Below are positions 1 to 39,342 of a stretch of 39,342 nt of DNA, in pieces. How positions within the stretch are numbered: the first letter of the stretch is position 1; every line of letters starts with the position of its first letter. The notes under the pieces are model-generated. The model was not told the origin of the DNA, ran no database searches, and was given only the letters and a program-made list of their open reading frames with translations. Position numbers and translations under genes: made by a program. This stretch comes from Clostridiales bacterium (GTDB taxonomy: Bacteria > Bacillota > Clostridia > Oscillospirales > Oscillospiraceae): assembly GCA_020860385.1 (NCBI GenBank), contig JAJBUK010000017.1, forward strand, positions 1 to 39,342, read 5' to 3'.

Positions 1-416
1 TCGGCGGGAACCAGCGGGATTCCCTGCACCTGACGGTCTGCCGCAGCAGGGACATCCTCGATGAAATCAACCAGGCCACCGCCGCCGCTATGAAAATTGA
101 GCCGCGGGATTTCTTCTATGGTGCGCCTGCGGCGGTCTTTGTCTCCGCTGCACCCAAGCAGATGGCCCCCAGCGTGGAATACGCCAACGCGGCCTGTGTC
201 ATTGAGAATATGCTGATTGCCGCCACGGATGCCGGGGTGGACAACATTTATCTCTGGGGCGCTGTGCAGGCCCTTGGCCGGAACCCTGAGTTGTGCGCGA
301 AGATGGGGATTCCGGAGGGCTTCAAGCCTGTCTCCGCCGCGGCGCTGGGTTACAGCCTCAGCGGAAGCTCGGAGCCGAGGGAATTGTCTGTGTCTCTCAG
401 CACCAATTACATCTAA
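1..416 (+). CDS. Nitroreductase-family protein, C-terminal part (gene starts before the window)
   Basis: The frame is open from base 3 with no start codon before residue 30, so the gene enters from the left edge and only about the last 137 residues are seen. The segment starting GGNQRDSLHLTVCRS, the following FFYGAPAAVFVSA strand and the ENMLIAATDAGVDNIYLWG helix match the dimer-interface half of FMN-dependent nitroreductases, where AAxxNMLLAATDLGLG is typical. Such enzymes use NAD(P)H to reduce nitro compounds, quinones or flavins in the cytoplasm. A hairpin follows the stop and separates it from the sirtuin operon. The exact substrate cannot be told. Confidence 0.75.
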   Translation, partial: GGNQRDSLHLTVCRSRDILDEINQATAAAMKIEPRDFFYGAPAAVFVSAAPKQMAPSVEYANAACVIENMLIAATDAGVDNIYLWGAVQALGRNPELCAKMGIPEGFKPVSAAALGYSLSGSSEPRELSVSLSTNYI

Positions 417-422
417 TCAATC

Positions 423-470
423 GGCAGCGCCCACGATGAGGATAAGGTTCCTCCAATGGGCGCTGCTGCC
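423..470 (+). terminator. Hairpin after nitroreductase, probable terminator
   Basis: GGCAGCGCCCA pairs with TGGGCGCTGCTGCC across a loop of about 23 bases and is followed by a short T-rich stretch (gttcttta). It lies between the nitroreductase stop and the ribosome site of the first sirtuin. The T-run is weak, so it could instead be an attenuator. Confidence 0.5.
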
Positions 471-505
471 GTTCTTTACCCTTGTGGAACAGGAGGTTAT
501 AAGCC

Positions 506-1231
506 ATGAAAAAGGAATATGCTGAGTTAAAGGAATACATAGAGCAGAGCAGCAGAACCGTCGCCGTCACCGGTGCGGGCATCTCCTACCTCTATGGGAT
601 GCGCAGGCTAAAACAGAGCGTCGGCCGGATGAACGCCGGGCGCATCTTTTCCGCGCCCTATGTCCGCAAGAACCCGGAGAAGTTTTATGCGGTCATGAAG
701 GATGCCTTTTTGGATGCCACCTTTGTCAAGGGGCCGAGCACGGTTCACAAGCAGTTGGCGGAGCTGGAGCGGCAGGGCAAGCTCTGCGGCATTGTCACCC
801 AGAATCTGGACTGCCTGCACACCATCGCCGGTTCCCAGAACGTGATCGAATTTCAGGGCAGCTTCCGTGACAATATCTGCATTGACTGCGGCACGCGCTG
901 CTATGATTATCAGGTGTGGAATCAGGGGCATATGCCCCTCTGTGAGAAGTGCGGCGCACCCCTGATGCCGACGGCGTTCTGCCGGGACAGCAGCGCCAGC
1001 ACCGAGGTCTCCCGGGATAGTATGCGGAAGGCTGCCGACCTGATTGCCCAGGCAGATTTGGTGCTGATCATCGGCACCACGGGCTTCCGCAGCGAGGAAT
1101 ATCTGAGCCGGATGAAGGCCGGGACAAAGCTGGTGCAAATCAATCCGTCTGCAACGCAGTTCGACCAAATCGCCGACCTGAACATCCGGGCGGATGCCGC
1201 CGAAGCGCTGGAGGCCGTCTTAAACGGGTGA
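506..1231 (+). CDS. Divergent Sir2-family protein 1 with catalytic His replaced by Gln
   Basis: This 241-residue single-domain sirtuin starts at an ATG nine bases after AGGAGG. Seen: the NAD-binding GAGIS at 23-27, TQNLDCLHTIAGS at 98-110, a zinc ribbon of Cys125/128/146/149 and a late VLIIGTT strand. In deacetylases the motif after the AG loop is E-L-H-G. Here it is EFQGS with Gln117 where the general-base His belongs. The usual SGIPDFR loop after GAGIS is also absent (YLYGMRRL instead). Loss of the His makes ordinary lysine deacetylation unlikely. The same His-to-Gln change is known in SirTM enzymes that ADP-ribosylate proteins. It leads a block of three tandem sirtuins followed by an ADP-ribose hydrolase-like gene, which favours ADP-ribosyl transfer or NAD hydrolysis as its job (inference). 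Confidence 0.85.
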   Translation: MKKEYAELKEYIEQSSRTVAVTGAGISYLYGMRRLKQSVGRMNAGRIFSAPYVRKNPEKFYAVMKDAFLDATFVKGPSTVHKQLAELERQGKLCGIVTQNLDCLHTIAGSQNVIEFQGSFRDNICIDCGTRCYDYQVWNQGHMPLCEKCGAPLMPTAFCRDSSASTEVSRDSMRKAADLIAQADLVLIIGTTGFRSEEYLSRMKAGTKLVQINPSATQFDQIADLNIRADAAEALEAVLNG

Positions 1232-1263
1232 CGCCTATGCTGTTTTCCAAAGAAGGTAAAAAT

Positions 1264-1968
1264 ATGGATAAAATCCAACAGTTGGCCGACTATATTGACC
1301 GAAGCGGCAGCATCGTCGCCACCACCGGAGCAGGCATTTCCGTTGGCGGCGGCGGAGTCACTTATGGCCAGATGCGCACCGCCCGCAGAGGTGGCGGCAG
1401 ATGGGGCTCCGGCGCAGGGTCCTTTTTGCCCACTTATCTGGAGACGATGTTCTCCTATCAGCCCAGCTTTGCCCACTACGCTCTGGCGGACCTGGAAGCG
1501 GAGGGCAAGCTCACCGGCATCATCACCACGAACGTGGACTGTATGCACACGATTGCCGGGTCAAAGAACGTAGCGGAAATTCAGGGCAGCCTCCAGGTCA
1601 ACTGCTGCGCCAAGTGTGGCCGCCATTATGACGGGTATGAGATTTGGAAACAGGACGAACTGCCCCGATGCGACGCCTGCGGCGGGGAAATCCTCCCCTG
1701 GCCGCTGTACAGCCATATCGGCCTGTGGGACACGGATGTCAGGAAAGCCAGAGAATGGATTTCCAAAGCGGATTTGATTCTCGTCATCGGGACACGGGGC
1801 AACTACGGAGACGTTTACTGGAACTACCGGCGGAGAGATGCAGCCATCGTCCAAATCAATCCGGGGCACACCGGCTTTGACAGCGTGGCTGATTTGAACA
1901 TCCGCCAGGGTTCCGACGATGTTTTCCAAAGCCTGAAGAAAATACGGAATACAACTGACGGAATGTGA
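1264..1968 (+). CDS. Divergent Sir2-family protein 2 with catalytic His replaced by Gln
   Basis: This 234-residue protein starts at an ATG seven bases after AGAAGG; an upstream in-frame ATG has no such site. Motifs: GAGIS at 22-26, a Gly-rich loop GGGGVTYGQ in place of the deacetylase SGIPDFR loop, TTNVDCMHTIAGS (the usual TQN changed to TTN), EIQGS with Gln107 at the catalytic His position, zinc Cys115/118/136/139 and LVIGTRG. It is much closer to the next gene than to the previous one: both share the zinc-ribbon region, LYSHIGLWD and WNYRRRDA. This points to a recent duplication. TTN-x-D plus a Gln in place of His is also what SirTM proteins have, yet the overall length and zinc ribbon are those of ordinary small sirtuins. 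Likely NAD-consuming; substrate unknown. Confidence 0.85.
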   Translation: MDKIQQLADYIDRSGSIVATTGAGISVGGGGVTYGQMRTARRGGGRWGSGAGSFLPTYLETMFSYQPSFAHYALADLEAEGKLTGIITTNVDCMHTIAGSKNVAEIQGSLQVNCCAKCGRHYDGYEIWKQDELPRCDACGGEILPWPLYSHIGLWDTDVRKAREWISKADLILVIGTRGNYGDVYWNYRRRDAAIVQINPGHTGFDSVADLNIRQGSDDVFQSLKKIRNTTDGM

Positions 1969-1989
1969 TAAAGATAGGATGTGAACCTG

Positions 1990-2706
1990 ATGAGAATTTC
2001 CAGGGGAGGCCGGAACGAGGACAAAATAGAGCAGTTAGCCGAATACATTGACCAGAGCCACGCGGCGGTGGCCATCACCGGCGCAGGGATTTCTCTTTCC
2101 GGCGGCGGCGTGACCTATGGGCAGCTTTCCCGCTCCATCCGCCCGGGCGGATTTGGGAGCGACCGCTTTTTGCGCTCTTACATCAAAACCATGCATCACT
2201 ATCACCCCAGCCCCAGCCACTATGCCCTCCGGGAGTTGGAGGAGGAAGGGAAGCTGATGGGAATCATCACCACAAACGAGGACTGCATGCACACGATGGC
2301 TGGTTCCAAAAACGTGGCGGAAATCCAGGGCAGCTGTCAAATCAACCGCTGCTCCAAATGCGGGCGGCACTACGACGGCTATGAGATATGGGAGCAGGAG
2401 GAGCTGCCCAAATGCGACTTCTGCGGTGGGACGATTCTCCCGTGGGAGCTGTACAGCCACATCGGGCTTTGGGACGAGGGCGTGAAAAAGGCGCAGGACT
2501 GGATTTCCAGGGCGGATTTGATTCTTGTGATTGGAACCAACGGCTATTATGGGAGCGCCTATTGGAATTACCGGCGGAGAGACGCCGTCATTGTCCAAAT
2601 CAATCCGGGGCACACCGGCTTTGACAGCATGGCCGACCTGAACATCCGGGAACCTTGCGACGATGTGTTCCGGAAATTGAAAGAAAGGCGGGGCGAACAT
2701 GGCTGA
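1990..2706 (+). CDS. Divergent Sir2-family protein 3 with catalytic His replaced by Gln
   Basis: It begins 21 bases after sirtuin 2. The ATG at 1990 sits ten bases after AGGA; a GTG at 1981 is too close to that site. The 238-residue product has GAGISLSGGGVTYGQ (31-45), TTNEDCMHTMAGS (an acidic Glu where Ile/Val/Leu is usual before the motif Asp), EIQGS with Gln113 at the catalytic position and zinc Cys121/124/142/145. Its last bases overlap the ATG of the PARG-like gene by eight bases, implying translational coupling. The Glu in TTNED is unique among the three copies and might alter base selectivity or disable one paralogue. Function by context: ADP-ribosyl transfer or NAD cleavage, reversed by the next gene product (inference). 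Confidence 0.85.
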   Translation: MRISRGGRNEDKIEQLAEYIDQSHAAVAITGAGISLSGGGVTYGQLSRSIRPGGFGSDRFLRSYIKTMHHYHPSPSHYALRELEEEGKLMGIITTNEDCMHTMAGSKNVAEIQGSCQINRCSKCGRHYDGYEIWEQEELPKCDFCGGTILPWELYSHIGLWDEGVKKAQDWISRADLILVIGTNGYYGSAYWNYRRRDAVIVQINPGHTGFDSMADLNIREPCDDVFRKLKERRGEHG

Positions 2707-3706
2707 ACAGGAAATCAAAAAGGAGCTATCCGAAGAAGAACGGCTCAAACAGATGGCGGCGCAGATGCGGGCGCGGGAGTATCAGGGCCTCTCTGAGGAG
2801 GAAATTCAGGAGCGGGAACGGCAGAAGGAAATGCGCAGGAAAAAGAACATTGCGATACTGGAGGACACGCTGGCCATTCTGGAACAGGGCAGCTACGGCA
2901 AGGACGGGCAAGACGTGCATCTTGCCTTCTCACCGGAGCAGATGCGGGAGATTCAGGTATTCCTTCCGGAAGAACTTATATCACTCGCTGCTATGGAACA
3001 GGACGAAGCAACGTCACAGAGCGCCTCCTGCACCTTCGGCTGCGAAAACGAGGACGCCCTTGTCCTGGCGCAGAAGCAGTATCAGCTTCTGAAAAATGCG
3101 GGAGACCCTACACCCAAAATCCTCGTGCTGAATCTGGCCAGCGCCACCCGGCCCGGCGGCCAAACCCGGAACGGAGCCAGCGCCCAGGAGGAGGATCTCT
3201 GCCGGAGGACATCCCTGCTGCTGTCTCTGGAGAGCGAGGGCGCAAAGCGGTACTACGACTACAACAACGCCAGAAAGACCCACATGGGGTCGGACGGCGT
3301 GCTGATCTCTCCCAACGTGGAGGTCATCAAAGACGCCTCGTCCGAAACCCTTGCCCAGCCGTTCCCCATCTCCGTCATGAGCTGCGCCGCCCCGATGGTG
3401 CGCCTGGGGCTGGAGGGGATGAGCCAGCAGGAATACGAGGAAATGCTTTATCGGCGTATCCAGGGTATGCTGCTGGCGGCGGCCTCCCAGGGTTATCGCC
3501 ACCTGATTTTGGGGGCCTTCGGCTGCGGCGTGTACGGGAACGATGCGGCGCTGGTTTCCGATTTGTTTGCCCGTGCCATCCGGGCGTTCACCTTTGCCGG
3601 GATGGGCAGCAGGCAGATTTTTGATTCCATTCAGTTTGCCGTCCTTTGCCGTCCGGGGAAGGATTATAATTACAAGGAGTTTTGCCGGAATTTTTCGCCC
3701 GATTGA
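2699..3706 (+). CDS. Bacterial-type PARG-like ADP-ribose glycohydrolase (TIGR02452/DUF2263 family)
   Basis: This 335-residue protein has a charged, probably coiled N-terminus (residues 1-60, rich in Glu/Arg/Lys) and a catalytic domain after about residue 80. The family signature is visible: VLNLASATRPGG at 143-154 and the catalytic GGQ-x7-QEE at 153-165 (normally GGG-x6-8-QEE, so the third Gly is Gln here), followed by DLCRRTSLL. A later GAFGCGVYGND segment is the phosphate-binding loop typical of macrodomain folds. Such enzymes cleave ADP-ribose from proteins or polymers, with the second Glu of QEE as the catalytic residue. It overlaps the stop of sirtuin 3 by eight bases, so writer candidates and an eraser candidate are translated together. 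Its activity on the products of these sirtuins is inference. Confidence 0.85.
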   Translation: MAEQEIKKELSEEERLKQMAAQMRAREYQGLSEEEIQERERQKEMRRKKNIAILEDTLAILEQGSYGKDGQDVHLAFSPEQMREIQVFLPEELISLAAMEQDEATSQSASCTFGCENEDALVLAQKQYQLLKNAGDPTPKILVLNLASATRPGGQTRNGASAQEEDLCRRTSLLLSLESEGAKRYYDYNNARKTHMGSDGVLISPNVEVIKDASSETLAQPFPISVMSCAAPMVRLGLEGMSQQEYEEMLYRRIQGMLLAAASQGYRHLILGAFGCGVYGNDAALVSDLFARAIRAFTFAGMGSRQIFDSIQFAVLCRPGKDYNYKEFCRNFSPD

Positions 3707-3772
3707 GTAGTTCCCAAATTTATCGTTTTATCGTTTGACCTGCTATGCAACCGGCCAAAGGAGGCCGACCTT

Positions 3773-5242
3773 ATGAGTAATTCCACCATTTACGAACGCT
3801 TTGCAGAAACCGTAACACAATTTTCCGAACAGCCTGCCATTATCGAGCAGGCGCAGTCCCTGACCTACGCCCAGCTTGACCGGCGCATTGACGTGATTGC
3901 AAGCAACTTCCCTTCCAAGGAAACCTGCATCGGCATCGTGGCAGACCACGGGGCCGATTTTATCGCCGCCATTTTTGCCGTGCTGAAAACCGGGGCGGCC
4001 TACGTTCCGGCGGAGCCGGATTTTCCGGAGGAGCGCATCCGCTTTATGATGCAGGAGAGCGGCGTAGGCTTTATCATCACTCAGCGGAAGTATCAGGAGA
4101 AGCTGCAAGGCTTCCCTTTACTGTTCCTGGAGGATATGACCGAGGAAGCTGCCGCGTGTGGAAATAATCGCTTGACACGCCCGGAGTCTTTGGCTTATAT
4201 TTTATATACCTCCGGTTCTACCGGCGTGCCCAAGGGCGTCTGCGTGACCAACGCCAACGTCTGCCATTACGTCCGGGCGTTTCAGCACGAGTTTCACCCC
4301 GCCGCCGGGGACGTGATGCTGCAATACTCCGTCTGCTCCTTCGATATTTTTGTCGAGGAAGTCTTTACCACCCTCCTTTCCGGGGCGGCCCTCGCCATTC
4401 CGGACGGCCAGGCGAGAGCGGATGTTCCTTCCCTGATGGACTTTGTGCAGGAGAAGAACGTGACCATCCTCAGCGGATTCCCCTATCTGCTGATGGAGTT
4501 GAACGGGCTGGAGCGCATCCCCGCCAGCCTGCGGCTGCTCATCAGCGGCGGCGACGTCCTGCGGGAAAGCTATGTGAATCGCCTGCTGCCCCAGGTCACG
4601 GTCTACAACACCTATGGGCCGTCAGAGACCACCGTCTGTTGCAGCTATTTCCGTTGCAACGGCCAGAAGGCGCTGGAGGACGGCACCTATCCCATCGGGA
4701 AAGCGGTGCTTGGCACGCAAATCGAGTTGCTGGATGAGGATGGAAAGCCCGTCCCTGCCGGCGCTGTGGGGGAGCTTTGCATCTCCGGCGGCGGCGTCTC
4801 TGACGGGTACCTCGACCAGAGCAAGAATGAGATGTTCGTGACTGGCGCGGACGGGAAGCGGCTCTGCCGGAGCGGCGACCTGGGCTATCTCCTGCCGGAT
4901 GGCAATCTGGCGTTCCTCCACCGCAGAGACTCTCAGGTGATGATTCTGGGGAAGCGGGTGGAGCCGGAGGAGGTGGAAAACGTCCTCTGCGACTGCGAGG
5001 AGGTGCAGACCGCCGTGGTCTGCCCGTTCACCGATGAGCACGGCCTTTCCTACCTGACCGCCTATGTGGTCCCGGAGGGGACAGGGTTTGTGCTGTCCGA
5101 GGTCAAGAAAAAGCTGCGGCGCTATCTGACCTCTTTCATGATACCGGAATTTTTCGTGATACTGGACCACATTCCCCTGACCCCCAACGGAAAGCCGGAT
5201 GTGAAACGTCTGCCGGTGGTGCTGAAGGAGGGGACTTGCTGA
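3773..5242 (+). CDS. Stand-alone amino-acid adenylation domain (NRPS A-domain type)
   Basis: This 489-residue protein starts at an ATG behind AAAGGAGG. It shows the adenylation core motifs in order: LKTGAAYVPAEPDFP (A2), AYILYTSGSTGVPKG at 141-154 (A3, ATP loop), SFDIFVEEVF (A4, with the Asp that binds an alpha-amino group), NTYGPSETTV (A5), LCRSGDLG (A7), RRDSQVMILGKRVE (A8) and LTPNGKPD with the catalytic Lys (A10) near the C-terminus. It ends right after A10, so there is no carrier, condensation or thioesterase domain. The reaction is amino acid plus ATP to aminoacyl-AMP, then transfer to a carrier or other acceptor. No carrier protein is encoded nearby, so the acceptor is unknown. A DltA-like role is possible, but no dltBCD genes are present. 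Confidence 0.85.
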   Translation: MSNSTIYERFAETVTQFSEQPAIIEQAQSLTYAQLDRRIDVIASNFPSKETCIGIVADHGADFIAAIFAVLKTGAAYVPAEPDFPEERIRFMMQESGVGFIITQRKYQEKLQGFPLLFLEDMTEEAAACGNNRLTRPESLAYILYTSGSTGVPKGVCVTNANVCHYVRAFQHEFHPAAGDVMLQYSVCSFDIFVEEVFTTLLSGAALAIPDGQARADVPSLMDFVQEKNVTILSGFPYLLMELNGLERIPASLRLLISGGDVLRESYVNRLLPQVTVYNTYGPSETTVCCSYFRCNGQKALEDGTYPIGKAVLGTQIELLDEDGKPVPAGAVGELCISGGGVSDGYLDQSKNEMFVTGADGKRLCRSGDLGYLLPDGNLAFLHRRDSQVMILGKRVEPEEVENVLCDCEEVQTAVVCPFTDEHGLSYLTAYVVPEGTGFVLSEVKKKLRRYLTSFMIPEFFVILDHIPLTPNGKPDVKRLPVVLKEGTC

Positions 5243-5243
5243 G

Positions 5244-5717
5244 TTGGAAATCGCAATCAAAAGAGCGGACAGCGCCGACTTGGAGGCGCTGATGCATTGG
5301 CGGGAGATCGTTCTGCGGGAAGTGTTTTCCATCCCCGCCGGGGAGGATATGACAGAGCTTCTCGCCGCAAACCGAGCGTATTATCAAACCGCATTGAAAA
5401 CGGGGGAACACATCGCCTGTTTCGCCTGCGCTGGAGAAGAAATCGTGGGCTGCGGCGGCGTCTGTCTCTACAGGGAGATGCCCTCGCCGGACAATCCCGG
5501 CGGCAAATGCGGGTATCTGATGAATATTTACACCGTTCCCGCTATGCGTCAACAGGGCGTGGGGAAGAAAACCGTGCAATGGCTGGTGCGGGAGGCGAAG
5601 CGCTGGGGCGCGGGGAAAGTCTATCTGGAGTCGTCGGAGCAGGCGTATCCTATGTATCGGTCATTGGGTTTCCAGGACATGAAGGGGTATTTGAAATATA
5701 ACGAAACATCGATTTAG
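5244..5717 (+). CDS. GNAT-family N-acetyltransferase
   Basis: The 157-residue product starts at a TTG two bases after the adenylation-gene stop, with AAGGAGGGG about 11 bases upstream. The acetyl-CoA binding segment is IYTVPAMRQQGVGKKTVQWLV (Q-x-x-G-V-G loop), preceded by the beta-4 strand and followed by YLESSEQAYPMYRSLGF, the typical end of a GNAT fold. It transfers an acetyl group from acetyl-CoA to an amine whose identity the sequence does not reveal. The near-zero spacing puts it in the same transcript as the adenylation domain and the following esterase. Confidence 0.85.
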   Translation: MEIAIKRADSADLEALMHWREIVLREVFSIPAGEDMTELLAANRAYYQTALKTGEHIACFACAGEEIVGCGGVCLYREMPSPDNPGGKCGYLMNIYTVPAMRQQGVGKKTVQWLVREAKRWGAGKVYLESSEQAYPMYRSLGFQDMKGYLKYNETSI

Positions 5718-5733
5718 GGCAAGGTGAGGGAGC

Positions 5734-6426
5734 ATGAAAGCAGAAAAGGAAGTTACGCTGCAAGTAAACGGGAAAAAGATACAGGTCTACTGCGCACCTC
5801 AGTCGGCGCCGCTGGTGATTTACCACGCCGTCATGGGGGAGGGGAAAGCCCTGTGGCAGGCCTGCCGGAAGTTGGACTGTCCGGCATTTTCGCTGGCGGT
5901 CATCAACGGCGTGAGTTGGGACGACGATATGACGCCGTGGCCCATCCCGCCCATCTCAAAAGGGGACACCCCCTGTTCCGGCGGCGCGGATGCCTGGCTG
6001 GCGCAGCTTACCGGCGAACTGCTGCCGAAAATCACGGCGGCGCTCCCGGTCCCGCCGACCTACTGCGCCCTGTCCGGCTATTCCCTGGCGGGGCTGTTCG
6101 CCGTGTACGCGGGGTACAAAACGGACTGCTTTTCCCGCCTCGTCTCTGCGTCCGGCTCCCTGTGGTATCCTGACTTTGTGACCTTTATCCAGCAGCACCC
6201 CATTTCGGAGCAGGTGAAGGTGATTTACTTCTCCCTGGGCGACCAGGAGAGCCACACGAAAAATCCCTACCTCGCCCCGGTGGAGGAGAACACCCGATTC
6301 CTGGCGCAGTATTTTTCGGAACAGGGTATTCAAACGACCTTCCAGCTGAACAAAGGAAACCACTACCGCAACTCCACAGGGCGGATGGCCGCAGGGATTC
6401 AGTGGGCGCTGGAGCAGCGGCTTTGA
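5734..6426 (+). CDS. Alpha/beta-hydrolase, putative esterase (Fes/IroE-like fold)
   Basis: The 230-residue product starts at an ATG behind AGGGAG, 16 bases after the GNAT stop. The nucleophile elbow is GYSLAG at 115-120 (Ser117). A later FSLGDQE strand can supply the acid and NKGNHYRNS near the C-terminus the His of the triad. Layout and length match the putative esterase family that includes enterobactin and tetraacyl esterases. There is no signal peptide, so it acts in the cytoplasm. Beside an adenylation domain it might release or hydrolyse an aminoacyl or peptidyl ester, but this is a guess. A strong hairpin terminator follows and ends the operon. Confidence 0.8.
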   Translation: MKAEKEVTLQVNGKKIQVYCAPQSAPLVIYHAVMGEGKALWQACRKLDCPAFSLAVINGVSWDDDMTPWPIPPISKGDTPCSGGADAWLAQLTGELLPKITAALPVPPTYCALSGYSLAGLFAVYAGYKTDCFSRLVSASGSLWYPDFVTFIQQHPISEQVKVIYFSLGDQESHTKNPYLAPVEENTRFLAQYFSEQGIQTTFQLNKGNHYRNSTGRMAAGIQWALEQRL

Positions 6427-6471
6427 GCCATGCGGGAAACAGAACAGCGATATAATCCAAACAGACAACAG

Positions 6472-6514
6472 AACCCGGCAGACCGTCACAGAAATTGCAA
6501 CAGCCTGCCGGGTT
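6472..6514 (+). terminator. Intrinsic terminator, copy A of a dispersed palindrome
   Basis: AACCCGGCAG pairs with CTGCCGGGTT around a loop containing CACAGAAATTGCAAC, followed by TTTTCTCATGTTT. It lies after the esterase and before the convergent antiporter gene. The same palindrome recurs, in the opposite orientation and with few changes, at 25014-25058 and in a more diverged form at 28279-28317. Confidence 0.8.
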
Positions 6515-6580
6515 TTCTCATGTTTCTGCGAACCACTGCGTTGGAATGCTACAATTCCGCGCCAGGGGAGGCTGATTGCT

Positions 6581-7903
6581 TCATTTCCAGTGCCTCTTAT
6601 GCCGTTCATACGGCATCGATTTCGCAGCCTCCAGGTTCGCTGAACGGCGATTTTTTACCTCATCACTCATCGGCTGAATCTCACCTGCTCTTGTCAGTGC
6701 TTCCTTGGTCAGCAACGGCCCAATAAGTTCATAAATCAAAATGGCAAAGAGTGTGATATTTCGGATTAAGTCCCCCTGTTCTCCCAACTGTTGTGCTGTT
6801 ACACACATTCCCAGGGCAACACCTGCCTGCGGCAGAAGCGTAACGCCCAGGTATTTGCAGATGGTATCGCTGCAATGGGTTGCACGGGCCGAAAGAGAGG
6901 CACCCAGATACTTTCCGGCAGAGCGGGTGAGAATGTAGACAAGGCCAATCAGCACGATAGTGATGTCCGTAAATACACTCAGTTCCAGCTGCGCGCCGGA
7001 AATGACGAAAAAGGCGGCAAAAAGCGGATTTGTCCAGCTATCTGTTTTATCCATAATCTCTCCGGACAATGGACACAGATTGCAAAAAACCGTTCCCAGC
7101 ATCATGCAAACCAGCAGGGACGAGAAGCTGATTGTTACCGCTCCGATATGAAATTCCAACATAGAGAGCGCTGTGGTCAGAAGCACAAACGCGATAGACA
7201 TATTCAACCGATTTGTATTGGAATTAAACAACTTTTCAATTTGGGTAAGCAGCCAGCCCATTCCCGCGCCCAGTGCAAGCGACAGAATAATCTCGAGCAG
7301 GGGATTGATGATAATGGAGACAAAATCAATCGCTCCTGTCACCATCGCACGGGCAGCGCCGAAACTCACTGCAAATACCACCAAACCAACTGCATCATCC
7401 AGTGCAACGATTGGCAGCAGTAAATCGACCAGCGGCCCTTTTGCCTTGTATTGACGCACAACCATCAGGGTCGCCGCAGGCGCGGTAGCGGTTGCGATAG
7501 CGCCTAAAGTGATTGCCTGTGCTGGAGTCAAACTTCCGTTGGTTGCCACACTGATGGCCAGAAGCGCTGCATCCACAAGCAGAGCGGCTGTCAATGCCTG
7601 AACGACGCCGATGATAAAAGCTTGTCTTCCTGTCTTTTTCAACTGTGACAGACGAAATTCGTTGCCGATGGAGAAGGCAATAAATCCAAGCGCTACGTCT
7701 GAAATCAGGCTTAGCTCGTCCACACTGTCCATCGAGGTGAACCCCAGCCCTGGAATGCCCAGACGGCCCAAACAATACGGGCCAATCAGGACTCCGGCAA
7801 TCAAATATGCAGTGACGGATGGCAACTTCAAAGGTTTAAAAACACGGGTCATCAGCAGGCCTGCAAGGATAGCGAAGGAAAGTGACAGCAAAATGGAAAC
7901 CAT
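6581..7903 (-). CDS. Cation:proton antiporter of the CPA2/KefB type
   Basis: The 440-residue membrane protein starts at an ATG behind AAGGGAT. It has about 12 hydrophobic segments beginning with MVSILLSLSFAILAGLLM and the Na+/H+ exchanger pattern LPSVTAYLIAGVLIGP at 28-43. A polar break, IVALDDAVGLVVFA, holds the paired Asp residues typical of electrogenic antiporters. The C-terminus after LIGPLLTKEALTRAGE is a short soluble tail, without the TrkA-N or TrkA-C domain of KefB/C. It probably exchanges Na+ or K+ for H+ across the cytoplasmic membrane. It is monocistronic and converges with the preceding operon. Confidence 0.85.
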   Translation of the reverse strand: MVSILLSLSFAILAGLLMTRVFKPLKLPSVTAYLIAGVLIGPYCLGRLGIPGLGFTSMDSVDELSLISDVALGFIAFSIGNEFRLSQLKKTGRQAFIIGVVQALTAALLVDAALLAISVATNGSLTPAQAITLGAIATATAPAATLMVVRQYKAKGPLVDLLLPIVALDDAVGLVVFAVSFGAARAMVTGAIDFVSIIINPLLEIILSLALGAGMGWLLTQIEKLFNSNTNRLNMSIAFVLLTTALSMLEFHIGAVTISFSSLLVCMMLGTVFCNLCPLSGEIMDKTDSWTNPLFAAFFVISGAQLELSVFTDITIVLIGLVYILTRSAGKYLGASLSARATHCSDTICKYLGVTLLPQAGVALGMCVTAQQLGEQGDLIRNITLFAILIYELIGPLLTKEALTRAGEIQPMSDEVKNRRSANLEAAKSMPYERHKRHWK

Positions 7904-8026
7904 ATGATTTATCCCTTCTTATCTTCAAACCAACACCTAATGATATTGATTGATACATAGTATCGTGCGCACTCCTTTGCAGTCGCGTTTAAGGAGTGCA
8001 GCACAAAAAGTTGGCGTTTCGGTTTA

Positions 8027-8060
8027 CTGCCGGCTCCGAATGTACATTCAGAGCCGGCAG
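8027..8060 (+). terminator. Strong hairpin between antiporter and ABC exporter genes
   Basis: CTGCCGGCTC pairs with GAGCCGGCAG, and the inner bases GAATGTACATTC are themselves palindromic. A run of five T follows only on the plus strand (gcatttttac), yet the gene that ends beside it is on the minus strand. It may insulate the ABC operon from the antiporter, but its direction as a terminator is unclear. Confidence 0.45.
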
Positions 8061-8099
8061 CATTTTTACTATTCAAATCAAACTGTTTTCTATACCCGG

Positions 8100-9944
8100 T
8101 CAGGACGCCTCCTCAAACTGGCTGTTATACAGCTCCGCATAGAACCCGTTCTGCTTCAGCAGTTCCTCGTGGCTGCCCTGTTCCACAATGTCGCCGTCCC
8201 GCATGACCAGGATGAGGTCGGCGTTTTTGATGGTGGACAGGCGGTGGGCGATGACGAAGCTGGTGCGCTTGTCTGTCAGAGCGTCCATTGCCTGTTGGGT
8301 CAGCATTTCGGTCTTGGTGTCCACGCTGGAGGTGGCCTCATCCAAAATCAGCATGGGGCTGTTCTGAATCATGGCTCTGGCGATGGTCATCAGCTGTTTC
8401 TGCCCGGCGGAGATGGAGGTGTTGTCGGTCAGGACGGTGTCATAGCCCTTGGGCAGCGCCTGAATAAAGTTGTGGATGCCGCAGGCTTTGCACGCCTCAA
8501 TCATCTGCTCCTCTGTAGCGCCTTCGGTGTTGTAGAGCAGGTTCTCCCGAACCGTCCCCTCGAACAGCCATGTGTCCTGCAAGACCATGCCGAACTGACT
8601 GTGAACGTTGCTTCTGGGAATGTCGGTGGTGGGGACGCCGTCAATCAGAATCGTGCCGCCCGTCGGCTCAAAGAACCGCATCAGCAGGTTGACCATGGTG
8701 GTCTTGCCTGCGCCGGTGGGGCCGACGATGGCCACCTTCTGCCCCGGCTGCACCTTGACGCTGAAATCGTGGATGATTTCCTTCTCAGGGGCGTTGGGAT
8801 AGGCGAACTTCACATGGCGGAACTCTACCTCGCCGCGCACGTTGTCAATGCGCTGCACCTTGTCGGACTCGTCTTCCATCTCATCCTCGGCCAGGAACTC
8901 AAAGACACGCTCGGACGCGGCCGCGCAGGACTGCACCTGGGTCATGGCCTGAGAGATTTGCCGCAGGGGGGACTCAAACAGGCGGGTGTAAATCAGGAAG
9001 GCGGTGATGACGCCAAAAGTGATATTGCCCTCAATGATTTGCCAGGCGCCGACTACGCAGACCGCCACATAACCCAGGTTGCCGACGAAGGTCATCAGCG
9101 GCTGCATCAGGCCGGACAGGAACTGGGAGCGGAAGTTTGCGTCCTTGACCGCCTGGTTCATGGAGGAGAAGGTCTCCTTCACCTCGTCCTCAGCGTTCAG
9201 GATGCGGATGACGTCGTGACCTGCGTACATTTCCTCAATGTAGCCGTTCAGGGTGCCCAGGCTTTCCTGCCGGGCGGTGAAGTATTTCTGGGAGCGGCTC
9301 ATAATGACCACCATCAGCACCAGGCCAATGAGGGTGGACAGAACAGTGGTGGTTGCCAGTATCCAATCCGTGTAATACATCATAATCAGGCAGCCTACAA
9401 ACTGCGCAATGGCTGTGACCAGGTTGGACAGGCTGTTGGACATGGCCTGCCCGATCATGTCCACATCGTTGGTCATGCGGGAGAGCACGTCGCCTGCGGC
9501 GTTGCCGGAGAAGAATTTCAAGGGCAGACGGTTGATTTTGGTGTCAATGTCCCCACGGAGCCGCTTCGCGGTCCGCTGGGTCACGGTCTGCATGATGTAG
9601 TGCTGAACGAAATTGCAGACGGCGCTGGCCAGATAAATCCCCAGCAGCAGCAGCGCCACGTTTCGGACGCCGACCATGTCAATTTCGGTGGACAGTCCGT
9701 CGTAAATGTAGTCAGTCAGCCGACTGAGCTGGTCTGGGCCGATGATGGTAAAGACTGCGGCGACGGCTGCCAGCACCAGCGCCAGGGCGATGATGCCCGC
9801 CTGACTTCTGCAATAAGAGAGCAGGCTCAGCAACGCACCCTTTGTGTCCTTTGCTTTTCCGCCGCCTCTGCCGCCCATGGGGCCGCGGCCCATCGGGCCT
9901 CTTCTCATAGGTGCAGCAGTTCTGGTTTGATTGGTTTCTGCCAT
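8100..9944 (-). CDS. ABC exporter half-transporter, subunit 2 (catalytically competent Walker B)
   Basis: This 614-residue protein joins a six-helix membrane domain (about 30-340) to a nucleotide-binding domain (about 370-600). It begins with a Gly/Arg-rich cytoplasmic tail (MRRGPMGRGPMGGRGG). ATP site: GPTGAGKTT (Walker A), signature ISAGQ instead of LSGGQ, LILDEATSSVD (Walker B with catalytic Glu) and the switch His in IAHRLS. The partner gene upstream has a degenerate Walker B, so the two form an asymmetric heterodimer like LmrCD, BmrCD or TM287/288. The start has AAGGAGGTG nine bases upstream and lies 15 bases after the partner's stop. Such pairs export drugs or lipids. The shared operators with a lipid-glycan operon favour a lipid or glycolipid cargo (inference). 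Confidence 0.9.
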   Translation of the reverse strand: MAETNQTRTAAPMRRGPMGRGPMGGRGGGKAKDTKGALLSLLSYCRSQAGIIALALVLAAVAAVFTIIGPDQLSRLTDYIYDGLSTEIDMVGVRNVALLLLGIYLASAVCNFVQHYIMQTVTQRTAKRLRGDIDTKINRLPLKFFSGNAAGDVLSRMTNDVDMIGQAMSNSLSNLVTAIAQFVGCLIMMYYTDWILATTTVLSTLIGLVLMVVIMSRSQKYFTARQESLGTLNGYIEEMYAGHDVIRILNAEDEVKETFSSMNQAVKDANFRSQFLSGLMQPLMTFVGNLGYVAVCVVGAWQIIEGNITFGVITAFLIYTRLFESPLRQISQAMTQVQSCAAASERVFEFLAEDEMEDESDKVQRIDNVRGEVEFRHVKFAYPNAPEKEIIHDFSVKVQPGQKVAIVGPTGAGKTTMVNLLMRFFEPTGGTILIDGVPTTDIPRSNVHSQFGMVLQDTWLFEGTVRENLLYNTEGATEEQMIEACKACGIHNFIQALPKGYDTVLTDNTSISAGQKQLMTIARAMIQNSPMLILDEATSSVDTKTEMLTQQAMDALTDKRTSFVIAHRLSTIKNADLILVMRDGDIVEQGSHEELLKQNGFYAELYNSQFEEAS

Positions 9945-9959
9945 AATAGACGCACCTCC

Positions 9960-11756
9960 TTATGCGTTCGCCGCAAGCTCTTCTGAGGAGAGCTGCGACA
10001 GGGCGATTTGCTGGTAGACAGAACAGTTCTGCATCAGTTCTTCATGGGTGCCGATTCCGGCGACAGCGCCGTTATCCAGCACCACAATTTTGTCCGCGTT
10101 GCGGATGGTGCCAATGCGCTGCGCCACGATGAGGCAGGTCGTCCCCTGCAAATCGGTCTTGATTCTCTGCCGCAAAATGCGGTCGGTCTTATAGTCCAGC
10201 GCGGAGAAAGAGTCGTCGAAAATCAGAATTTCCGGCTTTCTGGCAATCGCTCTTGCAATCGACAGCCGCTGCTTCTGGCCGCCGGAGACGTTGGAGCCGC
10301 TCTGGGCGATCCAACTGTTCTTCCCGTCCTCCATGGTGCTGACAAACTCCGTCGCCTGGGCAATGTCCAGGGCGTCGTCCACATCTGCGTCGGTCAACGC
10401 GTGGCCGCTCTTACCAAAGGCGACGTTGCCCTCCACGGTGTTGGCAAACAGGGTCGCCTTCTGGGGGATATAGCCGATTTTGTCGTAGAGCGTTTCAAAG
10501 TCGTAACTGGAAACATCCTTGCCGTCCAGCAGAACGGTTCCGTCCGTTACGTCATAGAGCCTGGCGACAAGCCCTGCAAGGGTGGATTTGCCGGAACCGG
10601 TCGCACCAATAAAGGCCACGGTTTCGCCCTTCTTGGCCGAGAAGGAGATGTGCTTCAGGCAATCCTCGGAGGCGTCCGGGTAGCGGAAGGATACATCCCG
10701 GAATTCGATGCTTCCGGTTTCCTCAGAGGTTGTTTCCGTCCCCTCCTGCACGGCGATGTCGCAGTCGATGACCTCATTGATACGGTTTGCAGACACTTGC
10801 GCACGGGGCAGCATCATGAAAATCATCAGCAGCATGACGAAAGACATGATGACATACAGGGCGTAGGAGCTGAACGAAACGACCTCGCCCAGCATGACCG
10901 ACCGCTCAGAGACGGACGCCATAATCGCTTCTGCTGTACCGTCCAGCGGCACATTGATGGCGTTGATGAGCCAGGCACCCACATAATAGATGGCTACGCT
11001 CACGCCGCTCTGTACGAACATCATAATAGGGGAGAGCACTGCCATCCCTCTGCCGGTAAACAACTGGGTCCGCATCAGGTTGTCATTGGCCGTTTCAAAT
11101 TTATCCTCCTGGTACTGCTCCGCGTTGAAAGCCCGAACGACCCGGATGCCGCTCAGATTTTCGTCTGTGAGCCGGTTCACGTCGTCGATTTGCCGCTGGA
11201 CAATGCGGAACTTGGGAATCATAATCGCCAGCAGGATGATCATAGCGCCCACCACAATGACCACGGCAGCGGCCACCACGGCGGAAAGCTGCCAGCTCTT
11301 GCCGACGATTTTAATGATGGCCCAAATCGCCATGATGGGGGCGCGGAGCATCATCTGAAGCCCCATTGCGATGATCATCTGAATCTGGGTGATGTCGTTG
11401 GTGGTACGGGTGATCAGGCTGGCGGTGGAAAACTTCTTGATTTCACCGCTGCCCATGGCCGCCACCTTGTTGAACAGCTTTGCCCGGACATCAAAGGAGA
11501 AGTCCGCCGCAATCATGGCTGCCAGATAGCCGACCACCACCGTCAACAGGGCGCTGCACAGGGCGCACCCCAGCATATTCCTGCCGGCCACAAAGTATTG
11601 CGACAGCTCTGTGACCTCGCTGCTGATAAGCACTGTGATTTCCGCCGTGTAATCTGGCAGACGCAAATCAAAATAGACCTGACCGCAGACCAGCAGCACG
11701 CATAGTAGCGCCAGCCACCGGTCCTTGGTTTTCATATTACTGAAAATATGAAACAT
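9960..11756 (-). CDS. ABC exporter half-transporter, subunit 1 (degenerate Walker B)
   Basis: The 598-residue product starts at an ATG seven bases after AGGAGG; an ATG 18 bases further upstream overlaps that ribosome site and is less likely. Order: six-helix exporter domain (about 15-330), then an ATPase domain with GATGSGKST (Walker A), VSGGQ signature and LIFDDSFSALD, in which Asp replaces the catalytic Glu of Walker B. The switch His position reads IVAQRIG, with Gln instead of His. Both changes are typical of the non-hydrolysing site in heterodimeric exporters and complement subunit 2. It is the first gene of the minus-strand operon. Two promoter copies flanked by TetR-type operators lie upstream, so expression is probably derepressed by the TetR ligand. 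Confidence 0.9.
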   Translation of the reverse strand: MFHIFSNMKTKDRWLALLCVLLVCGQVYFDLRLPDYTAEITVLISSEVTELSQYFVAGRNMLGCALCSALLTVVVGYLAAMIAADFSFDVRAKLFNKVAAMGSGEIKKFSTASLITRTTNDITQIQMIIAMGLQMMLRAPIMAIWAIIKIVGKSWQLSAVVAAAVVIVVGAMIILLAIMIPKFRIVQRQIDDVNRLTDENLSGIRVVRAFNAEQYQEDKFETANDNLMRTQLFTGRGMAVLSPIMMFVQSGVSVAIYYVGAWLINAINVPLDGTAEAIMASVSERSVMLGEVVSFSSYALYVIMSFVMLLMIFMMLPRAQVSANRINEVIDCDIAVQEGTETTSEETGSIEFRDVSFRYPDASEDCLKHISFSAKKGETVAFIGATGSGKSTLAGLVARLYDVTDGTVLLDGKDVSSYDFETLYDKIGYIPQKATLFANTVEGNVAFGKSGHALTDADVDDALDIAQATEFVSTMEDGKNSWIAQSGSNVSGGQKQRLSIARAIARKPEILIFDDSFSALDYKTDRILRQRIKTDLQGTTCLIVAQRIGTIRNADKIVVLDNGAVAGIGTHEELMQNCSVYQQIALSQLSSEELAANA

Positions 11757-11814
11757 TGAAATTCCTCCTGTCATGGAATGGATGGGTTGAATGAATCCGT
11801 TTGGATTCGCTTCG

Positions 11815-11885
11815 CGACATTTGTCGTATTGTCACTCTACCACACTTTCTGCTAATTATCAAGCGTCAAATTACAACATATGTCG
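11815..11885 (-). promoter_or_regulatory. Operator-promoter-operator module, copy 1 (ABC exporter)
   Basis: Operator CGACATTTGTCG lies at 11815-11826 and CAACATATGTCG at 11874-11885. Between them, reading toward the ABC genes, a -35 TTAGCA (11850-11855) and -10 GACAAT (11828-11833) are 16 bases apart. The operator next to the -10 covers the expected transcription start. The whole 71-base block is repeated at 11968-12038. Confidence 0.7.
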
Positions 11886-11967
11886 CACGATAAAGCACTT
11901 TGCATTTCGGTAAAAGAGGCTGATAAAAGCATTTTTTTGCGGCTTGCAACCCAGAAAAAACTTTCCG

Positions 11968-12038
11968 CGACATCTGTTGTATTATCACTCTACCACACTC
12001 TCTGCTAATTATCAAGCAACAATTTGCAACAAATGTCG
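11968..12038 (-). promoter_or_regulatory. Operator-promoter-operator module, copy 2 (ABC exporter)
   Basis: Operators CGACATCTGTTG (11968-11979) and CAACAAATGTCG (12027-12038) flank -35 TTAGCA (12003-12008) and -10 GATAAT (11981-11986), spacing 16, directed at the ABC genes. Aligned by eye, 62 of 71 positions agree with copy 1, including an unbroken TCACTCTACCACACT core. The -10 here is closer to consensus than in copy 1. Confidence 0.7.
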
Positions 12039-12055
12039 CACTCAACTTTTTTTAC

Positions 12056-12084
12056 TTGCCTCTTGGCGACATCTGTTGTATAAT
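12056..12084 (+). promoter_or_regulatory. Autoregulated promoter of the TetR gene
   Basis: A -35 TTGCCT (12056-12061) and perfect -10 TATAAT (12079-12084) are 17 bases apart. The operator CGACATCTGTTG at 12067-12078 fills the spacer, so a bound repressor would block RNA polymerase. This is the normal arrangement for a self-repressing TetR. Confidence 0.8.
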
Positions 12085-12144
12085 TATGATTGAAATGGAA
12101 CCGCAGACTCGTTATAAAAACAGGTTCAGGGGGTGTACACATTT

Positions 12145-12705
12145 ATGAGAAAACAGCCGGAAGTCACTGATGCGACAAGGGAAGCCTTTATCGATGCATT
12201 TTTTCAATTAGCAAAGGGGAAAAGTATCAACCGAATCACCATTCGGGAAATCACTTCTCTTGCCGGATACAACCGCACGACCTTCTACCGCTACTTTGAG
12301 GATGTCTATGCGCTGATGGAATATGCAGAAGATGGAATCCTGCAAGGTGTAAACAATGCGCTGAAGGCGTGCGGCGCAGAGCAATTCCCCAGCGATAGTA
12401 AATTCTTTGAAGTGGTCATCAACTGTTTTCAGCAAAACAAAGAGCGCGTTGCTATCCTGGTGTCTGAACAGAACCGCTCCCATTTTCTGCGGAAAATCAA
12501 GGAAAACATCACGAATCATATGAACCAGGAGCATGACGTAACACCCAAAAAGCGCATCATCATGGACATTTATTTTTATGGTATTTTTCACGCCATATCG
12601 AGCAACCTGCAAAGCAAGGATGCGCTGTCGGATGAAGACCTGCTGGACGTTATCAAGACCATGTTCAACAACTGGTATCTGCCTGAAATGACACAGGAAG
12701 TTTGA
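12145..12705 (+). CDS. TetR/AcrR-family transcriptional repressor
   Basis: The ATG at 12145 is taken as start because CAGGGGG lies 12 bases upstream; an in-frame GTG at 12133 directly abuts that site. The 186-residue product has the N-terminal helix-turn-helix ITIREITSLAGYNRTTFYRYF (about 32-52), with the TTFYRYF recognition end typical of TetR proteins. An all-helical ligand and dimer domain follows, of the kind with a late YFYGIF helix. It is divergent from the ABC exporter and lies between seven copies of one 12-bp palindrome. It probably represses itself, the exporter and the downstream glycosyltransferase operon. The inducer is unknown; a lipid or membrane-active compound is plausible. 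Confidence 0.9.
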   Translation: MRKQPEVTDATREAFIDAFFQLAKGKSINRITIREITSLAGYNRTTFYRYFEDVYALMEYAEDGILQGVNNALKACGAEQFPSDSKFFEVVINCFQQNKERVAILVSEQNRSHFLRKIKENITNHMNQEHDVTPKKRIIMDIYFYGIFHAISSNLQSKDALSDEDLLDVIKTMFNNWYLPEMTQEV

Positions 12706-12716
12706 CTTCCCAATTT

Positions 12717-12749
12717 GCGAGGCCACCTCCGAGGAGGGTTTGGCCTCGC
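12717..12749 (+). terminator. Intrinsic terminator of the TetR gene
   Basis: GCGAGGCCA pairs with TGGCCTCGC, with an inner CCTCC/GGAGG pairing, followed by TGTATTTTTT. It separates the TetR transcript from the operator-bearing promoter of the next operon. Confidence 0.9.
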
Positions 12750-12809
12750 TGTATTTTTTGCGATGCGTCTGACGCGCCCATCCCGGTACAGTCAGCAGCT
12801 GCCGTTTTG

Positions 12810-12882
12810 CGACACTTGTTGAATTTTGTCCATTGATAAACGCCTGCTCAAGGGGTATAATGACAACGTGCAATATATGTCG
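12810..12882 (+). promoter_or_regulatory. TetR-type operators flanking a near-consensus promoter (GT8 operon)
   Basis: -35 TTGATA (12833-12838) and -10 TATAAT (12856-12861) with a 17-base spacer lie between CGACACTTGTTG (12810-12821) and CAATATATGTCG (12871-12882). Both palindromes match those at the TetR and ABC promoters, so this operon is very probably in the same regulon. The second site overlaps the expected transcript start near 12868. Confidence 0.8.
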
Positions 12883-12943
12883 CACGGAAAATTGCTCCGG
12901 CCGGGAATATGGCACCTGTGGAGCGGGCAGAGGGTATATAGCC

Positions 12944-13825
12944 ATGATGGAACACAATAACCAACCGGAAAACGGCGTCAACATCCTGTATTGCGGGGAC
13001 CGGAATATAGAGGACGGATTGATTCTGTCCGTTCTGTCGCTGCTCAGACATACGGCGGAGCCGCTGCATATCTTCGTGATGACGATGGAGCTGACCGTGG
13101 GAGAGCGGCAAATTCTACCCGTCACCCAGGGTACCGTCCAGTACCTGGATTCCTATGTCAAGCGGCAGAACAGAAGCAGTACCGTTACACGGATTGACGC
13201 GACCAACCTCTTCCAGGCGGAGCCGCCTACGGCTAATTTGGAGACTCGGTTCACACCCTGCTGTATGCTGCGGCTGTTTGCCGACGAAGTGCCGGAGCTG
13301 CCGGAGCGCATTCTGTACCTGGACAATGATGTGCTGTGCCGGGGAGATTACGGCGCGTTTTATCACCAGGACATGGAGGGGTGCGAGCTGGCAGGCGTGC
13401 TGGACTATTATGGGAAGTGGGTCTTCCGAAACCGACTGTTCCATATGGACTACGTCAACTCCGGCGTGCTGCTGCTGAACCTGGGGCGCATCCGGGAGAC
13501 CGGTCTGTTTGCCCAGTGCCGGGCCATGTGCCGTGACAGGCGGATGTTCATGCCGGATCAGTCTGCCATCAACAAACTGGCCCAGTCCAAGAAACAATGT
13601 GGGCGGGTCTATAACGAGCAGCGCAAGCTGCATAAAGACACGGTCTTTCAGCATTTCACCACCAGCTTCCGCTTTTTCCCCTGGCTGCACACCCTGACGG
13701 TGAAGCCCTGGCAAATCCAGCAGGTGCATGAAAAGCTGAAACTGCATGAATACGATGACATTTTCCAGGAGTATACTGATGTCACCACCGCCAGAAAGGG
13801 GCAAAGCCCCGGAAGTACCCCTTGA
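12944..13825 (+). CDS. GT8-family glycosyltransferase 1
   Basis: The start is set at the ATG at 12944, nine bases after AGAGGG and downstream of the promoter; longer reading frames would begin inside the -35 box. The 293-residue product begins with the nucleotide-sugar strand NILYCGDRNIEDGLILSVLSLL and carries the metal-binding DxD in RILYLDNDVLCRG, then DYVNSGVLLLNL and PDQSAINKLAQ. All are landmarks of retaining GT8 enzymes such as lipopolysaccharide galactosyltransferases and glycogenin. It has no membrane segment and so works in the cytoplasm, probably at the membrane surface. Donor and acceptor are unknown. The context (a second GT8, PlsC, a vinyl-ether lipid enzyme, a lipid-type exporter) suggests a lipid acceptor. 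Confidence 0.85.
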   Translation: MMEHNNQPENGVNILYCGDRNIEDGLILSVLSLLRHTAEPLHIFVMTMELTVGERQILPVTQGTVQYLDSYVKRQNRSSTVTRIDATNLFQAEPPTANLETRFTPCCMLRLFADEVPELPERILYLDNDVLCRGDYGAFYHQDMEGCELAGVLDYYGKWVFRNRLFHMDYVNSGVLLLNLGRIRETGLFAQCRAMCRDRRMFMPDQSAINKLAQSKKQCGRVYNEQRKLHKDTVFQHFTTSFRFFPWLHTLTVKPWQIQQVHEKLKLHEYDDIFQEYTDVTTARKGQSPGSTP

Positions 13826-13848
13826 GGGTAAATGAAAGGATGCTCACA

Positions 13849-14817
13849 ATGAAACAGGATAAAATACCGATTTTTTTCACCGTAGACGAAAGTTATGCCC
13901 CCTATCTGGACTGCGCAATTCGCTCCATGATGGAAAATGCATCCAAGTCCCACACTTATGAAATCATCGTCCTCCATGAGGATTTGACCGAGGAGAGCCA
14001 AAAGAAACTCTCCGCCGATGTAAAGCCCCCCTTCCAGATACGGTTCCTTCCCATGAAAGATAAACTGGCAGGCATCACAGACCGGGCCGAGAATAGATTG
14101 CGGTGCGATTACTTTACACTGACGATCTATTTTCGGCTCTTTATTGCCGACCTGTTTCCTGAGTACGACAAGGGGGTTTATCTGGACAGCGACATTGTGG
14201 TGCCGGGTGACATCTCCCAACTCTACCAGACCGAACTGGGGGATAACATCATCGCCGCCTGCGCCGACCGCTCCATCGCCCCGGTGCCCGAGCTGGTAGA
14301 GTATGTGGAGGATGCCGTGGGAGTCCCCATCGACCAGTATATCAACTCCGGCATCTTGGTGATGAACCTGAAGAAAATGCGGGAGGTAGGCTTCTCCAGC
14401 CACTTCCTTCACCTGCTCCAAACCTATCACTTTGACTGCCTCGCTCCGGATCAGGACTATTTTAACGCCATGTGTAGCGGCAGCATCGTCTACTTGGACG
14501 AGTGCTGGGACGCTATGCCGCCAGAGGGCGGGGGAACGGGTGCGACATTGGAGCATCCCAACCTGATTCACTACAACCTGTTCCAGAAGCCCTGGTGCTA
14601 TGACGATATCCCCTATGAAGAGTATTTCTGGCGCTACGCAAAGGCTTCCCCCTTCTATGAGGACATCGTGCGCCATAAGGAGACTTATTCAGAGGAGCAG
14701 AAGCTGTCTGACCACACCTGCCTGGGCAACATGGTGCGCAAGGGGCCGGAAGTGTGCAAACAGCCCATCACCTTCCGCAAAATGGGAGAAAAAGGGGAGA
14801 AAATTCGTGTATGTTAA
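13849..14817 (+). CDS. GT8-family glycosyltransferase 2
   Basis: Of several in-frame starts, the ATG at 13849 is chosen because AAAGGA lies eight bases upstream. The product has 322 residues: IPIFFTVDESYAPYLDCAIRSMMEN at the N-terminus, YDKGVYLDSDIVVPGDI (DxD metal site), DQYINSGILVMNLKKMR, APDQDYFNAMC and a late HPNLIHYNLFQKPW. This is a complete GT8 set with the C-terminal His motif. It starts about 23 bases after GT8-1 stops and ends overlapping the PlsC start, so the four genes form one transcript. A two-sugar addition by the pair is plausible, but not shown by the sequence. Confidence 0.9.
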   Translation: MKQDKIPIFFTVDESYAPYLDCAIRSMMENASKSHTYEIIVLHEDLTEESQKKLSADVKPPFQIRFLPMKDKLAGITDRAENRLRCDYFTLTIYFRLFIADLFPEYDKGVYLDSDIVVPGDISQLYQTELGDNIIAACADRSIAPVPELVEYVEDAVGVPIDQYINSGILVMNLKKMREVGFSSHFLHLLQTYHFDCLAPDQDYFNAMCSGSIVYLDECWDAMPPEGGGTGATLEHPNLIHYNLFQKPWCYDDIPYEEYFWRYAKASPFYEDIVRHKETYSEEQKLSDHTCLGNMVRKGPEVCKQPITFRKMGEKGEKIRVC

Positions 14818-15683
14818 TCGGAGGAGACAAAGCGCAAGTAGTAGCCAACATGCGTGCTGCCGCCGAGCGGGGAGACCTGAACTGTAAGGTAGAGGTGGAC
14901 GACCCCGCCCTGCCCAGGGAGGAGCAGGAGGCCATCACCCGGCATTTTCTGGACAACTACAAAACCTTCGGATACCGGTTCTGCAACGTCTGCGCCCGGG
15001 CGCTGACAGACACTGCCACCAGGTTTTTGAATCGAGACACCAAAATTGAGGGGCTGGAGAACCTTGCCGAGGTTCACGGCGGAGTCATCGTGACCAGCAA
15101 TCACTTTAGCCCCCTGGACAACACAGCCGTGCGTTACGCCATCAACAAAGCGGGCTATTGGCGGCTTTTCATGGTCAGCCAGGAGACGAACCTGGCCATG
15201 AAGGGGTGGATTGGCTTTCTGATGAACCATGAGGATATTATCCCCCTGTCAGGCAGCACCACCTATCTCCGCAAGTACTTCGGCCCCATGCTTCACGAGC
15301 AGCTGGAACAGGGACACGCCGTGCTGATTTACCCGGAGCAGGAGATGTGGTTCCATTATCGGAAGCCGCGGCCGCCCAAGCGGGGGGCATACTATTACGC
15401 CGCCGTCAACCGTGTCCCCATCGTCTCCTGCTTTGTGGAGATTCGGGATTTGCCGGGGCAGGAGAACGACCAGTTCCACAAGACCCGGTATGTCATGCAC
15501 ATCCTCCCGCCCATCTACCCAGACCCGGCAAAAAGCGACCGGGAGAACAGCGAGGAAATGATGGCGCAGGATTACCGGCAGAAGGTGGCCGCCTATGAGC
15601 AAGCCTACGGAGAGAAGCTGACCTATGACTTTGACGAGAGCGACATTGCCGGCTGGATTCCGCAGCCGCCGCAGGGCGACTGA
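14811..15683 (+). CDS. PlsC-like 1-acylglycerol-3-phosphate acyltransferase
   Basis: ATG at 14811 overlaps the GT8-2 stop by seven bases and has AAAGGGGAGA upstream. The 290-residue protein shows the acyltransferase motifs: catalytic HX4D in VTSNHFSPLDN and the glycerol-phosphate block in AVLIYPEQEMWFHYRKPRPPKRGA (an unusual PEQEMW where PEGTRS is typical), then VNRVPIVSCFVEI. There is no clear transmembrane helix. It would transfer a fatty acyl chain to lysophosphatidate or a related acceptor. Lying between glycosyltransferases and a plasmalogen-synthase-like enzyme, it fits a dedicated lipid assembly operon. The altered block III suggests a non-standard acceptor (inference). Confidence 0.85.
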   Translation: MLIGGDKAQVVANMRAAAERGDLNCKVEVDDPALPREEQEAITRHFLDNYKTFGYRFCNVCARALTDTATRFLNRDTKIEGLENLAEVHGGVIVTSNHFSPLDNTAVRYAINKAGYWRLFMVSQETNLAMKGWIGFLMNHEDIIPLSGSTTYLRKYFGPMLHEQLEQGHAVLIYPEQEMWFHYRKPRPPKRGAYYYAAVNRVPIVSCFVEIRDLPGQENDQFHKTRYVMHILPPIYPDPAKSDRENSEEMMAQDYRQKVAAYEQAYGEKLTYDFDESDIAGWIPQPPQGD

Positions 15684-15707
15684 CCCGCACAGAAAGGAAG
15701 TATCGTT

Positions 15708-18700
15708 GTGGAAGAGACAGATAAAACCCTTCGCCTTGGAATCGACGTGGGCTCCACAACCGTCAAGGTGGTCGTCACCGACCCGGAAACCGGGGAAATG
15801 CTCCACGCCCGCTATGTGCGGCACAACGCCAGGCAGCAGGAGACAGTGGAAAAGCTGCTGCAAGAGGCGGCGGAACAATTCCCCGCAGAGCGATTTCGCG
15901 GGGCGGTCTGCGGCTCCGGCGGCAAACCCATCGCCCAAAAGCTGGGTATCCCTTACATACAGGAGGTGGTGGCCAACTCCGCCGCCGTCCGGACGCTGTA
16001 TCCCAATGTGAAAACCGCTGTGGAACTGGGCGGGCAGGACGCAAAGGTGGTGTTCTTCCACTATGACGAGCAAAAGGGGCAGCTCCAGACCTCGGATATG
16101 CGGATGAACGGCAGCTGCGCCGGGGGCACCGGCGCATTCATTGACGAAGTGGCGGCGCTGCTGAACGTAGAGCCGGAGCAGTTTGAAGCCCTGGCGGAAC
16201 AGGGACGTACGGTTTACGACATCTCCGGCCGGTGCGGCGTGTTCGCCAAGACGGACATCCAGCCGCTGCTCCTCTCCGGCGCCCGGAAGGAAGACATTGC
16301 CCTCTCCACCTTCCACGCCATCGTGAAGCAGACCATCGGAGGACTTGCCCAGGGGCTGGAGTTGACAGCCCCTATCATTTTTGAAGGCGGCCCCCTGACA
16401 TTCCACCCCACCCTGGTGCAAGTGTTTGCCCAGCGGCTGCACCTGACGGAAAACGACATTGTCCACCCGGAGCATCCGGAAACCATCGTGGCCTACGGCA
16501 CAGCCATCGCCATTGACCAGCTTTTCCCCAATGAGGAGGACGCCGCCACCCTGGCGGAGCTGCTGGCGCGGCTGGCGCAGTCAGAGGAGGCTTCCAACGC
16601 CGACGAGGATATTCAGAAGCCCTTTTTCCCCTCTTTAGAGGAACAGCAACGGTTTCAGGCGCGGCATGACCGGGAGCTGAAGGACCTCTGCCAGCCGACG
16701 CCGGTGAACGGGGAGTTGCGGGTCTGGCTGGGCATCGATTCCGGCAGCACTACCTCCAAGTTCGTCCTGCTGGACGAGGAGGAGCGAGTCATTGACCGCT
16801 TCTACGCGAACAACAAAGGGGAGCCTTTGCTGGTGGTGCGGGACGGTCTGAACGCCCTCAAGCGGAAGTATGATGCCCAAGGCGTCAAGCTGACCGTTCT
16901 GGGCCTGGGCACCACAGGCTACGGCGAGCAGCTGCTGGCCCAGGCATTTGGCGCAGACTATCACACTGTAGAGACTGTGGCCCACGCCATGGGCTGCACT
17001 CAGTACTACCCAGAGGCCACCTTCCTGCTGGACATCGGCGGGCAGGACATGAAGGCCATCTGGCTGGAGGACGGCATCATCACCAACATTATGCTGAACG
17101 AGGCCTGCTCCTCCGGGTGCGGCTCCTTCCTGGAAAACTTTGCGGTGAACCTGAACATCCCGGTGGAGGAAATCGCGGAAGCGGCATTCCGCTCGCAGGC
17201 TCCGGCAAAACTGGGCAGCCGCTGCACCGTGTTTATGAACAGCACCATCATCAATGAACAGCGGCGGGGCAAAGGCCCGGACGACATTATGGCGGGGCTT
17301 TGCCGTTCCATCATTGAGAACGTGTTCACCAAAGTGGTGCGCATCTCCAACACCGCCCAGCTGGGGGACTGCATTGTGGTGCAGGGCGGCACCTTCCGCA
17401 ACCGGGCGGTGCTGCGGGCGCTGGAGGAATATCTGGGCGCAGAGGTGAAGCTGGCCCCCTACCCAGGCGAAATGGGTGCCATCGGTGCGGCCCTGGCGGT
17501 GAAGCGGCAGGTGGAGGAATCCGGCTACGGAAACGGCGTCTGTTCCTCCTTTATCGGCTTTGACGCGGTGGAGCGGTTTTCCTACGAAACCCAGACCGGC
17601 GTCCAATGTACGGGCTGCGGCAACCGGTGCAGCCGCACCATCGTCCGCTTCTCCACCGGCAGACAGTGGATCTCCGGCAACCGGTGCGAGAAGGGGGCGG
17701 CGGAGACGCAGGACGGCTCCGCCGCTGAGAACGCGGGGAAGGAGAAACCGGCAGACCTGTTTGCAGAGCGGGAAGCGCTGCTGTTCCAGGACTACCCGTA
17801 TCATCGGGCCGCCCCGGACAAAGGGGAAGTGATTGGCCTGCCCAGGGTGCTGGAGTTCTGGGACAGTATGCCTTTCTGGAGCACCTTCTTCCGGGCGCTG
17901 GGCTACCGGGTGAAGTTCTCCCACAAAAGCTCCCGTAAAATTTATGAACAGGGGCTGCAATATGTGGCCTCCGACACGGTCTGTTTCCCGGCCAAGCTGG
18001 TGCATGGCCACATCATGGATTTGGCACAGGCGGGGGTTGACCGTATCTTTTTCCCCTATGTGATGCATATGCCCCCAGAGGGGGTGGACAAGCTCAGCCC
18101 CTATGTCTGCTCCGTCCTCCAGGGGTATCCGATGGTGGTGCGGAACTCCCAGAACCCCGAGCAGGACGGGAAGGTCGTCTTTGACACCCCGGTGTTCCAC
18201 TGGTTCGCGGAGAAAGACCGGAAGAAGCAGATATGCTGCTATGCCGAGGAAACTTTGGGCGTCACCAAAGAGGAGGCAGAGTCCGCCTTCCGGGACGGCG
18301 AACAGGCGCTGCACACCTTCCGGAGTACCCTGACCGAACGGGGCGGGGAAGTGCTGCGCCAGGTGCAGGAAGAGGGCTCCTATGCGGTGGTGCTGGCAGG
18401 CCGCCCCTACCACACCGACCCCTTCATCTGCCACGACATTTTCAAGCGGTTCGAGGAGCGGGGCGTGCCGGTGCTGACCGTGGACAGCCTGCCCCATCTC
18501 AGCGAGCAGGACTTGAAACACACCACCATCGAAATCACCAACAACTTCCACACCCGGATGCTGGAGGGCGCTATGGTGGCGGCAAAGACCCCGGCGCTGG
18601 AGTATGTGCAGATCGTCAGCTTCGGCTGCGGTCACGACGCCATTTTATCCGACGAAATCAGCCGCATTCTCACCGAGAGCGGCAATAAATCCCCTCTCAT

Positions 18701-20153
18701 CCTCAAAGTGGACGAGAGCGATGCCACCGGCTCCCTGGGCATCCGCATCCAGTCCTTCCTGGAAACCATTGAAATCAAGCGGCGGGACGCCCGGCTGCGG
18801 GAGAAGATGCTGCACTGGTACAGAGAGTTACCAGAACCCAGCCCGACCAAATTCTACAAGCAGGACAAGAAGACCCGCACCATTCTGGTTCCCAACATTT
18901 CCAAAGAGGTGTCCGTCCTGCTGTCCGCCATCATGGAGAAAGAGCATTATAAGGTTCAGACGCTGCCCATCGGAGGCCGGGAGCAAATCGCGCTGGGAAA
19001 GAAGTATGTCCACAACGACATTTGCTTCCCCTGTCAGATGGTGATTGGGGAGCTCATCAGCGCCTTGCAGGAGGGACACTACCGGCAGGACGAGGTGGCT
19101 GTGGCGATGGTGAAGTTCCAGTGCGACTGCCGGATGTCCCACTATGCGGGGCTGCTCCGCAAAGGGCTGGACAGAGCCGGGTTCACGGAGGTGCCCATCG
19201 TCACTACGGACATGGGCGATACGAAGGAGATGCATCCCGGCGTCGCCGTCCTTGGGGTCAGCGCCGTCTGGGAGGCGGTCTGGACGTTTATGATGCTGGA
19301 CATCCTCACCGACCTGTGCCGGAAGATACGCCCCTATGAGCTGCATCCCGGCGAGACGGACGAGGTCTATCAGGATTGTGTGGCGCAGATAGCGGAAGGT
19401 ATCCGCGGCGGTGTAGGCAGCGCCCGGCGCGCCTTTGCCCGCTGCATCGACCGGATGGGGCAGATTCCCTATGACCGGAGCCACCTGAAACCGAAGGTGT
19501 TCGTCACCGGCGAGCTGCTGGTGACCTATCACCCCGGCTCCAACTTCAACATCGAGCGGTACCTGGAGGACAACGGCATGGAGACGGCTTTCCCCAGAAT
19601 CACCGACCAGCTGCGGAAGGATTTCCGGGCGACGGAGTGTGAAATCAGGGACTACCACGCCAACATCCCACCCTATCCCCAGCTGGTTGAGGGTCTGTTT
19701 GACTATGTGCAACGGCAGCTGGAGAAGGTCGCCATCCGGCACCCCCTTTATGAATACGCAAAGAAGCCGAAGGAGCTGTATCAGGAGGTCAGCGACATCA
19801 TCCCGGAGACGCTGAGCTGCGGCGAGGGCTGGCTGATGGCGGCGGAAATCGCCCACAACGCCAAAGAGGGCATGAAATCCTTCATTATCTTGCAGCCCTT
19901 CGGTTGCCTGCCCAACCACGTCTGTGGCCGGGGCGTCATCAAGCGGCTCAAGGAGGCGTATCCGGACATCTCCATCCTGCCCCTGGACTTAGACCCGGAC
20001 ACCAGCTATGCCAACGTGGAGAACCGTCTGCAAATGCTCATCATGAATCATGGGGCGCAGGCAGGGAGCGAAGCGGAAGTGCCGCTTGACGGCGGAGCGA
20101 AGCGGACGTGCCGCTTGACGGCGGAGCAGGCGGCGCAGAACGCTGCCAGTTGA
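15708..20153 (+). CDS. Plasmalogen-synthase-like fusion: two BadF/HgdC activase domains plus DUF2229 and HgdB-like domains
   Basis: The 1481-residue protein starts at a GTG behind AGAAAGGAAG. Order: activase I (about 9-275; GIDVGSTTVK, NGSCAGGTGAF, GRCGVFAKTDIQ with cluster Cys137 and Cys176); activase II (about 340-600; GIDSGSTTSK, DIGGQDMK, EACSSGCGSF, GSRCTVF); a Cys knot CTGCGNRC (634-641) with Cys660; DUF2229 (about 708-930); and a 2-hydroxyacyl-CoA-dehydratase-like region (about 930-1450; NDICFPCQ, CLPNHVCGRG). This architecture matches the fused form of PlsA/PlsR, shown in Clostridium perfringens to make plasmalogens anaerobically by ATP-driven low-potential reduction of an ester to a vinyl ether. 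Its place after PlsC and two glycosyltransferases supports a lipid role over amino-acid fermentation. A 29-base tandem duplication sits at the extreme 3' end. Confidence 0.8.
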   Translation: MEETDKTLRLGIDVGSTTVKVVVTDPETGEMLHARYVRHNARQQETVEKLLQEAAEQFPAERFRGAVCGSGGKPIAQKLGIPYIQEVVANSAAVRTLYPNVKTAVELGGQDAKVVFFHYDEQKGQLQTSDMRMNGSCAGGTGAFIDEVAALLNVEPEQFEALAEQGRTVYDISGRCGVFAKTDIQPLLLSGARKEDIALSTFHAIVKQTIGGLAQGLELTAPIIFEGGPLTFHPTLVQVFAQRLHLTENDIVHPEHPETIVAYGTAIAIDQLFPNEEDAATLAELLARLAQSEEASNADEDIQKPFFPSLEEQQRFQARHDRELKDLCQPTPVNGELRVWLGIDSGSTTSKFVLLDEEERVIDRFYANNKGEPLLVVRDGLNALKRKYDAQGVKLTVLGLGTTGYGEQLLAQAFGADYHTVETVAHAMGCTQYYPEATFLLDIGGQDMKAIWLEDGIITNIMLNEACSSGCGSFLENFAVNLNIPVEEIAEAAFRSQAPAKLGSRCTVFMNSTIINEQRRGKGPDDIMAGLCRSIIENVFTKVVRISNTAQLGDCIVVQGGTFRNRAVLRALEEYLGAEVKLAPYPGEMGAIGAALAVKRQVEESGYGNGVCSSFIGFDAVERFSYETQTGVQCTGCGNRCSRTIVRFSTGRQWISGNRCEKGAAETQDGSAAENAGKEKPADLFAEREALLFQDYPYHRAAPDKGEVIGLPRVLEFWDSMPFWSTFFRALGYRVKFSHKSSRKIYEQGLQYVASDTVCFPAKLVHGHIMDLAQAGVDRIFFPYVMHMPPEGVDKLSPYVCSVLQGYPMVVRNSQNPEQDGKVVFDTPVFHWFAEKDRKKQICCYAEETLGVTKEEAESAFRDGEQALHTFRSTLTERGGEVLRQVQEEGSYAVVLAGRPYHTDPFICHDIFKRFEERGVPVLTVDSLPHLSEQDLKHTTIEITNNFHTRMLEGAMVAAKTPALEYVQIVSFGCGHDAILSDEISRILTESGNKSPLILKVDESDATGSLGIRIQSFLETIEIKRRDARLREKMLHWYRELPEPSPTKFYKQDKKTRTILVPNISKEVSVLLSAIMEKEHYKVQTLPIGGREQIALGKKYVHNDICFPCQMVIGELISALQEGHYRQDEVAVAMVKFQCDCRMSHYAGLLRKGLDRAGFTEVPIVTTDMGDTKEMHPGVAVLGVSAVWEAVWTFMMLDILTDLCRKIRPYELHPGETDEVYQDCVAQIAEGIRGGVGSARRAFARCIDRMGQIPYDRSHLKPKVFVTGELLVTYHPGSNFNIERYLEDNGMETAFPRITDQLRKDFRATECEIRDYHANIPPYPQLVEGLFDYVQRQLEKVAIRHPLYEYAKKPKELYQEVSDIIPETLSCGEGWLMAAEIAHNAKEGMKSFIILQPFGCLPNHVCGRGVIKRLKEAYPDISILPLDLDPDTSYANVENRLQMLIMNHGAQAGSEAEVPLDGGAKRTCRLTAEQAAQNAAS
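20068..20125 (+). repeat. 29-bp tandem duplication at the 3' end of the plasmalogen-synthase-like gene
   Basis: The unit starting GCGAAGCGGAAGTGCCGCTT occurs twice back to back (20068-20096 and 20097-20125) with one mismatch. The unit is not a multiple of three, so the second copy is read in another frame. With a single copy the frame would run on past the terminator, so this duplication sets the present stop. Confidence 0.85.
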
Positions 20154-20200
20154 GAAGGGAACACCGTCTTCTGAATGCTTACCCCCAGACAAAAAACGAA

Positions 20201-20235
20201 CGAGCGAGGACTTTCCACAGGGAAATCCTCGCTCG
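20201..20235. terminator. Bidirectional terminator between lipid operon and GNAT gene
   Basis: CGAGCGAGGA-TT pairs with AA-TCCTCGCTCG around CTTTCCACAGGGAAA. On the minus strand the stem is followed by GTTCGTTTTTT, so it terminates the GNAT gene well. On the plus strand the T-run (CTTTCTGGTTT) is weaker. Confidence 0.8.
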
Positions 20236-20296
20236 CTTTCTGGTTTCTCGGTTATACTTGCCCGTGGCTGTCTGCCGCAGGCCGTTGCCTGTATTA

Positions 20297-20896
20297 TCAG
20301 TCATAATTGATATCTTTTTCATGATATGGCTTACACAGGCGGCCATAAAACCGTCCGTATATTTCCCGATAGAGCGCCTCCACCGCATGGTGTTGACACT
20401 CTTTTTCCGGTATATCGGCAGCGCTGCCAGCGGGGATGAACAGGATATTGTAGTCCACCCCAAACAGCAGACAGTTTGAGTTTGTCAGTTTTGCGCCGTT
20501 TGACAGATAGAAACGGATGCGGCGTTCCCGGGTTTGCTGCTCATCCTCTGACTTGGCCGAACCGGGATTTTCAGCCTCGAGGAACACGCCGCATTTTACA
20601 GACATATTCCTTTGCAGAGCGCGTAGAAACTCGCTGCCGATTCCCTGACCACGCAGTTCGGGGATAACGGCGAAGTAATCCAGCAGCGCATAAGAACCGC
20701 TCTGGGTTAGAATATAGCAGGCGTATGCAATCAGGTTGCCATTTCGATAATAGCCGTAGCAGTCGTAACGTCCCGTTTTCAGCATCTTCTCCATGGAGAA
20801 CAGGGGGCGGCGCTTACCACGAGGAAAATCCTCTCTGATATGTTCTTTGTAAACGAGCCGCAGCTCATCTGGCGCTAACCGTTTCAAGATATTCAC
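20297..20896 (-). CDS. GNAT-family N-acetyltransferase
   Basis: GTG at 20896 is preferred as start (product MNILKRLAPDEL, 199 residues), with AGGAAAGG about 11 bases upstream; the frame stays open further upstream, so a longer form is possible. The acetyl-CoA loop is DYFAVIPELRGQGIGSEFLRAL (R-G-Q-G-I-G), followed by VFLEAENPGSAK and RRIRFYLSNGAKL, the beta-5 and C-terminal part of the fold. The YDCYGYYRNGNLIAYACYIL strand pair is common in Clostridia GNAT proteins that lie alone. The substrate is not known. A shared terminator follows at 20201-20235. Confidence 0.8.
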   Translation of the reverse strand: MNILKRLAPDELRLVYKEHIREDFPRGKRRPLFSMEKMLKTGRYDCYGYYRNGNLIAYACYILTQSGSYALLDYFAVIPELRGQGIGSEFLRALQRNMSVKCGVFLEAENPGSAKSEDEQQTRERRIRFYLSNGAKLTNSNCLLFGVDYNILFIPAGSAADIPEKECQHHAVEALYREIYGRFYGRLCKPYHEKDINYD

Positions 20897-21020
20897 ACGG
20901 CCACCGTTGCCTTTCCTGTTCCTCATCCGGGATTTCTTCTCACATTTGCCTGAGCGCAAGAACCTCGCCCTCGGTGCGTTTCTGACGGTCGGAGTACAAG
21001 CATCAATAACTGTTACTTGG

Positions 21021-21294
21021 TCAATCAATGCGTTCCCCAAGCTCTTTCAGCGTGAATACGCTTCCGCAGTCTTGGCATCGAAAAATGAACCCATAATGGT
21101 TGACCTGGGCGTTCTGGACAAAGAACGGATCAGACCGCGCGTTGACATCCCGGCCCTCCACCCGTTCGCAAGTCTTTTCTCTTGTAAGTTGCCCCGCACA
21201 CTTCGGGCATTTTTTTTGAATGGAACAGCAGCGTTTTCAGTTCTGACAGCGTAAAATCATATTTGAAGCCATCCGCCTTTTTCTTGTCCTGCAT
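21021..21294 (-). pseudogene. Small zinc-ribbon protein interrupted by a frameshift in an A8 tract
   Basis: Reading begins MQDKKKADGFKYDFTLSE (ATG at 21294 with AAGGA upstream) and continues to LLFHSKK. A tract of eight A (21210-21217 on the plus strand as T) then throws the frame. In the next frame the protein goes on as KCPKCAGQLTREKTCERV and FIFRCQDCGSVFTLKELGERID before a stop at 21021. Together this gives about 90 residues with two CxxC knuckles, which looks like an intact zinc ribbon if one A is skipped. It may be a true frameshift, a sequencing error in the homopolymer, or transcript slippage. Function unknown. Confidence 0.65.
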
Positions 21295-21419
21295 TGCCAA
21301 TCAATCCTTTTTTATTTTTATAGTGTATTCTTGGGATAACCGTTTCACAAACAAGCCGCCCAAAGTGTGAAGCGTTGCCCCGCTGATTCCCACCACAGGA
21401 GCCGCTGTCGGATTTTCCG

Positions 21420-21621
21420 GAATCGATTCCAGCCGCTCCGAAAGTGGTTCCCCAGGTCTGTTCGCTGGGCGGTCCGCTGTGCCGTCTCCTGTACGGCAGT
21501 ATCGCAACCGGTAAGCGCTGCAAAAGTGGAACTGTGCCGCCAAGTCACACATGGACATAGGAGGAGGATTTTTCGGGACGTGGTGAGGCAGATCGAAGAT
21601 GCCGCAGTCATCCCGGTTCAT
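21420..21621 (-). pseudogene. YolD-like protein, truncated and frameshifted remnant
   Basis: From ATG at 21621 the frame reads MNRDDCGIFDLPHHVPKN, then PMSMCDLAAQF. It then jumps frame to STFAALTGCDTAVQETAQRT, and later back to LSERLESI. Intact YolD proteins of Clostridia begin with a similar INLPHHVS, MSxxDRAAQFSPFAALTGYDAAI and ETARLTD pattern, so the order is clear although the frame is broken and the C-terminal half is missing. YolD proteins usually sit beside error-prone polymerases; none is present here. The tag gene directly upstream is another DNA repair gene. The next about 120 bases hold a short open tail (VVGISGATLHTLGGLFVKRL) that I do not recognise. Confidence 0.6.
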
Positions 21622-22193
21622 GGCGCCGCCTCCGATTTGCCGGGATACAAATCGCATTCCTTCCCGTGTGCGTTCAGCACACCGATGGCCTGAAGATAAG
21701 AATAGATGATTGTGGAGCCAAGGAACTTCATGCCGCGTTTTTTCAAATCCTTTGAGACCGCATCGGATAGGGGAGAGGTGGTGCGGATGTGATAATCCTC
21801 CACTATGGTTTCTCCGTTAGTGAACCCCCAGATATACGCATCGAAGGAGCCGAACTCCTGCTGAATCTCTTTGAAGATGATGCTGTTATTGACTGCCGCC
21901 GCAATCTTTCGCTTGTTGCGGATGATGCCGGGGTTGCTTATCAGCTCGGCGCACTTTGCCTCATTGTACGCACAGACCTTGCTGATGTCAAACCCGTCAA
22001 AGGCGGCACGAAAGTTTTCCCGTTTGTTCAGGATGCACTCCCAGGATAGACCCGCCTGAAAGACTTCTAAAAGCAAAAACTCATAGAGCTTCTGGTCGGA
22101 ATGTTCCGGGACACCCCACTCCTCATCATGATAGTGGATGTAGCGCGGATTGTTCAGATTTACATAGGAGCAGCGGTGTTCGATGCTTCTCAA
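21618..22193 (-). CDS. tag: DNA-3-methyladenine glycosylase I
   Basis: The 191-residue product has the family's zinc-snap residues: Cys8 in HRCSYVN, His22 in YHDEEWGVP, and the C-terminal His and Cys in LNAHGKECDLY. The core EVFQAGLSWECILNKRENFRAAF and the C-terminal FLGSTIIYSYLQAIGVLNAH are typical. It removes 3-methyladenine from alkylated DNA, starting base-excision repair in the cytoplasm. Length fits the family (about 185-195). The gene downstream on the same strand is a decayed YolD remnant; no operon partner with a clear role is visible. Confidence 0.95.
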   Translation of the reverse strand: MRSIEHRCSYVNLNNPRYIHYHDEEWGVPEHSDQKLYEFLLLEVFQAGLSWECILNKRENFRAAFDGFDISKVCAYNEAKCAELISNPGIIRNKRKIAAAVNNSIIFKEIQQEFGSFDAYIWGFTNGETIVEDYHIRTTSPLSDAVSKDLKKRGMKFLGSTIIYSYLQAIGVLNAHGKECDLYPGKSEAAP

Positions 22194-22391
22194 GTTTTAT
22201 GCCCTCCAATTTGTGTGCCGCGGTTTTTGTCGGTGGCGCTTACCTCCGGGGAACCGCGAGAACAGCCCTCTGCCGCCCCAGACTGATGGAACCGTGGGCC
22301 TGCTTGGGAATTTTTCTGCCGTAGTGGTCGGCGGTGACTTTGCTCCCATAGGATTTCTTCCGTTCATGGAATTCCCGTTGATTGCGTGCAA

Positions 22392-22787
22392 TCAGGGGTG
22401 ATAGATAAAATCCTGACAGCCCGCAGCATATTTTCTGTAATCGACCTTGATGAGCGGGATGGAATCCTTCCCGGTATTGAAGTGGTCTGCATAGTGAAAA
22501 GCCATCGTACCCGCAAAACCGATGAAGTTGACGGTTTTGTCTTTGTTTAGCGCCATAATGGAGTCCGGCATTCTCTCTTGCAGCGACACACCATCCCCGT
22601 AATGGAAATACTCATTCTCCGCATCTTCAATAAATTGTTGCTGTGTTTTCCGGTCTCCACAGTAGATGTAGACCCTGCCGTTGAGCTTTGTGAGTGCAGT
22701 CAGTGTGCGATTCTCCCTGGGGATCCGGCACTGTTTGGCCTGCATGGACCGCTTGAGCTCCCTGTTGACATTCTTCACCTTTGACAT
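22392..22787 (-). CDS. Hypothetical protein
   Basis: The 131-residue product starts at ATG 22787, preceded by AAAGGGGTG. It is basic at the N-terminus (SKVKNVNRELKRSMQAKQC), then has NGRVYIYCGDRKTQQQFIEDAENEYFHYGDGVSLQERMPDSI-type mixed alpha/beta sequence. I do not recognise the family. It ends YHP-stop in a run of four C. One extra C would let the frame continue for about 50 residues (LIARNQREFHERKKSYGSKV and on to a stop near 22240), so the C-terminus may be frameshifted. No membrane segment or signal peptide is seen. A clear promoter lies upstream. Confidence 0.6.
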   Translation of the reverse strand: MSKVKNVNRELKRSMQAKQCRIPRENRTLTALTKLNGRVYIYCGDRKTQQQFIEDAENEYFHYGDGVSLQERMPDSIMALNKDKTVNFIGFAGTMAFHYADHFNTGKDSIPLIKVDYRKYAAGCQDFIYHP

Positions 22788-22887
22788 GATATAACACCCC
22801 TTTGCGATTTTCCATAAAAGCGCAAAGAAAAAATCCCATCGTAATCGACAGGAGCTGTGAAGAATCATATACCCCCATCGAATCAAG

Positions 22888-23390
22888 CTTTAGCACCTTG
22901 CCTTGCCGGTAGGTTGCTGTGCGGTCTTAGGGCTTGTCCCTTACGCACTCTTTATGGTGATTATAAGATACCACAGCGAACGTTGCGCGTCAAGCGTTTT
23001 CTGTATCCGCTTAAGCATTTGCAATGAATCCTTGAGCCGCAGGATGCCTTCCGCGCGAATGAATATTGTGAAGCCCGATAGCAAGCGTGGAAACAAACCG
23101 GCTGCAACTTTATAAAATTAGACAAAGCGGATATCCACGTCCCACCAAAATGTGTTATACTATATGCAGCGGCCCCAATCCGGCTGGTTGCTGCAAATTA
23201 AACCAGGCAGGATGGCAAGGTCATATGCAGTCACAGATTCCAAAAGCGGTTTTCCTATGGCTGGCGTACCAAAACCCTGTGGCCGAAAATTCCCGCGGAC
23301 GGTCAGCGCCGCATCGTGACTGGCGAATGACTGCCAGGGAACATATCCTATTAAACCGCAATCATAAATGAAATGCAGGGGGGATTTGAA
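22888..23390. other. Intergenic region of about 500 bases
   Basis: Apart from the minus-strand promoter at 22965-22993 I see no gene here. A TTATAC at 23155-23160 is a possible -10 for the CFI-box gene, without a convincing -35. Short open frames lack ribosome sites and recognisable sequence. Confidence 0.4.
22965..22993 (-). promoter_or_regulatory. Promoter of the hypothetical gene
   Basis: On the minus strand -35 TTGACG (22988-22993) and -10 TATCTT (22965-22970) are 17 bases apart, followed directly by ATAAT. The leader to the start codon at 22787 is about 170 bases. Confidence 0.45.
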
Positions 23391-23975
23391 ATGGCAAAGA
23401 AGGGAGAAAGCAGACCGGGTCTGTTCGGGTCAGTGAATCACTACGATGAACACGGCAAGAAAATTGGCCGCAGTGAGCCCAACTTCTTTGGTGGATACAA
23501 TCATTATGATAACAAAGGCCATAAGACCGGCCATTCCGATCCGGCGTTTTTCGGGGGCTATAACCACTACGATAACCACGGCAAGAAAACAGGACGCAGC
23601 GACCCCAATTTCTTCGGAAGCTATTCGCATAAGGATAGCAGAGGCAAACGAACCGGTTCCAGCGACCCAAACCTGCTTGGTGGCTATTCCCATAACGATA
23701 GACAGGGCTGCTATGTGGCCACCTGCGTATATGGCTCTTATGATTGTCCGCAGGTATGGACGCTTCGCCGTTTCCGCGATAATACGCTGGCCAGGACGAG
23801 GCTCGGAAGATGCTTCATACATACCTATTATACTATAAGTCCCACGATTGTAAAGTGGTTTTGCAGCACACGCTGGTTTCAGAGCATGTGGCGGAGTGTG
23901 CTGAATCAAATCGTTGCAAAACTACAGCAAAAGGGAATAGAAGATACCCCATACAAGGATAGGAGCTGGAGATAA
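23391..23975 (+). CDS. CFI-box-CTERM protein with five tandem 21-residue repeats
   Basis: The start is the ATG at 23391 behind GCAGGGGGG. The 194-residue product has five near-copies of a 21-residue unit, P-x-F-F-G-x-Y-N-H-Y-D-x-x-G-K-K-T-G-R-S-D (residues about 9-113), rich in His, Tyr, Asp and Gly. These run into GCYVATCVYGSYDCPQVWTLRRFRD and LGRCFIHTYYTISPTIV. The latter is the CFI-box C-terminal domain (usually CFIATAVYGS and LRxFRD), a small Cys/Tyr-rich module found at the ends of many bacterial proteins. There is no signal peptide. The repeats could bind metal or nucleic acid, but nothing shows this. Function unknown. Confidence 0.8.
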   Translation: MAKKGESRPGLFGSVNHYDEHGKKIGRSEPNFFGGYNHYDNKGHKTGHSDPAFFGGYNHYDNHGKKTGRSDPNFFGSYSHKDSRGKRTGSSDPNLLGGYSHNDRQGCYVATCVYGSYDCPQVWTLRRFRDNTLARTRLGRCFIHTYYTISPTIVKWFCSTRWFQSMWRSVLNQIVAKLQQKGIEDTPYKDRSWR

Positions 23976-24086
23976 CGCATCGCGTTTTCGCCCAAGTTCA
24001 CGAAGCGGTTATCTGGAATCCCAGATACAGTTAGCAGGTAACGTATGAGGACGGTGCAGACATCGAATCAACGGGTGGTGTTTATC

Positions 24087-24923
24087 ATGGGAAACAAAGA
24101 AAGCATCCTCTATCATTATACAGATTTTTCCGCTTTGGATGGAATACTGAGCAATTCGGAACTGAGGCTGAACAACGTTCTGAATATGAACGACGCCTCG
24201 GAAATGCTCCTTTTCATGAGCGGCCTGTGCAAAGCGGTATTGGAGCGGTTTCAGGCGGAAGACGATTTGGAAAGAGCGAGGTGGACTGTGAAAGTCTTTT
24301 CAGAGGAAAAGAAAAAGGAGTTCGTCTACTCTGCTTATGCCGCCTGCTTTTCAAGCTATCGGGACGATGCCGCGCAATGGGAACGCTACGCAAACAGGGG
24401 CCGGGGCGTCTGCATCGCGTTCAGGGAAAATTTGCTGCGAAAAATGACGGTAGAGCCGCTTTCTCTCCAGACCGTGTTTTATCAGGATGATGTGAGCGAG
24501 CATGAACTTGTGGATACCTTGTATGAGCTGATCCGACACAATGAACTTCCGCTTCAAATGACGTCCGGGGTACGGGAAACATTAAATCATGCGTGGACTG
24601 CGTCCGCTGCGTTCAAGCATCCGTCCTTTGCCAGTGAGAAGGAAGTAAGGCTTGTGGTTTCCCCGTTTGAACAGGGCTTTTTTGACGTGAAGCCGCGCTA
24701 TCACATCACAAAGGAGCGAATCAAAAAATACTACCCTGTAGATTTACGGAAAATGTGCAGTCAGGCAAATATCCGGCTGGAAGATGTTCTTGCGGAATTG
24801 ATCATAGGACCGGAGTCCACGCAGTCGGTACCGATTCTGCAGGATTACCTGAATGACCATGGATACCGGGAGTTGGCCGGTCGGGTCACGCAGTCGGCCT
24901 GCCCGCTGAGAGAGAGACTGTAG
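24087..24923 (+). CDS. DUF2971 family protein
   Basis: The start is uncertain: ATG 24087 (MGNKESILYHYTD) places the family's HYT motif near the N-terminus, as usual, while ATG 24045 would add 14 residues. The product has 278 residues. Landmarks of DUF2971: LYHYTDFSALDGILSNSELRLNN, NMNDASEM, ACFSSYRDDAAQWERYA, GVCIAFRENLL and KHPSFASEKEVRLVVSP. The order H-Y-T, then S-x-W-x-x-Y, then a conserved E in EKEVRL resembles the H-Y-E triad of ADP-ribosyltransferase folds. I state this as a resemblance, not a family assignment. It lies convergent to the SirTM operon. Biochemical role unknown. Confidence 0.8.
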   Translation: MGNKESILYHYTDFSALDGILSNSELRLNNVLNMNDASEMLLFMSGLCKAVLERFQAEDDLERARWTVKVFSEEKKKEFVYSAYAACFSSYRDDAAQWERYANRGRGVCIAFRENLLRKMTVEPLSLQTVFYQDDVSEHELVDTLYELIRHNELPLQMTSGVRETLNHAWTASAAFKHPSFASEKEVRLVVSPFEQGFFDVKPRYHITKERIKKYYPVDLRKMCSQANIRLEDVLAELIIGPESTQSVPILQDYLNDHGYRELAGRVTQSACPLRERL

Positions 24924-25013
24924 CAAAAGAAGCGTGATCGCCGTATCGGTACTCTGCGAAGCGGGATATGGCGTAAAGAAACGGCGGAAGCATAACCGCC
25001 CAGCGGAAAACAA

Positions 25014-25058
25014 AATATCGGCAGGCTGTTGCAATTTCTGTGCCAGCCTGCCGATATT
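25014..25058. terminator. Bidirectional terminator, copy B of the dispersed palindrome
   Basis: AATATCGGCAGGCTG pairs with CAGCCTGCCGATATT around a loop with TTGCAATTTCTGTG. T-rich runs lie on both sides (CTTTTG on plus, TTTTGTTTT on minus). It ends the DUF2971 gene and the SirTM operon. It is nearly the reverse complement of copy A at 6472-6514. Confidence 0.85.
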
Positions 25059-25073
25059 CTTTTGCCTCAATCG

Positions 25074-25946
25074 TTATATAAGAAGCTGTGAAAGCGTTTT
25101 GGCGATATCGTTATCAATACAAATGGACCGTTTTTCAATCTCCTGCGGGCAAAACGCTTCCCCGTAGTTCACACAGGCGTAAACCGCTTTGGGGTTCTTT
25201 GCTGTCATTCTCCAGAAGGGATATTTGATGATGACAGGAGTATTCGCTCCAACACCCAGTTCCAGGAGCAGAACGTGCAGATGCTCGTGTCGACGGATAA
25301 AATCATTATAGCGTTCCGCGGCCCGGTGCCAGCCCTCGTCCTCCACAAAGGTATCGTCGCAGCGCAGATTCACATTCATAGGCGCGCCGCAGACCGGGCA
25401 GCGGGGAACCAGTTCGGAGGGAATCTTCATGTCCTTCTGCTCGGTTACCATCTGTCGGACGGCAGCTTCGTTGTCATAGGTCGTTTTGTGGCAGGGCCTG
25501 GAGCATTGCCAAAGGCCGTAATCGCCCTGAGTGTAGAATAGCCGCTTCTTGTCAAACCCGGCCAGCTGGAATTGATGGTCTACGTTAGTGGTCAGCACAA
25601 AATAGTCTTTGTCCTTCACCAGCTCCAACAGGTCGGCGTAGGGCTTCCCAACGCCAGCCTCATAGCGGTTGACCAGGATGTGCCGTGACCACCAGGCCCA
25701 GTATTCCTCCAGGGTGTCAAAGGGGTAAAAGCCGCCGGAATACATATCGGTGATGCCGTACTTTCTGTGAAAGTCCGAGAAATATTTTTCAAACCGCTCC
25801 CCGCTGTAGCTCATGCCTGCCGAGGCGGAGAGCCCCGCCCCTGCGCCGATGACGATGGCGTCCGCCGTCTCCAGTTCCTCTTTCAGCCGGTCAATGTTAT
25901 CCGAGCAGGTGTTGGTAGAGTTCCAGGTCGATGTCCTTGAAAACAT
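25074..25946 (-). CDS. SirTM-class sirtuin (protein ADP-ribosyltransferase)
   Basis: The 290-residue product overlaps the macrodomain gene by 50 bases; ATG 25946 has GAGGTG upstream. NAD loop GAGAGLS at 34-40 followed by ASAGMSYSGERF, then TTNVDHQFQLAGF (119-131) and YTQGDYGLWQC with Gln140 where deacetylases have His. Zinc Cys148/152/183/186 and NLRCDDTF with Arg195 follow. Asn121, Gln140 and Arg195 sit three residues after Asn118, Gln137 and Arg192, which I recall as the key residues of Streptococcus pyogenes SirTM. This pattern plus the adjoining macrodomain identifies the class M sirtuins that ADP-ribosylate proteins. The classic target, a lipoylated GcvH-like protein, is not encoded here. 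It differs clearly from the three shorter sirtuins at 506-2706. Confidence 0.9.
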   Translation of the reverse strand: MFSRTSTWNSTNTCSDNIDRLKEELETADAIVIGAGAGLSASAGMSYSGERFEKYFSDFHRKYGITDMYSGGFYPFDTLEEYWAWWSRHILVNRYEAGVGKPYADLLELVKDKDYFVLTTNVDHQFQLAGFDKKRLFYTQGDYGLWQCSRPCHKTTYDNEAAVRQMVTEQKDMKIPSELVPRCPVCGAPMNVNLRCDDTFVEDEGWHRAAERYNDFIRRHEHLHVLLLELGVGANTPVIIKYPFWRMTAKNPKAVYACVNYGEAFCPQEIEKRSICIDNDIAKTLSQLLI

Positions 25947-26670
25947 TGAAGATCACCTCGATTTTGCTGTGGGTCTGCTGTTGATACTCCTTCACGGTGC
26001 GGACGGCGATTTCCGCCGCCTTATCGTTGGGAAAGTGAAATTCTCCGGTGGAGATACAGCAGAACGCAACGCTCTGAATCCCGTTATCCTCTGCCAGCTC
26101 CAGACAGGAGCGATAGCAGGAGGCAAGCTGCTCCCTGTCGCTTCCGGTGAGCCAGCGGCCGACGATGGGACCGACGGTATGCAGCACATAGTCGCAGGGC
26201 AGATTAAATGCAGGCGTGAGTTTCGCCCTGCCGGTTTCCTCCTCATGCCCCTGCTGTGCCATCAAATCCGCACAGGCGGCCCGGAGTTGAATCCCCGCAT
26301 AGGTGTGGATGGCGTTGTCAATGCACCCGTGATTGGGGCAGAAGCAGCCCAGCACCTGAGAGTTGGCAGCGTTGACAATAGCACCGCAGCGTAACGTCGT
26401 GATGTCTCCCTGCCAGAGATAGAGCCCCTCCTGCACCGGCGTCAGATTGGATAAATCTGTAATCCCCTTCTGCCGGGCCGCCTCCTGTAAATAGGCGTCC
26501 TGCACTTCCAGAAACTCCGTACTGACCGGCTTCGGCATCCGCACGTTGAACAGCGCCCGGAGGAGCCGCTTCTGCTGGGATACATCGGCAGGTATGTCCA
26601 GCCCCTGATAGCGGCCATCTTCTGCAAGAAGCGCCTTGATTAAATATACTCTGCGTTCATCTTGTGTCAT
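25897..26670 (-). CDS. SirTM-linked macrodomain ADP-ribose hydrolase (zinc-macrodomain type)
   Basis: The 257-residue product starts two bases after the ferredoxin-fusion stop, with GAGG upstream. A helical N-terminal region (1-80, with DERRVYLIKALLAED) precedes the macrodomain. WQGDITTLRCGAIVNAANSQ binds ADP-ribose, GCFCPNHGCIDNAIHTYAG (108-126) carries the likely zinc ligands Cys109, His114 and Cys116, and CCISTGEFHFPNDKAAEIA is the phosphate loop. These zinc macrodomains remove the mark that the partner SirTM adds. Gene overlap with SirTM means the eraser is translated just before the writer. The fold and pairing are well known; the protein target in this organism is not. Confidence 0.92.
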   Translation of the reverse strand: MTQDERRVYLIKALLAEDGRYQGLDIPADVSQQKRLLRALFNVRMPKPVSTEFLEVQDAYLQEAARQKGITDLSNLTPVQEGLYLWQGDITTLRCGAIVNAANSQVLGCFCPNHGCIDNAIHTYAGIQLRAACADLMAQQGHEEETGRAKLTPAFNLPCDYVLHTVGPIVGRWLTGSDREQLASCYRSCLELAEDNGIQSVAFCCISTGEFHFPNDKAAEIAVRTVKEYQQQTHSKIEVIFNVFKDIDLELYQHLLG

Positions 26671-26672
26671 GG

Positions 26673-27281
26673 TTATCCTCTCTTTTCAATGGCATGCTCT
26701 GGACAGATTGACTCGCAGCGCCCGCAGCGGAGGCAGCGGCTTTGGTCAATGACTACCGGTTTTGTGGAGATGTCAATGCACTTCTGGGGGCAGACGGAAT
26801 AGCACAGCTTGCAGCCGATACAGGCGCTGCCCACAAAATAGCCGCTTACCACAGCCTCCGGCTGGCCAATCACAATGCTGTCCCGCGTCACATGGGAGGG
26901 GACGCTGATGTCGAAGTATTCGCCGCTGGCCTCGTACAGGTGGAACACCTCCAGGGCAGAGCGGGTATCGCCGGGGTAAATTGCCTGCATATAGGGGTTC
27001 TTTTTAAAAATCTCGTCCAGCTTTTCGCTGCCGATGTTCTGAATCTTTCCCCGCAGAGACACGCTTTTTTTGTCCTTCGTGGCGGACAGAGCGATATATC
27101 TCTGCTCCATGAGCTGAGCATAAAAGGCTTTGCCTTTCGCCGTCAGGAAGTACACACCCTGTTCGTCCCACAGCATCATGTCAATGGTGCGGGTCTGGGG
27201 ATGGCCGTCCGAGCCGATGGTGGCTACGGTGGCGGAGTGAAGGTTCTCCACCAGCAGCTTTAAATAATTGTTTCCGTTCAT
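26673..27281 (-). CDS. PNPOx-like FMN-binding domain fused to a 2[4Fe-4S] ferredoxin
   Basis: The 202-residue product is first in the macrodomain/SirTM transcript. Residues 1-130 are a split-barrel pyridoxamine-phosphate-oxidase-like domain (SATVATIGSDGHPQTRTIDMML, then GVYFLTAKGKAFYAQL), which normally binds FMN or F420. Residues 150-197 carry two ferredoxin motifs, Cys154/157/160/164 and Cys183/186/189/193, each ending CP. The protein is therefore a small cytoplasmic electron carrier or flavin reductase. In described SirTM operons an oxidoreductase is a common companion, so its presence fits a redox-linked ADP-ribosylation system. It may be the regulated partner or the electron source (inference). 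Confidence 0.88.
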   Translation of the reverse strand: MNGNNYLKLLVENLHSATVATIGSDGHPQTRTIDMMLWDEQGVYFLTAKGKAFYAQLMEQRYIALSATKDKKSVSLRGKIQNIGSEKLDEIFKKNPYMQAIYPGDTRSALEVFHLYEASGEYFDISVPSHVTRDSIVIGQPEAVVSGYFVGSACIGCKLCYSVCPQKCIDISTKPVVIDQSRCLRCGRCESICPEHAIEKRG

Positions 27282-27311
27282 ATGGTATCAATCCCCCGTT
27301 TTGCTAAATGA

Positions 27312-27343
27312 AGCGTCTGGCAGCATCGTTCTGCCGTCAGACG
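27312..27343. other. Imperfect hairpin between oxidoreductase and ferredoxin fusion genes
   Basis: GCGTCTGGCAG pairs with CTGCCGTCAGACGC around CATCGTT. No T-run follows on either strand. On the minus strand the flanking bases encode an open tail (VVGVSGNLIYHPISDF) without a start codon, perhaps the end of a lost gene. Confidence 0.35.
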
Positions 27344-27435
27344 CTCCAAAGTCAGAAATCGGATGGTAAATCAGGTTGCCGGAGACGCCCACCACGTCTG
27401 GGATGGCTTTCAGAGAGCGCGTGGAACGTTATCGG

Positions 27436-28005
27436 TTAGCCAATGAGCCACGCGACCATTTCGTCGGCAGCCTTCATGGCATCCTCGCTCTCCATGACGG
27501 AGCCTGGGACGTTAGCATTCCCAGCCACATAGGCCTTGTAATCCCGGAAGCCGGCAGTGGCGAAACTCTTCAGGTTGGTCTCCACCATCTGGGTGTACAC
27601 ATCCACGGGGCCGAAGCCAGCGCAGAAGAAACCGGCCAGCTTCTTGTCCTTGCGGGTGGCCATGGACATATCAGGCTGGGTGAAGTCCATGAAGGAGTAG
27701 GTGCGGTCCAGAAAAGCCTTCAGTTGGGCGGGGAACTGATCCCAATGGACAGGGGACAGGAGCAGCATAGCGTCGCAGCTGTCGATGGCGGGAATCAGCG
27801 CGGTGAAGTCATCCTTCTGGACACAGTTGGGGGTGTGCTGACGCTTGCAGCCATCGCAGGCAAGACACACACGCACATCCTGCTCACCGATGTTGAAAAT
27901 CGTGACCTCAGCCTTCCCCTCCATCTGCTCGGCAAATCTCTTTGCCAGAGCATAGGAGTTGCCATTGCGGCGTTTGCTTGCGTTGATGATAAGTACCTTT
28001 TTCAT
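27436..28005 (-). CDS. Flavodoxin-like NAD(P)H-dependent FMN oxidoreductase with Cys cluster
   Basis: ATG 28005 has GGAGG upstream; the 189-residue product begins KKVLIINASKRRNGNSYALAKRF, the phosphate loop of flavodoxin-fold FMN reductases. VCLACDGCKRQHTPNC supplies four Cys in the spacing of iron-sulfur flavoproteins (C-x2-C-x2-C then C). LLLSPVHWDQFPAQLKAFLDRTY is the flavin-ring loop with the family's PvyW-like turn. It probably moves electrons between NAD(P)H, FMN and an acceptor. It lies 154 bases upstream of the PNPOx/ferredoxin gene on the same strand and may share its redox theme. A promoter and a 12-bp palindrome precede it. Confidence 0.85.
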   Translation of the reverse strand: MKKVLIINASKRRNGNSYALAKRFAEQMEGKAEVTIFNIGEQDVRVCLACDGCKRQHTPNCVQKDDFTALIPAIDSCDAMLLLSPVHWDQFPAQLKAFLDRTYSFMDFTQPDMSMATRKDKKLAGFFCAGFGPVDVYTQMVETNLKSFATAGFRDYKAYVAGNANVPGSVMESEDAMKAADEMVAWLIG

Positions 28006-28057
28006 GATATGACCTCCAAAAATTCGTTTCCTGTAAGGGTTTCTTTTTACTGGATTT

Positions 28058-28103
28058 ATTGTACCATCAGTCTGGCAGCCTGTGAAGTACGCACAATATT
28101 GTG
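28058..28103 (-). promoter_or_regulatory. Promoter and palindromic site upstream of the FMN oxidoreductase
   Basis: On the minus strand -35 TTCACA (28081-28086) and -10 TACAAT (28058-28063) have a 17-base spacer. Just upstream lies the perfect palindrome CACAATATTGTG (28092-28103), a candidate site for an activator or a redox-sensing regulator of the HxlR or Rex kind. No such regulator gene is in the window. Confidence 0.5.
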
Positions 28104-28278
28104 GCATAGTTACCGGCAGGAAACCATAGGAGGGATTTATGATAGAGAGAAACAAGGCAGGGAAGTAATTCCGGCCAGAGAATTGCCTGTCTGTCCTGTA
28201 GAAACTATATTAACGTTGATGCGTGATAAGGGGGATGATAAAGCGCAGAATGGGGAGCAGTAAAGCGCTCAAAATAAG

Positions 28279-28317
28279 TCCGGCAGGCCGTCATAAAAAC
28301 TGTGACAGCCTGCCGGA
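28279..28317. repeat. Copy C of the dispersed palindrome
   Basis: TCCGGCAGGCCGTCA pairs with TGACAGCCTGCCGGA. It shares the outer arms with copies at 6472-6514 and 25014-25058, but its loop differs (TAAAAACTG). TTTTTAC follows on the plus strand. It is joined to the broken end of a nitroreductase fragment rather than to an intact gene. Confidence 0.65.
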
Positions 28318-28348
28318 AACTTTTTACCCCGGTCAGTTCAATTTTGCT

Positions 28349-28459
28349 CGCAGTGAATACAGCCAAAATCTCGTCCAGCACATCATCGGGGATATGCGTG
28401 TCCTTGTAGCTGCGCACAGAACGACGACGCAGAGCGATTTCCAGCAGTTGCTTTTCCAT
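28349..28459 (-). pseudogene. Nitroreductase N-terminal fragment
   Basis: From ATG 28459 (AGAAGG upstream) the frame encodes MEKQLLEIALRRRSVRSYKD and then THIPDDVLDEILAVFTA, the start of an FMN nitroreductase with its RRSxRxY motif. After 37 residues homology stops and the frame runs into the palindrome at 28279-28317. The rest of the enzyme is absent, so this is a truncated remnant. It is not the missing front of the gene at the left edge of the window, which lies far away on the other strand. Confidence 0.75.
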
Positions 28460-28533
28460 GTCAGCGCCTTCTGGTTAAAAAATGAATGCAGCTGCTGCGG
28501 TCAGCATATCAAATGCGTTATGCTTTTTTAGTA

Positions 28534-28566
28534 CAACTCCCCGCCGGGAATTCCGGCAGGGAGTTG
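28534..28566. terminator. Hairpin after the zinc-ribbon/DUF5050 gene
   Basis: CAACTCCCCGCCGG pairs with CCGGCAGGGAGTTG around GAATT. The stem is strong, but the T-run is short on the plus strand (TGTTTG) and missing on the minus strand, where the neighbouring gene ends at 28581. Confidence 0.5.
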
Positions 28567-28580
28567 TTTGCGTTATGAGC

Positions 28581-29927
28581 CTAGAACTGCACCACAACAC
28601 CGCCGCTGGTGGGGACCCAGTAGTAATCGTCATCATCCGGGCCTCCGTCGGCGTGGTACTGCACCCAGCCGCCGCACACGTTGAGCAGTTCACAGTCGGC
28701 CGTGCTCAGAATGACCGCCTCGCTGGTATCGCTGAGGTTGACCTTGGTCAATGCGCCGCCGTTATCCGGGTCGGAAAAGTAGACCCAACCGTCATAAATG
28801 TTGATAGACTGCATGGTCATGCTGCTGATTTTGGTATAGCTGCTGCTGCCGGCTTCCATCGCGTACAGGCCGCCGTTGTCCATGTCGGTGAAGTAAACCG
28901 TGCCGTCCACATAGTCGATGCTACCGACGCGGCCGTCAAACCAGGTTTGCTTATCCGAGCCGTCCAGTGCCACGGAGTAGCCTTTTCTGCCGGCCCTGGT
29001 GTCAAGGTAGTAAATGCGGGTGTCGGTCACACAGCAGTAGAAGACGACGCCGTCCGTGATTTTTACCTCGTTGGAGCCATCCAACTCACAGCGATACAGG
29101 TCATAGGAATCGTCAGACTGGTCTTCGTAGTAGATGTATTCCCCGACTACCTTTGGCTCATAGATGTCACGGGCCACCAGCACAGTGTCCGCTCCGGTTT
29201 CCACATTCAGCCGGTGCAGGTATCCCGTTCCCAGGGCGCGATAATAGAGGTAGTCTCCCAGCATACTGATATGTCTTGCGGGGGTGGAAGAAACCAGAGT
29301 TTGCTCCGTGCCGTCTGTCCGCATCTTCCAGATGGAAAAACCGCTGTTTTGCGAAACGTAGTAGATCCAACTGCCGGAGGCCACCATGGTGCCGCCCTGA
29401 GAGGAGTTTTCAAAGGAGTTGCCGTAATAGCTCCTGTCGTCCGCATAGGCGCTGGTCAGCGGCGCGGTATCCGACACCTCTGCATCCGGTTCTTCCTCAG
29501 ATTCAGAGGCGTCCTCCTCCGGTGCGATAGCGGAGGATTCTGCCGCGGTTCCGCCGGACACAGCGGAGCCGTCCTCAGCGGCGTCCGCTTCCGGCTCCGG
29601 TTCGCTGGAGGCAGTGTCATCCGCATAAATCTCCGCCTGCGCTGAGGATGCACTGTCAGTTTCAGCACCTAAGCCATCGTTTTCCTCTTCCGTCTGCTGC
29701 GACGCCCCCAGATGGATACGGTCTGTGGCGATTGCCCAGCCAACACCGCCTATCAGCAGCAAAAGCACCAGGGCCGCGACTAAGATAGCGACAAGTTTTC
29801 CGGAGACTGCCTTTTGCGTTTTTTGCGCCTCTGGCTGCTGCACTGGCATCACCGGCAGCGGCTTTCCGCAGGCGGCGCAAAATCTTGCGCCGTCTGCATT
29901 CTGTTTTCCACAGTATTTGCAATACAT
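28581..29927 (-). CDS. Zinc-ribbon membrane protein with DUF5050 beta-propeller domain
   Basis: Start at ATG 29927 (MYCKYCGKQN) with GGAGAG upstream; the upstream in-frame ATGs have no comparable site. The 448-residue protein has a zinc ribbon CKYCGKQNADGARFCAACGK (residues 3-22), one membrane helix KLVAILVAALVLLLLIGGVGW (about 45-65), a long acidic Ser/Glu/Ala linker (about 80-165), and repeated strands of the form WIYYVSQNSGFSIWKMRTDG, YLYYRALG, YIYYEDQ, RIYYLDT and VYFTDMDNGGLYAM. These match DUF5050, a predicted six-bladed propeller. The topology puts the ribbon inside and the propeller outside the cell. Such proteins are common in gut Clostridia. Role unknown; a sensory or carbohydrate-binding propeller is likely. 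Confidence 0.88.
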   Translation of the reverse strand: MYCKYCGKQNADGARFCAACGKPLPVMPVQQPEAQKTQKAVSGKLVAILVAALVLLLLIGGVGWAIATDRIHLGASQQTEEENDGLGAETDSASSAQAEIYADDTASSEPEPEADAAEDGSAVSGGTAAESSAIAPEEDASESEEEPDAEVSDTAPLTSAYADDRSYYGNSFENSSQGGTMVASGSWIYYVSQNSGFSIWKMRTDGTEQTLVSSTPARHISMLGDYLYYRALGTGYLHRLNVETGADTVLVARDIYEPKVVGEYIYYEDQSDDSYDLYRCELDGSNEVKITDGVVFYCCVTDTRIYYLDTRAGRKGYSVALDGSDKQTWFDGRVGSIDYVDGTVYFTDMDNGGLYAMEAGSSSYTKISSMTMQSINIYDGWVYFSDPDNGGALTKVNLSDTSEAVILSTADCELLNVCGGWVQYHADGGPDDDDYYWVPTSGGVVVQF

Positions 29928-30107
29928 AGCTTCTCTCCTTGCATGAATTGTAGTACGGCTCGCCATTGCAGCTTCTCCCTCGCGCTGCAACGGTGGATAT
30001 AGCCGCTGCCCGACGGGAAAACCGGGCGCTGGCTGAACCGATCATGGGGGAAATCCTTCCGTGTTGGTTTTTCCTAACGCTTATTTTACCATAGATGAAT
30101 TGTTATT

Positions 30108-30501
30108 TCAATCTATCGAAAGAACTTTTTTCGGTAAATTCCTGTGCCGGGGCTTGGAATTCGCAGAAAGGAAAGCGACCCACTGGGTCTGGGCTTCCGC
30201 AACGTACCATCCCACCCAGTTTTCCTCCTCGTTGGAGCACAGGCGAAGCTCAATGTCGCCCTGCTTCCAGGAGAGGTCGCTGGACCATGTTTCGCTCTGG
30301 CCGGAAATATCCTCGCTCTGGGAGGTTTGAAGCGCCCGGTAGGTGTAACTTTGCGCCTCCACCTGGTAGCTGATCTGCGCCATGGGAAGCGCGTAGTCGC
30401 TGCCCAAATCCACGGTAGCATGAGCCGGTCACAGTGACAGAGAACTTTTGCGGCACGACCTGGTTCTCTTCCTGTGCATGGTGGACGGAGCCGGACAGCA
30501 T
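30108..30501 (-). pseudogene. Decayed gene fragment of unrecognised family
   Basis: Two frames combine into protein-like sequence: HHAQEENQVVPQKFSVTVTGS in one (from about 30501), then DLGSDYALPMAQISYQVEAQ and SYTYRALQTSQSEDISGQSE in another, down to WVGWYVAEAQTQWVAF. The shift lies near 30415. The second part resembles the C-terminus of secreted Clostridia proteins with DUF4367-like or sigma-factor-linked domains, but I am not sure of the family. There is no start codon with a ribosome site, and it abuts a second decayed gene on the other strand. Confidence 0.4.
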
Positions 30502-31080
30502 GGAGGTCTAAGTCCCGGAGGACGGCGTGGAGGTGACCTCCATCTTTACCGGCAAGGATGTACCAGGGCAGCTGTATGTGCCGGATAAATTACAGACGAA
30601 AAATAAATGTGCTTATTTTTCGGTGGCAGCCAGCCCCTGTGCGTGATTCGCTCTGACAGCGACGGGCCGTGCATCTTGGTGATTCGGGATTCCTATGCCG
30701 ACTGCCTGATGCCGTTTCTCAGTCAACGTTTTTCAGAGGTACACCGGTTTGATCTCCGTTACAACAGGAGCAATGTACAGGCGTATATCCGGGCGAATAA
30801 AATCGACGCAGTATTTTTTGATATACTTATCAGCTACAGTTATCCCGAATACTTGTACCAAGACTATGTAAATGTTATCTACAGTAGAATGTGCGGCAGC
30901 TTCTTCCAGCGTCAAATTCCCAGAGTGGAACTTCCTTTTTTACGCTTCTTCGACTCCTATAACAAAAAACGACCACTGTTTATCGTCGACGCGCCCCGCA
31001 CTCTCGTGAGTACGGCGGTTGCCAAGGCGGATTTATCCACCGGGCCTTGCGAGTTTTGTACCAGCGTGGTACAATTGTAA
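30490..31080 (+). pseudogene. DHHW-family (AlgJ-like) protein remnant
   Basis: The reading SMEV-stop-VPEDGVEVTSIFTGKDV continues to YVPDKLQTKNKCAYF. A shift in a run of five T then leads to FGGSQPLCVIRSDSDG, CILVIRDSYADCLMPFLSQRF and SEVHRFDLRYNRSNVQAYIR. These are the conserved C-terminal blocks of DHHW proteins, SGNH-like relatives of alginate O-acetylation factors that act outside the cell. With one in-frame stop, one frameshift and no N-terminal half, it is a remnant. After about 30840 the frame stays open but no longer matches the family. Confidence 0.65.
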
Positions 31081-31099
31081 GCAGAGGGGATGATAACCC

Positions 31100-31465
31100 A
31101 TGAACACATCTACGTCTCACAAGGACTGTGACCATGACGTCCGCGTCTTAAAATTTTTCGACAAGGCGCCTAATCAGCAGCCGTACTTATGTACGATGAT
31201 TTATGCTGATTTCACGACAAAGGAACTATCCATCGAGAATTACACGGATAATTTTGTGAAAAAAGCGTTTGGAAATAAACAAAACCCTACATGGGAGGAT
31301 TTCCAACAATTCCTCGAAGATAGATGTGTGCCTAGTCATCGGGCCGGTATACGGGAATACCTTGAGACAATCGGAGTATTTGAATACGATCCGTTAGCCA
31401 TCATTGAAAAAACTTCTGGTCGTATGGCAGAGGATCAGCAATGGCTTACTGTGGAGGCTATCTGA
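31100..31465 (+). CDS. Small partner protein of the HipA-like kinase
   Basis: The 121-residue product starts at an ATG behind GAGGGG and ends one base before the kinase start. Sequence: VRVLKFFDKAPNQQPYLCTMIYADFTTKELSIENYTDNFVKKAFG, then TWEDFQQFLEDRCVPSHRAGIREYLETIGVFEYDPLAIIEKTSGRM. It has no helix-turn-helix, so it is not a HipB-type antitoxin. The last segment (REYLETIGVFEYDPLAIIEKT) looks like the linker that leads into the lobe of HipA-like proteins, so it may be a split-off N-terminal domain like HipS. Its fixed place before the kinase suggests it binds or controls it (inference). GC content is lower than in the flanking genes. Confidence 0.65.
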   Translation: MNTSTSHKDCDHDVRVLKFFDKAPNQQPYLCTMIYADFTTKELSIENYTDNFVKKAFGNKQNPTWEDFQQFLEDRCVPSHRAGIREYLETIGVFEYDPLAIIEKTSGRMAEDQQWLTVEAI

Positions 31466-31466
31466 A

Positions 31467-32282
31467 ATGATTACTCTTGTATCGGATGAAAAGATTGCAG
31501 AAACGTCGTCGAAGGGAAACCAGGAAAAATGGTACGACAGAAATTCCAACTGTTGGTACAAGGTGGACCAATTTGGATACGAAGCATTGGCAGAAACATT
31601 TACTTCAATTCTGCTTTCCCATAGCAATATTGCGTCAGATACGCCGTTTTCATATGTTCGATATAACATGGGGCAAGCGCAGGTCCACGGAAGGAAAAGA
31701 ACTTGTTGCATCAGTTTAAACTTTCTACAGGATGGACAAGCACTTGTACCACTGAACCGCTTGTTGTCGAATGCACATGGTGTTCCGTTGAAAGACCAGT
31801 TAAGCCGGTTGTCGAGCAACAAAAAAAGGATAGCTTACCTGGCCGAAGAAACCGCAGCAGTTACCGGACTTGATTTATTCCCCCAATACTTAACTTTGCT
31901 ATTTGAGATTGATGCGTTGATTTGTAATGATGATCGCCACCTTAACAACATAGCGGTAATTGAGGAAGGTGGAACATTTTCTTATTGCCCAATCTTCGAC
32001 AATGGGGCCGGATTGCTGTCTAATGTCCAGATGCTACAGATGGACATTGATCCTATAGCGTTGATTCGCTCTCTACAGGCTAGACCTTTTTGTACGACAT
32101 TTAATCGGCAAGTAGCCACAGCACGAACTCTTTATGGGCATCAGCTTACTTTGCCAATCTTTGACGCAGCTGAATTAAGGGAAATGGTTTCGCCGTTGTT
32201 AAGCTATTACCCCATGCGCGACAGGGACATCATTTCCAATCGTGTCGTTGAATGCATCTTATTGCGTCAGAAAGCCCTCTAG
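31467..32282 (+). CDS. HipA-like / CtkA-like Ser/Thr protein kinase
   Basis: The ATG at 31467 follows the upstream stop by one base; the 271-residue product is only the HipA C-terminal (kinase) part. Lys32 in CWYKVDQFGYEALAE is the ATP lysine, DALICNDDRHLNNIAV (149-164) is the catalytic loop with Asp156, His158 and Asn161, and PIFDNGAGLL (176-185) gives the metal-binding D-x-G. All catalytic residues are present, so it should be active. HipA toxins phosphorylate tRNA synthetases or similar targets and induce dormancy. In two- or three-gene HipBST-type systems the N-terminal lobe is a separate protein, and the upstream gene could fill that role. It lies in an AT-richer stretch, suggesting transfer. 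Confidence 0.8.
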   Translation: MITLVSDEKIAETSSKGNQEKWYDRNSNCWYKVDQFGYEALAETFTSILLSHSNIASDTPFSYVRYNMGQAQVHGRKRTCCISLNFLQDGQALVPLNRLLSNAHGVPLKDQLSRLSSNKKRIAYLAEETAAVTGLDLFPQYLTLLFEIDALICNDDRHLNNIAVIEEGGTFSYCPIFDNGAGLLSNVQMLQMDIDPIALIRSLQARPFCTTFNRQVATARTLYGHQLTLPIFDAAELREMVSPLLSYYPMRDRDIISNRVVECILLRQKAL

Positions 32283-32412
32283 CTACCTCTTGGACAAAAC
32301 GACCCTGGTGGAGAAATCTGCCAGGGCTTATCTCTTTTTAGGTGCCGCCTATTTTTGCGTAAAAAAACATTCACCTTTGCGGGTCGGAGAATTTGATCAA
32401 CAAAAAATAATA

Positions 32413-32450
32413 CTCCCACAAGCTTTGGAAAATTCCAAAGCTTGTGGGAG
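32413..32450 (+). terminator. Intrinsic terminator after the kinase gene
   Basis: CTCCCACAAGCTTTGGAA pairs perfectly (18 base pairs) with TTCCAAAGCTTGTGGGAG, followed by ATTTTTTCG and preceded by an A-rich run, so it can work in both directions. Confidence 0.9.
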
Positions 32451-32470
32451 ATTTTTTCGTTTAGACGCTC

Positions 32471-32939
32471 TTAAAGTATTCTCATAAACGTACTGTAATT
32501 GGAGGCGATTTCACGCCAATCCCACAAATGAAATCCTACGATAGCTAGATTACTCTCATTTTACTGCATTGTGGCGGCGAAGTCAACCTTTAATTTGGAG
32601 ATTTGAATGGAAAATTTGTAAAATTGTACGACACGAAACGTGCAAAATTGGAAAGTTGTCAGTACTCCAGTGGTCAAAAGAGTGGTCAAATATCTTGACC
32701 ACCGTTTTCTTTTTTGAATACCTGCTAATACGATGCAAAAATTGTCGAAATTCACAAATAAGGAGCATTTTCTGAACCGTAAGTCATTGTCTGCCTGTTT
32801 AAGAAAGGAGGATAGGATTCAAGATATTCAGACGCTGCCGCTCAACGCCAGTGGTCAAAATCGTGGTCAGGCAGACTATGGAAATGACTGATAATTCAGT
32901 TCTTTCGATACATTCAGTCGCTTATGAGAATACTTTAAG
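32471..32939. repeat. Segment bounded by 18-bp perfect inverted repeats (possible invertible element)
   Basis: CTTAAAGTATTCTCATAA at 32471-32488 is the exact reverse complement of 32922-32939, and the match extends weakly inward (ACGTACTG versus GCGACTG). The enclosed about 430 bases are AT-rich, contain no gene I can support, and hold the GTGGTCA repeats and a hairpin at 32682-32702. I saw no target duplication outside the repeats. The layout fits an invertible segment or the relic of a small mobile element. Confidence 0.6.
32668..32869 (+). repeat. Direct repeat CAGTGGTCAAAA-NN-GTGGTCA, two copies, with an inverted GTGGTCAA hairpin
   Basis: The 21-base unit lies at 32668-32688 and 32849-32869, 181 bases apart, differing only at the two central bases (GA or TC). 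GTGGTCAA at 32682-32689 also pairs with TTGACCAC at 32695-32702, giving a hairpin followed by a T-rich run. Such clustered heptamers look like binding sites of a recombinase or repressor. Confidence 0.6.
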
Positions 32940-33025
32940 GGTATTATCCTCGTCCTGCGGAGTGTTAGTTCATTAGCAGCAATCTTATTTTCGGAGTTAT
33001 TTTTACGACAAAAATGGAGGTAATG

Positions 33026-33670
33026 ATGTCAATAAGTGAACAAACTACTGACATTTCTCTGTTAGAACAGTCGGAGCAAAAACCACGTCGCCCCCGACAC
33101 CGGGGCCATCCCCCTGCAGATATCACCGGGCAGCGTTTCCGGATGCTGACTGCCCTCTATCCCACAGAGAATCGGGACAGGAACAGCACCGTGATTTGGC
33201 GCTGCCGCTGCGACTGCGGTCGTGAGGTAGATGTTTCCTACGAGGATTTGAAGTACAGCAAAATCGTCAGCTGCGGCTGCCGCAAAAAAGAGGTGGAGCA
33301 GCAGCTCAGCGGCTATCTCACCCACGTTGCGGGTACCTCCGTAGACCTGTTGAAAAGCGAAAAAATGCGGTCGGACAACAAAACCGGCGTGCGCGGCGTG
33401 TTCCGGGCGCGGAACAGCTACCGGGCGGAAATTCGGTTTCAGAACGTACGCTATCGTTTGGGTACCTATAAAACTCTGGATGAGGCCGCCGCCGTCCGCC
33501 AGCGGGCGGAGCGGCAGCTTCATGGGGAGTTTCTGAACTATTATGAGCAGTGGAAAGCGAAAGCGGACGCCGACCCGGCCTGGGGAGAGGCAAACCCCGT
33601 CACAGTCCAGGTAGTGCGGAAGGACGGCTATAACTTCGAACTGATATTGCTGCCGGAGCTGGATGTTTAA
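33026..33670 (+). CDS. AP2-domain DNA-binding protein
   Basis: The ATG at 33026 is chosen over those at 33014 and 33023 because GGAGG ends five bases upstream. The 214-residue protein has an N-terminal zinc-like part WRCRCDCGREVDVSYEDLKYSKIVSCGC (Cys cluster, about 58-87), then an AP2 domain NKTGVRGVFRARNSYRAEIR with YRLGTYKTLDEAAAVRQRAE (about 120-165), the three-strand DNA-binding sheet shared with plant AP2/ERF factors and phage homing endonucleases. The HNH nuclease part is absent. Such proteins are common in mobile regions of gut Clostridia. It may be a regulator; its target is unknown. The candidate invertible segment lies immediately upstream. Confidence 0.85.
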   Translation: MSISEQTTDISLLEQSEQKPRRPRHRGHPPADITGQRFRMLTALYPTENRDRNSTVIWRCRCDCGREVDVSYEDLKYSKIVSCGCRKKEVEQQLSGYLTHVAGTSVDLLKSEKMRSDNKTGVRGVFRARNSYRAEIRFQNVRYRLGTYKTLDEAAAVRQRAERQLHGEFLNYYEQWKAKADADPAWGEANPVTVQVVRKDGYNFELILLPELDV

Positions 33671-33691
33671 CGGCACGGCAGGGGAGCGCGT

Positions 33692-33778
33692 ATGGCAGAA
33701 AAAGAACTGCGAAAAATGAATCGCACCTTATACGCTGACCATTGGGTCGGACGTCGATGTGCTGCCTGCGAGTTTTAA
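33692..33778 (+). pseudogene. Truncated start of a Clostridia hypothetical gene (MAEKELRKMNR)
   Basis: ATG 33692 encodes MAEKELRKMNR, the opening of a widespread Clostridia protein that normally continues TELIEIIYALQ. Here, after about 11 residues, near base 33728, the sequence switches to an unrelated gene and hits a stop at 33776. Only the 5' tip remains. Confidence 0.6.
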
Positions 33779-34736
33779 TAACTTTGTCATGTATGCTGAC
33801 AGCATTCTGTTCGAAGGTCCGAACTTCATCACTGTAGCTGATGGCGCGTTTGCGGATGCGTCTGACTCCGTCCTGAGCAGCCTCTCCGGCTACATTTATG
33901 TGGACGAATACGGCGCGATTTACGAAATCGATACGGAGAATAACACCGCTACTCTGGTATATGTTCCGGCTACCTATCTGGATGAGGAAGGTAATACTCG
34001 AAATCTGACTTCTTATACTGTCCTGGATTCAATCACTGATACTGAGAATAACACAGAGTACACCGTGACGGCAATCGCATCGGAAGCATTCCGGAGCGCT
34101 GAGAACCTGACCGCGCTTATTTTTGAAGATGCATCCGCAATTACAAGTATTGCAGATTATGCCATGGCGAACGCCACGAAGCTGGCCAGCGTGACGGACA
34201 ATAAGACAGGCAACACCGCAAATACCGTGGAAGATGCGACTGCCCTTTTCTCAAATGATGATGTGAGCATCGGCTATCAGCCCTTCTATAATACAGCATT
34301 GGAGAACGCCTCCGGCAGTGGGTCTTTCAAGGCGGATATGGATGGCTCTCAAACGCTGACGGTTGAGTCTGATGATAATGAACATGCCTACATGACGATT
34401 GTAGTGTCCGGAGAAACCTGGTCTTCTGACGAAGATAGTGATGGCGGCTATACCCTGCTGACCGGTGAACAACTGTCGGTCACGGTAACCGCACAGGCGC
34501 CGAGCGCTACCGATACCTATGTTTTCCGTGTCTACCTTTCTTATACGGACAGCGACTATATTTTAGATGCTAATGACGCTGGATATGATTTGACGTGGGG
34601 GACCACAGAAGATCCTAATACGGTTTATGTGGACTTTACAGTATCAACCGGTACGACAGTCAGCTTTATCCTGACGACCTATTATCCGAACGTGACATCG
34701 GACGGCGGCGGCCTGACCATCTGGGGCGAGGTGCTT
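33729..34736 (+). pseudogene. Internal fragment of a large surface protein (BspA-like LRR adhesin)
   Basis: The frame is open from about 33729 (YTLTIGSDVDVLPASFNNF) without a start or signal peptide. FVMYADSILFEGPNFITVADGAFADAS and YTVTAIASEAFRSAENLTALIFEDASAITSIADYAMANATKL are BspA-type leucine-rich repeats. The later acidic VTVTAQAPSATDTYVFRVYLSYTD is an all-beta, Asp/Thr-rich domain of secreted Clostridia adhesins. At about 34735 the sequence passes straight into a recombinase in another frame; the open frame ends at 34796 with unrelated residues. Both ends of the adhesin are missing. It would be cytoplasmic junk if translated. Confidence 0.65.
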
Positions 34737-36115
34737 ACTTCTCCATCCTTGCGTCATTTGCACAGGAAGAGAGCCGCAGTATTTCCGACAATGTAAAATG
34801 GGGCATCCGCAAACGGATGGAGAACGGCATACCGAACGGGCGGTTCCGAATCCTGGGATACCGCTGGGATGGCGACCAGCTCGTTATCGTGCCGGAAGAA
34901 GCAGAAGTTGTAAAGCGGGTCTTTCAGAATTTTCTGGACGGGAAATCCAGGCTGGAGACGGAACGGGAATTTGAAGCCGAGGGCATTCGGAGCATCAACG
35001 GCTGCGTGATGCGGGATTCCAACTTGAAGACCATTCTGACGAATGTGACTTACACGGGCAACCTGCTCCTGCAAAAAGAATTTATCTCCGACCCCATTGA
35101 GAAAAAGCGGAAAAAGAATCATGGCGAGTTGCCGCAATACTTTGTTGAAAACACGCACGAGCCGATTATCGATATGGAGACATTCCAGTATGTGCAGGAT
35201 GAGATGGGAAGGCGCAGGGAGCTTGGCGCATTGGCGAACAAGAGCCTGAACACCTGCTGTTTTACAGGAAAAATCAAATGTCCATACTGCGGCCAGAGCT
35301 ATATGCACAGCCGCCGCACAAAAAACGGTCATTATCAGGAATTCTGGAACTGCGGAAGTAAGAAGAAAAAGAAGCAGGGAGACGGCTGCCCGGTCGGAGG
35401 CACAATCAACCACAAAAACCTCATGTTGGCGTGTGCAGAAGTTCTCGGCATCGAGGATTTTGATGAGGATGTTTTTCTGGAGAAGGTGGACTACATTGAT
35501 GTGCCGAAACGGTACACGCTGGAATTTCACATGGCAGACGGACGTGTGATTACAAAGGATTGTCCGAATACAGGCCATCAGGACTGCTGGACACCTGAGT
35601 ATCGTGCGAAGGTGTCAGCCCAGAGAAGAAAGACGGGTACAAATCCGAAGGGTGCATCCTGCCTGACCGCTAAAATAAAGTGCGTCCACTGCGGCTGTAA
35701 TTTCAGGGGAACATTGCAGAAAAAAGCGGATGCCGAGGGAGGAAAGATGCGGTATTGGAGATGTGCCGAGCATAATGGCTGTGACACGGTTGGCCTTTGT
35801 GAGGATTTGCTGAAAGCGATGATTTCAGATGTGTTGGACACGGAAGATTTCGATGAGGGAGTATTCCGAGAACGGATTGACCGCATCGATGTTTTATCAG
35901 CGTCTGAAATTGTGTTCTGCCTTAAGGACGGAACGGCAGTCAGCCGTGAGTGGATACCGCCGGAGCGTGTGGGCAGACCGTGGACAGATGAGCAGAGAGA
36001 AAAATTCCGGGAATCCGTCAAGGACGCCTATACGCCTGAAAGACGGCAGCAGATGAGCGAACACATGAAACAGCTGAGAAAGGAGCGTGGAAAAGCATGG
36101 CGGAAAGAAAAGTAA
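34737..36115 (+). pseudogene. Large serine recombinase 1, N-terminally truncated (TndX/TnpX-like)
   Basis: Homology begins abruptly with FSILASFAQEESRSISDNVKWGIRKRM, the end of the resolvase catalytic domain, so the catalytic Ser and about the first 120 residues are lost. The rest is complete. The recombinase domain (GYRWDGDQLVIVPEEAEVVKRVFQNFL and the following DNA-binding helices), a zinc ribbon (CPYCGQSYMHSRRT and a later CxxCG repeat) and a Lys/Arg-rich tail remain. The first internal ATG is 34817 with no good ribosome site. Such enzymes excise and insert Tn4451-type elements. Without the Ser domain it cannot cut DNA. It overlaps the next recombinase by 19 bases, the usual tandem arrangement. 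Confidence 0.85.
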
Positions 36116-37014
36116 CGGCGATTCCTGCTACAATCGCAAAGTACACTGCCGTCCCTATCGGCAGTAAGAAAAAGCGCCGGGTGGCCGGCTATGCCCGTGT
36201 CTCAACCGATCATGAAGACCAAGCTTCCAGCTACGAAGCGCAGGTTGATTACTATACACATTACATCAAGAGCCGTGATGACTGGGAGTTCGTTTCCATA
36301 TACACGGATGATGGAATCAGCGCAACCAGCACCAAAAGGCGTGAGGGGTTCAAGGCTATGATAGCTGATGCCCTTGCAGGGAAAATCGACCTCATTATCA
36401 CTAAGAGCATATCCCGTTTCGCAAGGAATACGGTTGACAGCCTTCTGACCCAGAGGAAGCTTGCCGGGTTGAAAAATCCTGTAGGCGTTTTCTTCGAGAC
36501 GGAGAATCTGAATTCGCTTGAAAAAGGGAATGACATTATTATGACCGTTCTTTCTGCTACTGCGCAGGAAGAGTCCCATGTGAAAAGTGAAATTATGGTT
36601 CAGTCCCTGATGCACCGGTTCAATATGGGCATCTTTCTGACACCGGAGCATCTTGGGTGCGATAAGGATGAAGACGGAAATCTCGTAATAAATGAGGAAG
36701 AGGCAGATACGGTAAGACTGATGTATTACCTTTTCCTGAGTGGTTTTTCAACAAAGGATATTGCGGAAATACTGACTTCGCTTGGTCGTGAAACGAAACT
36801 TGGAAACGCAGAAAGAGGACATCCGTATGCTCTCTGTACGTTGCCGCTTCCAGCGCCCCTATTACCGCCCTTGCTGAAAAGACGATGCCGGGGTGCCCCT
36901 ATGCGCTCCACAACCGCTTCGCTACTTGATTTTGCCAGGACAGAACGTGTAGCCGATAAATGCGCGATTCCCCTCCGTCAATCCAACGCCAGGAACAGGT
37001 ATTCTCTACCCTGA
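36097..37014 (+). pseudogene. Large serine recombinase 2, C-terminally truncated
   Basis: It begins MAERKVTAIPATIAKYTAVP, a typical start for the second recombinase of such pairs, and has the catalytic domain intact: GYARVSTD with Ser36, DDGISATSTKRREGFKAMI, and LIITKSISRFARNTVDSL. The recombinase domain follows as far as SLGRETKLGNA (about residue 239). From base 36812 or so the reading turns into unrelated sequence (RGHPYALCTLPLPAPL) to a stop at 37014. The DNA-binding C-terminus with its zinc ribbon is gone. The protein may still fold as a catalytic dimer but should not recognise its att sites. Confidence 0.85.
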
Positions 37015-37529
37015 ATGTCCTGACCGGAATACATTTTGACGCCGTCCCCGTCCACCAGCGCACCCTTCAGCTCAAAATTCCGGCTGGGGGCCAGGAGCCT
37101 GATGTCCGGCTGAGCGGCACCCAGGAGCCGCTTTAAGTCCCCCGCAGTCTCCAGGACGCAGCTTCCCTGGGGCGCGCCGCCGTAACTGAGGGGATGCAAC
37201 TCCAGGGCTGGGACGCTGCCGGGACGCTCCGAGTCGGCGGAGAACTGCCAGACCTCCGTCTGATAATCCTCCCGGTCAAAGGCGTCCACAAAGGTTTTCT
37301 TCTCCCGGTAAAACTGCCCCCCGCGCCCCCAGAGGCCGGTGTAAAACACCCAGTTCCCGTGGTAGATTTTGTAACAGTCTCCCTGGGTGTACATCCACGC
37401 CAGCGGCACGCCGTCCTCCACCGCCTCCAGATTGGCGGACAGGTCCCCGGCGCAATAGGCCGGGGGGCCGGGCAGATACCGCTCGCTCTCCTGCCGGAAC
37501 TGCAAAATCTCCCGCTCCGCCATGGTCAC
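36978..37529 (-). CDS. Hypothetical protein, last gene of the Sel1 cluster
   Basis: The 183-residue soluble, acidic product starts MTMAEREILQFRQESERYLPG and overlaps the previous gene by four bases. It has aromatic-rich segments (VPLAWMYTQGDCYKIYHGNWVFYTG, then FYREKKTFVDAFDRED) and a C-terminal LVDGDGVKMYSGQDIQG. I do not recognise the family. Its size, lack of signal and place behind paralogous small genes resemble immunity or effector-accessory proteins, which is only a guess. Its end lies over the chimeric tail of recombinase 2 on the other strand. Confidence 0.6.
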   Translation of the reverse strand: MTMAEREILQFRQESERYLPGPPAYCAGDLSANLEAVEDGVPLAWMYTQGDCYKIYHGNWVFYTGLWGRGGQFYREKKTFVDAFDREDYQTEVWQFSADSERPGSVPALELHPLSYGGAPQGSCVLETAGDLKRLLGAAQPDIRLLAPSRNFELKGALVDGDGVKMYSGQDIQGREYLFLALD

Positions 37530-37849
37530 GCTTCCCCGTCCAGCTCCTCGACGGGGATCAGCTCCACGAAATTGGGGATACAGGCGTCATCCCAGTCCGA
37601 GCCGCCCTCCGAGGTGTCCGTATACCAATAGGCCAAATCCGTCATTTTGTGGGGATAGAGCTTCTTCCTCTGGTGGCTGTTGTCAAAGCCGTAGCCGTGG
37701 CCGGCGTCGTACTCCACTTCGATGCCGATTGGGTTGCCTGCTTCGTCCCGGACGTAGTCGATGAATTTGGCGGAGGAGCCGTTCAGGTTGCTCATGGAGG
37801 AATAGCGGCCGGTCTCCACCCATTTCAGCTTGAAATACTCTTTTTCCAT
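37526..37849 (-). CDS. Small hypothetical protein, paralogue of the next upstream gene
   Basis: This 107-residue protein, MEKEYFKLKWVETGRYSSMS, contains DYVRDEAGNPIGIEVEYDAGHGYGFDN and ends NFVELIPVEELDGEA. The upstream frameshifted gene carries the same blocks (EKEYFYLVW, GYIRDEAGTPIGIEMAYDGGHGYGYDH, STEFIPV), so the two are duplicates. The family is unknown to me. A Gly/His/Tyr-rich turn and Asp-rich loop are the most conserved part. It overlaps the following gene by four bases. Tandem, diverging copies beside a Sel1-repeat protein resemble immunity gene arrays. Confidence 0.65.
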   Translation of the reverse strand: MEKEYFKLKWVETGRYSSMSNLNGSSAKFIDYVRDEAGNPIGIEVEYDAGHGYGFDNSHQRKKLYPHKMTDLAYWYTDTSEGGSDWDDACIPNFVELIPVEELDGEA

Positions 37850-37867
37850 GATGATTTCCTTTCTTTC

Positions 37868-38228
37868 TCAGTGATTTTCCGTTTTGTCCTGCTCATCCCC
37901 GAAGTCCAGCGGCTCCTTGAGGGGGACCAGTTCACAGGGATGAACTCAGTACTCTCGAACCAGTCGCCGTCCTCCAGGTCGATGGAATACATGTAGGGCA
38001 GATGCACCTCCGGGCCGGGATACAGCGTTACCCGGCTGTCGCTGTGGTCATAGCCGTAGCCGTGGCCGCCGTCATAGGCCATCTCGATGCCGATGGGCGT
38101 CCCCGCCTCGTCCCGGATGTAGCCGAGGAATCTGGCCCCACCGTGTTCAGATGGCTCAGGCGGATACCCCAGTCGTTCCATACCAGATAGAAATACTCTT
38201 TTTCCACTGTCCGTTCCGCCCTTTCCAA
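37868..38228 (-). pseudogene. Frameshifted paralogue of the 107-residue protein
   Basis: One frame begins at ATG 38228 or GTG 38207 and reads VEKEYFYLVWNDWGIRLSHLNT. A second frame, entered near 38140, gives GGARFLGYIRDEAGTPIGIE, then YDGGHGYGYDHSDSRVTLYPG and WFESTEFIPV. A third, entered near 37935, gives LVPLKEPLDFGDEQDKTENH and a stop at 37868. Aligned with the neighbour at 37526-37849 the three pieces make one continuous protein of about 110 residues. Two frameshifts mean the gene is broken, or the sequence has errors here. Confidence 0.65.
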
Positions 38229-38266
38229 ATCTCCGTCCGCCCTGTCGGGGTCGGCCTGGTGCGGGG

Positions 38267-39337
38267 TCAGAAGTGCTCCCGCAACGCCTTTTTGGCATCC
38301 TCATACCCCTGGGCAGCGGCCTTCTGAACCCACTCTTTTGCCTTCGCGCGGTTCCGGGCCACGCCCTCGCCGTTATAATAGCAAACGCCCAGATTGTATT
38401 GCGCCGATGCGTAGCCCTGTTGGGCGGCCTTTTCGTACCACTGGGCGGCCTTGGCTTTGTCCTGCCTTACGCCCTCGCCGTGAGAATAGCAATAGCCCAG
38501 ATTGTACTGCGCCTTTGCGTGGCCCTGCTGGGCGGCCTGCTCATACCAATAGGCGGCCTTGGCTTTGTCCTGCCTTACGCCCTCACCATTATCATAGCAA
38601 AGGCCCAGGTTGAACTGCGCCGATGCGTGGCCCTGCTGGGCGGCCTTTTCGTACCAATAGGCAGCCTTGACCTTGTCCTGGGTCACGCCCTCGCCGTTAG
38701 AATAGCAAAAGCCCAGACTGTACTGCGCCTCTGCATTGCCCTGCTGGGCGGCCTTTTCGTACCAGTAGACGGCTTCCGTCTTATTCTGCCGCGCACCCTT
38801 GCCGAAATAAAAACAAACGCCTATATCGAATTGTTCCTCGGGGCTATAGAGCTTGGCAGACCTGTCTTTCCAGTAGGCCGCCTTGGCTGCATCCTCAACG
38901 ACATACTCATAGAACGAGGGCAGGGTCATCAGTGCGTCTCTATGGCCTTGCTCGGCGGCCTTTTCAAACCAAGAGGCAGCCTTGTCCGCGTCCTCGTCTA
39001 CGCCCTGGCCCAACTGATAAGAAAAGCCTAAACTGTACTGCGCCGATGCGTCGCCCTGTTGGGCGGCCTTCTCATACCAATAGACAGCTTTGGCCTTGTC
39101 CTTCGCTACACCCTCGCCGCGAGAATAGAAATTTCCCAGGTTGTACTGCGCTGCTGCAATCCCCTGTTGGGCGGCCTTTTCATACCACTGGGCGGCCTTG
39201 GCCTTGTCCACAGCCACACCTTCGCCAAAATCATAGCACACGCCCAGGCAGAACTGCGCATCCGCGTGGCCCTGTTGGGCGGCCTTTTCAAACAGGGAAG
39301 CCGCCTGTTCATATTCCTTCGCCCGGCCGCGCTTCAT
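38267..39337 (-). CDS. Sel1-like repeat protein (may extend beyond the right edge)
   Basis: At least 356 residues made almost wholly of about nine Sel1/TPR-like 36-residue repeats with the pattern AAYWYEKAAQQGHAxAQYNLG and GEGVxxDKAKA. One repeat is degenerate (YSPEEQFDIGVCFYFGKGARQ). Only five bases lie before the first ATG in this window, so the true start and any signal peptide or catalytic domain may lie outside. Sel1 repeats form a curved alpha-solenoid for protein binding, in secretion, stress and effector systems. The 108-base DNA periodicity comes from this repeat. It is first in a four-gene cluster with small paralogous proteins. Confidence 0.88.
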   Translation of the reverse strand: MKRGRAKEYEQAASLFEKAAQQGHADAQFCLGVCYDFGEGVAVDKAKAAQWYEKAAQQGIAAAQYNLGNFYSRGEGVAKDKAKAVYWYEKAAQQGDASAQYSLGFSYQLGQGVDEDADKAASWFEKAAEQGHRDALMTLPSFYEYVVEDAAKAAYWKDRSAKLYSPEEQFDIGVCFYFGKGARQNKTEAVYWYEKAAQQGNAEAQYSLGFCYSNGEGVTQDKVKAAYWYEKAAQQGHASAQFNLGLCYDNGEGVRQDKAKAAYWYEQAAQQGHAKAQYNLGYCYSHGEGVRQDKAKAAQWYEKAAQQGYASAQYNLGVCYYNGEGVARNRAKAKEWVQKAAAQGYEDAKKALREHF

Positions 39338-39342
39338 GGCCT

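Follow-up and report, generated by a model that had tools for sequence, protein, structure and literature searches.

Canonical Sir2 deacylases use a catalytic histidine as the general base that drives deacylation, and a segment of these enzymes binds the acyl peptide. In the SirTM sirtuins, which pair with a zinc macrodomain protein (Zn-Macro) in Streptococcus pyogenes and Staphylococcus aureus, the ADP-ribose acceptor GcvH-L is encoded in the SirTM operon itself. SirTMs are described as apparently the sole sirtuins with transferase activity alone (PMC11490716), their class-M pyrophosphate motif is given as GVGx[NT]TP (PMC4518038), the motif of bacterial PARGs as GGGx6-8QEE (PMC7050489), and the physiological roles of bacterial PARGs as unknown (PMC11833690). 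Here we analysed a 39,342-nucleotide stretch of Clostridiales bacterium DNA (GCA_020860385.1, contig JAJBUK010000017.1; hereafter the window), in which sirtuin genes adjoin a PARG gene. On balance, we think it probable that this cassette constitutes a reversible ADP-ribosylation system consisting of transferase-type sirtuins and a PARG eraser, for which we infer the catalysis, the acceptor and the direction of control.

Gene layout of the window

The cassette and its flanking genes are arranged as follows.

3..416, + strand: nitroreductase gene (PF00881; Pfam 28.0 bits against a cut-off of 23.5), 3′ portion, truncated by the contig start
506..1231, + strand: s1, Gln-type sirtuin of 241 aa with Gln117; AGGAGG lies 5′ of the start
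1228 (GTG) or 1264 (ATG)..1968, + strand: s2, Gln-type sirtuin; the ATG at 1264 gives Gln107
1981 (GTG) or 1990 (ATG)..2706, + strand: s3, Gln-type sirtuin, TTNED variant; the ATG at 1990 gives Gln113
2699..3706, + strand: bacterial-type PARG with an altered glycine loop, GGQ-x7-QEE; Gln155 stands at the third Gly, QEE at 163-165
3773..5242, + strand: stand-alone amino-acid adenylation domain protein (TIGR01733, 344.1 bits); non-core
5244..5717, + strand: GNAT acetyltransferase (PF00583, 57 bits); non-core
5734..6426, + strand: esterase (PF00756, 36.7 bits); non-core

Open reading frames and Pfam scores confirmed the preliminary description, which had read three tandem Sir2-fold genes and an overlapping PARG gene at 506-3706 (+). 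The sirtuins s1, s2 and s3 scored 84.1, 70.3 and 68.0 bits against Pfam SIR2 PF02146 (cut-off 24), and the fourth gene scored 96.4 bits against PF10021 (cut-off 23.5) and 154.7 bits against TIGR02452 (cut-off 50), with 3sig as its top solved relative and an N-terminal extension of about 50 residues ahead of the family match. The nearest paralogue of s3 is s2 (71% identical), and the 3′ end of s3 overlaps the PARG reading frame by 8 bases.

Active-site residues and kinship of the sirtuins

Alignment bore out the reported replacement of the catalytic His by Gln at residues 117, 107 and 113 of s1-s3 (starts at 506, 1264 and 1990), as well as the retention of GAGIS, T-x-N-x-D and two Cys-x2-Cys pairs and the disappearance of SGIPDFR. 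Eighty related loci, collected via s2, held 190 sirtuin frames (67 s1, 80 s2, 32 s3 and 11 s4), 10 of which did not cover the catalytic-His position; the 180 readable ones had Gln in 179 cases, Glu in one and His in none. The CobB-type controls carried the catalytic His in 44/44. All four cassette genes are under purifying selection (median dN/dS of 0.075-0.125 for the s1, s2, s3 and PARG genes), which, together with the 179/180 readable paralogues, indicates that the pattern is no chance event. The SGIPDFR cofactor loop was substituted in all aligned s1-s4 rows, and the acyl-peptide segment of canonical sirtuins was replaced in the alignment of s1-s3. Only SGIP of the canonical loop is left in the sirtuin of locus L160, which hints at a canonical ancestor. 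The Glu of TTNED, singled out earlier as odd, is indeed present in s3 and occurs in 14/14 s3 rows (the window counted). One more row carrying the s3 label (52% identity) belongs to the s4 paralogue, with TTNVD at this place.

Loss of the catalytic His and of the SGIPDFR loop, in two to four diverged and adjoining paralogues, could also be explained if the sirtuins were non-catalytic NAD- or ADP-ribose-binding subunits that form a hetero-oligomeric sensor regulating the PARG or the nitroreductase. We consider this quite unlikely, because the Asn and Asp of TxNxD were retained in 234/234 readable frames and because drift would be expected at a dead site, whereas the Gln is constant bar the one Glu.

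The view that s1-s3 are shortened SirTMs did not hold, since sequence and fold place them among the Sir2Tm-like sirtuins. Searched against structure chains, s1 matched 18 of them with E-values up to 1e-10, with no SirTM among them, and a search with s3 gave no SirTM among the best 60 of 98 chains. Elsewhere on the same contig, at 25074-26670 (-), lie a true class-M SirTM gene and a Zn-Macro-type macrodomain gene; this SirTM matches SpySirTM (5a3a) at 267 bits. At the position of GVGx[NT]TP it reads GVGANTP, whereas s1, s2 and s3 read GTTGF, GTRGN and GTNGY. Motif, partner gene and sequence search thus ruled out membership of s1-s3 in class M. The column aligned with SirTM Arg192, the partner of the Gln, contained no conserved Arg, in a part where the alignment is weak (SirTM is 22% identical to s1), and SirTM structures were absent from the 50 rows listed for the fold comparison, which is no argument against kinship. 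In a 74-row tree, flagged by the program for the meeting of long branches, SirTM, CobB and cassette sequences formed three separate sides, so that the number of Gln origins (one or two) cannot be read from it. When SirTM was left out, the cassette joined between two CobB groups (SH-aLRT 89 and 96 on those groups); when the cassette was left out, the attachment point of SirTM was unresolved.

The nearest relatives by sequence and fold being true deacetylases such as Sir2Tm, the cassette sirtuins might instead deacylate an unusual substrate with Gln or some other residue doing the work of His, the PARG clearing O-acyl-ADP-ribose and the downstream GNAT serving as acylating partner. This seems to us very unlikely: the His-to-Gln exchange removes the general base, both the SGIPDFR loop and the acyl-peptide-binding segment are replaced, and the GNAT gene is found downstream in just 22/80 related loci.

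Linkage to PARG, neighbours and distribution

The preliminary description had staked its proposal in part on sirtuin-PARG linkage in other genomes. A PARG gene lay no more than 5 kb from the sirtuins in 63/80 loci and was absent from 9, the other 8 loci being cut; linkage was thus kept in 63/72 uncut loci. An s1 relative stood immediately 5′ of s2 in 66/80 loci (9 without, 5 cut). Regarding the proposed three writers with one eraser, tandem sirtuins with a PARG do recur, but the number three is variable, with two to four paralogues. The GGx-QEE signature reported for the fourth protein is present, as GGQ-x7-QEE. Across the cassettes (85 PARG frames, 81 readable), the glycine loop reads GG[Q/H/R/K] in 81/81, with the third Gly in 0/81, and QEE is kept in 80/81; control PARGs without sirtuin linkage have GGG in 21/21 loci. 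Judging by this loop, the activity of the cassette PARGs could be lost or changed. A sirtuin-PARG fusion suspected in genome G066 was ruled out, as the protein is a PARG-ARH-NADAR. At loci L120 and L123, a suspected SirTM fragment lies 3′ of the PARG gene.

The 9/72 uncut loci without PARG, the PARG placed upstream of the sirtuins in locus L129 and the further genes that accompany the block would suit sirtuins and PARG that are functionally unrelated accessory genes of one mobile block. We regard this as highly improbable, given the 8-base overlap in the window, the location of 61/61 clustered PARGs on the sirtuins' strand, the occurrence of sirtuins and PARG in the same 16/98 genomes (own genome included) and the restriction of the loop change to linked PARGs.

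Among the neighbour-gene clusters, some of which were left out as probable shadow frames, the nitroreductase was found in 30/80 related loci, with 31/31 members on the sirtuins' strand, and the adenylation-domain and esterase (PF00756) genes were found downstream in 23/80 and 19/80. Redox genes (nitroreductase, flavodoxin, Rrf2) occur at roughly half of the loci that could be tested for them; nitroreductase and flavodoxin are both absent from 26/51. Two divergent single-sirtuin relatives, L160 and L185, have a nitroreductase nearby and no PARG near the sirtuin, and PF10021 had no match in G409, the genome that L185 comes from. In the 74-row tree with CobB as outgroup, both branched off inside the cassette clade, later than s1 and ahead of s4, s2 and s3 (96/95, 98/90). 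The idea that they form the deepest branch, and hence that the nitroreductase link is older than the PARG link, was not borne out by this tree; PARG loss in their lineage is equally possible.

The cassette was found in 4/391 genomes of the class (own genome included). Locus L160 lies on a viral contig; it alone was recovered from viral contigs with a wider alignment, and the s1 query found no relative there. Plasmids gave 2 records with partial matches at ~38% identity, and phages 14 records with partial matches under 60%. Such patchy occurrence, in 16/98 and 4/391 genomes, and the one relative on a viral contig could point to Gln enzymes that make a soluble product from NAD+ by hydrolysis or cyclisation, with a PARG that trims the product or guards against ADP-ribose damage, in the manner of a conflict or dormancy system. 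To our knowledge, however, the Sir2 NADases known so far retain the catalytic His. Several conflict systems do use sirtuin domains as effectors, according to PMC9503650, but PADLOC models matched the four cassette proteins with 0 families at E up to 0.01, Pfam shows no separate effector or sensor domain, and the neighbours that could be named comprise redox enzymes and regulators with no defence genes among them, and we therefore judge an NAD-consuming role unlikely.

Proposed activity and comparison with known systems

In the reversible ADP-ribosylation that we favour, the Gln-type sirtuins would hold NAD+ in the standard Sir2 pocket, release nicotinamide and hand the ADP-ribose to an acceptor in place of deacylation, as suggested by the loss of the His base and the changes in the cofactor loop and the acyl-peptide segment. 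The partner PARG, with its altered catalytic loop, would take the ADP-ribose off. A setting of redox or electrophile stress is suggested by the neighbouring genes for nitroreductase, flavodoxin and Rrf2, and by analogy with GcvH-L an adjoining flavoprotein may be the acceptor. The 9/72 uncut loci and L160/L185, all without a nearby PARG, count against this proposal, as do the 26/51 testable loci that lack both nitroreductase and flavodoxin, the missing counterpart of SirTM Arg192 in a weak part of the alignment and the PARG loop change, through which activity may have been lost or altered. PARGs are described, in PMC7050489, as failing to cleave the protein-proximal bond, so that protein mono-ADP-ribosylation is a poor fit for a standard PARG. 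More speculatively, and with little likelihood in our estimate, the cassette sirtuins might be an independently arisen transferase-only group whose paralogues share labour on a ribose-hydroxyl-linked product (RNA 2′-OH or a short ADP-ribose chain that one paralogue starts and another extends). Such a link is the bond that PARGs are known to cut, which would account for a PARG as the partner and for the presence of several writers.

If reversible ADP-ribosylation is indeed the function, a separate sirtuin lineage made the same His-to-Gln exchange with an eraser other than the zinc macrodomain of SirTM, which would allow a test of whether this exchange alone suffices to make a transferase out of a deacylase. 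The regular pairing of a PARG with a writer would also offer a concrete substrate to seek, and some Clostridia would apparently have a second, differently built route of ADP-ribose tagging and removal.

As the preliminary description had supposed, the layout appears to lack a described precedent: no sirtuin-PARG operon appeared among the titles and abstract starts listed, and a mention in NAD-dependent gene-neighbourhood work is possible. With the canonical Sir2 deacylases Sir2Tm (1yc5) and 1m2k, which we take to be Sir2Af1, the best sequence and fold matches, the cassette sirtuins have GAGIS, TxNxD and the tetra-Cys zinc ribbon in common; they differ in the substituted catalytic His and the altered SGIPDFR loop and acyl-peptide segment. 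The cassette PARG resembles bacterial-type PARGs (DUF2263, PF10021/TIGR02452; 3sig, D. radiodurans DRB0099) in family score and QEE, and departs from them in its third Gly (Gln/His/Arg/Lys), its N-terminal extension and its sirtuin linkage. Sirtuin-macrodomain type II toxin-antitoxin-like pairs, as described in PMC9503650, follow the same logic of an ADP-ribosylating sirtuin and a remover, whereas the cassette has a PARG-class remover, several writers and, at roughly half of its testable loci, redox genes next to it. The SirTM/Zn-Macro pair is likewise a writer-eraser gene pair, with Gln for the catalytic His, the NAD-site Asn and Asp kept and, in some SirTM members, oxidoreductase neighbours. 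In contrast to that pair, the cassette belongs by sequence to another sirtuin lineage in which GVGx[NT]TP is absent, its eraser is PARG-class (PF10021) rather than a zinc macrodomain, and its sirtuins number up to four, against a single one in the SirTM pair.

Residues of the sirtuin–PARG cassette

The window is the entire contig C106 of its genome (2.53 Mb, 142 contigs) and contains four close-set open reading frames, three of the Sir2 family followed by a PARG gene whose start overlaps the third sirtuin gene by 8 bases, in agreement with the preliminary description. With Pfam and NCBIfam, all four proteins are clearly assignable by sequence: the sirtuins score 84.1, 70.3 and 68.0 bits against SIR2, and the fourth protein 96.4 bits against PARG_cat_microb (Pfam) and 154.7 bits against TIGR02452 (NCBIfam).

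Features of the window
upstream of the cassette: nitroreductase gene, cut (Pfam)
506–3706 (+): cassette, sirtuin genes s1, s2 and s3, then the PARG gene
3773–6426 (+): stand-alone adenylation domain, GNAT and esterase, downstream on the cassette strand (Pfam/NCBIfam)
23373–23975 (+): protein with repeated FFGGYNHYDN-like units; 0 Pfam matches at E up to 0.001

In the cassette sirtuins, E-[FI]-Q-G-S stands where E-[LV]-H-G is canonical, so that the catalytic His is Gln; SGIPDFR is replaced, and GAGIS, T-x-N-x-D and two Cys pairs are retained. This pattern, proposed earlier for the window, was confirmed there, and the exchange recurs in its relatives. The catalytic position was read by pairwise alignment at every related locus, with open frames as rows, such that an assembly-broken gene may count more than once. 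Gln was found in 179 of 180 readable frames at 80 loci from a scan of species genomes (190 frames, 10 not covered at this position) and His in none; the sole exception was a Glu in s2 of one locus (L159:7959–8693). Gln likewise occupied 46 of 46 readable frames (48 in total) at 18 loci from relatives plus the window, which share genomes with the 80-locus set, and 7 of 7 readable frames (of 8) at five additional loci. The Asn and Asp of TxNxD were present in all 234 readable frames (246 in total). Among controls, His was found in 44 of 44 CobB-type rows (29 read by script and 15 from the printed motif, where the next residue lay outside the script's pattern), and Gln in 26 of 26 rows of the class-M sirtuin SirTM, the window's own SirTM entering twice. 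Both His and SGIPDFR were present in seven CobB-type sirtuins of the family to which G409, a genome with a divergent cassette relative, belongs.

The PARG motif QEE was present in 80 of 81 readable cassette frames (85 in total, from locus sets that share genomes). The third position of GGG in these 81 frames was Gln (52), Arg (14), His (14) or Lys (1), and never Gly, whereas GGG was intact in 21 of 21 control loci. Twelve control loci lay on viral contigs that carry no cassette sirtuin, and nine came from relatives, eight on contigs apart from their genome's sirtuin hits and the ninth a fusion protein of genome G066. The predicted eraser thus carries a regular change of its own, beside that of the writers. 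The window's own genome has a second PARG (G000:C95:31898–32251), whose GGG loop is of the ordinary kind and whose contig gave no sirtuin hit; G020 and G029 have weak PARG hits of the same kind. The G066 fusion (L078:7593–10127) combines PARG, ADP-ribosylglycohydrolase and NADAR, all three of them removers of ADP-ribosyl groups, in one protein of 844 residues. Its PARG portion shares 48% identity with the PARG of the cassette, as does a partial PARG in viral contig L161.

Linkage, distribution and selection

The same 16 of 98 genomes, own genome included, have both sirtuins and PARG of the cassette type (best hits at least 70% identical), and the genes adjoin each other there; six more had only weaker PARG hits (34–48% identity), one being the G066 fusion. 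The species-genome scan found 189 relatives, of which the best 80 were analysed. This survey of neighbourhoods for sirtuin–PARG pairs, suggested in the preliminary description, placed PARG within 5 kb of s2 in 63 of 80 loci; eight were cut by a contig end, and PARG was missing in nine, each with at least 4.5 kb of sequence downstream. s1 lay immediately upstream of s2 in 66 loci (absent in 9, cut in 5). Clustered PARG frames shared the sirtuin strand (61 of 61) and were mostly downstream of the sirtuins, with L129 having PARG upstream. Some species carry a fourth paralogue, s4, after PARG (L068:10342–11049, L106 and others), 52% identical to s2. In wider samples (both E up to 1e-50), four of 391 genomes of the class carried the cassette, own included; of 398 genomes of the phylum, one did, namely the own genome.

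Pairwise dN/dS against the window, from non-independent pairs with dS of 0.2–2, had medians of 0.088 for s1 (52 of 81 comparisons), 0.075 for s2 (58 of 97), 0.077 for s3 (31 of 43) and 0.125 for PARG (42 of 78); downstream medians were 0.104 (adenylation protein), 0.205 (GNAT) and 0.096 (esterase). The cassette genes are maintained, with no decay; the cassette is real and conserved. No earlier description of it was found in the literature searched, the coverage of which was incomplete.

Neighbouring genes and relatives lacking PARG

Neighbourhood gene clusters (loci, of 80)
PF00881 nitroreductase: 30
Rrf2 regulator, divergent: 30
adenylation protein: 23
GNAT: 22
small Cys-rich protein, without Pfam match: 20
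esterase: 19
flavodoxin: 14
PF14512 nitroreductase: 11

In 51 loci the sequence reached 2.5 kb upstream of the sirtuins. Of these, 25 had a nitroreductase or a flavodoxin at some position and 22 had Rrf2; the rest were without. The adenylation, GNAT and esterase clusters (19–23 of 80 loci) lie downstream of the cassette.

Two divergent relatives have a single Gln-type sirtuin in tight order with a PF14512 nitroreductase and MarR: L160 (viral contig IMGVR_UViG_3300013830_000222, 6888–8693: MarR, nitroreductase, sirtuin) and L185 (G409: nitroreductase, MarR, sirtuin). Frames around L160 resemble phage tail genes (labelled by eye). A search for PARG in both loci found none, and a PF10021 search of G409 (98% complete) gave 0 matches. 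In the tree these sirtuins diverge later than s1 but earlier than s4, s2 and s3; therefore either their lineage has lost PARG, or PARG joined repeatedly or at a later stage. Whether PARG was lost or gained, the nitroreductase is a partner that persists without it. PARG is thus not strictly necessary, which counts against a simple pairing.

Predicted activity and relation to the SirTM system

According to PMC4518038, SirTM transfers ADP-ribose without deacylation, Gln137 touches the 3′-OH of the nicotinamide ribose, and its change to His abolishes activity. Because the NAD machinery is kept and the His-to-Gln exchange is the same, ADP-ribose transfer is, by analogy, the likeliest activity predicted for the cassette sirtuins. 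Published accounts describe PARGs as cutting ribose–ribose bonds and sparing the protein-proximal bond (PMC7050489), and bacterial PARGs as removing ADP-ribose from RNA 2′-OH and phosphate ends (PMC11833690). Taken at face value, this bond preference points to a ribose hydroxyl, a phosphate or a chain as the acceptor. The altered loop may shift the preference of the cassette PARG, which would void that pointer. On the boldest reading, which has a low probability, the product would be an ADP-ribose chain or ADP-ribose on RNA.

The same contig holds the known SirTM/Zn-Macro (zinc macrodomain) arrangement:
25074–27281 (−): canonical class-M SirTM, overlapping macrodomain gene and PNPOx/4Fe-4S protein

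Its SirTM scores 267 bits against SpySirTM 5a3a. SirTM is frequent in genomes of the class (33 of 196), and among 34 genomes checked it was found in 13 of 16 with the cassette, one of them (G015) with only a 70-residue piece, versus 6 of 18 without. The two systems occur together in genomes rather than replacing one another. In two loci the cassette PARG is directly followed by a short frame (L120:9719–9994 and L123:3309–3584) that shares about 65% identity with a stretch of SirTM and is perhaps a SirTM remnant. By its predicted function, the cassette would add a new version to the known sirtuin/ADP-ribosyl-hydrolase pairs: it shares with the SirTM system the logic of writer, eraser and flavin enzymes, but differs in the parts themselves.
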